Shown here: in pieces, positions 1 through 57,891 of the stretch
How positions within the stretch are numbered: position 1 is the stretch's first letter
Layout: every line of letters begins with the position of its first letter
Source of the DNA: Opitutales bacterium
GTDB lineage: Bacteria > Verrucomicrobiota > Verrucomicrobiia > Opitutales > Oceanipulchritudinaceae
Direction of reading: 5' to 3'
Length of the DNA stretch: 57,891 nt
NCBI GenBank assembly: GCA_020831585.1
Contig: JAFIGE010000009.1
Location: 1-57,891 of the forward strand
Notes under the pieces: model-generated
The model's database searches: none
Seen by the model: the letters and a program-made list of their open reading frames with translations, nothing else
What the model was told of the DNA's origin: nothing
Program-made: the position numbers and the translations under genes

Positions 1-164
1 TGCTGCGCTGCCGCTTGCGCTACATGACGCAGGGTGGGGTCATCGGAACGAAGGCCTTTGTGGGGAAGTGGATGCGGCGAGTGAAGGGCACAGGGGGTGC
101 TTCAGTGTCCGTCCCATCGGATCCGTTGCTCTCCGACGGGGATCTATTGGCAATGCGCCGGTGA
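1..164 (+). CDS. REP-associated tyrosine transposase (RAYT), C-terminal fragment cut by the window edge
   Basis: The window opens inside an ORF whose last codons read LRCRLRYMTQGGVIGTKAF and stop at TGA 162-164. The RAYT at 17356-18375 has nearly the same segment (LRCRLRYMTRGAVIGTKAF) near its C-terminus, so this is the tail of a second member of that subfamily. RAYTs are single-copy Y1 HUH-type transposases thought to act on REP palindromes. The catalytic part lies outside the window, so intactness cannot be judged. Confidence 0.75.
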   Translation, partial: LRCRLRYMTQGGVIGTKAFVGKWMRRVKGTGGASVSVPSDPLLSDGDLLAMRR

Positions 165-180
165 CGTCCGGCGGGGATCT

Positions 181-1149
181 TTAGCGGAAGTGGAGGTAGC
201 CGGTTTCGGTGGGTGATAAGAGGGCCCGACGGGTTACTTTGTCGAGGATGGCGGGCTCATTGGAGCCCGTGATGATTTCTCCGATGGCAGTCAGGCGCGT
301 GGAAAAGCATTTGCGCCATTGGCTTTCCAATCCGGCTTTTGCGTTTTCGTCCCCGCGAAAGAGAAAGAGCAGTTCGTAGTCTTCGCCGTCGCGAAAGACG
401 TGATGGAGGAGACGGTTGGGATCGTCTTGTGCGATAGCTTTGACGGCTTCGGAGGCTGGAAGGCAAGCGGTGTCCAGTTGGGCGGCGAGGCCCTCTGCGA
501 GAAGGGCCGGGAGGTCTTTGGCGAGGCCATCGGTGATGTCGATACAGGCGATGACGCCGGTTTGGCGGGCGAGCCACCGGCCTTCTTCGAGGCGGGGTTG
601 AAAGGTCAGGTGGTGGCCGGAGAGGCTGCCGCCGAGTTCGCCGGTTACGCAGATATGGTCGCCGGGTTGGGCTCCTTTGCGCGGGAGGGGGCGGTCGGCC
701 TGGCCGAGGAGGGTGAGATTGAATGCGGGATCCCCGGCGGTTTGGGTCAGGTCGCCGCCGACAAGCCGAACGCTGTGTTCGCTGGCACAGCACCCGAGTC
801 CGCGGACAAAGCCTTCGAGCCAGCGGAGGCAGGTTGTCGGCGGGAGGAAGGCACTCATCACGGCCACGGTGGGGCGTCCACCCATAGCGGCGATGTCGCT
901 GAGGTTGCGCTTGAGGAGTTTGGCCCCGGCTGCCTCGGGCGGAGCGGTGTCGTCGAAGTGGCAACGGTAGAGCAGGCTGTCTGTGGTGAGGAGGTTGCCG
1001 GGGTGCGCGGTGAGGATGGCGCAATCATCGCCCATGCCCTCGGGATAGGGCGGCATGGCGGGACCGAGCCATTCCCGGATGCGTTCGAGCAGGCCGGCTT
1101 CGCCGAGCGCGGCGATGGAGGCGGAGGGGTTATCGGTGAAAGGGTTCAA
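181..1149 (-). CDS. thiL: Thiamine-monophosphate kinase
   Basis: ThiL phosphorylates thiamine monophosphate to the diphosphate cofactor in the cytosol. The 322-residue product has the family landmarks in order: GDDCA near residue 40, TTDSLL, NLSDIAAMGGRP, GGDLTQ, the DITDGL loop and GEDYELLF near the C-terminus. The usual DISDGL is DITDGL here. The reading frame runs much further upstream, but the natural start is TTG at 1149, giving MNPFTDNPSAS. That TTG shares bases with the TGA stop of the CPBP gene, so translation is probably coupled. It is the last gene of the pyrR-pyrB-pyrC-CPBP run. Confidence 0.93.
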   Translation of the reverse strand: MNPFTDNPSASIAALGEAGLLERIREWLGPAMPPYPEGMGDDCAILTAHPGNLLTTDSLLYRCHFDDTAPPEAAGAKLLKRNLSDIAAMGGRPTVAVMSAFLPPTTCLRWLEGFVRGLGCCASEHSVRLVGGDLTQTAGDPAFNLTLLGQADRPLPRKGAQPGDHICVTGELGGSLSGHHLTFQPRLEEGRWLARQTGVIACIDITDGLAKDLPALLAEGLAAQLDTACLPASEAVKAIAQDDPNRLLHHVFRDGEDYELLFLFRGDENAKAGLESQWRKCFSTRLTAIGEIITGSNEPAILDKVTRRALLSPTETGYLHFR

Positions 1150-2018
1150 CCGGCGTGGAGGTGAAGGATGATGAGCGTGTTGAGGTTGAAAAGCGCGTGC
1201 ATGATTATGGGTACACGGATGTTGCCGGTCCACTCGTAGGCAACGCAGAGGAGGGCTCCGAAGATGGCGAGGGGAAGGAAGCTCTGGAGATTGAAGTGGA
1301 TAAACCCGAAAATGAAGCCGTTGATGAGGGCGGCTGCGGTGAGCGACGCGTGGCCGCGCAGAAAGCGGTAGATGCCGGCGCGAAAGACAATCTCCTCCGC
1401 TACGGGGGCGACAATCACGGCAAGAAATCCGAGCCCGATTATTTGCCAAAGGGCTTCGGCATCACGGAACATCTCGACGGGGGTTTGCGGAACGAGGTCG
1501 ATATCGAGCCCGAGTGTCCGCCCGAGGGTGAGCCCGCCGACCCACAAAAGGCTTGCGGAATAGACCACGGGAATCGCTGCCAGAAGACTGAAGAGTCCGA
1601 CAACAAAGGCTTTTCGCCAAGTGATGAAGGCGAGGTTGAGGGAGCGTTCCTCGGGGGTGCGAAACCATGCCCGAAAAACAAAGAACACCAACGCCAGCCC
1701 AAGCTGCATGAGAAACCCGACAAGGAGGGTCAACCCGGTCGAGGGGTCGAGCACGTCCCCGTTTTCATCGCGCGGACGAAGAGACTGGGCGATCAACCCC
1801 ACGAGCAGCATCCAGGCGATGAGGCAAAGGGTGAAGGCGAGGAAGTCCGATGTGTTGATTCGCCAGGGCGAGACTCCGGGCAAGGGCGTGCGTGCGCGCC
1901 CGAAGAGCCAGGTAAGCAGGCTGACGAACGCGGTGAGGCCGAGAAAGAGAAGGCCCGCGATATAGAAAATCGCCGGACCGTGATCGCCAAAGGCATCCAG
2001 AGGCAGGGGCGATTCCAT
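1146..2018 (-). CDS. CPBP family intramembrane glutamic endopeptidase
   Basis: A membrane protein of 290 residues with many hydrophobic segments. It carries the CPBP (Abi, CAAX protease and bacteriocin-processing) motifs: AEEIVFRAG (EExxxR) near residue 210, an FIHF histidine about 35 residues later, and HALFN near the C-terminus. These form the metal-independent or zinc-assisted intramembrane protease site in the family. The substrate cannot be predicted. The ATG at 2018 overlaps the pyrC TGA as ATGA, and its own stop overlaps the thiL TTG. An upstream in-frame start to 2048 exists but would overlap pyrC further. Confidence 0.88.
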   Translation of the reverse strand: MESPLPLDAFGDHGPAIFYIAGLLFLGLTAFVSLLTWLFGRARTPLPGVSPWRINTSDFLAFTLCLIAWMLLVGLIAQSLRPRDENGDVLDPSTGLTLLVGFLMQLGLALVFFVFRAWFRTPEERSLNLAFITWRKAFVVGLFSLLAAIPVVYSASLLWVGGLTLGRTLGLDIDLVPQTPVEMFRDAEALWQIIGLGFLAVIVAPVAEEIVFRAGIYRFLRGHASLTAAALINGFIFGFIHFNLQSFLPLAIFGALLCVAYEWTGNIRVPIIMHALFNLNTLIILHLHAG

Positions 2019-3316
2019 CAGCGGCCAAGAATCTGTTTCCCATCCCAAACGGTCACACCGCCGATGAGGGTGCGGAGGACGCGCCCGCGCAGAGTGTGCC
2101 CGTCCCAGGGGCAGTTGCGCGAGCGGCTCTGGCCTTGGGCGGCCTCGATCGTATGGGCTTCGTGCGGATCGAAGATAACGACATCCGCGGGTGCACCGGA
2201 GGCGAGGGTGCCGGCATTGAGACCGAGGAGCTGGGCGGGCTTGAGGCTCATGCGCTCAATGAGAAAGGGGAGATCGCACTTGCCTGAGTGAAAGAGCACT
2301 TCGAGGTAGGCGGGCAGGGCCGTTTCCAGTCCGATGATGCCGAAGGGCGCGTAGTCAAATTCGCAATCCTTCTCGTCCGCCGTGTGCGGGGCATGGTCGG
2401 TGGCGAGCACATCGAGGGTGCCGTCGAGAATCCCTTCGATGAGGGCCTGCCGGTCGGCTTCGGTCCGCAGGGGCGGGTTCATTTTGAAGTGCGTGTTGTA
2501 TTCCGCGCAGTCCGCATCGGTGAAAAAAAGGTGGTGCGGGGAGGCTTCACCGGAGACGCGGATGCCCCGTTTTTTTGCGCGCCGGATGATGTCGACCCCG
2601 TAGGCCGTGGTTACGTGTTGCATGTGAATGTGCGCGCCGGTGTGGCGGGAGAGCACCACGTTGCGCGCGATCATCATGTCTTCGGCGGCGGAGGGCCATC
2701 CCTTGAGGCCAAGGCGGAGCGACCAATACCCCTCGTTCATGACCGCGCCGGCCGTCATCGAGGCGTCCTCACAATGATCCATGACAACGAGCCCAAACAT
2801 GTGCGCATACTCCACCGCCCGTCGCATGATTTCGTTGTTCTGCACACATTTTCCGTCATCGGTAACGGCCACGATACCGGCTTCTTTGAGCGATCCGATG
2901 GGAGCGAGGCTTTCGCCGGCCATGCCCACGGTGAGGCAACCGGTGGGGTAGACGCGCACGACCGCCTTGCGCGCAACGGCGTCGCGAATGCGTTGGATGG
3001 TGCCGGCGTTGTCGGCCACGGGGCTGGTGTTGGGCATGCACACGACGGAGGTGAATCCGCCTGCGGCGGCTGCGCGGGAGCCTGTCCCGATATCTTCCTT
3101 GTGCGTTTGACCGGGCTCCCGGAAATGCACGTGGATATCGACAAATCCGGGAGCGACGATTTTGCCGGCGGCGTCGATCATTTCCGCATCAACCGGCGGT
3201 TGCGCGGGGGCGTCGATGATTTGCCCGCTTGCCTTATCGATCCAAATGTCCGCCGCGCCGTCGCGCCCGGTAGCGGGATCGATGACGTGTCCGTTTGTTA
3301 TGCAAAGCAGGCTCAT
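2018..3316 (-). CDS. pyrC: Dihydroorotase, class I
   Basis: Cyclises N-carbamoyl-aspartate to dihydroorotate, step three of pyrimidine synthesis. The 432-residue protein has the amidohydrolase HxH (DIHVHFREPGQ, H62 and H64), the GxxAAxxGGFT segment after it, MDHCED, MQHVTT and the late ATDHAPH motif followed by FGIIGLETALP. All metal ligands expected of an active enzyme rather than an inactive PyrC paralogue are therefore visible. The ATG at 3316 overlaps the pyrB stop as ATGA. The longer upstream frame is not used. Confidence 0.96.
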   Translation of the reverse strand: MSLLCITNGHVIDPATGRDGAADIWIDKASGQIIDAPAQPPVDAEMIDAAGKIVAPGFVDIHVHFREPGQTHKEDIGTGSRAAAAGGFTSVVCMPNTSPVADNAGTIQRIRDAVARKAVVRVYPTGCLTVGMAGESLAPIGSLKEAGIVAVTDDGKCVQNNEIMRRAVEYAHMFGLVVMDHCEDASMTAGAVMNEGYWSLRLGLKGWPSAAEDMMIARNVVLSRHTGAHIHMQHVTTAYGVDIIRRAKKRGIRVSGEASPHHLFFTDADCAEYNTHFKMNPPLRTEADRQALIEGILDGTLDVLATDHAPHTADEKDCEFDYAPFGIIGLETALPAYLEVLFHSGKCDLPFLIERMSLKPAQLLGLNAGTLASGAPADVVIFDPHEAHTIEAAQGQSRSRNCPWDGHTLRGRVLRTLIGGVTVWDGKQILGR

Positions 3317-4290
3317 GCGGGCAGGGGAGAGGGTTTGGTTTTGGCGGCGTTCATGCAAAGGTAGAGAATAGCCATGCGCGTGACGATGCCGTTGGTGACC
3401 TGTTCGAGGATGACCGATTGGCCCCCGTCGGCGAGGTGGCTGTCGATCTCCACACCCCGGTTGATGGGGCCGGGGTGCATGATGAGGGCTTCGGGTTTCA
3501 GCCAACGGGCGCGTTCCGCATTGAGCCCATACATGGCTTTGTATTCGCCCAGTCCGGGAAAGTGGGTGGCGGATTGGCGCTCGTGTTGTATCCGCAAAAG
3601 CATGACAACATCGGCATCGGCGAGGGCCGTTTTGAGGTCGTGGGTGATCTCCACGCCAAACTCGCGGAAGTGCCCGGGGACAAGCGTGGCGGGTCCGGCC
3701 AGGGTGACATGCGCACCCAGTTTGCGCAGCGCCCAGATGTTGGACCGGGCGACGCGGCTGAAGAGGATATCGCCGAGGATAGTGACCTTGCGCCCCTCCA
3801 GCGAACCGAGTTTTTCCCGCATGGTGAAGGTATCGAGGAGAGCCTGGGTGGGGTGCTCGTGGGCCCCATCGCCCGCGTTGATGACCGGAATTTCAAGAAT
3901 TCGCGCGAGATAGGCGGCCGCGCCCGCCGCGCTGTGGCGGAGGATGATCATGTCGGCGTTGAGGGCCTGGATCACCTGGGCTGTGTCGCGGAGCGATTCT
4001 CCCTTCACGAGGCTGCTGGCCTTTTGCTCGACGAGCGTGATGTCGGCACTGAGGCGCTTGGCGGCGATCTCGAAAGCGATGCGCGTGCGCGTGCTGGGCT
4101 CGATGAAGAGGTTGATGATGGTCTTGCCCCGCAGGGTGGGGAGCTTCTTCTGGCTGCGCCCAAGGGTCTGTTTAAACTGCGTGGCGAGGGTGTGGATGAG
4201 ATCGATCTCGGCGCGGGAGAGCGGTTCGATGGCGATCAGATCCTTGCGGGTCCAGGTATCTGGTTCGGAGTGGAGGTCGGGCGGCGGCAT
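3313..4290 (-). CDS. pyrB: Aspartate carbamoyltransferase catalytic subunit
   Basis: Condenses carbamoyl phosphate with aspartate, the committed pyrimidine step. The 325-residue protein shows the carbamoyl-phosphate loop EPSTRTR, the SSLVKGES lysine loop, HPTQALLD and HPGPINRGVE. No pyrI regulatory subunit is nearby, which fits a PyrR-controlled, unregulated trimer type. The ATG at 4290 was chosen because it starts 2 bases after the pyrR stop. A TTG at 4311 would add seven residues and overlap pyrR. Confidence 0.96.
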   Translation of the reverse strand: MPPPDLHSEPDTWTRKDLIAIEPLSRAEIDLIHTLATQFKQTLGRSQKKLPTLRGKTIINLFIEPSTRTRIAFEIAAKRLSADITLVEQKASSLVKGESLRDTAQVIQALNADMIILRHSAAGAAAYLARILEIPVINAGDGAHEHPTQALLDTFTMREKLGSLEGRKVTILGDILFSRVARSNIWALRKLGAHVTLAGPATLVPGHFREFGVEITHDLKTALADADVVMLLRIQHERQSATHFPGLGEYKAMYGLNAERARWLKPEALIMHPGPINRGVEIDSHLADGGQSVILEQVTNGIVTRMAILYLCMNAAKTKPSPLPA

Positions 4291-4292
4291 AC

Positions 4293-4832
4293 TCAGTGGG
4301 CAGTCGGGCAAAGGTGAATGCGGAGAAGATCTTCTTCGGGGCGCGCTCCCGGATGCGCCGAGACAACGACCTTTTGGTCGGGCGGGGTGGGGAGGGAGAG
4401 CCCTGTGAAGTCCGGGTGGAAGGGGAGGAGGCGGTTTCCGGTATCGACCAGCACGGCAAAGCGGACAGAAGCCGGCCGCCCCTGGTCGAAGAGTTCATTC
4501 AGCGAGGCGCGCAGGGTCCGCCCGGTGGCAAACACATCATCCACAAGAAGCACATCCGCTTCATCGATGGAAAAGGGCAGATCAGTGGGCTGGAAACTCT
4601 TTGGAATCGGTTGGAGGCCGATGTCGTCGCGATGAAAGGCGGCGTTGATGATACCCACTGATCCGAGGGCGGGAAGGCGGGCCGCCAACATGCGTGCCAC
4701 CGGGATGCCCCCGTTGGCCACAGCTACCAGATGGACGGTCTTTTCCTCCAGGTAAGTCGCCACCTGATCGACGAGGGCCTGCAGGGCCGCCGCCGTCTGC
4801 TTGCTCGTGAGGGCCTGCTGGGGGGAAATCAT
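4293..4832 (-). CDS. pyrR: PyrR bifunctional pyr operon regulator / uracil phosphoribosyltransferase
   Basis: A 179-residue type I phosphoribosyltransferase with the 13-residue PRPP signature VLLVDDVFATGRT at about 95-107. In Bacillus, PyrR binds pyr mRNA leaders when UMP is high and also has UPRTase activity. First place in the pyr operon supports that role. The 5' leader between 4833 and the terminator at 4909 is only about 75 bases. I could not recognise an anti-antiterminator or a PyrR-binding loop in it, so the mode of control here is open. Start is ATG 4832; the frame extends upstream but without a better start. Confidence 0.92.
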   Translation of the reverse strand: MISPQQALTSKQTAAALQALVDQVATYLEEKTVHLVAVANGGIPVARMLAARLPALGSVGIINAAFHRDDIGLQPIPKSFQPTDLPFSIDEADVLLVDDVFATGRTLRASLNELFDQGRPASVRFAVLVDTGNRLLPFHPDFTGLSLPTPPDQKVVVSAHPGARPEEDLLRIHLCPTAH

Positions 4833-4908
4833 GGGAGGCGAGCGTGGTCGCACCCGATTGGCTTGGCAAGTGACAAGGTCAGCGAATCGCCGCTTGCCGC
4901 TCTAACCG

Positions 4909-4944
4909 AAAAAAAGGCGTTGCCACCTCAGGGATGGCAACGCC
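4909..4944 (-). terminator. Rho-independent terminator of the PEP-CTERM gene
   Basis: A perfect 10-bp stem (GGCGTTGCCA at 4916-4925 with its complement at 4935-4944) encloses a 9-base loop. On the minus strand it is followed by seven T (4915-4909). It lies 29 bases after the stop of the 4974-5657 gene and separates that gene from pyrR. Confidence 0.9.
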
Positions 4945-4973
4945 TCTGAAAGAGGATAATCAAGGAAAACCGC

Positions 4974-5657
4974 TCAGCGACGGAGACGGCGGCGCAGGGC
5001 CAAACCCAATACGGCGATCGCGGCGATTGCGGCGTAGGTCGAGGGTTCCGGAATCGCCGTGGCATCCAGCTGGGCCAAACCGACAGCGGCACCAGTGAGG
5101 TCGGCCGCAGCCAGACCGCTGGTGAAGAGGAAATTGCCAAGTTCGGGCGAGACGAGTAGCTCAAATCCGCCGAGCGCCAGTTCCGAGCTGTCGGCAACGG
5201 CGGAAGTCGGTGCGGTGAGGTCGAAGAGAATCACTCCGTCAAAATCGCCCACGAGGGTGTTTTGCACGAAGAAGCCGCTGGTGCTGCCTCCGACGCGGTC
5301 ACTATCGAACCCAATCGTAAAATCCCCGAAAGACACAGCCGAGTCAAAATCCGGGCCGAGATTGAACGTGACCGTGCCGGTGTGGGTGATGACACCCGCG
5401 AAAGTGGCCAAGCCGTCGGTGTAGGAGAATGTCGTGGGCGCGGTGATGGGAAAGGCGACAGTGACAAAACCGGCTCCGCCAAACCCGGGAGCGGGAGGCA
5501 CCGTGCCGTCGGCACCCGCTACCTGAAGGTTTGCCGCTGATTCGAGGAGAGCTCCGTTGAGGGAGACGCTCGTGAAGCCACCCGTGACAAAATTTGATTG
5601 GGCGAGCGTCACTGAGGGTAGGGCGAGGATCGATGCGATAAGGAAGGACTTTTTCAT
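4974..5657 (-). CDS. PEP-CTERM sorting domain protein, secreted
   Basis: A 227-residue exported protein. It has an N-terminal signal peptide (MKKSFLIASILALPSVTLAQ), a low-complexity Gly/Phe/Asp-rich middle typical of extracellular beta-rich proteins, and a C-terminal sorting signal: IPEPSTYA, a hydrophobic helix, then an RRRLRR tail. In this system exosortase/EpsH recognises the PEP motif and the protein is delivered to the surface or exopolysaccharide. No exosortase gene is in the window. The body of the protein matches no enzyme I recognise. It has its own terminator at 4909-4944 and is probably monocistronic. Confidence 0.9.
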   Translation of the reverse strand: MKKSFLIASILALPSVTLAQSNFVTGGFTSVSLNGALLESAANLQVAGADGTVPPAPGFGGAGFVTVAFPITAPTTFSYTDGLATFAGVITHTGTVTFNLGPDFDSAVSFGDFTIGFDSDRVGGSTSGFFVQNTLVGDFDGVILFDLTAPTSAVADSSELALGGFELLVSPELGNFLFTSGLAAADLTGAAVGLAQLDATAIPEPSTYAAIAAIAVLGLALRRRLRR

Positions 5658-5733
5658 GAGGAGATTTTTAATTTAAGTTTTGATGGATGTCGCAACGCAG
5701 ACGAAACGACTTCTTACCTTCTCCGATCTGACC

Positions 5734-5750
5734 AGAATCTCGAAGATTCT
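5734..5750. promoter_or_regulatory. 17-bp perfect palindrome upstream of the PEP-CTERM gene (candidate operator)
   Basis: AGAATCT-CGA-AGATTCT reads the same on both strands around a CGA centre. It lies 77-93 bases upstream of the PEP-CTERM start codon. Position and symmetry suit a dimeric repressor or activator site, but no regulator can be assigned. Confidence 0.35.
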
Positions 5751-6042
5751 TCCGCTAAACCGGCCGATATTCATGCGAATGGTTTTTTCCGCCGCTAAAC
5801 GGTCGAGATCCCATGGTTTTCCCAGCGGTGGCTTATTTCTCAAGCGTTAGACTTTTTCGTCATTTAATTTGTGCATAAAAATGCATTTTCTAATTGACTC
5901 GGTTTGTTGATTAGGGTTCATCTGAAAGCCATAGGATTGATCAGACATTGAAGGGATGCATGTTTTCTCCCGAGAGCATGGCCGTTCCGGCGGTCGGGTC
6001 GGGGGTCGAATCATTTTTTGGGATAGAGAGAGAGGTATCAGC

Positions 6043-6071
6043 GCGGGGCGCGGTGAGAAGCCGCGCCCCGC
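6043..6071. repeat. GC-rich hairpin (REP-like or leader stem)
   Basis: A perfect 11-bp stem (GCGGGGCGCGG at 6043-6053, complement 6061-6071) closes a 7-base loop TGAGAAG. It is followed by ACACTTTTC, not a clean T-run, so a terminator is only weakly supported. It sits 48 bases before the start of the GH17-like gene, so it may be a leader stem or a REP-type palindrome. Confidence 0.45.
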
Positions 6072-6119
6072 ACACTTTTCAAAGCCGGGAATTAGCAGCT
6101 GTCTTTTCAGCCTTTTTTT

Positions 6120-7343
6120 ATGAACGCGAATCAGGATACTCCCCAAACCATTCAACCTTTTCCGTTGGCGCGCGTCCTTTCGGGAGCGTGTCTTCTGAAT
6201 CTCGCCCTGGTGCTTTTGGCGGGCTGCGCGCAAACGCCGGAGGCGGTTTCTCCAGATCGTGAGTCAACCGTTCTTGAAGCCCGCGAACGCGGCGAGCCGC
6301 GTAACCTGGATGCGGCCGTATGGAGACGACCGGCGCTTTCCTACTCAGGCTTCCGGGCCGGGCAGAGTCCCGCTAGTCGGCATCCATCGCGCGAGGAAAT
6401 TTTGGAGGATTTGCACATCGTCAAGGCGGCGGGTTTCGGACTGATCCGGGTTTTCAGCTCCGGCGAGCATGGCCGCGCGGTGGTGGAGTTGATTGATGAA
6501 CACGGGCTGGACCTCCATGTGCAGGTGGGTGCCTATGTGAGCGGCTCAGATGCGGAGAACGGGGCGGAAAACGACCGGGAGCTCCAAGGGGCAATCGACC
6601 TTGCGCGGGAATTCCCGGAGATTGTGCGGGCCGTGAGCGTGGGCAATGAGACGCTTGTCAGTTGGTCCTTTGTGGCGGTGCCGCCAGAGGACATGATCCG
6701 CTATATCCGGCGGGTGCGCCATCAGATTACCCAGCCGGTTACCGTAAACGACAATTGGGAGCCCTTTGCGGCGGAGCCGGGCAGCGCGCTTGCCATGGTT
6801 TGGCGGGAGATTGATTACGCATCCGTGCATACGTACGCATACTGGGATGCGGCGTTCAATCTGTGGGATTTTCGCCAAACAGACGTGCCGGAAGAACGAC
6901 GGGCGCGGGCAATGATGGATGCGGCCTTCGCCTATGCGCGGGAAAATTTTGAGGCCGTGCGGCGGGCACTGGATGCGGACGGCAACCCCATCCCCATCGT
7001 CATTGGGGAAACGGGTTGGCAGAGCGTACCTTCCGCGTTTCTGCACGAGGCCTTTGTCCAGGACTTTGCCGTGCACCAGGCGCACCCGGTGAATCAGGCG
7101 TGGTATTTCGAGGACGTCATGGCGTGGGCCTACGGTGCGGAGCGGGGTTCTCCCGGAGATGGATTCGCGCGACCTGCGGCAATCTTCTATTTTGCTGCGT
7201 TCGACGAACCGTGGAAACAGGCCGATGACAACTGGGGCCTCTGGGATGCGGATCGCCGCGAGAAGTTTGTGCTTTCCGGGGAAACTTATGCGCCGGAGGA
7301 TGCGGTTTTCTATCAGGCGGTGAGGACCTCCCCGAGCGAGTAG
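6120..7343 (+). CDS. GH17-like (beta-1,3-glucanase type) lipoprotein
   Basis: A 407-residue product with a lipobox LVLLAGC, so Cys36 would be lipidated after signal peptidase II cleavage. The rest looks like a TIM-barrel hydrolase of the GH17 type. There is an R-V-F substrate strand near 110, an acid/base motif VGNET (Asn176-Glu177), and a nucleophile motif IGETGW (Glu297), the usual pair for beta-1,3-glucan cleavage. It is probably anchored in the periplasm or outer membrane and acts on a laminarin-like glucan. Fold and motifs are seen; substrate is inferred. Start is ATG 6120. Confidence 0.8.
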   Translation: MNANQDTPQTIQPFPLARVLSGACLLNLALVLLAGCAQTPEAVSPDRESTVLEARERGEPRNLDAAVWRRPALSYSGFRAGQSPASRHPSREEILEDLHIVKAAGFGLIRVFSSGEHGRAVVELIDEHGLDLHVQVGAYVSGSDAENGAENDRELQGAIDLAREFPEIVRAVSVGNETLVSWSFVAVPPEDMIRYIRRVRHQITQPVTVNDNWEPFAAEPGSALAMVWREIDYASVHTYAYWDAAFNLWDFRQTDVPEERRARAMMDAAFAYARENFEAVRRALDADGNPIPIVIGETGWQSVPSAFLHEAFVQDFAVHQAHPVNQAWYFEDVMAWAYGAERGSPGDGFARPAAIFYFAAFDEPWKQADDNWGLWDADRREKFVLSGETYAPEDAVFYQAVRTSPSE

Positions 7344-7515
7344 AAAGCTCCCTTTTTTCTAACAAAGTGGTGTGATCCCTTTTGACCACTGGGTAAGGGT
7401 GTTCCGCCTGTCTCAGCCTCCGAAGGACGGTTCGGCGGCAAGAAACAACTCAAAAACGGGATTGCGCGGATGGAATGAGAGCTTGATGCTCGGGCGCTTT
7501 TGAAAGGGTTCATTC

Positions 7516-8808
7516 ATGCTCGACCTTAAATTTTTCCGCGAAAACCTTGATCTAGTCCGCGAAGGCATTGCCAAAAAAAAGTTTGCCTGCGATCTGGATG
7601 CCATTCTCGCCCTCGATGCCGAGCGCCGCGAGGTCATCCATGAGGCAGAGTCCCTTCGCGCTGCGCAAAAGGCTGCCAACACCGAGATGGCAGCTATGCC
7701 GAAGGGCTCAGATGCCTTTCGCTCCAAGGTTGCGGAAATGAAGGATTTGGCTTCCCGCGTGAAAACTCAGCAGGCCCGCCAGACGGACATTGAACACCGC
7801 TGGAAAGCGGCTTTTTTGGCTGTGCCCAACTTGCCCCATTCATCGGTTCCGGTGGGACGGACGGAGGAGGATAATGTTGTTGTCGCCACGTCGGGCGATC
7901 CGGCGGCTTTGGGTGAGGCTCAGCTTCCTCATTGGGATCTGCCGTGGTTTGCTGATTTGGTGGATCTGGGGCGCGGAGCTAAAGTGACGGGCGCGGGATG
8001 GCCTTTTCTCATCGGTGACATGGCGCGCCTGGCGCGGGCACTCCTGCAGTTTTTCCTCGATGAAAATGCAGCTGCGGAATTCACCGAAATGATGCCTCCA
8101 ATTTGCGTGAATGCGGATAGCGCCACCGCCACCGGGCAGTTACCTGACAAAGAGGGGCAGATGTATGTTGTCCCGGAGGACGGGCTCTACCTCATCCCCA
8201 CGGCGGAAGTGCCGGTGACGAATTATTACCGAGATGAAACCTTCGCCCTCAGCGATTTACCCAAAAGGGCCTGCGCCTACACGCCCTGTTTTCGGCGGGA
8301 AGCGGGCAGCCACGGGAAAGATGTGCGGGGCCTCAACCGCCTGCACCAGTTCGACAAAGTGGAGATCGTGAAGTGGGTTCATCCGGATGAGAGCTTCGAA
8401 GCGTTGGAGGCCCTGCGCACCCACGTCGAGGCGCTCCTTGGCAAACTGGGCCTGCCCTTCCGCACCCTCCTCATGTGCTCCGGCGATATCGGCTTCCCCC
8501 ACGCCAAGCAATATGATCTCGAAGTCTGGGCGGCTGGCCAAAAGCGCTGGTTGGAGGTGTCGAGTTGCAGCAACTTCACAGACTTTCAGGCCCGCCGGGC
8601 GAACATTCGCTTTCGCGACGCCGGCGGGCGCGTGCAGTTTGTGCACACCCTGAATGGTTCGGCTCTCGCCCTTCCGCGGATCATGGCAGCTTTGCTCGAA
8701 AACGGCCACACCGCCGACGGTCTCGTGCAGCTCCCCGAGTGCCTCCACCCTTATTTTCGAGGGCCGTCCCTGCCCCGCGTGGAGGGTGGAACCACCACCA
8801 GAGAGTAG
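7516..8808 (+). CDS. serS: Seryl-tRNA synthetase
   Basis: Charges tRNA-Ser, and also tRNA-Sec where present. The 430-residue protein has the normal bacterial layout: an N-terminal antiparallel coiled coil (about 1-110) starting MLDLKFFRENLDLVREG, then a class II catalytic core with LIPTAEVPVTN, the motif 2 FRREAGSHGKDVRGLNRLHQ and motif 3 NGSALALPRI. Length is as expected. The gene stands alone, 172 bases after the GH17-like gene. The 3' side leads into a RAYT region without an obvious terminator. Confidence 0.97.
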   Translation: MLDLKFFRENLDLVREGIAKKKFACDLDAILALDAERREVIHEAESLRAAQKAANTEMAAMPKGSDAFRSKVAEMKDLASRVKTQQARQTDIEHRWKAAFLAVPNLPHSSVPVGRTEEDNVVVATSGDPAALGEAQLPHWDLPWFADLVDLGRGAKVTGAGWPFLIGDMARLARALLQFFLDENAAAEFTEMMPPICVNADSATATGQLPDKEGQMYVVPEDGLYLIPTAEVPVTNYYRDETFALSDLPKRACAYTPCFRREAGSHGKDVRGLNRLHQFDKVEIVKWVHPDESFEALEALRTHVEALLGKLGLPFRTLLMCSGDIGFPHAKQYDLEVWAAGQKRWLEVSSCSNFTDFQARRANIRFRDAGGRVQFVHTLNGSALALPRIMAALLENGHTADGLVQLPECLHPYFRGPSLPRVEGGTTTRE

Positions 8809-8848
8809 AGCTTCTTTCATCGTTAGATAAAACCCCATTGCGCTTTTA

Positions 8849-8867
8849 AATGTTCTGAAATTTTTAT
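8849..8867 (+). repeat. AT-rich RAYT upstream motif, copy 1
   Basis: AATGTTCTGAAATTTTTAT lies 38 bases before the start of the RAYT at 8905. Near-identical sequences lie upstream of the decayed RAYT copies at 32912-32931, 41504-41522 and 48807-48825, always in the same orientation to the gene. It may be the transposase promoter or part of the element end. Confidence 0.6.
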
Positions 8868-8904
8868 CTTGCCAAGATTAGCTGGGCGCTGATCCCGTTT
8901 AAGG

Positions 8905-9897
8905 ATGAAAGATTACAGCAGGCGATCAGTCTTGGATGAGGAAATGTGCTTCCATGTGATGTCGAGAGTTGTGCAAAGGCGCTTCCTCATTGATGAGAAG
9001 GGGATGGAGGAGATGCGGCGGATTTTGCGCACGCAGGCTGCGTTTGCCGGACTGGATGTGATCACGTTCTGCTTTTTGAAGAATCACTTCCATATCCTGC
9101 TGCATATTGATCCGCTAAGGGCGCGCGAAGAGGTGACCGATGGGGAGTTGGTGAGTCGTTTTCGTGCCCTGTACGGGGGCAAACGCTCGCCCTCGTTGGG
9201 GGTGGATGCGGAGACACTGGAGACTCTGCTGGCTAAAAACAGCCCCCGCGCCGCAGAGCTGCGCCGGAAACTCCTGGCGCGGATGGGGGACCTATCGGTG
9301 TTTATGCGGGAGCTGAAGACACGCTTCACATTTTGGTACAATAAGCATTACAAGACCGTGGGCACGTTCTGGGCGGAACGCTATCGCCGTGTTTTTGTCG
9401 AACCGGGCTCGGCTGCGCTCCGGACAGTGGCCGCCTATATCGACCTCAATGCGGTGCGCGCTGGATTGGCAGACTCCCCCGGGGAATACCGTTTCTGCGG
9501 ATTAGGAGAAGCCTTGGGCGGCGGGGAAAAGTCGGCTTACGACTGGCTGATGCGGCGAAAAAAGGGTCGGGGCCGATGGGAGTTGGTCGACCACGATGTA
9601 TTTGGCGAATACGTAGCTCACGTGAAACGCCTGACAGCAATACTGAAGGCAGAGAAAGCGGGCCTGAATCGCTTGAAGAAGACGGGAACTGTGGGGGGCA
9701 ACTCCGGTTTGAAAGAGGCGGGATGGGGCGAGGGCTACGGCGCCAAAGGTGGAGCGGTGGGGAGTGCTTCCTGGGTGGAACGGCTGTGTGAAATAGGCGG
9801 GATGCTGGGCTTTCTGCGCAAACGTCGCCCGATTGCTCTCAATGCCTCCGTCGACGAGCCCATCTACGCGGCGCGTCGATGGCACGCGGGTGATTGA
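8905..9897 (+). CDS. REP-associated tyrosine transposase (RAYT / TnpA_REP), apparently intact
   Basis: A Y1-type HUH endonuclease of 330 residues. Landmarks: a CFHVMSRVVQRRFLI N-terminal strand, the HUH variant NHFHILLHID near residue 60, a helix with TRFTFWYNKHYKTVGTFWAERY, then AAYIDLNAVRAG, which holds the presumed catalytic tyrosine. The basic C-terminal tail is typical of single-copy RAYTs, which bind and cut REP hairpins rather than transposing with inverted repeats. No clear REP hairpin was found directly flanking it. It is closely related to the decayed copies near 32.8, 41.2 and 48.6 kb, and is the only full-length one of that group here. Confidence 0.88.
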   Translation: MKDYSRRSVLDEEMCFHVMSRVVQRRFLIDEKGMEEMRRILRTQAAFAGLDVITFCFLKNHFHILLHIDPLRAREEVTDGELVSRFRALYGGKRSPSLGVDAETLETLLAKNSPRAAELRRKLLARMGDLSVFMRELKTRFTFWYNKHYKTVGTFWAERYRRVFVEPGSAALRTVAAYIDLNAVRAGLADSPGEYRFCGLGEALGGGEKSAYDWLMRRKKGRGRWELVDHDVFGEYVAHVKRLTAILKAEKAGLNRLKKTGTVGGNSGLKEAGWGEGYGAKGGAVGSASWVERLCEIGGMLGFLRKRRPIALNASVDEPIYAARRWHAGD

Positions 9898-10186
9898 CCG
9901 CCGTGTTTCGGAAAAGAAAGTCCTCAAAGGCCGCGGAGCGGAGGCCCTGTTGCGAGATCAGGGCTGACCACAAGCCCGCAAAGGATGGGAAATTCTGGGA
10001 AGTGCTTTTTTTGGGGAAAATGAACAATTCACCCGACGCACTGGTCTGAGTCGTTGCAATTGCAATTGAAGCGGCCTGCCTGCGGCTTTCCGGCTTGCCA
10101 TGGGGGCTGAAAGTCTCAACCGTCATTTCCTTTCTTCTTTTCACCGGAACGAATCCTTCTATCACCCGATCATTTTACACCTGATT

Positions 10187-10762
10187 ATGAACAAAAAATT
10201 GGTATTCATTGGTTTTCTAACGGCCATCCTGATGGCACCTGTTTTCGGACAGGCGCCAAAGATGGCCACTGTGAGCATGCAGCGTCTTTTTGACGGCTAT
10301 TACAAGAAGCAGGAGGCGTTTGACCGCCTCAACAGCGTCCAGCGTCAGGCCCAGGAAGAAATGGAAGAGCGGGCGGCCCCTCTTCGCCGTCTGGAAGAAC
10401 GCCTCGAAGACATTCAAGAGCGAGCCCAAAACCAACTCCTGTCTGATGATGCCCGCCGGGATCTGGAAGAAGAGTTCAATGCCTTGGCTACGGACCTCCG
10501 CCGCCGCGCCGGTGAATTTCAGCAGTGGCAGCAGCAGAAGGTTGGCGAGCTGCAACAGCGTCAGCAACAGATTCGAATGAATCTTATCGAGGAGATTCGG
10601 GACGTTGTGTTGTCTGTGGCCCGCGAGCAGGGTGTGGACATGGTTTTTGACACGTCTGACGTGACAGGTAGCGGAGTGCCCGCCGTTCTCTACGCGGCCT
10701 CCAGCCTCGACATGACAGATCGCGTGATGCGCGAACTCAATCGCAACGCTCCCCAGGGTTGA
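10187..10762 (+). CDS. OmpH/Skp-family periplasmic chaperone
   Basis: A 191-residue protein with a signal peptide (MNKKLVFIGFLTAILMAPVFG) and a long Gln/Glu/Arg-rich coiled coil at about 40-140, the tentacle region of Skp. The C-terminal EQGVDMVFDTSDV...PAVLYA segment matches the family core. Skp holds unfolded outer-membrane proteins in the periplasm. Here it is not beside bamA or lpxD, its usual neighbours, but stands alone with its own terminator. The frame extends upstream to 10100; ATG 10187 is chosen because it begins the signal peptide. Confidence 0.88.
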   Translation: MNKKLVFIGFLTAILMAPVFGQAPKMATVSMQRLFDGYYKKQEAFDRLNSVQRQAQEEMEERAAPLRRLEERLEDIQERAQNQLLSDDARRDLEEEFNALATDLRRRAGEFQQWQQQKVGELQQRQQQIRMNLIEEIRDVVLSVAREQGVDMVFDTSDVTGSGVPAVLYAASSLDMTDRVMRELNRNAPQG

Positions 10763-10793
10763 TCTTCCGCAGATAAGTCGATTGTTTTCGAAG

Positions 10794-10831
10794 AACCCTG
10801 ATCCGTTTTCAACGGGTCGGGGTTTTTCTTT
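10794..10831 (+). terminator. Rho-independent terminator after skp/ompH
   Basis: AACCCTGATCCG (10794-10805) pairs along all 12 positions with CGGGTCGGGGTT (10813-10824), two being G-U pairs. The loop is TTTTCAA, and a TTTCTTTG tail follows. It is 32 bases beyond the chaperone stop codon. Confidence 0.85.
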
Positions 10832-10870
10832 GTTGCCTCATTGAGCAGACTGCCGCCGGATGCCAGAAGC

Positions 10871-11803
10871 ATGAAAATTTGTCTATCCAGTTGCTGGAAC
10901 TCCCACCGCCACACCGACGGTTACGAGATGCTGGAAGAACTTATGGCTTTCGGTGTGGATGCCGTGGAGTTGTCGCACGGGGTCCGGGTGTCGCTCGTGC
11001 CGGGGATTTTTCGTGCGCTCGACGAAGGCAAGGCGCGGGTGGCTTCGGTGCACAACTTTTGTCCATTGCCGACGGGTGTTTTTGCGGCGGCCCCCAATCT
11101 CTACGAACCGACTGCGCGCACGCGCGATGAGCAGGAGCTGTGGTTTCGGCACACCATCAAAACGATTGATTTTGCACAGCGCGTGGGGGCCGATCTCATG
11201 GTCATCCATTCGGGTTCAGCGCGTTTTCTTTGGGGACATCCCGAGAAACGACGGGCGGCCGCTGAGTCGAAAAAAGAGGGTGGGGGTGAGAAGGAGAAGA
11301 AGCTCTATGATCAAGTGTTGGAAAAGGCCCTTCGCCGCATCCGGAAGAAGCAAAAACCCTACTACGGGCGGTTGGTAGAAAACTTTCAGCGCATCCTTCC
11401 GTTTGCACAGGAAAAGGGTGTGCGGATCGCCATCGAAAACCGCGAGGCCTTCACCGAGTTGCCGCTCGACGAGGATATGGGCAAACTCCTCAATGCCCTC
11501 GGCGAGCCGGGTGTTTACGGCTACTGGCACGACACCGGGCACGCGCAGTTAAAGGAACGGATGGGGCTGCGGATGCACCGGGAGGCCCTCGAGGAGCACC
11601 GGTCACGCCAGTTCGGCTTCCACTTACACGATGTTTCGGAGGAAGGTTCGGACCATTGCCCCCTCGGTTCGGGTGTGATTGATTGGGGTATGGTTTCTTC
11701 GTATTTCCGTCCTGATGATCTGCTTGTTCTTGAAATGAGCCCTCGCGTGCGGTCTGAGGAAATCCGGCGAAGTCTGGAGTTTTTGCGCGGCTTGCCCGTG
11801 TGA
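10871..11803 (+). CDS. Sugar phosphate isomerase/epimerase-like TIM-barrel protein
   Basis: A 310-residue protein of the xylose-isomerase-like (AP endonuclease 2) superfamily. The fold shows in EMLEELMAFGVDAVELSHG, ASVHNFCPLP, RVGADLMVIHSG, KGVRIAIENREAF, GYWHDTGHAQ and FHLHDVSEEGSDHCPLGSG. The Glu, His and Asp residues in these strands are the usual divalent-metal ligands. The substrate is unknown. A start at 10841 is possible in frame, but ATG 10871 begins the first beta strand (MKICLSSCWN). It precedes pheA by 60 bases, so cotranscription is plausible without a clear shared pathway. Confidence 0.78.
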   Translation: MKICLSSCWNSHRHTDGYEMLEELMAFGVDAVELSHGVRVSLVPGIFRALDEGKARVASVHNFCPLPTGVFAAAPNLYEPTARTRDEQELWFRHTIKTIDFAQRVGADLMVIHSGSARFLWGHPEKRRAAAESKKEGGGEKEKKLYDQVLEKALRRIRKKQKPYYGRLVENFQRILPFAQEKGVRIAIENREAFTELPLDEDMGKLLNALGEPGVYGYWHDTGHAQLKERMGLRMHREALEEHRSRQFGFHLHDVSEEGSDHCPLGSGVIDWGMVSSYFRPDDLLVLEMSPRVRSEEIRRSLEFLRGLPV

Positions 11804-11863
11804 ATGGGGCGTGGTTTTAAATGCCGCTTGTCAGGAGGGCGGCTACCTCCATGCTGCGAGGCC

Positions 11864-12937
11864 ATGGATTTGGAAGCACTTCGAAAAGAAATTGACCGGA
11901 TCGATAAAGAGGTCGTCGAGCGCCTCAACGAACGGGTGCGCCTCGCGGGCGAGGTGGGCAAGGTGAAAGCCCAGCAAGGGCAAGCCGTTTATGTGCCCAC
12001 GCGGGAAGAAGAGGTGTTTACCAAGTTGCAGAGCCACTCCACCGGGCCGCTCTCGGCCAAGGCTCTGCGGGCGGTTTATCGCGAGGTCATCTCCGCCGCT
12101 ATCTCCCTGCAAAAGCCCATGCGCGTGGCTTACCTCGGACCCGAGGCGACCTATACGCATCAGGCCGCGCTGAAGAATTTTGGCAGCAGCATTGATTACA
12201 TTGCGCTCGAAACTGTGCCGCATGTTTTTACGGCCGTGAAGCGGGGAGATGCCGACTACGGGGTGGTGCCTATCGAAAACAGCACCCAGGGGACCGTGAT
12301 CAGCTCGCTCGACATGCTTGTCGAAGCCGGGCTCACCATCGTCGCGCAAATTTATATGGAAATCGCGCACTGCCTCATCTCACAGTCGCCCCTGGCTGAG
12401 ATCACCTCGGTGCATTCCAAAGATAACGCCCTCGGACAGTGCCGCCAGTGGCTTGCCCGCATGATTCCGGGAGCCGAGCTGGTGGAGGCCACGAGCACAG
12501 CGGCGGCGGTCAAATACGCCAAGGATCACCCGGGGGCCGCGGCCATCGCCAGCCGTGTGGCCGCCGACCTCTATGGCCTGCCCGTGCAAGCCGACCGCGT
12601 GAACGATGAAGAGGAGAATATCACGCGGTTCCTTGTCATCGGAAAACACGGCACCCCGCGCCTCGGTAACGGCCGGGACAAGAGCAGCTTTGTTTTTACC
12701 CTTCCCGATAACAACCCCGGGGCGCTGATCAAAGCCCTTTTCCCGTTCAGTATGCGGGGAATCAACATCTCAAAGATCGAGTCCCGCCCGAGCCGCAAGA
12801 AACTCTGGGACTACTTTTTCTACATTGATGTGCAGGGGCACCGCGAAGATGAGGCGGTCGGCGAGGCCATCGCTGAGCTGGAGCGTTTTTGCCCCTTCCT
12901 CAAGTGGCTGGGAAGCTATCCCAATACCGGTCTTTGA
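11864..12937 (+). CDS. pheA: Chorismate mutase / prephenate dehydratase (P-protein)
   Basis: Two phenylalanine-pathway steps in one 357-residue enzyme. Residues 1-85 are an AroQ-type chorismate mutase (LRKEIDRIDKEVVERLNERV). Residues about 88-275 are prephenate dehydratase (VAYLGPEATYTHQAA, GVVPIENSTQGTV, NITRFLVIG). The C-terminal part is an ACT domain (GALIKALFPFSMRGINISKIESRP, split between its two halves here only by reading) for phenylalanine feedback. ATG 11864 starts the mutase; the longer frame from 11804 adds no domain. Confidence 0.95.
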   Translation: MDLEALRKEIDRIDKEVVERLNERVRLAGEVGKVKAQQGQAVYVPTREEEVFTKLQSHSTGPLSAKALRAVYREVISAAISLQKPMRVAYLGPEATYTHQAALKNFGSSIDYIALETVPHVFTAVKRGDADYGVVPIENSTQGTVISSLDMLVEAGLTIVAQIYMEIAHCLISQSPLAEITSVHSKDNALGQCRQWLARMIPGAELVEATSTAAAVKYAKDHPGAAAIASRVAADLYGLPVQADRVNDEEENITRFLVIGKHGTPRLGNGRDKSSFVFTLPDNNPGALIKALFPFSMRGINISKIESRPSRKKLWDYFFYIDVQGHREDEAVGEAIAELERFCPFLKWLGSYPNTGL

Positions 12938-12945
12938 TTTGCCCG

Positions 12946-14016
12946 ATGACTGCGCAACTCGGAAAATACGCGCCGATCCGCATAGGATTTATCGGCGCGG
13001 GCGAAAATACGCGCTTGCGGCATCTTCCCGGATTCAAAGCCATTCCTGGTGTCGAGTTGGCTGCCGTGGCCAACCGCTCCCGTGCCTCGGCAACCGCCGT
13101 CGCCGAGACCTGGGGAGTGACACAGGTGTGCGACTGCGCGGCGGGTATCATTGAAGATCCGGCCATCGATGCGGTTTGTATCGGAACGTGGCCGGATACC
13201 CACGCGGCGCTCACCATCGCGGCCCTCGAAGCGGGCAAACACGTCCTCGTGGAAGCGCGCATGGCGGCCAACCTGGCGGAAGCGCGGCGGATGGTGGCGG
13301 CCTCTGGCGCGCGTCCGCAGCAGGTTGCGCAGATCGTCCCTTCACCCTTTTCGCTCGACCTCGATGCCACCGTTGCTGATTTCATTGCCAGTGGCCGCCT
13401 CGGTGAGCTTGAGGAAATCCGCATCCACCAGACCTGGGGTCTCTTTCTCGATCCCGCCGCCCCCATTTCCTGGCGGCAAAGGCAGGACCGGAGCGGCGTG
13501 AATATCCTCACCTTCGGCATCTTCCATGAAATCGCCGAGAGGTGGTTCCCCGATCTGGTTTTACGCCGGGTGACGGCTTGTGGCTTCAATCGGGTGCCCG
13601 AACGCCCGGACCCTGAGCATCCCGGCCGCACGCGGCGGGTGGATATCCCGGACCGCTTGGAAATGCGGGGCGAGACGACGGAAGGGGTCGCGCTCAACTA
13701 TCGTTTTTCCGCCATAGAGATGGGTCCGCCGGAGAGCCGGGTAGAGTTGGTGGGTTCGCGCGCCCGCCTTGTTGCCGATTTGTCCGATGCCACGCTGACC
13801 GTTTTCTCAGGCTCCTTGAGGGGCGAGGGGGTGTCCGTGCCTGCGCAGACTCGGCGCGGTTGGTGTGTGGAAGCCGATTTTGTCGACAGTATCCGCCTCG
13901 CCAAACCGGTTCGGTTAACATCCTTCCAGAATGGTCTACGCTATATGGCGGTGACACAAGCGGTTTACGACTCCGTCTATCGGGGTGGTCCGTGGGTGGA
14001 TGTCGAAACCCTCTAA
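12946..14016 (+). CDS. Gfo/Idh/MocA family oxidoreductase-like protein
   Basis: A 356-residue NAD(P)-dependent dehydrogenase fold. The Rossmann start is IRIGFIGAGENTRLRHLPG (residues about 11-29), followed by ELAAVANRS, a DAVCIGTWPDTH strand and a C-terminal alpha/beta substrate domain. The signature EKP, whose lysine is the usual catalytic base, reads EARM at 103-106, so the standard lysine is absent. This may be a non-redox or altered-chemistry member. ATG 12946 is 8 bases after the pheA stop, suggesting one transcript. The substrate is unknown. Confidence 0.82.
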   Translation: MTAQLGKYAPIRIGFIGAGENTRLRHLPGFKAIPGVELAAVANRSRASATAVAETWGVTQVCDCAAGIIEDPAIDAVCIGTWPDTHAALTIAALEAGKHVLVEARMAANLAEARRMVAASGARPQQVAQIVPSPFSLDLDATVADFIASGRLGELEEIRIHQTWGLFLDPAAPISWRQRQDRSGVNILTFGIFHEIAERWFPDLVLRRVTACGFNRVPERPDPEHPGRTRRVDIPDRLEMRGETTEGVALNYRFSAIEMGPPESRVELVGSRARLVADLSDATLTVFSGSLRGEGVSVPAQTRRGWCVEADFVDSIRLAKPVRLTSFQNGLRYMAVTQAVYDSVYRGGPWVDVETL

Positions 14017-14236
14017 CCTGTCCCGAAGTCCCGGGCAGTGGGGGAGAGGACCTGCGCGCCGATGCGCCTCTGAGCGGCCTGCAAGACTCTATAGCAAAAG
14101 TTTCACTGCCGAATCTTGACAAAAGGGCATTAGCACACACGATGGGAGTTATTCAATTTGTTCTTTAATAGGTTTCAGCGTCATAGCCGCTTAAGGCTTT
14201 TGATCCCGTTTTGGGGTCGAAAAACAAAACACAGCT

Positions 14237-14380
14237 ATGAACAAGGTAACAGCCAAACAGAAAGCAGCCGAAGATAATCTGCGGAAGCGCCGTCCCGCCA
14301 GTGGACTCGCCCGCCGGTTCGGAAGTCTGGGTTCGGAGCGTCAGCCCCGGGTCTCGGTTTTCGGTGTTGTCCGCTTCTAA
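14237..14380 (+). CDS. Candidate small basic protein (47 residues)
   Basis: ATG 14237 to TAA 14378-14380 encodes a Lys/Arg-rich peptide starting MNKVTAKQKAAEDNLRKRR and ending VSVFGVVRF. It lies in a 550-base gap between two good plus-strand genes and is followed 31 bases later by a strong terminator, so something here is transcribed. A TTGACA box occurs at 14116-14121, but no good -10 follows at normal spacing and no Shine-Dalgarno sequence is seen. No family is recognised. It could instead be a small RNA whose 3' end is the 14412 hairpin. Confidence 0.45.
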   Translation: MNKVTAKQKAAEDNLRKRRPASGLARRFGSLGSERQPRVSVFGVVRF

Positions 14381-14411
14381 GGGCTGCTCTAAATAAAATA
14401 GAAATCAACAG

Positions 14412-14447
14412 GGGCGGGGAGTTTCGACTCCCCGCCCTTTTAATTTT
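14412..14447 (+). terminator. Rho-independent terminator with UUCG tetraloop
   Basis: A perfect 11-bp GC-rich stem (14412-14422 with 14427-14437) is closed by TTCG and followed by TTTTAATTTT. This is one of the strongest terminators in the window. The nearest upstream plus-strand ORF is the 47-codon one at 14237. Confidence 0.95.
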
Positions 14448-14499
14448 CCACGCTTTGAAACCGCCTTCCTGAACTCACGCGCTCAACGAATCGGGGGAA

Positions 14500-14532
14500 A
14501 ATGTTAAGTGGAGAAAAATAGAAATTAACATT
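14500..14532. promoter_or_regulatory. Inverted repeat upstream of the TonB receptor gene
   Basis: AATGTTAA (14500-14507) is repeated inverted as TTAACATT (14525-14532) across 17 A-rich bases. It lies about 37 bases before the receptor start codon and after the 14412 terminator, so it sits in the short promoter/leader region. A repressor site or mRNA stem are both possible. Confidence 0.4.
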
Positions 14533-14568
14533 TGCCAGGAGCGCGGGGAAATGCCGACTTGATCGGCG

Positions 14569-16461
14569 ATGAAACAACCTTTCCGAATCCCCCCGTATCG
14601 CATCCCGGCCCAATCGCTGTTCCTTGGGGTCATTGGCTTGAGCACCGGCCTCTTCGTGAACGGAGAGGAAGGTATGGCACCGCCGGTTGAACTCGAAACC
14701 TTTTTTGTATTCGGCGAGCGAGTGGCCAATGAGCGTCCAGCGTCGGGCGTCGCCACACCGGTCACGGCGTTGCGTTTCGATCCGCTCGTTGAAGTGCAGG
14801 CGCGGGGACCGGCTGAACGCCAGGCCGATATCACGGTCCGGGGCGGGATTTTTGAGAATACCGGTTTCTCGCTCAACGGCTTGCCCCTGCCGGATCCGCA
14901 GACGGGGCATTACTTTGGCGAGATTCCGCTCGACCCACGAATGCTCCGGGGCCCGGAGATACTGACGGGTAAGGCAAATGCTTTGGGCGGCTTCAACTCG
15001 ACGGTTGCCACAATTCATTATGATCTCACACGAGTGGAGACTGGCGGAGAGTTGGAGGCCGGGATCGGTCAGAATGGTCTGAATTTTCAACGGGTCTACG
15101 CCGGGGTGCGTCTGGATAAGGTAGTGGAAACCGCGCCGCAGTTCTCCGTTGATGTCGGGTATGCCCGCGCCGAGGGTCGGGGCACGGTGGACCGGGGTGA
15201 CTTCGACTATGAGCGCTTCTCCGGGCGTTTGCAGATCGATTCGCGACTGGGGCGAACAGATATCTTTGCCGGTTACGCGGATGAGTTTCATGGCTGGCCG
15301 GGTCTGTATATCGGGCGCGCCTTCGGAACGCTCTTTCCGGAGACGGATGACTTTCAGGTGACCCTTGCCGGTTTCTGGCACGATGCGGCTTACGGAGATG
15401 GATCCTACATCGGCGGGGGGGGGATTTGGCGTCGGCTTGTCGATGAGTATCAGTTCAACCGGGATAACCCAAGTCCGGTGTTCACGCACGAGACAAGAGT
15501 GAACGCCGGGTCGGTGCGGGGTCGCCATGTCTTCGCCGGCGGCGGTGTGGATTACCACCTTACCGCTGTAGCCGACCGCCTGGTCTTCAGCCGGGCTCTG
15601 ACGTTTGGAAACTTTGACTCACGCCGCTACGCCCGTTTAGCCGTTATTCCGTTTCTCCGGCGAGACGCTGGGGACGGGGGAGAGTGGGAGTTTCGCGCCG
15701 GAGCCACGCTCGATACATCCAATCGGGATGCGACCGTCGTCTTGCCGGTGTTGGGCGTGCGGCGCAGCGGTGCATGGCTGGAAACTCCCTGGACACTCTA
15801 CGCAGAGTTTTCGACGGCCTCCCAAGTTCCGGGCTACACCGCTCTCGCCTCCAATCCCAGCGGCCTCTTTGGGGGCAATGCAGATCTGGGCCGGGAAAAA
15901 GCCCGGAATTTTGAGCTGGGCGGGCGTCTGGAGAACGACGCTTGGCAACTGCGTGCAGCGATCTTTCGGAGGGAGGACCGGGCGCTTGTCGACTGGGTAT
16001 TTCTGGCGGACAGCCCCAGTGCCCGGCGCGCGGCACCGGTTGATATTGATGTGACCGGGTTTGAAGCGGTCGTCGCCTTGAGCACCGGAGTCGTTCGATG
16101 GGTGGGGGGATATGCCTTTTTGCGAAAGGAGGCCGACTATGGATCGATGAATGTGGATGCCAGTTACTACGCGCTCAACTTTCCGGAGCATCGCTTCACC
16201 CTTGCGGCGATCGCCCGCCCGTTTGAGCAGCTCCAGGTTCGGGTCGATTCCGAATACCGGCAGCAGGCCGACAATTTTCTGCGCACGGGGGCTCATTCGG
16301 CCTTTAGGCTCTCAGCCGGACTTGCCTGGCAGTTGCCGGTGTCTACCGATATCGAATGGGGTCTCGTCGGCGACAACCTGACCAATAATCGCTTTGAGAC
16401 TTTCCCGGGAACACCGGCGGACGGGCGCCAGCTTTCGACATATCTGCGCCTACGTTGGTAG
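14569..16461 (+). CDS. TonB-dependent outer-membrane receptor (BtuB/FecA type)
   Basis: A 630-residue outer-membrane transporter with a signal peptide, an N-terminal plug (about 35-150, with ITVRGGIFENTGFSLNGLPL split as ITVRGGIFENTG and FSLNGLPLPDPQTG), then a beta-barrel rich in alternating aromatic strands. It ends LSTYLRLRW, the expected C-terminal aromatic residue for BAM insertion. The conserved plug loop VRGGxxxNxGFxLNG is clear. The ligand is unknown; no ABC transporter, TonB/ExbBD or cobalamin genes are adjacent, and the downstream gene is a phosphoesterase. The inverted repeat at 14500-14532 is the likely regulatory region. Confidence 0.85.
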   Translation: MKQPFRIPPYRIPAQSLFLGVIGLSTGLFVNGEEGMAPPVELETFFVFGERVANERPASGVATPVTALRFDPLVEVQARGPAERQADITVRGGIFENTGFSLNGLPLPDPQTGHYFGEIPLDPRMLRGPEILTGKANALGGFNSTVATIHYDLTRVETGGELEAGIGQNGLNFQRVYAGVRLDKVVETAPQFSVDVGYARAEGRGTVDRGDFDYERFSGRLQIDSRLGRTDIFAGYADEFHGWPGLYIGRAFGTLFPETDDFQVTLAGFWHDAAYGDGSYIGGGGIWRRLVDEYQFNRDNPSPVFTHETRVNAGSVRGRHVFAGGGVDYHLTAVADRLVFSRALTFGNFDSRRYARLAVIPFLRRDAGDGGEWEFRAGATLDTSNRDATVVLPVLGVRRSGAWLETPWTLYAEFSTASQVPGYTALASNPSGLFGGNADLGREKARNFELGGRLENDAWQLRAAIFRREDRALVDWVFLADSPSARRAAPVDIDVTGFEAVVALSTGVVRWVGGYAFLRKEADYGSMNVDASYYALNFPEHRFTLAAIARPFEQLQVRVDSEYRQQADNFLRTGAHSAFRLSAGLAWQLPVSTDIEWGLVGDNLTNNRFETFPGTPADGRQLSTYLRLRW

Positions 16462-16609
16462 TGGACACCCTCAGCCCTCCATTTTAGCGAGTCCGCGAGA
16501 AGTAAGGGAGAAAAAGACGGGCCGGTTTTCACCCTCCGCGCGAAGAGCGGCCTTCCCCCGTTCCCTAAGGGGTTGCCGCCGTCCTGGGGGCGGTCAACGC
16601 TCGGGAGGA

Positions 16610-17284
16610 ATGAAGCTCCTCCTCATCTCCGATATTCACAGCAACATTCATGCGCTGGATGCCGTCCTCGAAGCCGAGCGAGACAGTGATTTCATTTATT
16701 GCACAGGCGACTTGGTCGACGTCGGCTTCCATCCGCAGGAAGTCGTTAACCGGGTTCGGGAAAAAGGGATAATCTGTGTCCAGGGTAATCACGATCTCCA
16801 CGTCATCCATAAGCATGAGGAGGGATGGGACGACCGCACCCGGCCGGAAAACTTTCGCGATCTCAATGCACGACAACTAGACGCCGGGGCAATTGGTTTT
16901 CTCAAGCAATTGCCGCAGCGACTCTATTTTGCCCACGATGGGGTTTCCTACCTCTTGGAACATCTTTATCGAGGGTATGAGCTGATTCGAACAATGGTGG
17001 AGTTTGACGCATTTTGGGGCGATAGGTCCATGGCAGAGGGGACTGGGCGGAGGGCAATCATTCTGGGCCATACCCATCATCCCGGGATTTTCTGGATGCG
17101 GGATGATGCCTGCTGGATCAATCCGGGTAGCGTGGGTTACAACCGGCCGGGCGATCCGAGCATCGCGACCAGATATATCACGGTTACCGATGGCAAAGCC
17201 CGCATCCATCATTTGCATCACGCGCATACGCGCTCACGTGTTGAAATAGGAGAGGAGTTTAAGCGCCGATTTGGCGGGGAGTAG
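16610..17284 (+). CDS. Metallophosphoesterase (YfcE/MJ0936-like)
   Basis: A 224-residue calcineurin-like phosphoesterase. Metal and catalytic motifs appear in order: SDIHSN (D8, H10), GDLVD, GNHD and GHTHHPG near the C-terminus, followed by NPGSVGYNR. This is the compact YfcE layout used for phosphodiesters. The start ATG 16610 has a good GGGAGG ribosome site 4 bases upstream, so the much longer upstream frame is rejected. It follows the receptor gene by 148 bases. Confidence 0.9.
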   Translation: MKLLLISDIHSNIHALDAVLEAERDSDFIYCTGDLVDVGFHPQEVVNRVREKGIICVQGNHDLHVIHKHEEGWDDRTRPENFRDLNARQLDAGAIGFLKQLPQRLYFAHDGVSYLLEHLYRGYELIRTMVEFDAFWGDRSMAEGTGRRAIILGHTHHPGIFWMRDDACWINPGSVGYNRPGDPSIATRYITVTDGKARIHHLHHAHTRSRVEIGEEFKRRFGGE

Positions 17285-17355
17285 AAACAGCGGAGGAGCC
17301 TCCTGGAATAACTTACATGCCCTTCGCTTCCGCAGAAAGGCCCAGGACACGGTCT

Positions 17356-18375
17356 TCAATCTATCCTGGGGCGGCCTGCGCAAAGACCGTCGCCCAACAG
17401 ATCCTCCCCCTCTGCGGAAGCGGCCTGCACCGGATCGTTGGTTGCCGTTTGCTTAGCCGCCCCCCGGCCCATCCAGCGACTTACAAAGGCCTTCGTGCCG
17501 ATCACGGCCCCGCGCGTCATGTAGCGCAGGCGGCAACGCAGCAACTGGGCTCTGGAAAGCTCGCCGCCCGCTTGCAGGACCGCCTCAATCTCCTCTTTGC
17601 CAAACACCGCCCCTTTCCCTGGGGCACTGCCCGCCACATAGAGATAGCGCCGATACGCCGCTGCCACCTGTTCCAACGATTCCGCATGCTTCCCCGCCAA
17701 GTGCGCAAAGAGACGATATCCCTTCAGCCCCAGCCGACTCCCGGCGGCCTCTCCGTAACCGCTCCAGCGGTAGTCCTTCGGATCCCCCACGATCCCCGCC
17801 CGCACCGCATTCAGATCAATATAGGCCCCCACCGCCCGCAATGCGGCCGCCGAATCCTCCACGAGCACGCTATGAAAGCGGTCCTCCCAGAGAGTGCCCA
17901 CGCGGTCATGGGCGCGGTTAAAGAGGATTGAAAAGCGCTGTTTGAGCAGCTTCACAAACATCGGCAGCGAAGCCATTCGCTCCATCAGCAGAGACCGCAT
18001 CCGCGTGCGCACCTCCCCGCCCGCCTGCAGAGCCAGCCCGATACGGAAAAGCGATAACGGCTGGTGTTTGCGCTCACTGCCGTAGATCAGGGCGGCGCGC
18101 TCCAGCAGCTCGCCATCGCTCAGCTCACCCACCGTTCCCGGCACCCGCACAAGCAGGTGGAAGTGATTGTCGAGGATGGCAAAAGTGAGCACATCCACCC
18201 CGCAAAAGCCCGCCACCCGCCTGAGCAGATCCCGGAAAGCCTCCTTCTCCGTCTCACCGAGCACAAACGCCCGCCAATTGATCCGGCTCACCACGTGGTA
18301 GCAGCTCTCAACTTTTTTCCGCACAATGCGGGGCACCCTCCGCCCCTTCGGTGGAATCAGATGCATATTGGACAT
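17356..18375 (-). CDS. REP-associated tyrosine transposase (RAYT), second subfamily
   Basis: An HUH Y1 transposase of about 340 residues. Landmarks: YHVVSRINWRAFVLGETEKE, the HUH variant DNHFHLLVRVPG, LKQRFSILFNRAHDRVGTLWEDRFH, and AYIDLNAVRAG with the presumed catalytic tyrosine. The C-terminus (LRCRLRYMTRGAVIGTKAF) matches the window-edge fragment at 1-164 but not the RAYT at 8905, so at least two subfamilies coexist. The frame extends to 18402, but that part is composed of a direct repeat of GGGGTATGTC, so MSNMHL at 18375 is preferred. It follows ybeY on the same strand. Confidence 0.85.
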   Translation of the reverse strand: MSNMHLIPPKGRRVPRIVRKKVESCYHVVSRINWRAFVLGETEKEAFRDLLRRVAGFCGVDVLTFAILDNHFHLLVRVPGTVGELSDGELLERAALIYGSERKHQPLSLFRIGLALQAGGEVRTRMRSLLMERMASLPMFVKLLKQRFSILFNRAHDRVGTLWEDRFHSVLVEDSAAALRAVGAYIDLNAVRAGIVGDPKDYRWSGYGEAAGSRLGLKGYRLFAHLAGKHAESLEQVAAAYRRYLYVAGSAPGKGAVFGKEEIEAVLQAGGELSRAQLLRCRLRYMTRGAVIGTKAFVSRWMGRGAAKQTATNDPVQAASAEGEDLLGDGLCAGRPRID

Positions 18376-18397
18376 ACCCCCAACCTGACATACCCCA
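18371..18397 (-). repeat. Direct repeat GGGGTATGTC at the RAYT start
   Basis: GACATACCCC occurs at 18371-18380 and again at 18388-18397 (GGGGTATGTC twice on the minus strand, 7 bases between). The repeats straddle the proposed start of the RAYT gene. They may be a binding site for the transposase or a tandem target, and they argue against the upstream ATG at 18402. Confidence 0.4.
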
Positions 18398-18437
18398 AAC
18401 AAAGCACAAGCAAAAACCAGGAATTTTAGAAGATCGA

Positions 18438-18902
18438 TTATGGCTGGAGGGTGAAGGGGGGGAGGGCTTGGGCGGTGCGGACGGCCAGGAGAAGGGTGGT
18501 TTCGTCGGCGCGCATGCGGGCGGTGTCGGCGGGGGTGCGGTCGTCACGCCCGGCGAGGTGGAGGCAGCCGTGGATGAGGTAGAGGGCAATCTCCTCGCTG
18601 AAGGGGGTTTCGTGCTGGCGGGCGGATTCGAGGGCGACGGTGGGGCAGATGGCGAGGTCGCCGGCGTGGTCTTCGTCTTCGTCGCCCGGGAAGGTCATGA
18701 TGTCGGTAGGGGTGGGGTCATCGAAAAACTCGCCGTGGAGACGGGCGGACTCTTCGGGGGAAACGAAGGCAATGGCGAGGGTGCCGGGAGGGATGTCCTG
18801 TCCAATGGGGTGGGCGTCGAGGACGGCGAAGAAGCGCCGGAGGGCATCGTCGGACCACACGAATCCGGGCACATGGGAGACAACTTCGATGGTACGGCTC
18901 AC
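18438..18902 (-). CDS. ybeY: Endoribonuclease YbeY (16S rRNA maturation)
   Basis: A single-domain zinc endoribonuclease of 154 residues, required in many bacteria for 16S rRNA 3' processing and 70S quality control. The motif reads HGCLHLAGRDD (H111, H115, D121). The third zinc ligand, usually histidine in HGxxHxxGYDH, is aspartate here. TDIMTFPGDE is also conserved. It starts with GTG 18902, 12 bases after the pgpH stop, and is last in the HIT-phoH-pgpH-ybeY run. Confidence 0.92.
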   Translation of the reverse strand: MSRTIEVVSHVPGFVWSDDALRRFFAVLDAHPIGQDIPPGTLAIAFVSPEESARLHGEFFDDPTPTDIMTFPGDEDEDHAGDLAICPTVALESARQHETPFSEEIALYLIHGCLHLAGRDDRTPADTARMRADETTLLLAVRTAQALPPFTLQP

Positions 18903-18914
18903 GACGTCTTTGGC

Positions 18915-21470
18915 TTAGCGGTGTGGGGCTGAACCGGGGGTGGGTTCTTGGTCCGCCTCGCCGTCTGAGGAATCGGAGGACGGCGGGTCACCCGATGCCG
19001 GTGGGTGGGCTTCGGCCTTTTCGTCGGTATCTGAGGGGGGAGCGGCGGCCCTGGCGGCGGCTTCGGCGAAGGGGTGGCTGCTCTTGCGGGCGGCGCGCTT
19101 CTTGGCTTTGGCAACTTCGCCTTCATCGGGATATTCCACGCGGGAGTGGAGCATGTTGAGGAGGGTGAAGGCGAAGCTGTCTTTGATGGAGGCGAGTTCG
19201 CGCACGGTGAGGGGGGTGTCGTCGAGTTGGCCGTCTTCGAGGCGTTGGGTGACGATTTTGTCGAGGAGTTCCTCTATGCTTTGGGGGGTGACTTTGCGTA
19301 GGCTGCGTCCGGCGGCCTCGACGGAGTCGGCGAGCATGATGATGGCGCTCTCGGTGAAGTGGGGGCGGGGGCCTTCGTAGCGGTAGGTGTTTTCGTTGAC
19401 GGGGTCGAGTTCGATGCGCGGGGCGTTGGGGCCGGCGGGTTCGGCCACGGGATTCACGCGGGCGCGCTCGAGGGCTTTGTAATAGAAGTATTGGATGAGG
19501 CTGGTGCCGTGGTGCTCGCGGATGACGTCGATGATGACCTTGGGGAGTTTATATTGGCGGGCCATCTGCACTCCTTCTTTGACGTGGCTTTTGATGACGA
19601 GGGCACTCATCGAGGGATTGCGTTCGATGTGGGGGTTGTAGCCGTCGCGCTGGTTTTCGGTGTAATACTCGGGTTTCACCATTTTACCGATGTCGTGGTA
19701 GAGGGCACAGACGCGGCAGAGGAGAGCGTTGGCCCCGATGCGGGCGGCGGCATTTTCCGACAGGTTGGCCACCATGAGGCTATGGTGGTAGGAGCCGGGT
19801 GCCTCGACCTGGAGGCGGCGGAGGAGGGGGTGGTTGAAGTCGGTTAGTTCGAGGAGGGTGATGTCGGTGGTGTAGCGAAAGAGGTTTTCCCAAACGGGGA
19901 GGAGGCCGACGACGATCACCCCGGTAAGGGAACCGGCACCAATGCCGGCGAGGACCTGGAGAATGATCGTGGTCACTTCGACGGCATCGCGTGGCCCGAG
20001 GAAGAGGGCGGCTCCGCCCATGACGAGGCCGGAGAAAAAGCCCGCGCGCACGACTCGTGCGCGCATCTGGATATTGCGGCAATGATATATGGCGACGAGG
20101 GCGGTGAGGTGGCTGGCGATAAGCACCACCACCGAGCTGCCCTGCATCATGGCGTTGAGGACGCCGATGATGGCGGCGGCGAGGATGCCGGGGCCGGTGC
20201 CGAGAAGGATGGTTATGATCATCGGCCCTAGGGCGATGGGCAGGAGGTAGGGGAGCAGGGCGGTGAAGACGGGGAAGGTCTCCGCCATGGCCGTCGTGCC
20301 CAGCTCCAGAACGAGCCGGATGATCCCGAGATTGAAGAGGATGAGGAGGGCGGAAAAGAGGACGAGGCGCCGGTTTTTCGCGAGGGAGATACGCGAGACC
20401 CGCAGATAGAGCGCGGCTCCAATGACGATGACAATGGTGAGGAGGGCGCGCTCGATAAAGACGGACTGGAGGCCGATTTCGGAAGTCTGGGCCTCGCGCA
20501 GGGCACGCCGGTAGTGATCGAGTTGCTCCACCTGCCGCGCGGTGATGCGGGAATTTGGCTCAATTATGGTATCGCCTTGGCGAACGGTTATGCGCACAGG
20601 TGAGAGGGCTGCCTGGGTTTGGGCAATATTGGCCTGGGTGCGTTCTTCGTCGAAGACGATATTCGGGGCGACTCCTTCGCGGAGGATGCGGAAGAGGGCA
20701 ATGGAGACGCCGCGGGAGACATCCAGAGCGGAAAGCTGGATGCGTAGCATGCGCAGGGCCTCGTCGCGCGGCTGAATTTCGACCTGTTCGAGCTGACCGG
20801 TGGCATCGGTGATATTGAAGAGGCGCAGCCCGCCCCCGGTGTCGCTGAAATCGTTTTCTCCGGTATCGTAAATCCCGCGCAGGTGAATGCCTTCGAGGAT
20901 GCGCAGCCCCTCCACGAGGACCTCCGCGCGCCTGGAGGGCGAGAGTTCGCCCAGGAGGAGGGCGAGGTCGTTGGCGTTGAGGTTGTAGGGATTTCGCAAG
21001 TTGGCGGATTGAAGAAACTCCGTTACCGCGGGACCGGTTGCGCGGGTGCGCGCGCCAGCGTTGTCGTTGGCGAGTTGCGCGAAATGCTGACCGGTGGCTT
21101 CGAGGATTTCGCTGAGGTGATCGCGGAAGTTTTCAAACTCGCCCAGATCGATGCGAAAGACGGGGGGCACACGTCGTCCGCGTTCCTCGCGCAGGCGATT
21201 TGTTTCGAGGGCGCTCTCGTATTCAAATCCGATCTCGGCAATGATGCGCGTTCGCGAGACCTGCCCTTCCTGGATGAGCGGGCTGGCGGGCGAGAGGCCC
21301 GCGAAACACACGAGGATAATGAGGACGGTGAGGACGGCGAAGAGGGCGATGTTTCCGAGGCCGCCGCGATCAAACGAAAAGCCCTCCCCGGGTTCGGCGG
21401 GCTTTCCCTGCAGACGGCGGCGCTTTTGCCCCTCCCGTCCCTCCCGCCTCGATTTTTTCATCAACACCAT
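18915..21470 (-). CDS. pgpH: PgpH-type membrane HD phosphohydrolase (c-di-AMP phosphodiesterase family)
   Basis: An 851-residue protein with the 7TMR-HDED arrangement. There is one N-terminal transmembrane helix (NIALFAVLTVLIILVCF), a large extracytoplasmic domain to about residue 330, a block of seven membrane helices, then a cytosolic HD domain containing CALYHDIGKMVKPEYYTENQ and SHVKEG. In Firmicutes, PgpH hydrolyses c-di-AMP. No diadenylate cyclase is in the window, so that substrate is inferred. The C-terminal tail (about 50 residues) is Ser/Glu/Pro-rich and probably disordered. ATG 21470 lies 9 bases after the phoH stop. Confidence 0.9.
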   Translation of the reverse strand: MVLMKKSRREGREGQKRRRLQGKPAEPGEGFSFDRGGLGNIALFAVLTVLIILVCFAGLSPASPLIQEGQVSRTRIIAEIGFEYESALETNRLREERGRRVPPVFRIDLGEFENFRDHLSEILEATGQHFAQLANDNAGARTRATGPAVTEFLQSANLRNPYNLNANDLALLLGELSPSRRAEVLVEGLRILEGIHLRGIYDTGENDFSDTGGGLRLFNITDATGQLEQVEIQPRDEALRMLRIQLSALDVSRGVSIALFRILREGVAPNIVFDEERTQANIAQTQAALSPVRITVRQGDTIIEPNSRITARQVEQLDHYRRALREAQTSEIGLQSVFIERALLTIVIVIGAALYLRVSRISLAKNRRLVLFSALLILFNLGIIRLVLELGTTAMAETFPVFTALLPYLLPIALGPMIITILLGTGPGILAAAIIGVLNAMMQGSSVVVLIASHLTALVAIYHCRNIQMRARVVRAGFFSGLVMGGAALFLGPRDAVEVTTIILQVLAGIGAGSLTGVIVVGLLPVWENLFRYTTDITLLELTDFNHPLLRRLQVEAPGSYHHSLMVANLSENAAARIGANALLCRVCALYHDIGKMVKPEYYTENQRDGYNPHIERNPSMSALVIKSHVKEGVQMARQYKLPKVIIDVIREHHGTSLIQYFYYKALERARVNPVAEPAGPNAPRIELDPVNENTYRYEGPRPHFTESAIIMLADSVEAAGRSLRKVTPQSIEELLDKIVTQRLEDGQLDDTPLTVRELASIKDSFAFTLLNMLHSRVEYPDEGEVAKAKKRAARKSSHPFAEAAARAAAPPSDTDEKAEAHPPASGDPPSSDSSDGEADQEPTPGSAPHR

Positions 21471-21479
21471 GGGCGGAAA

Positions 21480-22496
21480 TCAACGGGTGTGGGACTCGCG
21501 GGGAGAGTGGGCTCCGGTGCGGTCCTGATAAGATTGGTAGGCATCGATGATGCGCTGGACGAGCGGGTGGCGCACGACATCGCGCCCCTCAAAATAGTGC
21601 ATCGCGATGCCCTCCACGCCCTGCAGCACCTTCTCCGCTTCCTTGAGGCCGGAATATTTGTGGCGGGGGAGGTCGATCTGGGTCTTGTCGCCTGTGATGA
21701 CCATTTGGCTGCCCTGCCCGAGACGTGTGAGAAACATCATCATTTGCTCGGGCGTTGTGTTTTGAGCTTCGTCGAGGACCACAAAGGCATTGGAGAGGGT
21801 GCGGCCGCGCATGTAGGCGAGGGGAGCGATCTCGATCTTGGTGTTGCGGTCGTCCTTCCGGTCGGCGTCGAGGCCGATGAGGCGGCGCCCGTCGGTCCGG
21901 CCCAACATGTCGTAAATAGCATCATAGAGCGGCAACAAATACGGTTGAATCTTCTCCGTGAGATCCCCGGGCAGGAAGCCGAGGGCTTCGCCGGCTTCGA
22001 CGGCCGGACGGGTGAGGATGATTCTTTCGACGGTGTCCTGTTGCAGGGCGTTCAACGCGGCGGCCACGGCGAGGTAGGTTTTGCCCGTGCCGGCCGGGCC
22101 GATGCCGAAGACGATGTCGCGCTGGCGGATGGATTGGAGGTAGCGTTTCTGGTTGATGGTCTTGGGAACCACGCTCTTGCGCTTGAATTGAAAGACGAGG
22201 GATTCATCGAAGACCCCGGCGAGTTCCTCCTGGCGGCCTTCGGCGATTTCGCGCAGGGCGTTCAGAAAATCGACGGATGTGATCTGCATGCCGTTTTTGC
22301 GCCCCTTTTCGAGGAGCTCGAAGAGGCGGGTGCCGGTGCCGAGGGCAGCTTCCTCGCCTTCGAGGCGCAGCCAGTCGTCGCGCGTCACTATATGCAGGCC
22401 GAGGAGGCGTTCGGCCTCGCGGAGATTATCTTCATCACCCGCGTAGAGTTCGCCGAGGAGGCGCGGACTTTGGAAGTAGAGGGTTTTTTCAGGCAT
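21480..22496 (-). CDS. phoH: PhoH-family ATPase (YbeZ-like)
   Basis: A 338-residue P-loop ATPase with Walker A GPAGTGKT at 133-140, followed by RPAVEAGEALGFLPGD, a Walker B VVLDEAQN and MVITGDKTQIDLP. PhoH/YbeZ proteins are linked to RNA metabolism and are usually encoded beside ybeY, as here. ATG 22496 directly abuts the TGA of the HIT gene with no gap, implying coupled translation. Confidence 0.93.
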   Translation of the reverse strand: MPEKTLYFQSPRLLGELYAGDEDNLREAERLLGLHIVTRDDWLRLEGEEAALGTGTRLFELLEKGRKNGMQITSVDFLNALREIAEGRQEELAGVFDESLVFQFKRKSVVPKTINQKRYLQSIRQRDIVFGIGPAGTGKTYLAVAAALNALQQDTVERIILTRPAVEAGEALGFLPGDLTEKIQPYLLPLYDAIYDMLGRTDGRRLIGLDADRKDDRNTKIEIAPLAYMRGRTLSNAFVVLDEAQNTTPEQMMMFLTRLGQGSQMVITGDKTQIDLPRHKYSGLKEAEKVLQGVEGIAMHYFEGRDVVRHPLVQRIIDAYQSYQDRTGAHSPRESHTR

Positions 22497-22985
22497 TCAG
22501 GATTGGGTGGAACGCAAGGCTTCCCAAGTGGCGTCAAGGGCCTGCGGAAGGCTGCGGGTTTTCCCGATAACGGGGAGAAAATTATTGTCGCCGTTCCAGC
22601 GGGGCACGATGTGCGCGTGGAGGTGAGTGGGGATGCCGGCTCCACCGGTCCGCCCAATGTTGAAACCAATGTTGAACCCGTCGGGGCGCATGGCTGCCTC
22701 CAGCATATCCTGGGCCCGGATGATGAGTTCCATCAACTCGGAGCGCTCGGCGGCATGGAGGTCCTGCAGGCGCGGCACTTCGCGGTAGGGGATGGCAAGA
22801 AGGTGGCCGGGATTGTAGGGGTAGCGGTTGAGCACCAGGTAACCGGTTTCGCCGCGATACACGATGAGGGCAGCGCGGTCGTCCCCTTGCTTGGGAAGCT
22901 CGGCAAAGGGGTTTTTGTGGCCGCGCTCGCCGTCGGAGGGCGACGTGACATACTCCATCCGCCAGTATGAGTGGAGGATGTCCAT
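22497..22985 (-). CDS. HIT-family nucleotide hydrolase/phosphorylase
   Basis: A 162-residue HIT protein with the histidine triad HLHAHIVPRW and upstream RYPYNPGHLLAIPYREV. The length and NPGHLL motif resemble the Ap4A phosphorylase/FHIT-like group rather than the shorter Hint type. It is first in the HIT-phoH-pgpH-ybeY operon, where dinucleotide polyphosphate turnover next to a cyclic dinucleotide phosphodiesterase is suggestive but unproved. An internal ATG (MEYVTSP) nine codons in is a possible alternative start. Confidence 0.9.
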   Translation of the reverse strand: MDILHSYWRMEYVTSPSDGERGHKNPFAELPKQGDDRAALIVYRGETGYLVLNRYPYNPGHLLAIPYREVPRLQDLHAAERSELMELIIRAQDMLEAAMRPDGFNIGFNIGRTGGAGIPTHLHAHIVPRWNGDNNFLPVIGKTRSLPQALDATWEALRSTQS

Positions 22986-23145
22986 TCAGCAGCGCTTGCG
23001 CGGAGCCCTGCGGAGGGCGCGGCGCGGTGGTCGGCGGTTAGAGACTGGCAAAGGCATGGAAAATTCCACGAAGGAGCAGTTTGCCGGGGCGTATTTCCCT
23101 GTAAAGCGCGAAAGGGCGGGGGGGGAGGCCGGGGGGGCACCCTGA

Positions 23146-24144
23146 TTATTGATGCTCCGGCTTGGGCTCCCGCGCCATGAGGGTGCGGAGGGCGCTTTCG
23201 ACGGATTTGCCCTCGTAAAGGGTTTCGTAGACCTCGCGCAGAATGGGGGCGTCGATCTTGTGCTCGGCGCAGAGTTCATGGAAGCAACGGGCCGTGTGGT
23301 AGCCTTCAACGGTGGTGCCCCCGGCGAGGATCTCGTTGGAGGAGCGCCCCTTGGCGAAGGCTTCGCCGAAAGTGCGGTTGCGGCTCTCCTGACCATTGCA
23401 GGTGAGGACGAGGTCGCCAAAGCCGCTCAGCCCGTAAAAGGTCTCCCGGCGCCCGCCGAAAGTGAGGCCCACGCGCACCATCTCATGGAGGGCGCGGGTG
23501 AGGAGGGCGGCTTTGCTGTTGTCGCCCAGGCCAAGGCCGTCGCAGAGGCCGGCGGCGATGGCGTAGACGTTTTTAAGGCAGCCGCCGAGCTCGACGCCTT
23601 TGACGTCGCTGGTGCGATAGATGCGAAGATCGGGGCCGGTGAGGGCATCCTGAAGGGTCTCGGCCAAGGCGTCGTCCTCCATGCCGAGGACGAGTGCGGA
23701 CGGACGGCCACGCGCGACCTGGGAGGCGAAGGTGGGGCCGCTGATGACCCCGTAGGCGAGGTCGGGCAGATGCTCTTTGACGACGTCTTCCGGAAGACGG
23801 TTTTTACCTGGTTCGAGGCCTTTGCAAAGGGTCACCACCCAGCGCAGGCGGGTGGCTTCGCGGCGGGCTTCGGCGACTGCACGGGCAGCCTCACCGAGGT
23901 GTTTGGAAGCGCTCGCGAGGATGACTCCATCGGCCTCCATAAGCGCGGGGAGGAGTTCGGTGCCGATCTGCAAATCCGGCGGGAGGTGACAACCGGGCAA
24001 ACGGGCGGGGTTTTCCCGCTGGCTCGTCATCGTGAGGGCTTCCTCCATCTCAAAGGAGACAAGCGTGGTCGTGTGACCCGCACGCTGGCAGTGCAGGGCG
24101 AAAGCCGTGCCCCAGGCACCGGAAGGGTAAACGCAAATATTCAT
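23146..24144 (-). CDS. gpsA: Glycerol-3-phosphate dehydrogenase [NAD(P)+]
   Basis: Reduces dihydroxyacetone phosphate to sn-glycerol 3-phosphate for phospholipid synthesis. The 332-residue protein keeps VTLCKGLEPG, the SGPTFASQVARG loop, VELGGCLKNVYAIAAGL with the catalytic lysine, NSKAALLTRALHE and SGFGDLVLTC. The nucleotide loop is unusual: PSGAWG at residues 7-12, where GpsA normally has GAGSWG, so the first glycine is replaced by proline. The ATG at 24144 gives MNICVY; the upstream extension to 24237 has no homologous look. The intergenic region upstream contains two long palindromes. Confidence 0.93.
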   Translation of the reverse strand: MNICVYPSGAWGTAFALHCQRAGHTTTLVSFEMEEALTMTSQRENPARLPGCHLPPDLQIGTELLPALMEADGVILASASKHLGEAARAVAEARREATRLRWVVTLCKGLEPGKNRLPEDVVKEHLPDLAYGVISGPTFASQVARGRPSALVLGMEDDALAETLQDALTGPDLRIYRTSDVKGVELGGCLKNVYAIAAGLCDGLGLGDNSKAALLTRALHEMVRVGLTFGGRRETFYGLSGFGDLVLTCNGQESRNRTFGEAFAKGRSSNEILAGGTTVEGYHTARCFHELCAEHKIDAPILREVYETLYEGKSVESALRTLMAREPKPEHQ

Positions 24145-24250
24145 GGTATGGATTTCGGAACTCCGGGTCTCGGATTTTTCGTGACCATTGAAGAAGAGCC
24201 CGCCGCTACGCGCAAAAGAAAAGTGGGGCACCCGCACCGAGCTTACCGAA

Positions 24251-24282
24251 GCAATAAAATTGTCAGGTGACGATTTTATTGC
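24251..24282. repeat. Long AT-rich palindrome, copy 1
   Basis: A 32-base near-perfect palindrome: GCAATAAAAT (24251-24260) pairs with ATTTTATTGC (24273-24282), and the inner TGTCA-GG-TGACG pairs with one T-G wobble, so all but the central bases are matched. The left 21 bases recur exactly in copy 2 at 24318-24351, in the same orientation. It lies between lipB and gpsA, both minus-strand. Confidence 0.75.
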
Positions 24283-24317
24283 TGCCCGCCAAGTGGAGGG
24301 TTGAGTCGCGCCGATCG

Positions 24318-24351
24318 CGCAATAAAATTGTCAGGTGACAAAATTTTTGCG
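24318..24351. repeat. Long AT-rich palindrome, copy 2
   Basis: CGCAATAAAATTGTCA and its partner TGACAAAATTTTTGCG flank a GG centre, with 13 of 16 positions complementary. The core TGTCAGGTGACA is a perfect 5+2+5 palindrome. It starts 67 bases from copy 1, so the pair reads as a direct repeat of palindromes. Possible roles are a regulator site for gpsA or the ends of a small mobile element. Confidence 0.7.
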
Positions 24352-24425
24352 ACGATTCAGCGATGGGGGGCAAGGCGGGCGCGGGTGATGGAGTTCAGGA
24401 GGGTAAGGCCTTTCAGATCAATGCC

Positions 24426-25088
24426 TTACGGGTTTTCTTTTGAGAGGAGGGGGGCGATTTTTTCCCAGAAATTCTCCGCAAGCCGGCTTTTGACCTCCGT
24501 CGGGTCGGGGGTGTGGCCGAGTTCGCGCGCGAGGGAGGTGATGCTGCCGTCGGTGATGCCGCAGGGCACGATGTGATCGAAGTGCCGGAGATCCGGATCC
24601 ACATTGAGGGCAAATCCGTGGTAGGTGACCCAGGAGGAAACGGCCACGCCGATGGCGGCGAGCTTGCGCTGCCCGATCCAGACGCCGGTTTTCCCCTCCC
24701 TCCGACCGGTTTGGAGGCCATAGGTGGCGAGGGTGGCGATGAGCCCATCCTCAAGGGCGCGCAGATAGGCGTGGAGGTCGCGGTGGGCGCGCAGGCTGAT
24801 GATCGGGTAACCGACAATCTGCCCCGGCCCGTGGTAGGTGATATCGCCGCCCCGGTTTGTTCTTTCGACGGTGATGCCTGCATTGGCGAGGGTGTCCGGA
24901 TCGGCCAGCAAGTGGGATTGCGCACCGGGGCGCACGCCCACCGTGAAGACGGGGGCGTGCTCGGTGAAGACAAGGTGGTCGCCCACCGTCCCGGCCTTGC
25001 GCTGCGCCACGAGGACCTTTTGCCGGGCAAAGGCGTCGGCATAGGCCGTGCGGCCCCAGTCCAGCGTGCGCGCTCCGGGAGGCGGCAT
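24426..25088 (-). CDS. lipB: Octanoyltransferase (lipoate synthesis)
   Basis: Moves octanoyl from acyl carrier protein to the lipoyl domains of dehydrogenase complexes, before LipA inserts sulfur. The 220-residue protein has NRGGDITYHGPGQ, GYPI, RKLAAIGV with the acyl-binding lysine (K142) and PCGITDG with the catalytic cysteine (C176). It starts at ATG 25088, 17 bases after the hflC stop on the same strand, so it is probably cotranscribed with hflKC. No lipA is visible. Confidence 0.95.
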   Translation of the reverse strand: MPPPGARTLDWGRTAYADAFARQKVLVAQRKAGTVGDHLVFTEHAPVFTVGVRPGAQSHLLADPDTLANAGITVERTNRGGDITYHGPGQIVGYPIISLRAHRDLHAYLRALEDGLIATLATYGLQTGRREGKTGVWIGQRKLAAIGVAVSSWVTYHGFALNVDPDLRHFDHIVPCGITDGSITSLARELGHTPDPTEVKSRLAENFWEKIAPLLSKENP

Positions 25089-25105
25089 GGCTCGGGCGGT
25101 TGGGC

Positions 25106-26209
25106 TCAGGGTGCTTCGGCGGGCGGGACGGGCGGAGCCAGATCCCCGGTGCTTCTAAGCAATCCGTAGATGGGCGTATCGGTGCCGAGGACGAGGCGCG
25201 TATTGCCCACGAGGATTTTTTCCAGGGCATCGAGGCGCCGCAGGAAAAGGAAGAATTCGGGGTCGGCATTGAAGGCCTCGGCAAAGATGCGCGTGCTCTC
25301 CGCTTCGGCCTGGCCGCGGATGCGCTGCGAGCGTTCGAGGGCGCTACTCTCGATAATCGCGAGCTCCCGTTCCATTTCCCCCAGCCGTTCTTCGGCGCGC
25401 TGACGACCCACCGAGCGGAACCCGGCGGCGATTTTTTGCAGCTCGGCATTCATTTGTGCGAAGACGTTGGCTTCGATTTCGCGAATATAGCTGAGCTGCT
25501 TCACGAGGATGTCCTCGACCTCGATGCCGAGATCGATCTGGGCGAGGCGGCGACGCACTTCGGCGAGGATGTTTTGCAAGACAATGGGCCGTCCGGCGCG
25601 GTAATTGCCGGCGTCATCGGTGCTCAGGCGGGGGAGGTCGGCACCGAGCGTGCGGAGGGCGTCGGTGTCAATGTCGGCAGCCTCGGCGGCCTCGGAAGCG
25701 ACCTTGATGTTCTCGTCGGCCCGCAAAATCCGGTTGGAGCTGCGCACCACCTCGAAGAGATCAAAGCGGGCAATCTCATCGCGTACGGCCCCTTCAATGA
25801 TACCATTGAGGCGCACGTCCGCCTCCCTGACGGAGCGGGTGGACTCGCGGAATCGGCGGGCGTCGGAGATGCGCCAGCGGGCCGTCACGTCGATATTCAC
25901 GGTGCGGCGGTCGCGCGTGATGGCGGTGGTTGGGTTTCCATCCCAGCGGAGGAGGCGGCGGTCGAATTTTTCCACGTTCTGGTAGGGCATCTTGAAGTAG
26001 AGACCCGCTTCCGTGCGGGGCTCGCCGATGACTTCACCAAACTGGAAGACGAGGGCCTGTTCCCACTCGTTTACGGTGTAGAAACAGAAGTTGGCCACAA
26101 GAATGCCTGCGCCAATGATGGCGAGCAAGGCAACGACGAGGGGACCGGCGGCTCCCTTGCGGGCGCGGGCACGGTCACGTAATGAGGAAAGGGGAAGGCG
26201 GGCGCTCAT
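25106..26209 (-). CDS. hflC: HflC, SPFH-domain FtsH protease modulator
   Basis: A 367-residue protein with one N-terminal membrane helix (about 23-43) and an SPFH/band-7 domain (VNEWEQALVFQFGEV to about residue 250). A Glu/Arg/Ala-rich helical segment follows (AEERLGEMERELAIIESS, RGQAEAES, IFAEAFNADPEFF), typical of HflC. HflK and HflC form a large membrane cage that restrains FtsH. Its ATG overlaps the hflK TGA as ATGA, so the two are translated together. The C-terminus is Pro/Ala-rich. Confidence 0.9.
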   Translation of the reverse strand: MSARLPLSSLRDRARARKGAAGPLVVALLAIIGAGILVANFCFYTVNEWEQALVFQFGEVIGEPRTEAGLYFKMPYQNVEKFDRRLLRWDGNPTTAITRDRRTVNIDVTARWRISDARRFRESTRSVREADVRLNGIIEGAVRDEIARFDLFEVVRSSNRILRADENIKVASEAAEAADIDTDALRTLGADLPRLSTDDAGNYRAGRPIVLQNILAEVRRRLAQIDLGIEVEDILVKQLSYIREIEANVFAQMNAELQKIAAGFRSVGRQRAEERLGEMERELAIIESSALERSQRIRGQAEAESTRIFAEAFNADPEFFLFLRRLDALEKILVGNTRLVLGTDTPIYGLLRSTGDLAPPVPPAEAP

Positions 26210-27156
26210 GGGCGGGAATCTCCGAGGTTGAGGAGGGGGAGGATGGATTGCAGGTTTTCGTCCACAATCGTGATCTCTTCGAGGCGGGGCAGGAAGGTCT
26301 CGAACCGCTCCAAATAGAGGCGGTTGCGCGTCACTTCGGGGGCGGCGCGGTAGGCGTCGAGCATTTGAGTGAAACGGTCGGCCTCACCGCGGGCCACGCG
26401 CACGCGGCGTTCGAGGAAGCCCTCCGCTTCGAGGACGAGGCGCTCGGCCTGACCGCGGGCGCGCGGCACCCGTTCCTGGAATTCGCGCGAGGCTTCTTCG
26501 AGGAAGCGCACGGCGTCCTGCTCGGCCTTGTTGAGGTCGTTGAAGGCGCTGCGCACGGGCTGGGGCGGGTTGGTGAAAATCAAGTTCACCTCATTGATGC
26601 GGATGCCCATGTTGAAACGGTCGACCCATTCCTGGATGAGTTCGCGGGCGCGCAACTGGATCTCCGTGCGCCCGACGGTGAGGATGGGGATGCTCGCACG
26701 GTCCCCCATGATCTCCCGCATGACGGATTGCGAGATATCGCGCAGGGTCTCCACCGGGTCGTTCACATTGAAAACAAACTCCGCCGGCATGGCGCGCGAG
26801 AACTGCACATCGAAGCCCGCGAGGACGATGTTCAGGTCGCCCGTGAGCATGGAGGATTCTTCCTCGAATCCCCCGTCGTTGCGCCGCGCGTCGCGGCGAT
26901 AGCCAAACTGCTGCACGTCGACAATGCGGCTTGGCACCTTGATCACGGTATCCACCGGGTAGGGGAACTTGAAATGGAGACCGGGGCCGACCGTATCGAT
27001 GTGCCGCCCGAAGCGCAGGACAAGCCCCTCTTCGGCGGCATCCACCTGATAGACCATGGTGCTGCCTCCAAAAACAAGGATGGCCAGCAACGGTATCCAT
27101 AAAAACCGCAGGATCGGAATATCCACGACCTGCCCGTCCGGTAGTTTTACACGCAT
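26206..27156 (-). CDS. hflK: HflK, SPFH-domain FtsH protease modulator
   Basis: Partner of HflC, 316 residues from ATG 27156. A membrane helix (FLWIPLLAILVFGGSTMVYQV) near residue 20 precedes the SPFH domain (EEGLVLRFGRHIDTVGPGLH, split across LRFGRH and VGPGLHFKFPYPVDTV). NPPQPVRSAFNDLNKAEQD and the ARGQAERLVLEAEGF helix are characteristic. The frame continues to a TTG at 27192; a GGGGAGG stretch lies between the two candidates but fits neither spacing well, so the start is uncertain. Divergent from the sensor kinase gene. Confidence 0.88.
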   Translation of the reverse strand: MRVKLPDGQVVDIPILRFLWIPLLAILVFGGSTMVYQVDAAEEGLVLRFGRHIDTVGPGLHFKFPYPVDTVIKVPSRIVDVQQFGYRRDARRNDGGFEEESSMLTGDLNIVLAGFDVQFSRAMPAEFVFNVNDPVETLRDISQSVMREIMGDRASIPILTVGRTEIQLRARELIQEWVDRFNMGIRINEVNLIFTNPPQPVRSAFNDLNKAEQDAVRFLEEASREFQERVPRARGQAERLVLEAEGFLERRVRVARGEADRFTQMLDAYRAAPEVTRNRLYLERFETFLPRLEEITIVDENLQSILPLLNLGDSRP

Positions 27157-27296
27157 GGGGGGGAAGGTCGGGCTTTCCTCCCCTTGGGTCAATCCGATAT
27201 GGGGGTGATTGATGGATTACGGAAACGCGGGAGCCGGGATTTGCAGACTTGCCGAAGGCGTTGGAGGGAATCAACTTCGATGATGACTGCCTTTCT

Positions 27297-29549
27297 ATGG
27301 TTGCTCGGCTCTCCAGTTTTATGGTGCGGATTTTTCAGTCGTGGGTCTTCTGGAGCCTCGCGGCCACCGCCGCTGCTCTCTTCCTTTTTTTTGGCGGTGA
27401 ACCCGTCTATTCGTCTCTTTGGGGGGGGCTGATCATGGGCGTCGGGCTTTCCGTTGCATGGATGCGGTGGAGTGCCGGGAGGGCTTTGGGGGATGCGGCT
27501 TTCCGCTCAAACAAAGTGAAGGCTCTGCTGGACTCCGACCGCGGCTTGCAGCACCTGTCGGATCAGGTGCCGGGGGTGTTGTTTGTCTTCCGACGCTCTG
27601 CCGAAGGCCATTTTTCCTTTCCTTATGCTTCGGAAGGCATTCGCGAAATCTATGCGGTCTCTCCCGAGAGTGTGCAGAAAGATGCTTCGACGGTTCTCAC
27701 CCGCCTCCATCCGGATGATGTGCAGCGTGTTTATGAATCGGTTGAAGCCTCGGCGGCCAGTTTGACCCGTTGGCACTGTGAGTTTCGGGTTGATCTACCG
27801 GGCCGTGGGCTTCGCTGGCTTCGGGGCGATTCCCAACCGGAGCGGCAGTCGGATGGAAGCACTCTTTGGTTCGGCTATATTTTCGACATCACTGAACGCA
27901 AAGACACCGAGGCGCTGATCGAGCGTGAGCGCAAGCGGTTGGAAAATGTCCTCATGGGCACGCGGGCGGGAACCTGGGAGTGGAGTGTGGCCACTGGCGA
28001 ACTCCGCGTGAATGACATGTGGGCGGAACTCCTCGGCTACTCGATCGCCGAGTTGGCTCCGGTAACGATCCAAGTGTGGGAGCGGTTAACGCACCCGGAC
28101 GATGTCCGGCTCACTTATGATCTGGTCGAGCGCCACTTTTCGGGCGAGCTGCCCTTCTTCGACGTTTACTTTCGTATGCGGCACAAGGAAGGGCACTGGG
28201 TTTGGCTCTACTCCCGCGGTCGCGTGACGGAGCGCAGCACCGCCGGCAAACCGCTCATCCTGGCCGGGACCCATATCGATGCGACCGCGCAAAAATGCGC
28301 CGAGGAAGAGCTTCATCGGATCAACCGTCAGTTGGAAGAGACCACGCGGGCGGCCCGCAAGATGGCCACCGAGGCGCAATTGGCAGACAAGGCGAAGAGC
28401 GAGTTTCTCGCTAATATGAGCCATGAAATCCGCACGCCTTTGAACGGTATCCTGGGCATGACCCAGTTGCTCCTCGATTCTGAGCTGAGCGAGGAGCAGC
28501 GCCTCTTTGCCGAAAATGTTCACCGCTGCGGAGATTCCCTTCTCGGGCTGATCAACGACATTCTTGACCTGTCCAAAATCGAAGCGGGGAGGATGGAGAT
28601 GGAGTGCATCGAGTTCGATCCGGCGCTCGTTCTCGCCGATGTCCTGGCCACCGTGGAGTTGCCCGCCCAGGAGAAGGGAATCAATCTGATGTGCCGGGTG
28701 GATGCGCCCGTCTCCGCCCAGCTTTGCGGGGATCCGGGACGACTCCGGCAGGTCTTTGCCAACCTCCTCTCCAACGCGGTGAAATTCACCGAAAGAGGTT
28801 CGGTCGTTGTGACCGGCAGCCTTGAAGAAGAGGATGCCGAGGGTGTTGTTTTGCGTTTCACTGTGCGCGACACCGGTATCGGTATACCGCCTGAAAAAAT
28901 ACCGAGTCTCTTCGAAAAGTTCACACAGGGAGATATGTCGGTCACGCGAAAATATGGGGGCACGGGGCTGGGGCTCGCGATTTGTCGCCAATTGGTTGAA
29001 CTGATGGGTGGCGAAATTGGGGCGACCAGCCAGCCGGGCGTGGGCTCTGAATTTTGGTTTACCGTGCGGCTTGGACGGACGGAGGAGCAGACGGGTGTGG
29101 CAAGCCAGGGCTCGCCGCCGGTCCCGGTGGCCGCCGTCACGCCCGGAACCCAAAAAGACGCCTCCGTGCGCATTCTTCTGGTCGAAGACAACCTCGTTAA
29201 CCGGGATGTCGCCCTTCGATTCTTGCGCAAAATAGGCTATGCCACGGATACGGTCGAAGACGGGACGACCGCCCTACGCGCGCTGGCGGAGAGGGATTAC
29301 AGCCTTGTGCTTATGGATGTGCAAATGCCGGGGCTGGATGGATGGGATACAGCCCGCCGGATCCGAGATCCGCATTCGGGCGTGCGGGACTCTTCTATAC
29401 CCGTCATCGCCCTCACCGCCAATGCCTTCGAGGATGATCGGCAGAAGAGCCTCAGTGCGGGAATGAATGACTACCTGCCCAAGCCGGTGGCCCTGGAGAC
29501 CTTGGCGGCGGTCCTCGAAAAGTGGCTCCCGGTGGACAAAAAGGTCTGA
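27297..29549 (+). CDS. Hybrid sensor histidine kinase with PAS domains and receiver
   Basis: About 750 residues. There is a hydrophobic N-terminal hairpin ([18 protein letters not shown] and [12 protein letters not shown]), a PAS domain with PAC tail ([10 protein letters not shown]), a second PAS/PAC ([17 protein letters not shown] to HIDATAQK), and a coiled linker. Then come HisKA with [12 protein letters not shown] (His near 376), HATPase_c with N, G1 and G2 boxes ([27 protein letters not shown]), and a C-terminal receiver with [10 protein letters not shown] (Asp near 674) and KP motif. No Hpt domain or output protein is adjacent. Starts at TTG 27249 or ATG 27321 are alternatives. Confidence 0.9.
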
Positions 29550-29737
29550 GCTTCCGTTCTTCGTTCGGGCGGGCGGGGTGACCGATGAGTCGGATTACAG
29601 GTGCCGGAAAGGCGGGGCTACCCTGACTGTTGGACTCACTCTGCAAGCTGCGGCCACTTGGCCCGGGCGGTGCATCGCCTCGTTGCCGCGCCTCATTATT
29701 TCGTGACAGGCTCCGCTTGCATGGCTTCTCTTTGGAC

Positions 29738-31837
29738 ATGCCTTCTTCCTGGGCCCAATGGGCCGTTTTTCCGGCTTGCACATTGTGGCTTCTCTCCCTT
29801 TGCCAGCCGTCGACCGGTTCCGCTCATCCGGATCGCCGGGCAGGTGCCCTGCATCACCGCAGCCTGATGACGCAGGCGCTGCTCTACGAGCGCGCGTTTA
29901 TCCCCGGGCCGCTGGGGCAGGAGCGCGGGCGACCGGCTCCGGCAGTGTCTGAGCGGGCGTTTCCCACGCGGCACTTTTTCGCCTTGAACGACTCTCCGCT
30001 TGGTCAGTGGGCGCGCGCTAATCAGCTCACGGACCGGATGCCGAATAACCACAACCTGCACCGCATCATTCCGGCGGCTTTGTTCGCTGAGTTTCCTGAA
30101 TTTTTCCCCAAAGTGGAAGGTGAGCGCTGGGAGCCTCCGGCGGCAATGGATCGGGTAAACTGGAACCCTGACCTCGGCGAAGCGGCTGTGGCCGAGTGGG
30201 TGGCGGTTTATGCGGCCAACCATTTTGCGGAAAATCCGCAGATCGATGTTTTTTCCGTGGCCACCAACGACGCCCTGACCTTTGGCGATTCCGAAGCCAC
30301 GCGCCGCTGGACCTATCCTCCCCGCTGGTTTCGCCAACGCCCTGATTACAGCGATCTCGTCTTCAGCTTTACCAACCGCGTGGCGGAACACCTTGCCGCC
30401 GATTGGCCGGATAAATTCGTGTCACAGTTGGCCTACTATTGGACGGAAAACCCACCCCGTTTCCCCCTGCACCCCCGAACCATTCCCGTCCTCGCCTCCG
30501 ATCAAAGCCAGCTATACCATCCCGCCTTCCGCGCGGAGGAGATGCAGATCCTCGAAGCTTGGGGCCGGGCGGGAGCGGAGCGTCTGGCGCAGTGGCAATA
30601 TCTCTTCGGGGGCGGTTTTCTCATCCCCCGGCAACACCTCACGCTCATCGCCGATTATTTGATCGCCGCCCGCCGTGCCGGGTTCACCGATTATTTTGCC
30701 CAAACCGGCTTTAACTGGGGCCTTGACGGTCCGCAACCATGGGTCACCACCCAGTTGCTCGGCGATCCCTTTCAGCCCCTTGAACCGCTTCTCGCGGAGT
30801 ATTACCGGCGTTATTTTCGAGCCGCCGCCGAGCCAATGCGCGCGTTTTTTGACCGGTGCGAGGAGATCTGGCTTCAGCAGCCCGGTCCACCGTATTGGCT
30901 GAAGCACTACATCAACGAATCCCAGGCGGAACTCTTTCCTTCTTGCGAAAACCGCCGTCTTCGCCATCTCCTCGATGAAGCGGCGCGCCTCGTGGCGGAC
31001 GACCCCACCGCCGCCGAACGGGTTGCCCTCACCTCAGCGGCTTTTTCCGTGACGGAGGCCTTTGTCGCCTTCCATGAAGCCCGCCAAAACCTCAGCGACG
31101 CCCTTCTCGATCGCCTCGATGACCTCGCCCCGGATCACCTCGAAGCGTTACTCGAAATCTACGAAGAGGCCCGCGATGGCCCGGACGGTTTTCTCCAGAC
31201 GCTCCAGCGCGTGCGCGAGAGCCATCCGCTCGCAGTGCACAATGTTCGCCTTGACGTCTTTCTCATGAATGATCCCGCCCCCGTGGCGCACGCTCTTCTT
31301 GCGGCGGCGGTGGGGGATTTCTCTCCACAACACCCGTCCTCGCCCGAATTGACTTTCAGCGGCGATCAGTCCGGACGCATAGACCTCGCGGGTCTTACCC
31401 TGCGGCTGGACATGCCGCCGGGGTGGGGTGGCCGCGTCGAACCCTGGGAGGCCTACCGGGTCGATTGGCTTCTCCAATCCGGCGGGGCTCCTATCCTTCG
31501 TGTGGAAAACCAGAAGCGCCTCGAAATCTGGACCTGGCAAACTGTGCCCGATCATACCCTTGGCCTGGCGAAGGTGGAGGTGCGCGGTCGGCTCTCGCCC
31601 GGAGCTTTTTCTCTATTGCGCGCCAGTTGGGTAGATGAAGCGGGTAACTTCATTGGAGGGGATGCGGCCGTTCGTCTGCATGAGGGCGATCATCCCGACT
31701 GGCGGACCCTTCGCCTGCTCCTCGATCCACCCGTCGGGGCGACCATGGCGCGCTACCGCATCACCACCTTTCACATGATGGTGGGCGACTATCTGGAATT
31801 CCGTGAGCCTTCCTTAACCTGGTATTGGCGGCCCTGA
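29738..31837 (+). CDS. DUF4838 domain secreted protein (putative glycoside-hydrolase-like)
   Basis: A 699-residue protein. The start chosen, MPSSWAQWAVFPACTLWLL, gives a plausible signal peptide; the frame is open about 100 bases further upstream. Landmarks of DUF4838 are FALNDSPLGQWARANQL, HRIIPAALFAEFPEFFP, VFSVATNDALTFGD, a long helical middle with YYTEN-like and FNWGLDGPQPW segments, and a beta-rich C-terminal part. Most family members carry a GH20b-like or alpha-glucuronidase-like N-terminal domain before this; here it is nearly absent, so the protein may be N-terminally reduced. The substrate is unknown, probably a polysaccharide. Confidence 0.7.
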   Translation: MPSSWAQWAVFPACTLWLLSLCQPSTGSAHPDRRAGALHHRSLMTQALLYERAFIPGPLGQERGRPAPAVSERAFPTRHFFALNDSPLGQWARANQLTDRMPNNHNLHRIIPAALFAEFPEFFPKVEGERWEPPAAMDRVNWNPDLGEAAVAEWVAVYAANHFAENPQIDVFSVATNDALTFGDSEATRRWTYPPRWFRQRPDYSDLVFSFTNRVAEHLAADWPDKFVSQLAYYWTENPPRFPLHPRTIPVLASDQSQLYHPAFRAEEMQILEAWGRAGAERLAQWQYLFGGGFLIPRQHLTLIADYLIAARRAGFTDYFAQTGFNWGLDGPQPWVTTQLLGDPFQPLEPLLAEYYRRYFRAAAEPMRAFFDRCEEIWLQQPGPPYWLKHYINESQAELFPSCENRRLRHLLDEAARLVADDPTAAERVALTSAAFSVTEAFVAFHEARQNLSDALLDRLDDLAPDHLEALLEIYEEARDGPDGFLQTLQRVRESHPLAVHNVRLDVFLMNDPAPVAHALLAAAVGDFSPQHPSSPELTFSGDQSGRIDLAGLTLRLDMPPGWGGRVEPWEAYRVDWLLQSGGAPILRVENQKRLEIWTWQTVPDHTLGLAKVEVRGRLSPGAFSLLRASWVDEAGNFIGGDAAVRLHEGDHPDWRTLRLLLDPPVGATMARYRITTFHMMVGDYLEFREPSLTWYWRP

Positions 31838-31873
31838 AGGGAATGCACATAAACCCCTTGATCCTTCGCCTCC

Positions 31874-32677
31874 ATGTTTGCCCGCAAGCCGTTTCTGATT
31901 CTACAATTACGCCCCGAATGCCCTGCCGCTGACGAGGAGTTCTCTTCCATTCTGGAGCGCGGGGGGCTCGCACCTTCTGAAACGGTGCGCATACGATTGG
32001 ATCGGGAGACCTTGCCCCATCCTTTTGATATCGACGCTTACGCCGCTGTCATCGTGGGAGGAGGACCGGGCTGTGTGAGCGATCCTCCCGAGCAAAAGAG
32101 CCCCATTGAGGCCCGTATGGAAAGCACCCTCCTCGGACTGCTACCCCAAATCACCGCGCGCGACTTTCCTTTCCTCGGGTGTTGCGCGGGCATCGGGCTC
32201 CTCGGTCGTCATTTGCAAGCCCCTGTGTCAAAAGAGCGTTTTAGCGAACCGGTTGGCGGCACGGCCTGCTCCATCACGGCGGAAGGTCGCCGGGACCCCC
32301 TCCTGGTTGGCGTGCCCGAACACTTTACCGCCCTCGTGGGTCACAAAGAAGCCCTTGATGCGCTGCCGCCGGAGACGGCGCATTTGGTCACTTCGGCGCG
32401 ATGTCCCTTTCAGATGATCCGTTTCCGCTCGAATATCTACGCGACTCAGTTTCATCCGGAGTCCGATGGGCACAGTTTTGCCTTGCGGGTCCGCATCTAT
32501 GCCAACCGGGGATACTTCGATCCCGTCGAGGCCGCCGCCATTATCGCACGCTGCCACGCAGTGGATACAACGGCGGCCCGTCGCATTCTCGCCAACTTTG
32601 TCGAGCGCTACCGGGCCGTGGATCGGCCCCGCCGGTTCCCCAGGGAAGGCTCCTCTACGCCGCTTTCGAAGGTATAG
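31874..32677 (+). CDS. Class I glutamine amidotransferase-like protein
   Basis: A 267-residue GATase1 domain that stands alone. The nucleophile elbow LGCCAGIGLLG (Cys104) corresponds to the GxCxGxQ motif, and the histidine-glutamate pair sits in TQFHPESD. VGGGPGCVSDP near 62-71 forms the oxyanion region. Proteins of this type resemble the glutaminase half of GMP synthase and may transfer ammonia to a partner or act as a peptidase. No synthetase domain is attached or adjacent. It begins 36 bases after the DUF4838 gene and is likely in the same transcript. Confidence 0.8.
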   Translation: MFARKPFLILQLRPECPAADEEFSSILERGGLAPSETVRIRLDRETLPHPFDIDAYAAVIVGGGPGCVSDPPEQKSPIEARMESTLLGLLPQITARDFPFLGCCAGIGLLGRHLQAPVSKERFSEPVGGTACSITAEGRRDPLLVGVPEHFTALVGHKEALDALPPETAHLVTSARCPFQMIRFRSNIYATQFHPESDGHSFALRVRIYANRGYFDPVEAAAIIARCHAVDTTAARRILANFVERYRAVDRPRRFPREGSSTPLSKV

Positions 32678-32714
32678 ATCCATCGTCCCCTTCCGTTTGA
32701 TCAGGCAGGAAGCA

Positions 32715-32850
32715 AGACATCCGCACCTCGCATCCCTGCGAAGGCCGCCTGCGCGCGCACGAAGTGGCGCATCGTCGGCATCGCCTCTCCATCCATCAGC
32801 CGCCTTTTCTGCGCCACCCTCCAAACAAGGTGGTGGGAAGCCAAACGTGG
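32715..32850 (-). pseudogene. Decayed RAYT, N-terminal remnant A
   Basis: On the minus strand this stretch encodes HHLVWRVAQKRRLMDGEAM followed by MRHFVRAQAAFAGM. It is clearly homologous to HHLISRVVQKRRLMDEEAM and MRHIMRSQAAFAGM of the copy at 40575-41465. The match then breaks off and the frame ends, so about 45 codons of the HUH transposase remain. The family upstream motif is still present at 32912-32931. Confidence 0.8.
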
Positions 32851-32911
32851 ATACTGTTACCAAAGAAAAAAACCTACTCATGCGACTTCCCCGAATCTTG
32901 CCATCAGTTGC

Positions 32912-32931
32912 AATAATTTTGTTCAGAACAT
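32912..32931 (-). repeat. AT-rich RAYT upstream motif, copy 2
   Basis: On the minus strand it reads ATGTTCTGAACAAAATTATT, matching the first ten bases of the motif at 8849, 41504 and 48807 and diverging in the A/T tail. It lies upstream of the RAYT remnant at 32715-32850. The 379-base gap 32678-33056 holds only this and the remnant, plus the promoter of the LysM gene. Confidence 0.55.
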
Positions 32932-33056
32932 TAAAATACTTGACCGCGTGTTCGGACAGACGGCACCGCCTGCGGATCTGAATGAACCGTGAAATCGGCA
33001 GTAATCGCGAGATCCGCCGTTGACCGATAGAGAGGAGGGCTTCACATTGAGGAATT

Positions 33057-33671
33057 ATGAAGACGAAGGGCTTTTTCCTCTTGGGAATCAGTGGGTTCCT
33101 TTTCGCTGTGGGCCTTGGTGCGCAACAGCCAACTTCGCCGCCGCTGCACGTGGTTGTGGCCGATCTGCAGCAGGACGTAAGCATCCTTCAGCAGCAAATC
33201 CGGCAAATGCGGGTGGACATGGAAGTGATGACGCGGGAGAACGAGCGTCTGCGCCGTGAGGTCGAGGAAGCCTCCCGCCGGGGCGCTGTGGAGCATGTGA
33301 CCGTCGCCCAGTTGAACGATGCCGTTCAGGCCTCGCAGCGCCGAATGACCGATTTGCTTGCACGCAACCGCACGGAGATCACGAACCAGGTTGCTTCGGA
33401 GATCGAGTCGCTCGCGGAAAAGACCGAGCGGGCCATCAACGCCTTGGCACGCTCTGTGGAGGGCCGCCCCCGCGTGGAGCGCACCGTTACTTTCAGCGAT
33501 GATTACCCCCGCTCCGGCACGAGCTACCGGGTGCGCAGGGGGGATACCCTCTCCCGCATCGCGCAACAAAATAATTCACGGGTCGATTGGATACGCAACG
33601 CCAACCGATTGGCCTCGGACACCATTTTCGAGGGCCAGGAGCTCTTTATTCCCCAAGCCCCCAACCCCTGA
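33057..33671 (+). CDS. Secreted coiled-coil protein with C-terminal LysM domain
   Basis: A 204-residue protein with a signal peptide (MKTKGFFLLGISGFLFAVGLGAQ, cleavage likely after GLGA). A coiled coil follows at about 35-140 (VVADLQQDVSILQQQIRQMR and later AEKTERAINALARSVEG), then one LysM motif: YRVRRGDTLSRIAQQ to FEGQELFIPQ. LysM binds peptidoglycan N-acetylglucosamine, so it is probably periplasmic and wall-associated. The ribosome site TGAGGA is 5 bases before ATG. It is followed 8 bases later by parB. Confidence 0.85.
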   Translation: MKTKGFFLLGISGFLFAVGLGAQQPTSPPLHVVVADLQQDVSILQQQIRQMRVDMEVMTRENERLRREVEEASRRGAVEHVTVAQLNDAVQASQRRMTDLLARNRTEITNQVASEIESLAEKTERAINALARSVEGRPRVERTVTFSDDYPRSGTSYRVRRGDTLSRIAQQNNSRVDWIRNANRLASDTIFEGQELFIPQAPNP

Positions 33672-33679
33672 TTTCATCA

Positions 33680-34882
33680 ATGGCCGTAACAAAATCACGC
33701 CTGGGACGCGGTCTCGGCAGTCTCATTTCCGGCGGCATCTCGTCCACTCCGCCTGCCCGCAGCCCTGCTAAGGCGGAAAAGAAGAAGGACAAAGGGAAAA
33801 AGAAGGAGAAGGCGGCCGCGACCCCACCGGCCCTCGCCACACCCTCCCCGGCAAAGAGAGGCGCGTCTGCGAAAAAAGCCGCTGCCGCCCCCAAGAAAGC
33901 GAAGGGTGCGGCCCGCGTGAAAGAGGCTGTTGCCCCTAAAGCGGAGAGAGACCTTCCCGAGGGCACCATTCACCTCAAGCAAAAGGCGGAGGCAGAAACT
34001 CCTGCGCCGGAGTCTGCGCCCGTGATTGCGTCCCCGGTGCCCGACGCAGATCCCCTCACTGAGACGGTTGTGGAGACGGTGAACGGGATGCGGGAGTTGC
34101 CCGTCGAGAAGGTATTTCCGAATCCTCATCAACCCCGGCGCGAGTTTGCCGATGAGAGTCTGAAGGAGCTTGCCGAGAGCATCCGTGCCGAAGGGCTCCT
34201 CCAGCCAATTGTCGTGCGACCGGTGAAGGAGGGTTTCCAACTCATCGCGGGCGAACGGCGCTGGCGGGCTTGCAAGGCCATTGGTATGCGCCGTATCCCG
34301 GCCCGCGTGATGGAGGTCAGCGAAGCCTCCGCTGCGGTCCTCACGATGATCGAGAACTTGCAGCGGGCGGATCTCAACCCGATTGAAGAAGCCCTCGGTT
34401 TTGCGAGCCTCATGCGCGATTTCGATCTCACGCAGGAGTCTGTGTCCGAGCGGGTGGGTAAGGCGCGGGCTTCCGTGGCCAACGCCCTGCGGCTCCTTCA
34501 GCTCGACCGTGAGATCCAGGGGTTCCTCGCCAAGGGTCTGCTTTCAGTAGGCCATGCGAAGGTTATCCTTGGATTGGAAGACCCCGGACAACGCCGCCTC
34601 CTTGCCCGCCAGATCATCGAGCGCGGGGCGAGCGTGCGCGAAGCCGAGCGCCTCGTGCAATTGGTGCGCCGCCCCTCGCAGCCCCTGCGGGATGGTCGCC
34701 CGGCTGCTGCTCCCGAAGCGGAACTGGCAGCCGTGGCCGATTTCCAGAGGCGCATGGCTTCCTATCTGAACACCCCCGTGCGCCTCAAGCATGCTCCCAA
34801 GAAAGGCCAGATCGTTATCGAGTATTTCGGCAATGACGATCTCCAGCGGATTTTCGAGCGGATGGGGCTCGGTCCTTCTTGA
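33680..34882 (+). CDS. parB: Chromosome-partitioning protein ParB
   Basis: A 400-residue ParB. The N-terminus is the ParA-stimulating peptide with LGRGLGSLI. A Lys/Ala/Pro-rich linker of about 100 residues (many KK, AAA and KAP steps) follows, much longer than usual. Then come the CTPase/ParB domain with NPHQPRREF, GLLQPIVVRP, IAGERRWRA and ENLQRADLNPIEEA, the helix-turn-helix with LTQESVSERVGKARASVANALRLL, split here by domain, and a C-terminal dimerisation segment. No parA is adjacent and no TGTTTCACGTGAAACA-like parS site was seen in the window. Start is ATG 33680; the upstream frame overlaps the LysM gene. Confidence 0.93.
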   Translation: MAVTKSRLGRGLGSLISGGISSTPPARSPAKAEKKKDKGKKKEKAAATPPALATPSPAKRGASAKKAAAAPKKAKGAARVKEAVAPKAERDLPEGTIHLKQKAEAETPAPESAPVIASPVPDADPLTETVVETVNGMRELPVEKVFPNPHQPRREFADESLKELAESIRAEGLLQPIVVRPVKEGFQLIAGERRWRACKAIGMRRIPARVMEVSEASAAVLTMIENLQRADLNPIEEALGFASLMRDFDLTQESVSERVGKARASVANALRLLQLDREIQGFLAKGLLSVGHAKVILGLEDPGQRRLLARQIIERGASVREAERLVQLVRRPSQPLRDGRPAAAPEAELAAVADFQRRMASYLNTPVRLKHAPKKGQIVIEYFGNDDLQRIFERMGLGPS

Positions 34883-34943
34883 ATCCCGCAGGGCGCGGCC
34901 TTTCCTCTGCGAATACAAGGGGATAACTTTTCGCGCGAGAGGA

Positions 34944-36341
34944 TCAGTCCGGGCGCGGGCGGGGCATCTCGATTGAGTCGGGCGAGGTCGCTTCCATGGC
35001 AAGATGGCTTGGCAAGTTACCGAGGCGTTCGGTGTATTCCGCGAGGCGGTCTTTCAGGATACCTCTCTCAACGAGTTCGCTTTCGGGAATGGCTCCGAGA
35101 TCGTCCACGGTTTTCAAGTGCGTTCGGAGGGCTGCGCGGTGTTCCGCCAAATCTCTTTGGGCGTCCGCTGCCTCCGCGCAATTGTCGAGGCAGTCGGGAT
35201 CTTCGGATATGCGGAAAAACTCCTCTGTCGCGCGCTCACGGCGGAACCAGATGTCCGCCGAAGGTGTGAGTTCTCCCGCCGCCCAAGCCTCCCGCATGGC
35301 TTGCACGGCCGGGCTGCCTTCCTGGTAGCGATTCCGTCGGGCATACGGAATTTCCGGAAAATAGTTGCGCACGTAGAGCCAGTCTTTCGACCGCACTACA
35401 CGTTGGCAATCGTAGGCTTCGTCCATGCGATCCCGTCCGCCGAAGTGAAAGGGTCGGCTGGAAGCCGGACGGCCCTCTTCGATTCTCAGCGCCGCCCCCT
35501 CAAAGGTCTCCGGGACAGGAAGGCCGGTCCATCCGAGGAGGGTGGGGGCGATATCCACCCAGGAGACGAGGTCGTTGGTCACCGTGCCCGCATTCAACTG
35601 ATCCGGCCAGCGAATGATCAGCGGCAGGTGCAGCCCGGCTTCGTAGCACCAACGTTTTTCGCGGGGTAGCCCACGTCCGTGATCCGTGAGATAAACCACA
35701 ATGGTGTTGTCGGCCTGACCGGTCGCGTCGAGAGCGTCGAGGCATTCTTTCCAATAAGCATCCTGTTGGGACAGATTGTCGTAATAGCGCGCGATTTGCT
35801 GGCGGACTTCGGGCAGGTCCGGGAGATAAGGGGGCACGGGTACGCCCGCTGGATCGGTTTCCTCCGTCCTCACGGATTCCTGCCAGTCCGGGCGGGTTTC
35901 CGCATCCGTCCACATGCCGCTCTCATGCGTGCAGGCGATATTGCGGTAGGCGAAAAACGGGCGGTCTTTCGGTAGGCCGTTTATCCACCAGTTATCCCGA
36001 CTTGTGCACCAATCTCCCTCGGGATCAAAATTGAAGTCGAGTTTGGTGGGCCAGTGGACGGCATAGCCGGCGCGCGCGAGAATATGCGTGAACATCTCCG
36101 GTGCCCGGGTCAGCGTGGAGCGCATGGAGTGAATCCCGAGCGACCACGGATAGCGTCCGCTCACCAGGCTCCCGCGGCTTGGCGCACACACCGGGGAGTG
36201 GGAAAAGGCGTTCTCAAAGCGCACACCCTCCCGCGCCAAAGCATCGAGATGGGGCGTGCGCCCGCACGGATCTCCGTAACAACCGAGGTGTCGCCCAGTA
36301 TCTTCGCCGACGAGGAGCAGGATGTTGGGCGGACGTTCCAT
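34944..36341 (-). CDS. Type I sulfatase (formylglycine-dependent)
   Basis: A 465-residue alkaline-phosphatase-superfamily sulfatase. The signature CAPSRGSLVSGRYP at residues 52-65 contains Cys52, which a formylglycine-generating enzyme would oxidise. N-terminal PNILLLVGEDTG supplies metal ligands (usually DD, here ED), and YLTDHGRGLPREKRW supplies later ones. Most polysaccharide sulfatases of this phylum are exported, but no signal peptide is visible from ATG 36341 (MERPPNIL), so this may be cytosolic. CCGGAGAG just before the ATG is a good ribosome site. It starts 18 bases after the pfp stop. Confidence 0.9.
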   Translation of the reverse strand: MERPPNILLLVGEDTGRHLGCYGDPCGRTPHLDALAREGVRFENAFSHSPVCAPSRGSLVSGRYPWSLGIHSMRSTLTRAPEMFTHILARAGYAVHWPTKLDFNFDPEGDWCTSRDNWWINGLPKDRPFFAYRNIACTHESGMWTDAETRPDWQESVRTEETDPAGVPVPPYLPDLPEVRQQIARYYDNLSQQDAYWKECLDALDATGQADNTIVVYLTDHGRGLPREKRWCYEAGLHLPLIIRWPDQLNAGTVTNDLVSWVDIAPTLLGWTGLPVPETFEGAALRIEEGRPASSRPFHFGGRDRMDEAYDCQRVVRSKDWLYVRNYFPEIPYARRNRYQEGSPAVQAMREAWAAGELTPSADIWFRRERATEEFFRISEDPDCLDNCAEAADAQRDLAEHRAALRTHLKTVDDLGAIPESELVERGILKDRLAEYTERLGNLPSHLAMEATSPDSIEMPRPRPD

Positions 36342-36359
36342 CTCTCCGGGCAAACCCGA

Positions 36360-37625
36360 TCAATCGAAGGTGTGCGCCGGGAGGGCCTTGTCGACGCGAA
36401 CCTTGGAAAGACGAATAAAGGCCGGGACACCATTTTCCCGCGGCACTTCCACTTCACCCTGGATCAGAGGGAGGGCATATTTGGTGAACTGGTAGTTCAG
36501 CGAAACGCCATCTTCGTTGATCCAGTTGCGGGGAAGTTGCTTCACACCGTTGGCCACTTCACTCAGATCGGCCAAACCGGTCTCGCACGTGTAGTTGTCG
36601 GTGTCGCCCCGGAGCAGGGTGATCATCTTGTCAGTGATGCCTCCGATGGCCGCTTTCACAGCGGCTTGGCCGGCCATAAAGGCTTCATTCATATCGGTCT
36701 CGGAGGCCCCGGTGGCGGCGGCCCGCTGGGTGTGGCCAAGACGCGCTGAACGGGTCTTGATGCCGTTGGCGTGTTGGTCGATGAGGCTCTTGAGGTAGTC
36801 GCCCGCGCCGCCGAGCTGGCTGTGACCGAAACTGTCGTTTGAGCGCGAGGAAGTGGCGATGTAGTTACCGTCTTCATCCACAAGCCCTTCACCGACAACG
36901 ATGAAGCAAAAGGGCTCCTTTTTGAGCACGCCCGCCACATCATCGAGAAACTTGTTTGGCTCAAAGGGCACCTCGGGAAGATAGATGAGGTGCGGGGGAT
37001 CGTTGGGATGATCGCGGCGCTTGGCGAGGGTGGCTCCGGCGGCAATCCAACCGGCGTTGCGGCCCATCACTTCAAGGATATGCACGGTGTCGTGCTGGCC
37101 CATGGCGAGCGCATCGAGGGACAGTTCCCGCACGGTGGTCGCGATGTGCTTGATCACCGAGCCGTAACCGGGGGAGTGGTCGGTCACCACAAGATCATTG
37201 TCGACCGTTTTCGGTATACCGATGACCCGCATTTCCCAACCCGCGCGGGCGGCGAATTTGGAGATTTGATCAGCCGTATCCTGGCTGTCGTTACCACCGA
37301 TATAAAAGAAGTAGCGGATATTGTGGGCCTGGAAAACTTGGAGCACGCGTTGGAAATCGGCCTCCCGGCGAAGCTTGAAGCGGCAGGTGCCGAGGGCGCT
37401 CGCAGGGGTGTAACGGAGGCCGCGAATGGTCTTTTGCGGCTCAGCTGCCAAGTCCACAAGTTCTTCGCGGAGAATACCTTCGATACCGTTCAAGCCTCCA
37501 TAGATCTCTTCGATGCACTCGTGATTGAGAGCTTCGGTGATAACGCCGGCCAAGCTGGCGTTAATGACGGAAGTGGGGCCGCCGCTTTGTGCGACGAGGA
37601 CGTTACCGGTTAGTTCTTCAGACAT
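36360..37625 (-). CDS. pfp: 6-phosphofructokinase, PPi-dependent type by sequence
   Basis: A 421-residue PFK-A superfamily enzyme converting fructose 6-phosphate to fructose 1,6-bisphosphate. Two positions set the phosphoryl donor. GGNDSQDTAD has Asp where ATP-dependent enzymes have Gly, and PKTVDNDL has Lys where they have Gly (PGTIDND). Both indicate pyrophosphate use, which is also reversible. GRNAGW and the downstream LGGxxxRG-like LGHTQRAAATGASETD are present. It is preceded by pyk (256 bases away) and followed closely by the sulfatase gene on the same strand. Biochemistry is inferred from residues only. Confidence 0.9.
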   Translation of the reverse strand: MSEELTGNVLVAQSGGPTSVINASLAGVITEALNHECIEEIYGGLNGIEGILREELVDLAAEPQKTIRGLRYTPASALGTCRFKLRREADFQRVLQVFQAHNIRYFFYIGGNDSQDTADQISKFAARAGWEMRVIGIPKTVDNDLVVTDHSPGYGSVIKHIATTVRELSLDALAMGQHDTVHILEVMGRNAGWIAAGATLAKRRDHPNDPPHLIYLPEVPFEPNKFLDDVAGVLKKEPFCFIVVGEGLVDEDGNYIATSSRSNDSFGHSQLGGAGDYLKSLIDQHANGIKTRSARLGHTQRAAATGASETDMNEAFMAGQAAVKAAIGGITDKMITLLRGDTDNYTCETGLADLSEVANGVKQLPRNWINEDGVSLNYQFTKYALPLIQGEVEVPRENGVPAFIRLSKVRVDKALPAHTFD

Positions 37626-37833
37626 GGGAAATTGCTTCTAGATAAAGAGGGGAAATTTGGTCCTTTCCCTAGGCAAGGCAAATTCTTTCTCCCGCATTCG
37701 GTCGTGGAGCCGGGGGAGCGGCGCTTTGGCTTTGAGCCGGGGAAGGGGGGGGCTTTGCCTGATGAGGGCGCGCCGTGAAAGATTGGGTGCACAAACAGAC
37801 CCGACGTGAGCCGCATCGCCGGGAGCGAACCAA

Positions 37834-37883
37834 AACAGGGCCATTCCTCAATCGGCCAGCCCGGTATTGCGAAGTGCCCTGTT
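37834..37883 (-). terminator. Possible weak terminator after pyk
   Basis: An 8-bp stem AACAGGGC/GCCCTGTT spans the pyk stop codon region on the minus strand and is followed by TTGG. The loop is long (34 bases) and contains a GGCTGGCC palindrome. The T-tract is short, so termination may be partial, allowing pyk and pfp to share transcripts. Confidence 0.35.
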
Positions 37884-39312
37884 ACTCAACCGTCCGCACC
37901 TGAAGGGTTTCGATAATCCGTTTGCCCGCCAAGGCATTGCTCAGAATGACGAGGCTCTTACCGGCCGAGGTCCATCCACTGCGCTTGATGTGATCGATGG
38001 CATTGATGATTGTCACCTCGGGGTCATCTTCAAAATCCATCAGGAAAGGCTCAACTCCGCGCATGATGAGCATCTGCCGAAGAATTCGGGGCACATCGGT
38101 AAAGGCGAAAATGGGGCTATTGCGCGGACGCAGGGCGCTCACGGTCTGCGCGCCGTAACCGCTGCGGGTGAAGATCACAAGACCCGCGCCGTCAATTTCG
38201 TCGCAGAGCATCACCGCCGAGCGGAGCATGAGCGCCTTGGCGGTCTTGAGCTTGAGGTCGGTATTATAGGGTTGGGTTTGCTGTGCCTCCATCGTGAGGG
38301 CGATGCGGTTGAGCACTTCCACGCATTCGAGGGGATACTGCCCAACCGTGGTTTCACCGGAGAGCATAACGCAGTCGGCCTGTTCACTCACGGCATTGGC
38401 CACGTCGGTGATCTCCGCGCGGGTGGGCATGGGCTGGGTGATCATCGATTCCAGCATGTGCGTGGCCACGATCACAGGTTTCCCCATCGAAAGGCAGCTC
38501 TTCACCGCACGCCGCTGCACGACCGGCAGGGTTTCATAGGGGATCTCGATACCGAGGTCGCCCCGCGCCACCATGAGACCGTCGCTCGCCTTGATGATGT
38601 CGTTTAGGTTGGCGATGGCGGTTTGGTCCTCGATCTTGGCAATGATGCCGGCCTTGGAGCCGTTGTCGGAGACGAAGCGGCGCATGATGTCGATGTCGCC
38701 GGGCTCCCGCACGAAACTGAGGGCGTAAAAGTCGACGCCCTTTTCGATTCCCACAAGAATATCCTCCTTGTCCTTCATCGTCAGGCAGGGGAGGTTTACC
38801 TTCGTGCCCGGGAGGTTGATGTGGCGCCGGTTGCCCATGGGGCCGGGTATCCGGACCTCACAGCGGATACGCTCGGGGCGGACGTCGAGCACGCGCATCC
38901 GGATGAGGCCGCTGTCCACCAGAACCGTGTCGCCCACCTTCAGGTCTTTGGCCAGCCCCGGATAGTTGACAGAGACCCCCCGCACGCTTTCTTCCCTGAG
39001 CTCTTCCACGCGGTCGGGGTCCGGGAAGAAATCGAAGGGTTCACCGCGTTCGAGTTGAAGGGTCTCGCCGATTACACCTGTGCGGATTTCAGGGCCTTTC
39101 ACGTCCATCATGATGGCGATTTGCCGCCCGGTTTCCCGGCAGACTTTGTGGATGCGGTCAATTATCTCGCGCGTCCAGGCGTGGTTGGCGTGCGCCATGT
39201 TCAGGCGGCAGATATCAACCTGGCGCTCAATGAGCGCAGCGATGACTTCCTCGTCCTCGGTCGCTGGACCAATGGTGAAGATAATTTTTGTTTGTCGGTG
39301 GACTTTAGACAT
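37882..39312 (-). CDS. pyk: Pyruvate kinase, atypical cation-site residues
   Basis: Transfers phosphate from PEP to ADP at the end of glycolysis. The 476-residue enzyme keeps TIGPATED, DVKGPEIRTG, AKIEDQ with the catalytic lysine, MVARGDLG, and ATHMLESM with MLSGETTVG. Two usual residues differ. The RxNxSH motif reads RLNMAH (Ala40 for the K+-ligand Ser), and the D-T-K-G motif reads D-V-K-G (Val71 for Thr). Glu75, normally linked to potassium dependence, is retained. Start is ATG 39312. The allosteric C-terminal domain is present. Confidence 0.93.
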   Translation of the reverse strand: MSKVHRQTKIIFTIGPATEDEEVIAALIERQVDICRLNMAHANHAWTREIIDRIHKVCRETGRQIAIMMDVKGPEIRTGVIGETLQLERGEPFDFFPDPDRVEELREESVRGVSVNYPGLAKDLKVGDTVLVDSGLIRMRVLDVRPERIRCEVRIPGPMGNRRHINLPGTKVNLPCLTMKDKEDILVGIEKGVDFYALSFVREPGDIDIMRRFVSDNGSKAGIIAKIEDQTAIANLNDIIKASDGLMVARGDLGIEIPYETLPVVQRRAVKSCLSMGKPVIVATHMLESMITQPMPTRAEITDVANAVSEQADCVMLSGETTVGQYPLECVEVLNRIALTMEAQQTQPYNTDLKLKTAKALMLRSAVMLCDEIDGAGLVIFTRSGYGAQTVSALRPRNSPIFAFTDVPRILRQMLIMRGVEPFLMDFEDDPEVTIINAIDHIKRSGWTSAGKSLVILSNALAGKRIIETLQVRTVE

Positions 39313-39382
39313 AGGTCAAAGGGGGCAGTGCGTTTTCTCGAAACAGCTCGCTTTGCCACAGCAGGAAGTGAGCCCCTTCCGC

Positions 39383-40189
39383 TCAGGACCAATCGAGCAG
39401 GTTGAGGGGCGTGTGCGGGCCGCCCTCCGGATCAATGATCTCCACGGCATAGCCCCGTCCGCTGTGATCGGAGAAGGTCGTACGCACGCTCTCCAGGCTG
39501 TTGCAGTCGCGGCTCAAGTGCGCGAGGAAGACGCGGCGCAGGTGGGGAGCCTGCAAGGCATGAAGGAATTGGTTCGCGGCAGAGTTGGAGAGATGGCCGT
39601 GGCGTCCGCGTATCCGCTGCTTCACGCTGAACGGGCGCTTTGTGTCCATATCCAGGAGGGCCTCATCGTGATTCGCTTCCAGCACGAGAACATGCACATC
39701 CGCGAGATGGGCGGCCAGTCCCGGCGGCACGTAGCCAAGGTCGGTCAGCCAGGCCACACTCCGGAAGGGATCAAAGAGATCCTGCCCGCCGCTGCGGAAA
39801 ATGAAGCCTACGGGATCGTAGGCATCGTGGGGGAGGGGAACCGTTTGCACTTCGTAGCCGCCGAAACGAAAGCGTTGACCGCTCTCGAATAGCCGCCAGC
39901 GCACTTTGCGGCTAAGTCCACGTTGGACGGCCTCGGCTGTGCCGGCATTGGCGAAAAATTCCAGATGCGGGAGCCGGGCCAATCCGCGCACGCCTGCAAT
40001 ATGGTCGGAGTGGTCATGTGTGAGAAACACCGCATTCAGCTCCTCCAGCGCGAGTCCCGCTTCAGCAAGAAGGCCCTCGATCCGTCGCCCCGAGAAGCCC
40101 GCATCAATGAGGCAGTTGCCGCCCTCACCGCGCAAAAGGGCACAATTGCCCGAACTGCTGCTCCCGAGGATTTGAAACGCCATCGCCAT
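39383..40189 (-). CDS. Metallo-beta-lactamase-fold hydrolase (YycJ/WalJ-like)
   Basis: A 268-residue metallohydrolase. It begins MAMAFQILGSSSSGNC and contains FLTHDHSDHIAGV (HxHxDH), PLPHDAYDPVGF, WLTDLGYV, EANHD and HLSNSAANQFL, all typical of the YycJ group of putative exonucleases. The DNA substrate is inferred from family members. It is transcribed divergently from rhaM across 50 bases and may share a transcript with pyk, 70 bases downstream. Confidence 0.85.
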   Translation of the reverse strand: MAMAFQILGSSSSGNCALLRGEGGNCLIDAGFSGRRIEGLLAEAGLALEELNAVFLTHDHSDHIAGVRGLARLPHLEFFANAGTAEAVQRGLSRKVRWRLFESGQRFRFGGYEVQTVPLPHDAYDPVGFIFRSGGQDLFDPFRSVAWLTDLGYVPPGLAAHLADVHVLVLEANHDEALLDMDTKRPFSVKQRIRGRHGHLSNSAANQFLHALQAPHLRRVFLAHLSRDCNSLESVRTTFSDHSGRGYAVEIIDPEGGPHTPLNLLDWS

Positions 40190-40239
40190 GAAGAAAAGAA
40201 CGTTGAAACCTGCCGCCCCCTTGGCAATCTCTTAACCCC

Positions 40240-40578
40240 ATGAAACGTTACGGAAGTGTGATTGGTCTGCGCGAAGACAAGGTTGATGCCTACAAACGCC
40301 TCCACGCGGCTGTTTGGCCCGATGTCCTGGCGCAAATCAAGCGGTCAAATATCCGCAACTACTCCATCTTCCTCCGTCGCCTGCCCGACGGTCAGCTGTA
40401 TCTCTTCAGCTACTTTGAGTATATCGGCACCGACTTCGCCGCCGATATGGCCGCCATGGCCGCCGACCCCCGAACGCAGGAGTGGTGGGCCGTCTGCGAA
40501 CCGTGCCAGCAACCCCTCCCAGACCGCCCCGACGGCACCTGGTGGGCCGACATGGAAGAAGTCTTCCACGCCGATTAA
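40240..40578 (+). CDS. rhaM: L-rhamnose mutarotase
   Basis: A 112-residue dimeric alpha/beta-barrel protein that interconverts alpha and beta anomers of L-rhamnose before catabolism. MKRYGSVIGLREDKVDAYKR, HAAVWPDVL, NYSIFLR and EEVFHAD match the family start, active-site histidine and ending. No other rhamnose genes (rhaA, rhaB, rhaD) are nearby, so it is an orphan here. The stop overlaps the end of the decayed RAYT on the opposite strand. Confidence 0.9.
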   Translation: MKRYGSVIGLREDKVDAYKRLHAAVWPDVLAQIKRSNIRNYSIFLRRLPDGQLYLFSYFEYIGTDFAADMAAMAADPRTQEWWAVCEPCQQPLPDRPDGTWWADMEEVFHAD

Positions 40579-41465
40579 TCAACATGACGCTCCCCGCCGG
40601 GGCTATGCCGGTGCAGACAGGGAAGCGAGAGGGGGGTGATTGGAAATTTCTCGATAGGTGCCATCATCGAAGGTGGCGTCGCGGGGGTGATGATTTTTGT
40701 TTTCGACGTTCCAGAGCAGGCGCGCGCCTTCGTGAGCAACGCATGAAGCGTCCCGTCCGCGGCACCGGTCATGAAGATTCTTTTGCCGCGGGTGCTTTGG
40801 GTACCTTCGCTTAAGGAGGTTTTCTTTGGTAGGCTTTCGCGGGCGACTTCAAGGATGCGCCGGATACAGGGAAAGCCCATCGGCAATCGGCAGCGGGTCC
40901 GGCGCTCCGAGGTAGTGGCGCTTATCGAGCAACGCCCGGTCGCGCTCGTGCCATTCTCGCGTCCAAGACGGCTTGCCCTCGACTCGCGCGCTCCCCGCCG
41001 CGCCGCCGAGCCACCCGCGCAGGCTTCCCCAAAACCGCTGAAAGCATAATCGGGCGCATCCTTCACCAGCCCTGCCCGAACTGGGTTCAAGTCGATATAC
41101 GCCGCCATCCTTTGCGCCTCCGTATCCGCCTCCACCACCACACTGCGGAAACGCTCCGCCCAGAATTTGCCCACCGTTCCACGCTCCCGGTTGTACCACA
41201 GGGTAAAGCGCGTCACCAGCTCCGCGTCGTCAAAGCTCTCGGCCTCCTTCGGATCCAGCCGCACGAAGATGTGAAAGTGATTAGCCAAGAAGCAATACGT
41301 CAGCACCTCCATCCCCGCGAACGCTGCCTGCGAACGCATGATATGGCGCATCGCCATCGCCTCCTCATCCATCAGTCGTCTTTTCTGCACCACCCTCGAA
41401 ATAAGGTGGTGGCACGCTAATTGTGGATGCCGTAATCGCCGACGATATCTCCTGTCTATGGCCAT
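40575..41465 (-). pseudogene. Internally deleted RAYT (probable pseudogene)
   Basis: From ATG 41465 the product reads CHHLISRVVQKRRLMDEEAM, then NHFHIFVRLDP (HUH) and AAYIDLNPVRAG, but lacks about 65 residues found in the intact RAYT at 8905. In that copy ELVSRF and ELKTRFTFWYN are far apart; here DAELVTRF runs straight into TLWYNRERGTVG. Recombination between the two TRF-like segments would explain the loss. After the tyrosine helix the frame becomes low-quality Arg/Ser/Thr-rich sequence to 40575, suggesting a frameshift. Confidence 0.75.
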
Positions 41466-41503
41466 CGCGCCATTCAAAAGGCACTCTCCGCTCCAGGGTG
41501 TCA

Positions 41504-41522
41504 ATAAAAATATTCAGAATAT
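41504..41522 (-). repeat. AT-rich RAYT upstream motif, copy 3
   Basis: On the minus strand ATATTCTGAATATTTTTAT lies 38 bases before the start of the internally deleted RAYT. It is nearly identical to the motif at 48807-48825 and to that at 8849-8867, and at the same distance from the gene as in the intact copy. Confidence 0.6.
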
Positions 41523-41587
41523 CAAACTGGATTCGTTTTCGAAAAAACCGCTTGACGTCCGAGGTCGTTCTGCACGTTTTCATTTTC

Positions 41588-41689
41588 ATGTTCATCTCCG
41601 GCGAGAATGCGAAGTTTGCGGTCTGCGGTAACAAGGTTGCCGTCGTCGTCTCCGTATTTGTATTCGTCTGCTTGCCGCAGGGGGACTGA
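41588..41689 (+). CDS. Candidate small hydrophobic peptide (33 residues)
   Basis: ATG 41588 encodes MFISGENAKFAVC and ends with a hydrophobic stretch VAVVVSVFVFVCL before PQGD and a stop at 41687-41689. A strong terminator begins 28 bases later. The peptide could be a membrane-inserted microprotein, but no ribosome site or clear promoter is seen, and the transcript might instead be a small RNA. The region 41466-41789 contains only this, the motif at 41504 and the terminator. Confidence 0.35.
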   Translation: MFISGENAKFAVCGNKVAVVVSVFVFVCLPQGD

Positions 41690-41716
41690 CACGCGCACAC
41701 ACGCTTTTCTCTTTTC

Positions 41717-41746
41717 CCCCTCGGCCTGGTCCGGAGGGGTTTTTTT
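41717..41746 (+). terminator. Rho-independent terminator
   Basis: CCCCTC (41717-41722) pairs with GAGGGG (41734-41739) around GGCCTGGTCCG, in which GG/CC can pair further, and seven T follow at once (41740-41746). It ends a plus-strand transcript; the nearest ORF upstream is the 33-codon one at 41588. Confidence 0.85.
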
Positions 41747-41789
41747 GTGCCTCTGGTCAAGCTCAGGGGATCAACCCAGATCACCTGCC

Positions 41790-41993
41790 ATGCACACCAC
41801 ACCACCCAATAGACTGTTCTCCGCCCGACGCGAAAGTGACGGCGGTTGGCCGATGCAGCTTTCACGGACGCATCCGGACCTTTTCGACGACGTGAGCGGC
41901 CATGACTTCTTGGTCGTCAATCCGCGCCCTGATCTCATCGAGCGGGAGCATCTCTTCCACGACCGCCGAAGATTCGGGATTGATTATCCTTGA
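41790..41993 (+). CDS. Hypothetical small protein (67 residues)
   Basis: Starts MHTTPPNRLFSARRESDGGW and ends RRRFGIDYP. Codon choice is rich in G/C at third positions, like its neighbours, and the composition (acidic/aromatic FDDVSGHDF) looks like a folded small protein rather than noise. No family is recognised. It lies between the 41717 terminator and the convergent hydrolase gene, 22 bases from its end. Confidence 0.45.
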   Translation: MHTTPPNRLFSARRESDGGWPMQLSRTHPDLFDDVSGHDFLVVNPRPDLIEREHLFHDRRRFGIDYP

Positions 41994-42015
41994 TGCCCAG
42001 CACCGCCATCGATCC

Positions 42016-43059
42016 TCACAAACCCGCGAAGGGGAAGGGGGCGGTTTCGCGAAAATGCCCGGCGGCGTTGCCGGAGTAGACTTCATGGTTTTCCAATGAA
42101 AGTCTTTTGGAGGGCTGTCCTTCCGCGAAGTCGACGTCTTTTAAGTTCACCCAAAACGTGTTCGGGGTGAGTGTTAACTCGAAATAGTAGGTGAGGTTTT
42201 TTTGGTCGGAAACGGAGCGCCATCGCGTCGACGAAATATTGGGCTCTTCTTCCGAGGAAATGCCGAAGGGAACGGAGGCATTGCGAATCACACTGAGAAC
42301 GCTGGCGGCTGCGGTCCTGGGGTCACTCGTGCGGGGGATCGCTTCGATGTAAAAGGAGGCCCGCACGAAGCGATCAGCCGCACGATTTGTTCCGGGCAAC
42401 ATAACGAGGCCCCCAATTTGCCGCCAGTAGGCGTTGAGGGCGAGTTGTTCTTCGAAGATGGGCGAGTTGGTCATCACAGTGTGGGATTTGCAGTGATGGA
42501 TGACGAGTTTTCCGTCGATATACTCAAAGATGGCGTTATCACCGTGGGCATCTGAGATGGACAGATGGAGTGTGGCGAAGCGTCCTGTGCCGGGGATGTC
42601 CGAAGAGACGACGACGAATGTTTCTTCACGAAGGGCTTCAACGGCATCGGAAACAGTCGCAAAATTATCGAGCACATACTGCACCCACGCCGCCACGGAC
42701 AAACCTTGCGTATCCGGCCCAAACTCCGGATAGTCGGCTTCAGCGAGCCACAGCAGGTTGGCGACGAGACCTTTTTCGTTCATGCCGTCGGCGCTGGCGA
42801 TGTCAAAGGCGGTGGCGACCACGCTTCCATAGCGGGATGTCCAGGTGACGGAGTTCGGGCCCACCGCACCGTGACGCTCCATTCCGCGGGGGAAGAGCCA
42901 CAGGTTCGCGGGGATTTCGTCTTTCCAATCCATGGATCGACCGGTGATGATTAGGCCGTCCGGGCCCTGATACACCGCGCGGGTGCAGGCCATGGCAGAG
43001 GCCGTGAGGATGAGAAGTGTGGCGCTGAAAGTTGCCAGGGAAAACAAATTCTTGGGCAT
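42016..43059 (-). CDS. Linear amide C-N hydrolase, choloylglycine hydrolase family, secreted
   Basis: An Ntn-hydrolase of 347 residues. A signal peptide ends in SAMA and is followed directly by Cys25 (CTRAVY), which would become the N-terminal nucleophile after cleavage. GRSMDW (Arg and Asp), NEKGL, VMTNSPIFEEQL and the late RFVRASFY carry the other active-site residues of penicillin V acylases and bile salt hydrolases. The natural substrate is probably an N-acyl amide such as a quorum-sensing lactone or lipid amide rather than bile salts. ATG 43059 is chosen because it starts the signal peptide. Confidence 0.88.
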   Translation of the reverse strand: MPKNLFSLATFSATLLILTASAMACTRAVYQGPDGLIITGRSMDWKDEIPANLWLFPRGMERHGAVGPNSVTWTSRYGSVVATAFDIASADGMNEKGLVANLLWLAEADYPEFGPDTQGLSVAAWVQYVLDNFATVSDAVEALREETFVVVSSDIPGTGRFATLHLSISDAHGDNAIFEYIDGKLVIHHCKSHTVMTNSPIFEEQLALNAYWRQIGGLVMLPGTNRAADRFVRASFYIEAIPRTSDPRTAAASVLSVIRNASVPFGISSEEEPNISSTRWRSVSDQKNLTYYFELTLTPNTFWVNLKDVDFAEGQPSKRLSLENHEVYSGNAAGHFRETAPFPFAGL

Positions 43060-43160
43060 AAGGGAAATGATAAGGATTAATTTTGTCTTGGGTTGGTTGG
43101 GTGGACCCTGCGCTGCGTGGAGAGGGTGGAAAGAATTTCTGCTCCAAGTCGATGCTTTAC

Positions 43161-44339
43161 TCAAGATTCATTTCGAGTCATCCGGGCGAGTTGGCCAAAA
43201 CGTTTGAGAAGGGTGCGGGCGAGATTTTCGAGGTAGATGCGCTCGGGCGCGAGATCGGCGGCCCGCGCGTATTTGAGCAAGGGGTCCAGGAGCCACTGTT
43301 CGGTGGGGGGAATTACGCGGCGGAGCCGTCCACACTGAAAGTCACTCACGAGGCGTTGCACACTCGAAGGGCAGTGTTGGGCGGCATGGCGATGGATATC
43401 ATGGAGATTGGCCATTGCCGCATCGAGCGTATAATCACGGGGGTAAGCACGCACGCTTTGGCCGATTCGCAGAACTGTTCCGACCAAACGGGGGATCTCG
43501 CTCGAAACAGGATGGGCGAGAATCTCGGCGATCGTCAGCGGGCGCGGTGCTCCGCCCTGCTCCGTAGCGGCCAGGATGCCGAGGAGGTTTCCTGAAAGGT
43601 TGATGATGGCTTTATCAAACTCAACCCGAGTGGGCGAGATGTCTCCAAGATCGACGAACCGCAGGTCTCCCGCAGTTAATTCCTTCGCGAGCGCTTGGCG
43701 AATGGCGGCCGAGCCCCCGGCGAGCCGGGTGAGCCCCGGGGGGCCGGGCCGGTAAACGCAGCTCCCCGGGCCTTCCTCGCGCAAGCCGGTCTGAATCGTC
43801 ACCCCCCGCACGAGGTGGCCGACGAGTTTGGGCATAGCCTCCGGCCAAAGATCGGGAAGCCGGCCGAGCAAGGTGGATTCCTCCAACAGTTCCAAAAAAA
43901 CCTGCCGGATACGCTGGAAGTAAATCCCGTTGGCCGTAAGCACGAGAGCGGGAAAGGGCGGAGGAGCGGGGGGTAACCACTGATCCGCTGACCAGATGCT
44001 TTCGAGCCACGCGATGGCATCCTTGAGAACACCGATAATTTGGTCGGGGAGGGTGGCCACAAGGAAGACGGCGGGCAGGGGGCGTTTGCCGGCGCAGGCA
44101 GCTATTCCGGAGAAGATTCGCCCACGGATGTCCAGCGTGTGCCGCACCCCGTTTTCCCCCCTGATGTGCAGATGGGGATCCTGTCGGAAAGCATCCCCGC
44201 TGGCGGAGCCTTCCCGAACCCAGAGAGAGAGCGCCTTTGGCGGACGGTCGGCAACGCGTTGGCTAAGGTGCTGAAAGTAAGCGACGCCGAGGGCACCGGG
44301 AGGAAGGATGCCGATTTCGTCTTTCTCGATGGGTTCCAT
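43161..44339 (-). CDS. Putative dinucleotide-binding oxidoreductase (ketopantoate-reductase-like), function unknown
   Basis: A 392-residue protein starting MEPIEKDEIGILPPGALGVAYFQ. A beta strand then PPGALG resembles a divergent GxGxxG turn, and the strand AVFLVATLPDQIIGVLKDAI suits a Rossmann domain. A later segment KAIINLSGNLLGILAA recalls the helical C-terminal domain of ketopantoate or 6-phosphogluconate type reductases. The resemblance is partial and I cannot assign a reaction. It lies between the ACT protein (10 bases upstream) and the amide hydrolase, all on the minus strand. Confidence 0.55.
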   Translation of the reverse strand: MEPIEKDEIGILPPGALGVAYFQHLSQRVADRPPKALSLWVREGSASGDAFRQDPHLHIRGENGVRHTLDIRGRIFSGIAACAGKRPLPAVFLVATLPDQIIGVLKDAIAWLESIWSADQWLPPAPPPFPALVLTANGIYFQRIRQVFLELLEESTLLGRLPDLWPEAMPKLVGHLVRGVTIQTGLREEGPGSCVYRPGPPGLTRLAGGSAAIRQALAKELTAGDLRFVDLGDISPTRVEFDKAIINLSGNLLGILAATEQGGAPRPLTIAEILAHPVSSEIPRLVGTVLRIGQSVRAYPRDYTLDAAMANLHDIHRHAAQHCPSSVQRLVSDFQCGRLRRVIPPTEQWLLDPLLKYARAADLAPERIYLENLARTLLKRFGQLARMTRNES

Positions 44340-44350
44340 GCCGGCCGGCT

Positions 44351-44761
44351 TCAGGTCGCGGGGAGCGCATTGAGAACGGCTTGCGCGGCGTCCATCGGGG
44401 ACACCCGCAGAATCAGACTCATTCGGTTGCCGCTTCCCATCTCTGAGCCATAAGCATAGTCGATATTCACGCCGGCATCCGCCAGGGCACGCGAAATTTC
44501 GCCCAATTTGCCGATTATGGAAGCCGGGCGAAGGTCGATCACATCAGCTTGGATGGGGTAGAGCCCCAGCGTTCGAATGACCTCCACGGCGGTCGTCGGA
44601 TCACTCGTGACCAAGCGGACCATACCTTGTTCGACATTGTCCACGATGCTGAGCGCATGGATGTTGATGCGGCGCTCCCGCAGGGCCGCGCAGACCCGGG
44701 CCAGCACACCCGGTTCGTTTTCCAGGGCAAAGCTGATCTGGCGCTCGACAGAGTATTCCAT
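44351..44761 (-). CDS. Tandem ACT-domain protein
   Basis: A 136-residue protein made of two ACT domains. The first is RQISFALENEPGVLARVCAA, split as ISFALENEPG and VLARVCAALRERRINIHAL. The second runs from ADVIDLRPASIIGKLGEIS to NIDYAYG. Stand-alone double-ACT proteins usually sense amino acids and have no catalytic domain. It probably regulates or partners the gene next to it, whose start is 11 bases beyond its stop. ATG 44761 is chosen at the first ACT strand; the frame extends to 44965 over unrelated sequence and the divergent surE promoter. Confidence 0.8.
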   Translation of the reverse strand: MEYSVERQISFALENEPGVLARVCAALRERRINIHALSIVDNVEQGMVRLVTSDPTTAVEVIRTLGLYPIQADVIDLRPASIIGKLGEISRALADAGVNIDYAYGSEMGSGNRMSLILRVSPMDAAQAVLNALPAT

Positions 44762-44911
44762 GCGGAAGAAGTCACCCCTTCCGGTAATCTTGGCAATGCC
44801 GCGATGCAGGAATTTTTCCGTAGATCCTGCCGTCGCCGCAGGAAGCGGGGTGGGTGGCGATCTTTGACGATAGCTGGACAGGGGGCACCATTGCCTCATC
44901 GTTCGGAGCTT

Positions 44912-45697
44912 ATGAAGAATCGTCCTGTAGCCCTCCTGACAAATGACGATGGCATCCGTTCCCACTTTTTACATGCCTTGGCTGCGGCAATGGCGCGGCA
45001 TTTCGAGGTTGTCGTGGCGGCCCCCGCCCGTGAACAGAGTTGGATCGGCCGGGCGCTCAGCCGGCGTCGTGAGGTGAGCGTGGAGTCCGCGGATTTCGAT
45101 GGATTTCGCGCATGGGCGATCGACGGGACGCCCTCCGATTGCGTGAATATCGCACTGGCTCATCTCGTGGAAACGCCCCCTCAGGTCGTCGTTTCGGGAA
45201 TCAACATTGGCTACAACACAACGCTCCCGCTCCTTTACAGCTCCGGGACGGTGGCTGGCGCTCTCGAGGGAGCCAATTGGGGCCTGCCGGCTTTGGCGGT
45301 CTCTCAACAGGTTCCGGAGGGCTCATTCGAGGCGATTACCTCCGCAGCGGGGAAATTGCCGCCGGAATTGGGGGAGTCTCTGCACGCAGGGGCGCAGCTC
45401 GCAGCCGCCCATGCGTGCAGGCTGGTCGAAACCCCGCCTTTGCCTCTGCGCGTGCACAACCTCAATTTCCCAATGCCGGTGAGCATGGAGACGCCATGGG
45501 AGACGACGGTTCCGGCGCATGTGCGCATGCCCGGCCTCTTTGTGGAGACCGCGCCGGGGCGCTACCGTTTCGGCTTTTCCGAGGGATTGAAGGTCGCCGG
45601 TGAGAGGGGACCGACTGATCGCGAGGCCATCTTTGCCGGGCGGGTGAGCCTGAGCATTCTGAACTTTTCCGGTGTAGCTGAGTCGAAGGGTGTGTAA
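44912..45697 (+). CDS. surE: 5'/3'-nucleotidase SurE
   Basis: A stationary-phase survival nucleotidase of 261 residues acting on nucleoside monophosphates. The motifs are TNDDG (10-14, metal-binding acidic pair), SGINIGYNT and YSSGTVAGALEG, then a C-terminal extension. SD GGAG precedes ATG 44912 by 6 bases. It is divergent from the ACT gene (150 bases between starts). In many genomes surE adjoins pcm or nlpD, but not here. Confidence 0.93.
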   Translation: MKNRPVALLTNDDGIRSHFLHALAAAMARHFEVVVAAPAREQSWIGRALSRRREVSVESADFDGFRAWAIDGTPSDCVNIALAHLVETPPQVVVSGINIGYNTTLPLLYSSGTVAGALEGANWGLPALAVSQQVPEGSFEAITSAAGKLPPELGESLHAGAQLAAAHACRLVETPPLPLRVHNLNFPMPVSMETPWETTVPAHVRMPGLFVETAPGRYRFGFSEGLKVAGERGPTDREAIFAGRVSLSILNFSGVAESKGV

Positions 45698-45768
45698 ATT
45701 TCCAGCATCCGGTGGAGCGGTTCAGGATTCTGTTTGCTCCTTGAGGCTTCCTTTTCTTCAATTCCCTT

Positions 45769-46947
45769 ATGATTCGCATTTTGCTCTCCCCGTTTTCGTT
45801 TGGCTCGGCCATTTTGCTCGGTTGCCTTCTCCTGCCCATATCCCTTTCCGCACGGACGTCCGATCCCTTTATCGGCTTTTGGGAAATCGAGGAAGCGGCG
45901 GGAGATACCGCCGTTATCATTGTTAAGCGCGGGGGGCGGCTATCCAAATTTTGGTCGGGCAGTGGCTCAAGCGAGTTGATTCAGGGCCGTTTCACGATGG
46001 AGGGGAGTGTTCTCATGGCCGAGTGGGACTCCGGTTTGCGGGAGCGCTACACCTTGGTCGGGGAAACCTCGATTAACCGGGAAACAACGGGCCCCCGGGG
46101 TGAAGTGCGGGTCGATCGTGGATTTCGCGTGGACCCCCGTATTCCGGGCAGCCTCACCACGGGTTCGCGGGATGTTCCCCGTGAACGGGAGCGGGATGCG
46201 GACCGCCTCGTGATGCCGACAGCCGAATCCGTTCCTGCCGATGTTGCCCTGCGCAGCCTCTATGCCGGTTACTGGCAGATTGAGCAGGGGACCGGTTTTC
46301 TTGGAATGGGTGGCGGGCAGACCCCTCATTTTTATCTGCACCTTCTGCGGGGCGGAAACGCGCGGGTTGCTTTGCGGAATTGGGATGCCCCCAATGACCA
46401 GACTGGCGAGTGGGTGATTGATAGTGATCGCGTCCTCATCACATGGGCGGATGGGCGCAAGGACATCCTCCGGCAGCGCTCGGACGAGCAGTTTGAGATG
46501 GTTGTCTTTGAGCGGGCGCGCCATTTTCCGGATCGCCCCGGGGGCCGCCGAATTGCCAATCGGGTGACCGCAGCCGAGGGGATGCGTTATTTCGATGCAG
46601 CCGAGTTTCGGATGCTCAATGTCTCCGACATCCGCGGTCGTTGGGTTCCCCTCGCCGACGCCGACTCTCCCGAGTTCCTTCAGATTGACCAATGGGGGCA
46701 GGCCACCCGCAACCGGCGGGGAAATGATCCGGCGGCGGATACGGGCCAATGGCGTCTGTTGCGCGACCGGGTGGTCATCAACTGGGGGGATGGATCGCGC
46801 GAGGTCTTGAGGTCGGCGACGCGCAGCTTTGTCATCGAAACATTTGCTCCCGGCACATCCCTTAGCGGCAATCCGGACAGTGCCCGGGAGGTCCGTCGTG
46901 CGAGTGATGAAGCAATTTCCCAGGTTCCCGGCCGCGGACGGCGCTGA
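45769..46947 (+). CDS. Secreted protein with three internal repeats, unknown function
   Basis: A 392-residue exported protein with an N-terminal signal (FGSAILLGCLLLPISLSA). Three copies of a domain of about 80-90 residues follow, each opening with a G-x-W strand (GFWEIEE, GYWQIEQ, GRWVPLA). The second and third also share GEWVIDSDRVLITWADGR / GQWRLLRDRVVINWGDGS and a closing aromatic strand. The linkers are Arg/Asp-rich and probably disordered. The pattern suggests small beta-barrel or lipocalin-like units. No known family is recognised. It is 71 bases after surE, likely a separate unit. Confidence 0.7.
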   Translation: MIRILLSPFSFGSAILLGCLLLPISLSARTSDPFIGFWEIEEAAGDTAVIIVKRGGRLSKFWSGSGSSELIQGRFTMEGSVLMAEWDSGLRERYTLVGETSINRETTGPRGEVRVDRGFRVDPRIPGSLTTGSRDVPRERERDADRLVMPTAESVPADVALRSLYAGYWQIEQGTGFLGMGGGQTPHFYLHLLRGGNARVALRNWDAPNDQTGEWVIDSDRVLITWADGRKDILRQRSDEQFEMVVFERARHFPDRPGGRRIANRVTAAEGMRYFDAAEFRMLNVSDIRGRWVPLADADSPEFLQIDQWGQATRNRRGNDPAADTGQWRLLRDRVVINWGDGSREVLRSATRSFVIETFAPGTSLSGNPDSAREVRRASDEAISQVPGRGRR

Positions 46948-46986
46948 GCGGAGGGAAACCGAAAGACCGAAAACAGGGAACTCGCC

Positions 46987-48381
46987 TTAAAGAATCCCCA
47001 AATCTCCCAAGCGCTTTTCGAGACCCCGCCGATAGGAAAAGTATCCGGACTTCGCGTGCGGCCAATGGACGTCGTCCCAGCGGCGCCGATGCTCCTGCAG
47101 GCTGACGCCGAGGCGACCGAGTTCCGAGCGAAGTTTATACAGGCGTTTTTGGAAAGGGCCCACCGTTGGACAAAGCACCCGAACAGCCTTCAAGCGTTCC
47201 CGCTGCGCCCAAAGGCAAACGCCGCGAACCCAATTGTCCAAAGAGCCGCTGTAGACGCGCAGGGGGGTGGGGCGACTGACATTCTTCTCCGCAGGCTCGT
47301 CACTGTAAATAAAAAGTTCCTCAACGCCCCGAAGAGCCGAAGGGTCGTCCGACCAATGATCGCCTGCTCGACGGGCGGCATCGGCCATTGCTTGTTTGCG
47401 GAAGGAGCACACACGCGGGGAGAGTCGCATCTCATCAGCCACGTCCTGAGCAAAGAAAGAGGCGACACTGGAGAAAGGACAATCGCCCAACTCGCTGGCT
47501 TCCGGGTAGAGGTCATCCTCGATGATGAGCAAGCCTGCCGGAGATGTGGAAAGGGTGGGGAACCGGGCCTCGCGGTGGGCGGTCGATTCCTTCAGTTCAA
47601 CAATTCGCCAATGCGTCTCTTCAGCCAGAGGTTCGGGCGACTCTTCGAGCTCGCCGTAGGGGGCAAAACGGCCTTCGGTGAATTTTTCTATATTTGACGC
47701 GCGGGCCACGTAGGGTTTGCCGCGGGTGTGCAGACCCGCTACCCACCGCCAGGAGAGAGTGTTGGAGGCGGGATCGCCGTCCACGAGATGCCGTAAAAAT
47801 AGGTCGGCCCCCAGCTCCCAGGGCAGGCGGAGAGTGAAGATCCAAATACTGGCAAACCACATTCGCGCATGATTGTGGAGATATCCGGTCTCAAGAAGCT
47901 CCCGCATCCAGTGGTCAAAGCACCCAATACCCGACTCGCCTTGGCAAACTTGCTCAAAACCTCGTCCGTTTGCCGCGGCCGGTGCCTCTTTCGTCAGGCG
48001 ATTCAGGGAGTTGTGATAGGCAGACCACAGACCCGGGCGCATTTCCAGCCACCCCTTCCAGTAAGTTCGCCAGCAGACCTCTTCGATAAACTTGCTGGAA
48101 GCTCGAAAGGAGTGCTGTTCCAAAACCGCTTTAATCACCTCCGCCTCAGTAATGAGGCGATGTCGCAAATAGGGACTCAGGCAGCTGACTCCCGGGTGCC
48201 CGGGCAAGTCAAAGTTCCGCGCGGCCGAATAGCGGGAGGCGTGCGGAACAAATTCGTGGAGTATCCGCAGCCCATCTGACCGGCTGGGATCACCCAAACG
48301 GAAGTCGTTGGTTAACTGGAGATTTGGAATTACCACTCTCCGATCTTCCAAAATTTGGAAATGGCTGACTAGGTAGAACAC
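46987..48381 (-). CDS. Photolyase/cryptochrome-like flavoprotein with FAD domain first
   Basis: A protein of up to 464 residues. Residues about 45-250 match the photolyase FAD-binding domain: LPGHPGVSCLSPYLRHRL, CWRTYWKGWLEM, FDHWMRELLETGYLHNHARM, LVDGDPASNTLSWRWVAG, and ASNIEKFTEG. The remaining 190 residues look alpha/beta (GLLIIEDDLYPE, VEELFIYSDEP, LKAVRVLCPTVGPFQKRL, and a final FSYRRGLEKRLG). They resemble the antenna domain that normally comes first, so the domains appear swapped. Starts GTG 48381 or GTG 48336 are possible; the latter has a GGAAG ribosome site. Confidence 0.8.
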   Translation of the reverse strand: MFYLVSHFQILEDRRVVIPNLQLTNDFRLGDPSRSDGLRILHEFVPHASRYSAARNFDLPGHPGVSCLSPYLRHRLITEAEVIKAVLEQHSFRASSKFIEEVCWRTYWKGWLEMRPGLWSAYHNSLNRLTKEAPAAANGRGFEQVCQGESGIGCFDHWMRELLETGYLHNHARMWFASIWIFTLRLPWELGADLFLRHLVDGDPASNTLSWRWVAGLHTRGKPYVARASNIEKFTEGRFAPYGELEESPEPLAEETHWRIVELKESTAHREARFPTLSTSPAGLLIIEDDLYPEASELGDCPFSSVASFFAQDVADEMRLSPRVCSFRKQAMADAARRAGDHWSDDPSALRGVEELFIYSDEPAEKNVSRPTPLRVYSGSLDNWVRGVCLWAQRERLKAVRVLCPTVGPFQKRLYKLRSELGRLGVSLQEHRRRWDDVHWPHAKSGYFSYRRGLEKRLGDLGIL

Positions 48382-48569
48382 CGCATTCGGTCAATTCTTC
48401 GTGTGAGCGGCAAATCTGCATAGGTGGAACGATCTCCGAAGAACTCAACATCTCTGGTTTAAGTTGTTTTGGTCTTCAATGTCGCCTCGCGGCGGTCGCA
48501 ACCTTCGTGAAATCAACCCCGCCGTCGCCGTCCTGAACAACCGGTTTGGCCTTTCTTCCCCTCCGAAAC

Positions 48570-48741
48570 CCCAGCCTGCCCTCGGCCGCTCAAAGATGGG
48601 AAAGTGATCGACGAGAGAGGAATAGGTCACACCTCCATCCCAGCGAACGCCGCCTGCGAGCGCATAGCGTATCGCCTCCTCATTCATCAGCCGACTTTTC
48701 TGCAACACCCTCGAAGTAAAGCGGTGGAACGCCAAGCGCAT
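48570..48741 (-). pseudogene. Decayed RAYT, N-terminal remnant B
   Basis: The minus strand encodes SRVLQKSRLMNEEA near the start and, 30 residues on, VDHFPIFER. This is homologous to SRVVQKRRLMDEEA and ANHFHIFVR of the related RAYT. The metal-binding HUH motif is mutated (HFH to HFP), part of the intervening helix is deleted, and the upstream frame contains a stop codon. It is the most decayed of the three related copies. Confidence 0.75.
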
Positions 48742-48806
48742 TTACCGTAACCGCAGGCAAAAAATTCTGCTCATTCCAATATTGAATGCCGTCTCCAAGG
48801 ATGGCT

Positions 48807-48825
48807 ATAAAAATATTCAGAACAT
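48807..48825 (-). repeat. AT-rich RAYT upstream motif, copy 4
   Basis: Minus-strand ATGTTCTGAATATTTTTAT, 65 bases before the RAYT remnant at 48570-48741. It differs by one base from the copy at 41504-41522. Its survival next to a heavily decayed gene suggests the motif is slow to change or recently copied. Confidence 0.6.
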
Positions 48826-48906
48826 GTAATCAGGACCGTGGTCGACGAATCGCTGCTTGCGGCCAAGGAGAGGGACCGCCATAGCGGGGTTTGAGAATTT
48901 TTGGAA

Positions 48907-49584
48907 ATGAACTGCCTTATTGTGGAAGACGATCCGGCGATTTCCGATCTCGTGCGGGATGCCCTCACGGGAAATGGGCTGAGCGTGGAGACCGAGGCCA
49001 ATGGCGACCACGCTCTTGATCGACTTTTGACCGAAGCCTACGATGTGGCGGTTGTTGATATCATGTTGCCGGGGAGGGATGGGATCAGTCTTGTGCGCAA
49101 GCTGCGGACCGACGGAGTGACCATACCGATTCTCATGCTGACGGCCCGCCGCACGGTGGGTGAACGCGTGGAGGGACTGGACGCGGGTGCCGACGACTAC
49201 CTTGGGAAACCCTTTCACATTGATGAGTTGGTTGCCCGCGTGAAAGCGCTCGCGCGGCGGGCGCGCCCGGAGACACTGACCGTGCTCGCTTACGCCGGGC
49301 TGAGCCTGAATCTGGGGACCCGCGAGGTCCGCCGCGAGGGGCGCCGGATCGAACTTTCGAATCGCGAGTTTTCCCTTTTGGAGTATCTGCTTCGGCGGAA
49401 GGAGCGTGTGCTGTCGCGCGGGCAGATTTGCCAGCACGTCTGGGGCTATTACGTGGAGGTCAATCCAAATCTGGTGGATGTCTATGTGAAACGTTTGCGT
49501 GAGAAGATCGAGGATCCGGCCTTGCCGCCCCTGCTGCAAACCATCCGGGGCGTGGGCTATTGCCTGAGGAAGGAGCCCGCGTGA
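48907..49584 (+). CDS. OmpR-family response regulator
   Basis: A 225-residue two-component regulator. The receiver has acidic pocket ED (7-8), phospho-acceptor Asp51 in VVDIMLPG, Thr in MLTAR and Lys in GKPFHIDEL. The C-terminal winged helix (LSNREFSLLEYLLRRKERVLSR, with LVDVYVKRLREKIE) binds DNA. It is cotranscribed with the kinase at 49581, whose GTG start overlaps its TGA stop as GTGA. The first codon TTG 48901 adds two residues; ATG 48907 is preferred. Confidence 0.95.
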   Translation: MNCLIVEDDPAISDLVRDALTGNGLSVETEANGDHALDRLLTEAYDVAVVDIMLPGRDGISLVRKLRTDGVTIPILMLTARRTVGERVEGLDAGADDYLGKPFHIDELVARVKALARRARPETLTVLAYAGLSLNLGTREVRREGRRIELSNREFSLLEYLLRRKERVLSRGQICQHVWGYYVEVNPNLVDVYVKRLREKIEDPALPPLLQTIRGVGYCLRKEPA

Positions 49585-50972
49585 AAAGACGCCGCCGACT
49601 CCGGGGAGAGCTGATCCGGAGCGCTGTCCTCACCACGACCATCACGCTCCTGATCTTTATGGCGGGAAGCCTCCTGTATCTGCGTTACACCCTGAAGGGA
49701 GCGATCGATGGGCAACTGCGCGACATTGGTGGAGATATCCTCTCCCAGCAAAATTTTGCGGGCGGCTTGCGAGTCAACGAACGCATCCGCCTCTACCGAA
49801 CGCTTTTTGACGAGCAAAACCTCATCCGTCTGATCGAAGTGAACCTCGGGGGTGAGGATGGTTTATATTCCGACCCGCGAATGGAGGATTTGCTTTTGGC
49901 TTTCCGTAATAAGGTTCTTGAGGAGGAGGCGAGGCTCGGCGATTGCCTGGTCGACCCTTTGGTCACTGTCTGGCACGGGGGGCGCAACTGGCGAGTGGGC
50001 ACCTTCTCGGGAGCTGGGGCTTCGGTGGTGTTGGCGACCGATCTCGCCGATCTCGAAAAGCCCCTTGTTCAAATCCTTCTGGCTTTTCTCTTTGCGCTTC
50101 CGCTCACCGTGCTCGGCGCGGCTTACGCGAGTCATTGGTATGGGCGGCGGATTTCAGGTCCGATCGAGGATCTGGCCCGTCACGCGAGTGACCTGACCGC
50201 CTCCAACCTGACCCGGCGGATCGCCTTGGAGCGCGCACCCATGGAAGTGGGGGAGCTGGAGGAAGCGCTCAACCTGATGACAGAGCGTCTGGAGAAGAGT
50301 TTTCAACAGGCGCGGAGATTCAGCGCGGATGCCTCCCATGAGCTGCGCACGCCCTTGACGGTGATGCAGGGGATACTTGAGAATCGCTTGCAGGAGAAAG
50401 ACGGCCTGCTCTCGCGGACGGAGGCCGATCAGTTGCTGCAATCCACGCAGCGTTTGGCGGCGATCGTGGAGGGGCTCCTCCTCCTCGCGCGGGCCGATGA
50501 GGGCACGCTGTTGCAGGAGCGGGAAATCTTTGATTCCGGCAGCCTGCTGCGGCGGGTTGCGGAGGATGCGGAGGTGCTCGCGGAGTCCGCCGGTGTGGAG
50601 TTTTTCTATGAAGCCCCGTCGCTGCCGCCTGTTGGCGGCGATCCGAAACTGCTGGAGATCGCGCTGCATAACCTCCTCAAAAACGCGTTGCAAAACACAC
50701 CGGCAAAGGGGCGCGTGACCTTGCGGGCATACGCGGGGGCGACCGAGCTTGTCGTGACGGTGGAAAATTCCGGCAAGCCCATTCCGCGGGAAAGCTGGGA
50801 GGTGATCTTCAAGCGCTTCGCCCGCCTATCCGGCGATTATGCGGGAATGGGGCTTGGCCTGAACCTCGTTGCCGCCATCGCCCGCTCCCATGGCGGAAGC
50901 GTGAGGCTTGTCCGGAGCGACGCCGATCTCACTGTCTTTCGCCTCTCGCTACCCCTCGTGCAGCGGGTGTGA
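49581..50972 (+). CDS. Sensor histidine kinase of the OmpR-type two-component pair
   Basis: A 463-residue kinase. Two membrane helices (SAVLTTTITLLIFMAGSLLYL near residue 15, and ILLAFLFALPLTVLGAAY near 165) enclose a periplasmic loop of about 130 residues. Then come HAMP (RRISGPIEDLARHASDL), HisKA with SADASHELRTPL (His near 253), and HATPase_c with NLLKNALQNT and GMGLGLNLV. The sensed signal is unknown. GTG 49581 overlaps the regulator stop and has a strong AGGAAGGAG site, so it is preferred over the frame start at 49560. An inverted repeat at 50999-51041 lies directly downstream. Confidence 0.93.
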   Translation: MKRRRRLRGELIRSAVLTTTITLLIFMAGSLLYLRYTLKGAIDGQLRDIGGDILSQQNFAGGLRVNERIRLYRTLFDEQNLIRLIEVNLGGEDGLYSDPRMEDLLLAFRNKVLEEEARLGDCLVDPLVTVWHGGRNWRVGTFSGAGASVVLATDLADLEKPLVQILLAFLFALPLTVLGAAYASHWYGRRISGPIEDLARHASDLTASNLTRRIALERAPMEVGELEEALNLMTERLEKSFQQARRFSADASHELRTPLTVMQGILENRLQEKDGLLSRTEADQLLQSTQRLAAIVEGLLLLARADEGTLLQEREIFDSGSLLRRVAEDAEVLAESAGVEFFYEAPSLPPVGGDPKLLEIALHNLLKNALQNTPAKGRVTLRAYAGATELVVTVENSGKPIPRESWEVIFKRFARLSGDYAGMGLGLNLVAAIARSHGGSVRLVRSDADLTVFRLSLPLVQRV

Positions 50973-50998
50973 GACGCGTATTTTGCCCCTGCGGTTTA

Positions 50999-51041
50999 TT
51001 CTGACAAAATTGTCAGTAAGGCGCGTGCCGGTTTGTCAGAA
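50999..51041. promoter_or_regulatory. Cluster of TTGTCAG half-sites with perfect inverted repeat
   Basis: TTCTGACAAA (50999-51008) is repeated inverted as TTTGTCAGAA (51032-51041). Between them CTGACAA-AA-TTGTCAG (51001-51016) forms a second palindrome. Three copies of the same half-site lie 21 to 63 bases before the 51062 gene and just after the two-component system. The core AAAATTGTCAG is shared with the palindromes at 24251-24351. Confidence 0.5.
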
Positions 51042-51061
51042 TGCCATGGTAGATTCGCCAA

Positions 51062-51958
51062 ATGGGGCATTCCTTGGACGAACATTCCGCTTCTTTGCGC
51101 GGCTCATCTGAGTCGACGCCCCAAGAGCGGCTTTTGCAGGTGGTGACGGTGCTTGTCGGTAATGCCTATGCGGATGTTTACGTGGACCGGCTGTGCCAAA
51201 TGGTGGCCCGGCATCTCCGGCACCCGCACCGTTTTGTCGTTTTCGCCGACGGGGTGTCCGGGCGGAGGTTCAACTCGCCGGGGATCGAGGTGCGCGATTG
51301 CTCTTCGTGGGGGCTTCCAGGCTACTTCAACAAGCTGCGGCTCTTTGATCAGGCAGTGACCGGTCCGGAGCCTTTCCTCTATCTTGATGTGACGCTCTTC
51401 GTGCGCGGAGATTTGGGGGTGTTCTTTGATCACGCCCAATCGCGCCCGGCGAGCCTTGTGGCCGTGCACGACTGGAACTGGCCCGTGCTCAACTCTTCGG
51501 TGTGCCATATCCGCCCCGACGGTTGCACCCAGCGGGTGTGGGAATACTGGGAACGCGGCGAACGCTTTGGCCGGAAGTTTGCGGGGGATCAGAACTACAT
51601 CGATGCGGTCTTCCGGCACAGCAACCCCGGCGCCTTGTCTCATTGGCCTGCCGAGTGGGTACTTTCCTACCAAAATCTCCGAAAACAGGCTGCCCGGGAT
51701 GAGGCCGCCGCGCAACGCCTCTACCAAAGGGCGCGCATCATCAAGTTTCACGGGCACCCGAAACCTCCGGAGGTCTTGGCACCCTGGCGGAATCTTTCGT
51801 CGACAATTTTCCGGCATCCCTTTCAACCCCGCCTTTGGCGTTATCTCGCCTCGGAGATCCGGCAGCACTGGATCGTCGGTCCGGCGGATAGGGCACGGGG
51901 TGCGCCGGTCAACCGAAATGCAAGAGATCGCATTGGCTCTGAGATTTTTAAGGCATGA
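51062..51958 (+). CDS. Glycosyltransferase-like protein (GT8-like fold)
   Basis: A 298-residue protein of nucleotide-sugar transferase type. VVTVLVGNAYADVYVDRL, HRFVVFADG, GYFNKLRLFDQ and FLYLDVTLFVRGDL follow the layout of GT8-related enzymes. The usual DxD metal motif reads DVT, so sugar transfer is uncertain. FAGDQNYIDAVF and IIKFHGHPKP are typical of the same group. ATG 51062 has no strong ribosome site. The TTGTCAG sites just upstream suggest control by the neighbouring two-component system. Confidence 0.65.
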   Translation: MGHSLDEHSASLRGSSESTPQERLLQVVTVLVGNAYADVYVDRLCQMVARHLRHPHRFVVFADGVSGRRFNSPGIEVRDCSSWGLPGYFNKLRLFDQAVTGPEPFLYLDVTLFVRGDLGVFFDHAQSRPASLVAVHDWNWPVLNSSVCHIRPDGCTQRVWEYWERGERFGRKFAGDQNYIDAVFRHSNPGALSHWPAEWVLSYQNLRKQAARDEAAAQRLYQRARIIKFHGHPKPPEVLAPWRNLSSTIFRHPFQPRLWRYLASEIRQHWIVGPADRARGAPVNRNARDRIGSEIFKA

Positions 51959-52006
51959 CCGTGCGCATCCTGCCGTAAACGGGCCATTCGGATCTTTTTG
52001 AAACCA

Positions 52007-53407
52007 TCAGCTATCGGATGGTTGTTCCAGTTCGGGGCTTTGGGATGTGCCCGCCTCTTCCAAAATAGGGGCCACTTCCGGGATTTCCTGCCCCTCGGCA
52101 ACCTTGAGTTCGGCGAACCGGCGGGCTGTCACCATCACGCGCGAATCGAGCGATTGCATGGCGCGGTTGAAGTGGCTCACTGTCTGATTGAGGCTGCGGG
52201 CGGTTTGCTGAAAATGCGAGCCGAGGGTGCGGACGCGGTCGTACAGCTCCTGCCCCAGCCTGGAGACGGCGAGGGCTTCCTCGGCAATGCGTTCCTGCCG
52301 CCAGCCAAAGCGAACCGCGCGGAGGAGGGCGATGAGGGTCGTGGGGGTGGCGAGGAGCACGTTTTCCGAGGCCCCCGTTTCGATGAGCGCGGGATCCTGT
52401 TGCAGCGCGGCGCTGAAGAAAACCTCGCCGGGCAGAAAAAGCACAACCATCTCCGGAGTGGGTTGAAATTGCTTCCAATACTCCTTCGCCGAGAGCTTGC
52501 GAATGTGGTCGCGAATCTGGCGGGCGTGCTGATCGAGGGCGGCCCGCTGGCGGTCGGCATCGGTCTCTTCGAGCGCGCGGAGATAGGCGTCGAGAGGCGC
52601 CTTCGCATCCACGACAATGGATTTGCCGCCCGGCAGGTGAACGACCAGATCGGGCCGGAGGGCACCGTCTGCGCCCGCCTGGCTGGCTTGGGGCGAAAAA
52701 TCGACGTGCTCCACCATCCCGGCGAACTCCACGGTGCGGGCCAGTTGCATTTCGCCCCAGCGGCCGCGCACATGGGGGGCGCGCAGGGCTTGCACGAGGT
52801 TGCCGGTTTCCTGCCGGAGGCTGCCCTGCGCTTCGAGGAGCCCGCGCACTTGCTCGCGCAGACCTTCGTAAGCGCCCACACGCGCCTTTTCGATTTCGCC
52901 GATGCGCCCCGCGACCGCTTCAAGGGCCTTTTGGAGAGGGGAGACGAGTTCGCGGATGGCCGTTTGGCGCTTTTCGAGATCGCCTGCGGAGGTGGCCTGT
53001 GCTTTGGCGAAGACTTGCCCGGCGAGTTCGAGGAAGCGGGTGTTGTTGGTTTGCAGGGCATCGGCCGAGAGGGCCTTGAAGGCGGTTTCGAAATCGCGAC
53101 GGAGGGATTTCAGTTCCTCGACGCGCTCGGCGAGTGCTTTGGCCTCGGCCTCGCGGCGGGTGGTTTCGTTGGCGAGGCGGCGGTCGAGTTCGCGGTTTTC
53201 CCCTTGCAGGGCCTCCCAACGGGCCTCGGCGACCTGTTTTTCGGCAAGGAGGCGCTCCGCTTCAGCGGCCTGGGCGCGCGCTTCCGCTTCGAGGCGAATA
53301 AGGGCGTCTTGCGCGGCGCGGTCGCGCGCAAGCGCAAGGAGCCACACGGCGAGCCCGCCGATGACCAACCCGCCGACCACGCCGAGAATGAGCGAAATCA
53401 CGTCCAT
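52007..53407 (-). CDS. rmuC: DNA recombination protein RmuC
   Basis: A 466-residue membrane-tethered protein with an N-terminal helix (VISLILGVVGGLVIGGLAVWL), a coiled coil of Ala/Glu/Arg (about 30-140), then the RmuC nuclease-like domain: LRAPHVRGRWGEMQLARTVE, LPGGKSIVVDAKAPLDAY, VVLFLPGEVFFSAAL and LLATPTTLIALLRAVRFGW. RmuC limits inversions at short repeats in E. coli; the mechanism is not settled. ATG 53407 begins the membrane helix; the frame extension overlaps the divergent gene, whose start is 46 bases away. Confidence 0.93.
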   Translation of the reverse strand: MDVISLILGVVGGLVIGGLAVWLLALARDRAAQDALIRLEAEARAQAAEAERLLAEKQVAEARWEALQGENRELDRRLANETTRREAEAKALAERVEELKSLRRDFETAFKALSADALQTNNTRFLELAGQVFAKAQATSAGDLEKRQTAIRELVSPLQKALEAVAGRIGEIEKARVGAYEGLREQVRGLLEAQGSLRQETGNLVQALRAPHVRGRWGEMQLARTVEFAGMVEHVDFSPQASQAGADGALRPDLVVHLPGGKSIVVDAKAPLDAYLRALEETDADRQRAALDQHARQIRDHIRKLSAKEYWKQFQPTPEMVVLFLPGEVFFSAALQQDPALIETGASENVLLATPTTLIALLRAVRFGWRQERIAEEALAVSRLGQELYDRVRTLGSHFQQTARSLNQTVSHFNRAMQSLDSRVMVTARRFAELKVAEGQEIPEVAPILEEAGTSQSPELEQPSDS

Positions 53408-53453
53408 CGTGATTGCAGAGTAGGGGGGCGTTGGCTTTCCTCGCAAGTTTCCG

Positions 53454-54380
53454 ATGATTCTCCGGCGATTAGCTTTTCTGGTGCTGGGCGCTCTCTTTGT
53501 TGAGGGAGCGCGGGCGGACCTTATTGGGCAGAACCGGGATGTGGATGCCACGTTTTTGTTGTCGGCCGGTGACCGTCAGTTGCCCGCGCATGGGGCTCTT
53601 TTGTCGGGCGTGCGCGCGGCGGCGGCGGATTCCGGTGAGTGGCTGGCGACGCCGATTCGCATCGTCGATGTGTCCGTGCGCGGAGCTGGGGGCGCGGTGC
53701 AGGCCGGGGCGCTGCGGGCCGCTTTGGCCGACGGAGCGGACGGGCTCATCATGCGGGTGCCGGCGGATTTTCCGTGGAGATCTTTCGATGCGGTTTTTCG
53801 GGCCATGGACCTGCCCATCGTGTTGACCGGTGAACCGGCGGGTTCCGGGGCGGGGGGGGCTCCGGACGGGGCTCTGCATATCGGGGATGCGGTCTTTGAG
53901 CGCGCTTTGGCGGAGCATTTTGCCGGAGACTCGGCGGAGGAGAGGGTGGTTGTTGTGGGTGCGGCCGGTCATGCGTGGACGCGGTGGCTCATCGCGGCGG
54001 CGGAGGCAGCGGGGCGCACGGTTGTTTTCGTGGGTGCCGGGGAAGCGCTTCCGGATAGCCCCGGCGAGGTTTGGTGGGTCGATCCACCGCTATCCGAGGC
54101 TCCTCACTTGAGGGGGCGGAGCGGGAAAGCGGGCACAACACGGGTTTTCGTGGTGGCTTGTCACCCCGGTTGGATCTCCGGACTGCGGGAGGGGCGGATC
54201 GATCAGCTGTGGCAGCCGTCTCCCTTTGATTGGGGCTACGCGTCCGTGGTGCGGCTGCGCGCGACGCAAGGCGACACGCGCCTCGGCGAGATTGCTCCAG
54301 ACTCGGCACCCGTCCGGTTTTCCCGAGCGACCGGAGACCTCACCATGCTGGAGGCGCTGTGGGCACGCTGGCTGCAATGA
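53454..54380 (+). CDS. Periplasmic-binding-protein-like secreted protein
   Basis: A 308-residue exported protein (signal MILRRLAFLVLGALFVEGARA) with a type 1 periplasmic-binding fold similar to LacI-type sugar-binding domains: ALLSGVRAAAADSG, QAGALRAALADGADGLIMRV, LPIVLTGEP, RVVVVGAAGHAWTRWLIAAA and LREGRIDQLWQPSPFDWGYA. The expected ligand residues cannot be assigned and no ABC transporter or sensor kinase is adjacent. A role as a binding or sensor component is inferred only. Confidence 0.65.
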   Translation: MILRRLAFLVLGALFVEGARADLIGQNRDVDATFLLSAGDRQLPAHGALLSGVRAAAADSGEWLATPIRIVDVSVRGAGGAVQAGALRAALADGADGLIMRVPADFPWRSFDAVFRAMDLPIVLTGEPAGSGAGGAPDGALHIGDAVFERALAEHFAGDSAEERVVVVGAAGHAWTRWLIAAAEAAGRTVVFVGAGEALPDSPGEVWWVDPPLSEAPHLRGRSGKAGTTRVFVVACHPGWISGLREGRIDQLWQPSPFDWGYASVVRLRATQGDTRLGEIAPDSAPVRFSRATGDLTMLEALWARWLQ

Positions 54381-54411
54381 GCGGGCGTGCGGCGAAGGAT
54401 ATTGTTCCTCG

Positions 54412-55668
<1,257 letters not shown>

Positions 55669-56052
55669 AATTCGGAGAAAGCCAAGAGTGCTGGCTTGCT
55701 GCGCCGATCACGAACAAACGGGGCTGGGCGGCTCAGGATGTCCGCCCAATCCGGTGAATTCGTGATCAACCAACTTTCTGACCCAAGCCCATCCCCCTCC
55801 CAAAATCAAGCAAAAGCTGATAATGGCTGAAGGGGCCGGAGGCAGGGGAGTGCGTGCGCGGTGCGCCGCTTTTGCTGGCGGAGGCCGGACGCGGAGTGGA
55901 GACGGGTGTTGGGCGGGCGGGGAAGCGAGGGGGTTCCCGTTTCCACCGGCGGGTTCCAACGCGGTGCGAATCGACCCGCTTCCGGGTTTGTCATTCCTGC
56001 AACCCTTGCTTTCTCTTGCGCACATGCTTCATCCGCGATCTCCCTTTGCCCC
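55669..56052. other. Divergent intergenic region with structured element
   Basis: A 384-base gap between the DEAD-box helicase and the GT4 gene, transcribed apart. The helicase side contains the nested palindrome at 55706-55767. The other part is GC-rich with short open frames but no recognisable coding content. Confidence 0.6.
55706..55767 (-). promoter_or_regulatory. 62-base nested imperfect palindrome in the helicase leader
   Basis: GATCACGAA (55706-55714) pairs with TTCGTGATC (55759-55767), and an inner GGGCGG (55726-55731) pairs with CCGCCC (55742-55747). Both arms have an 11-base internal loop, so the element is symmetric. It lies 38-99 bases upstream of the helicase start on the minus strand. 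A leader hairpin that controls the helicase, or a REP-like repeat, are both possible. Confidence 0.5.
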
Positions 56053-57285
56053 ATGAAAGGCCGCGTGCTCATGGTGACCTCGGTCTTTCCGCGTTTTGCC
56101 GGAGATGCCACGCCCGCCTTTGTGCAAAGCCAAGCCTTGGCACTCGCGGCCGTTGGTTGGAAAGTGACAGTTCTCGCGCCCCACGGCACCGGTGCGCGGT
56201 TCCGGGAGTGGATACCCGTCTGCTCTGGAGAAGCGTCTTCCGGCATCGAAGTCATTCGCTTTCCCTATGCGTGGCCCTTCGGGCTGCAAAAACTTTGTTA
56301 TGATGGCGGCATGCTCGTCAATTTCCGCACCCGCCCCTGGACGAAGGCGCTTCTGCCCCTTTTCATCGCGGCCCAGTTCCTCGTCCTTCTTTGGCTCACC
56401 CTGCGCTGCCGCCCGCAAATCCTTCACTCCCATTCACTCCTTCCCCAGGGATTTACAGCGGGCCTTGTCGCCATGGTCACCCACACTCCCCACATAACGA
56501 CCAGCCATGGCAACGACGTCTTCGGGCTGAGACCGGATGGGCTCATGGGGCGGTTGAAGCGTTGGGTGCTTGGGCAGGCTGACGCCGTTACGGTCAACAG
56601 CTCAGCCACCGAAGCGGCCGTGCGGGATCTCCTCGGGGGCGATCCCGCCAAAGTCCACCGCGTTCCCGCCACGCCCAATGCCCACCCCGCCGATCCTGAC
56701 CGCGTTGCCGAAATCCGCGCCCGCCATGTCGGCGCAGCCAGACCCGTCATCCTCTTTGCCGGGCGCATGATCGCGGACAAAGGGGTAGGGGACCTGATCG
56801 ACGCCCTCGCCCACCTGCGAAGCGATTTTCCCGATCTACGCGCCCTCTTTATTGGGGATGGACAAGACCGCGCGGTGTTTGAAACACAAGTTCAACGCCT
56901 TGGGCTCGAGGATCGGGTTTGCTGGGCTGGTTGGGTCCCTCCCGAGACCATCACCTCCTGGATGGCAGCGGGGGATGTCTTTGTGCTCCCGAGTAAGGTT
57001 TTTGAGGCTCAGGGCCTTGTCTTGGTCGAAGCCATGCTCACGGGTGTACCCATCGTTGCCTCACGCATCGGTGGCATCCCCGACATGATTGAAGACAAGG
57101 TCACCGGACGCCTCGTCCCCCCGGGTAATTGCACCGCCCTTGCGGCGACCCTCACCGAGGTCTTGCGCAACCCGGCAACGCGCTCCCGCCTCGCCGCCAA
57201 CGCCCGCGAACGCGCCCAGTCCTCCTTCTCCCCTGCCGCCGTCACCGCAGCGACGGAAGCGGTTTATCGAGCGATTGCACCGTGA
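56053..57285 (+). CDS. GT4-family glycosyltransferase
   Basis: A 410-residue GT-B enzyme. The N-terminal domain opens VLMVTSVFPRFAGDATPAFV and has ILHSHSLLPQGFTAGL and THTPHITTSHGNDVFG. The C-terminal nucleotide-sugar domain has VILFAGRMIADKGVGDLIDAL, ALFIGDGQDR, WMAAGDVFVLPSKVFEAQGLV with the EAQG form of the E-x7-E motif, LVEAMLTGVPIVASRIGGIPDMI and a basic end. Likely a surface-polysaccharide transferase. ATG 56053 is chosen over the long upstream frame. A hydrophobic segment (LLPLFIAAQFLVLLWLTL) near residue 100 may touch the membrane. Confidence 0.9.
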   Translation: MKGRVLMVTSVFPRFAGDATPAFVQSQALALAAVGWKVTVLAPHGTGARFREWIPVCSGEASSGIEVIRFPYAWPFGLQKLCYDGGMLVNFRTRPWTKALLPLFIAAQFLVLLWLTLRCRPQILHSHSLLPQGFTAGLVAMVTHTPHITTSHGNDVFGLRPDGLMGRLKRWVLGQADAVTVNSSATEAAVRDLLGGDPAKVHRVPATPNAHPADPDRVAEIRARHVGAARPVILFAGRMIADKGVGDLIDALAHLRSDFPDLRALFIGDGQDRAVFETQVQRLGLEDRVCWAGWVPPETITSWMAAGDVFVLPSKVFEAQGLVLVEAMLTGVPIVASRIGGIPDMIEDKVTGRLVPPGNCTALAATLTEVLRNPATRSRLAANARERAQSSFSPAAVTAATEAVYRAIAP

Positions 57286-57891
57286 TGGACGGAAGTGTTG
57301 GGAGCGAAATCCCGGGCGTTTGCTGGCAAAGTCCCGGGACTCCCTACTTCGGTGAAGCGATCTAGACACTCTTTGGATACGCAACGCGGTTTTTCATTTC
57401 GCGGCGTCGAGTGAATCTTCCGTAGCAGGGTGGCCATTTTGGCCCCCTGCTCCGTGGCGTGGGAAAGGCGGAGGTCGCGGAACTTCACGCACGGCCCCGA
57501 AAAGCCGCAGGCGCAACGCGCTGACCCCAAGATGGGATCGCGCTACGGGGCGAGCAGGCCGCCGGGTGAAGAAATCGCGTCGAAGAGGACATTTCCCTTT
57601 CGGAGCTGGTTGAGACGCTGGTGCAGCAGAAGGCGAGCTCACCGGAAAAGGCGGAGACGCTTGGAATGGAATTCCCCCGCAATCTCAGTCGAGTTTCGCC
57701 TCACCGTCGCCACCCGCCACGCCCGTTGATTGGAGCAAATTCGAGCCCCCGCTCACCGGGTTCAGGCCGGAGGCGGTCACGGATCACGACGCGGAATCCA
57801 TGAGGCAATCCATCACCCGACACTGGAATGAGCAGCTTTTGTTGGAGTTCCGGCTTTAGCCGGTCCCGCTGCCCATCGTTCGCGCCCACCC
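57286..57891. other. Terminal region without a recognisable gene
   Basis: The last 606 bases contain only short frames. One segment near 57580-57680 reads as VEEDISLSELVETLVQQKA, an amphipathic stretch that could be part of a decayed gene, but it is preceded by a stop and followed by frame loss. CCGGCT-TT-AGCCGG near 57851-57864 is a short palindrome. No RNA gene was identified. Confidence 0.4.

Follow-up and report, generated by a model that had tools for sequence, protein, structure and literature searches.

Introduction

In textbook photolyases the antenna domain comes first and the FAD domain second. A class with 'inverted topology' that repairs cyclobutane pyrimidine dimers (CPDs) in single-stranded DNA was introduced by Emmerich et al. 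in 2020 (NAR 48:12845, doi 10.1093/nar/gkaa1147), as summarized in PMC13274461, and these NewPHL or SPL proteins are also known, through citing papers, from Xu et al. 2021 (MBE, doi 10.1093/molbev/msab191). Prochlorococcus Phr7 is described in PMC9426592 as an N-terminal FAD domain followed by a Z-domain at the C-terminus ('an atypical, short photolyase domain') and as devoid of Fe-S cysteines. According to the same source, the FAD domain also precedes the photolyase or Z-domain in Phr4-Phr5/Phr6 of marine Synechococcus/Cyanobium. According to PMC8948257, the NewPHL of D. shibae has a Trp dyad in place of the triad, and PMC12083526 lists an Asn facing flavin N5 among the NewPHL/SPL traits. PMC9649867 states that an Fe-S cluster occurs in some SPLs, which makes the absence of the cysteines a subgroup trait. 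SPL proteins have been proposed as possible ancestors of the photolyase/cryptochrome superfamily (as cited in PMC9498864 and PMC9649867), and the inverted order bears on the origin of this superfamily.

The protein studied here is encoded in the window, the whole 57,891-nt stretch of Opitutales bacterium DNA analysed. It very probably belongs to the NewPHL (SPL) class of bacterial photolyases, with FAD, a Trp dyad, CPD-splitting activity and a relocated antenna homologue as probable cap; the assignment is based on matching features and on Roseobacter and other homologues rather than on the named proteins A8LJA9 (D. shibae) or M7YZC8 (M. mesophilicum). Its inverted domain order is not new, as the NewPHL/SPL class was published in 2020 and occurs widely among bacteria. 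Within the window, the finding is an ordinary one: a widespread class gains one member, which extends it to this genome and to others of its order.

Results

Gene and domain layout

The FAD-first (NewPHL/SPL-type) photolyase corresponds to a minus-strand ORF of 464 aa at 46987..48381 that begins with GTG. The whole protein was modelled with AlphaFold2 from a 36-sequence alignment (pLDDT 87, pTM 0.87). Residues 1-28 (48298..48381, minus strand) are unconserved and disordered in the model, with pLDDT below 50 at residues 1-17 and 20-25. Since, in addition, the homologues begin at about residues 29-32, translation probably starts at a codon later than the GTG, for example the TTG at codon 29 (position 48297), and residues 1-28 are probably untranslated. 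The catalytic FAD-binding helical domain lies N-terminally at residues 26-257 (47611..48306, minus strand; VIA-align Z 17) and is joined by a linker (residues 258-275; 47557..47610, minus strand), near which pLDDT is low (around 270-280), to a C-terminal alpha/beta domain (residues 276-464; 46990..47556, minus strand). The latter has the antenna (HUP-like) fold according to the model, Foldseek, VIA-align and hhalign, and corresponds to the 'Z-domain' of NewPHLs.

The original prediction placed the FAD domain motifs within the first 250 residues, and this is where they were found. The Pfam family FAD_binding_7 covers residues 98-235 (E=8.5e-26), and in phmmer residues ~31-255 align with chain residues ~200-430 of solved photolyases, where their FAD domains lie. 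In agreement with this, residues ~23-257 of the model resemble photolyases and cryptochromes with VIA-align Z scores of 15-18. The FAD domain, starting at about residue 26, has no antenna domain in front of it. The N-terminal antenna family PF00875 (DNA_photolyase), present at the N-terminus of canonical class I CPD photolyases, is absent from the window protein and matched none of the 36 homologues.

Probable relationship of the C-terminal domain to the photolyase antenna

Pfam and NCBIfam scans assigned no known domain to the C-terminus; BLH_phosphatase and similar scattered weak matches in three homologues were taken as chance. As structure searches with the whole model reported the FAD domain only, the C-terminal domain was folded alone, yielding a model with pLDDT 86 and pTM 0.82. 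The last ~185 residues are predicted to form an alpha/beta domain, as had been surmised from the sequence of the tail; it has five strands. Its top structural matches in VIA-align are the N-terminal antenna domains of photolyases: residues 2-148 of 1iqr (Z 10.9, rmsd 2.9, 143 aligned), residues 6-170 of 6kii (Z 10.5, 152 aligned) and residues 2-165 of 4dja (Z 10.3, 151 aligned). The best Foldseek match was Arabidopsis CRY2 at E 2.7e-3, the E-values of this search being modest. The VIA-align range extends to model residue 187-189 and thus includes the FSYRRGLEKRL helix (residues 447-460), which had been likened to the helix closing antenna domains.

The profile of the C-terminal domain was compared by hhalign with a template built from 42 antenna domains of antenna-first photolyases. 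This gave a score of 32.6 (E 1.4e-4, probability 52) over 100 columns, in register, with query columns 26-127 lying on template columns 28-127. Column-shuffled antenna alignments never scored above 17.2 in 60 trials, and the control families Usp, CTP_transf_like, Response_reg and SurE scored between 9.8 and 17.7 (E>=0.036). The antenna match is thus significant but not strong. Since it stands above the shuffles and all four control families, and is accompanied by the likeness in predicted fold, homology of the C-terminal domain to the photolyase antenna is supported at the level of both sequence and model. Mere convergence of fold is rejected in view of the controls and shuffles (at most 17.7 against 32.6). 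The original prediction had itself raised the possibility that the C-terminal fold might prove unrelated to the antenna; when this was examined, antenna domains came out as the best match in structure as well as in profile.

Universal stress proteins, which share the HUP-like class with antenna domains, come close to them in structural score (Z up to 10.2 versus 10.9). One could thus envisage that the C-terminal domain was acquired independently as a HUP-type domain, for instance of the universal-stress-protein kind, and is not a relocated antenna. We consider this unlikely, since many antenna domains align over 143-155 residues, closing C-terminal helices included, whereas universal stress proteins mostly align over ~109-125, and since the profile favours the antenna over Usp, the latter reaching a score of only 17.7 at E 0.036. 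By virtue of the fold and profile evidence for antenna homology, the data support the relocation of a single domain, as opposed to an unrelated cap having been fused on. Given the FAD-first order and the antenna-like character of the C-terminal fold and profile, 'circular permutation or domain shuffle', as first suggested, is a fair description; the data do not separate the two.

The C-terminal domain would accordingly be homologous to the canonical N-terminal antenna, though diverged, and carried at the other end of the chain. Its most likely role is not to harvest light but to close the flavin site by packing against the FAD domain. The founding NewPHL paper reportedly put forward the C-terminal domain as a seal for the FAD site. 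It is improbable that the relocated domain binds a light-harvesting chromophore and docks in the canonical geometry, making the protein a genuine circular permutant whose antenna still functions; if it did, this would contrast with the capping role proposed for NewPHLs.

Active site and proposed function

Residues were mapped through the phmmer alignment to the Anacystis nidulans photolyase, and conservation was scored over 36 homologues. Roles were assigned from general knowledge and from PMC9426592. As indicated by this comparison (A. nidulans numbering in brackets), Y51 (Y228), E101 (E283), W104 (W286), R105 (R287), N170 (N349), M174 (M353), D201 (D380), D203 (D382), N207 (N386), W211 (W390) and W213 (W392) are invariant in all 36. 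N207 occupies the position of the Asn that faces flavin N5. All tested residues with FAD-binding or CPD-contact roles are invariant throughout the 36 homologues with the exception of A385, replaced by Ser in the window protein; A. nidulans T240 corresponds to V65. The inner tryptophans of the electron chain, W188 and W211, are likewise invariant, and in place of the outer one, at the position of A. nidulans W314, stands A135, leaving a Trp dyad. The 36-homologue alignment contains no set of four conserved Fe-S cysteines.

An N-terminal FAD domain, a Trp dyad, an Asn at flavin N5, the lack of Fe-S cysteines and, as far as descriptions can be compared, a short C-terminal photolyase-like Z-domain are features that the window protein shares with NewPHL/SPL proteins. 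It differs from them in a low-confidence insertion at ~345-372, found also in its closest relatives (L001, L115, L119 and L121). From PMC9426592, Phr4 and Phr6 have four Fe-S cysteines where the window protein has none, and Phr4/Phr5, unlike the window protein, are split into two ORFs. Four such cysteines also set apart FeS-BCP/prokaryotic (6-4) photolyases. Class I/III CPD photolyases (1iqr, 1owl, 4u63) resemble the window protein in the fold of the FAD domain and in active-site residues, but carry their antenna domain N-terminally and use a third Trp for electron transfer.

We infer that the N-terminal helical domain binds FAD and that reducing electrons would reach it through the two-tryptophan chain, W188 to W211. 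Upon absorption of blue/UV-A light, the flavin would pass an electron to a flipped CPD, which would be split. By analogy with characterised NewPHLs, the enzyme probably acts on CPDs in single-stranded DNA. The genome contains a single further FAD_binding_7 gene, an antenna-first photolyase, and the window protein probably works beside this ordinary photolyase, complementing it. NewPHLs have reportedly been proposed to substitute for DASH enzymes, and the presence of this single, antenna-first gene would fit such a role.

Genomic context

The neighbours of the photolyase gene encode SurE, a hypothetical protein and a two-component pair; none forms an operon with it, and no functional link was found in the neighbourhood. 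The pair, a response regulator and a histidine kinase, lies upstream in divergent orientation (48901-50972). Together with the fact that the superfamily includes blue-light sensors, this could suggest a cryptochrome-like sensor, no longer active in DNA repair, that uses its C-terminal domain for signalling. Such a function is very unlikely, as all the CPD-contact residues tested are invariant and these neighbours stand outside any operon with the photolyase gene.

Four ORFs in the window (8905-9897, 17356-18402, 40575-41504 and 48445-48741) have a similar 'CYHVVSR...F..E'-like start and, judged by eye, resemble REP-associated tyrosine transposases (RAYT/Y1_Tnp). The last of them, upstream of the photolyase gene, is apparently truncated.

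Distribution and phylogeny of FAD-first homologues

In one scan of bacterial and archaeal genomes, at least 586 stretches were found to encode relatives. The best 80 of these align along almost the entire length, with identities of 38-49%, and share the FAD-first layout, in answer to the proposal that homologues of the same order be sought. They refute the notion, prompted by the unusual domain order alone, of a broken or chimeric gene derived from a rearranged antenna-first photolyase, or of an assembly artefact. These 80 belong to Rhodobacteraceae, Hyphomicrobiales, Sphingomonas, gammaproteobacteria, Verrucomicrobiota, Actinomycetota, Acidobacteria and others. Because near full-length relatives occur across many bacterial groups, the FAD-first architecture is old and stable.

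A plasmid collection yielded further homologues, of which three cover 80% or more of the query and several are annotated merely as 'FAD-binding domain-containing protein'; no homologue covering 80% of the query was found in a phage collection. In the order of the source genome, 11 of 132 sampled genomes, its own included, have a full-length match, and one further genome carries a homologue split in two. In L124 (~2260-2310), the FAD and C-terminal domains are encoded in separate, overlapping frames, with the break close to the junction between them. The arrangement recalls the natural phr4/phr5 split of marine Synechococcus; it could also be a frameshift error.

A tree of the FAD domain (96 rows, IQ-TREE) was built with an arbitrary root and with a bootstrap not fully settled. 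A branch with 99/99 support parts all FAD-first proteins from the antenna-first photolyases of the same phylum. The window protein falls within the main FAD-first clade, where it groups with Rhodobacteraceae, Sphingomonas and actinobacterial homologues. The root being arbitrary, the tree does not give the ancestral domain order.

Some of the relatives depart from the common pattern. L125, L126 and L127, with ORFs of 366-367 aa, make up another, distant FAD-first group, whose short C-terminal region is different and gave no clear match in profile comparison; each lies directly 5' of a divergent antenna-first photolyase-like gene. L128, from the same family as the source genome, has a 410-aa ORF on a very long branch, in which the C-terminal domain is kept and the HNHxRM motif and other FAD/CPD-contact residues are lost. 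This degenerate FAD-first homologue is possibly a non-catalytic descendant.
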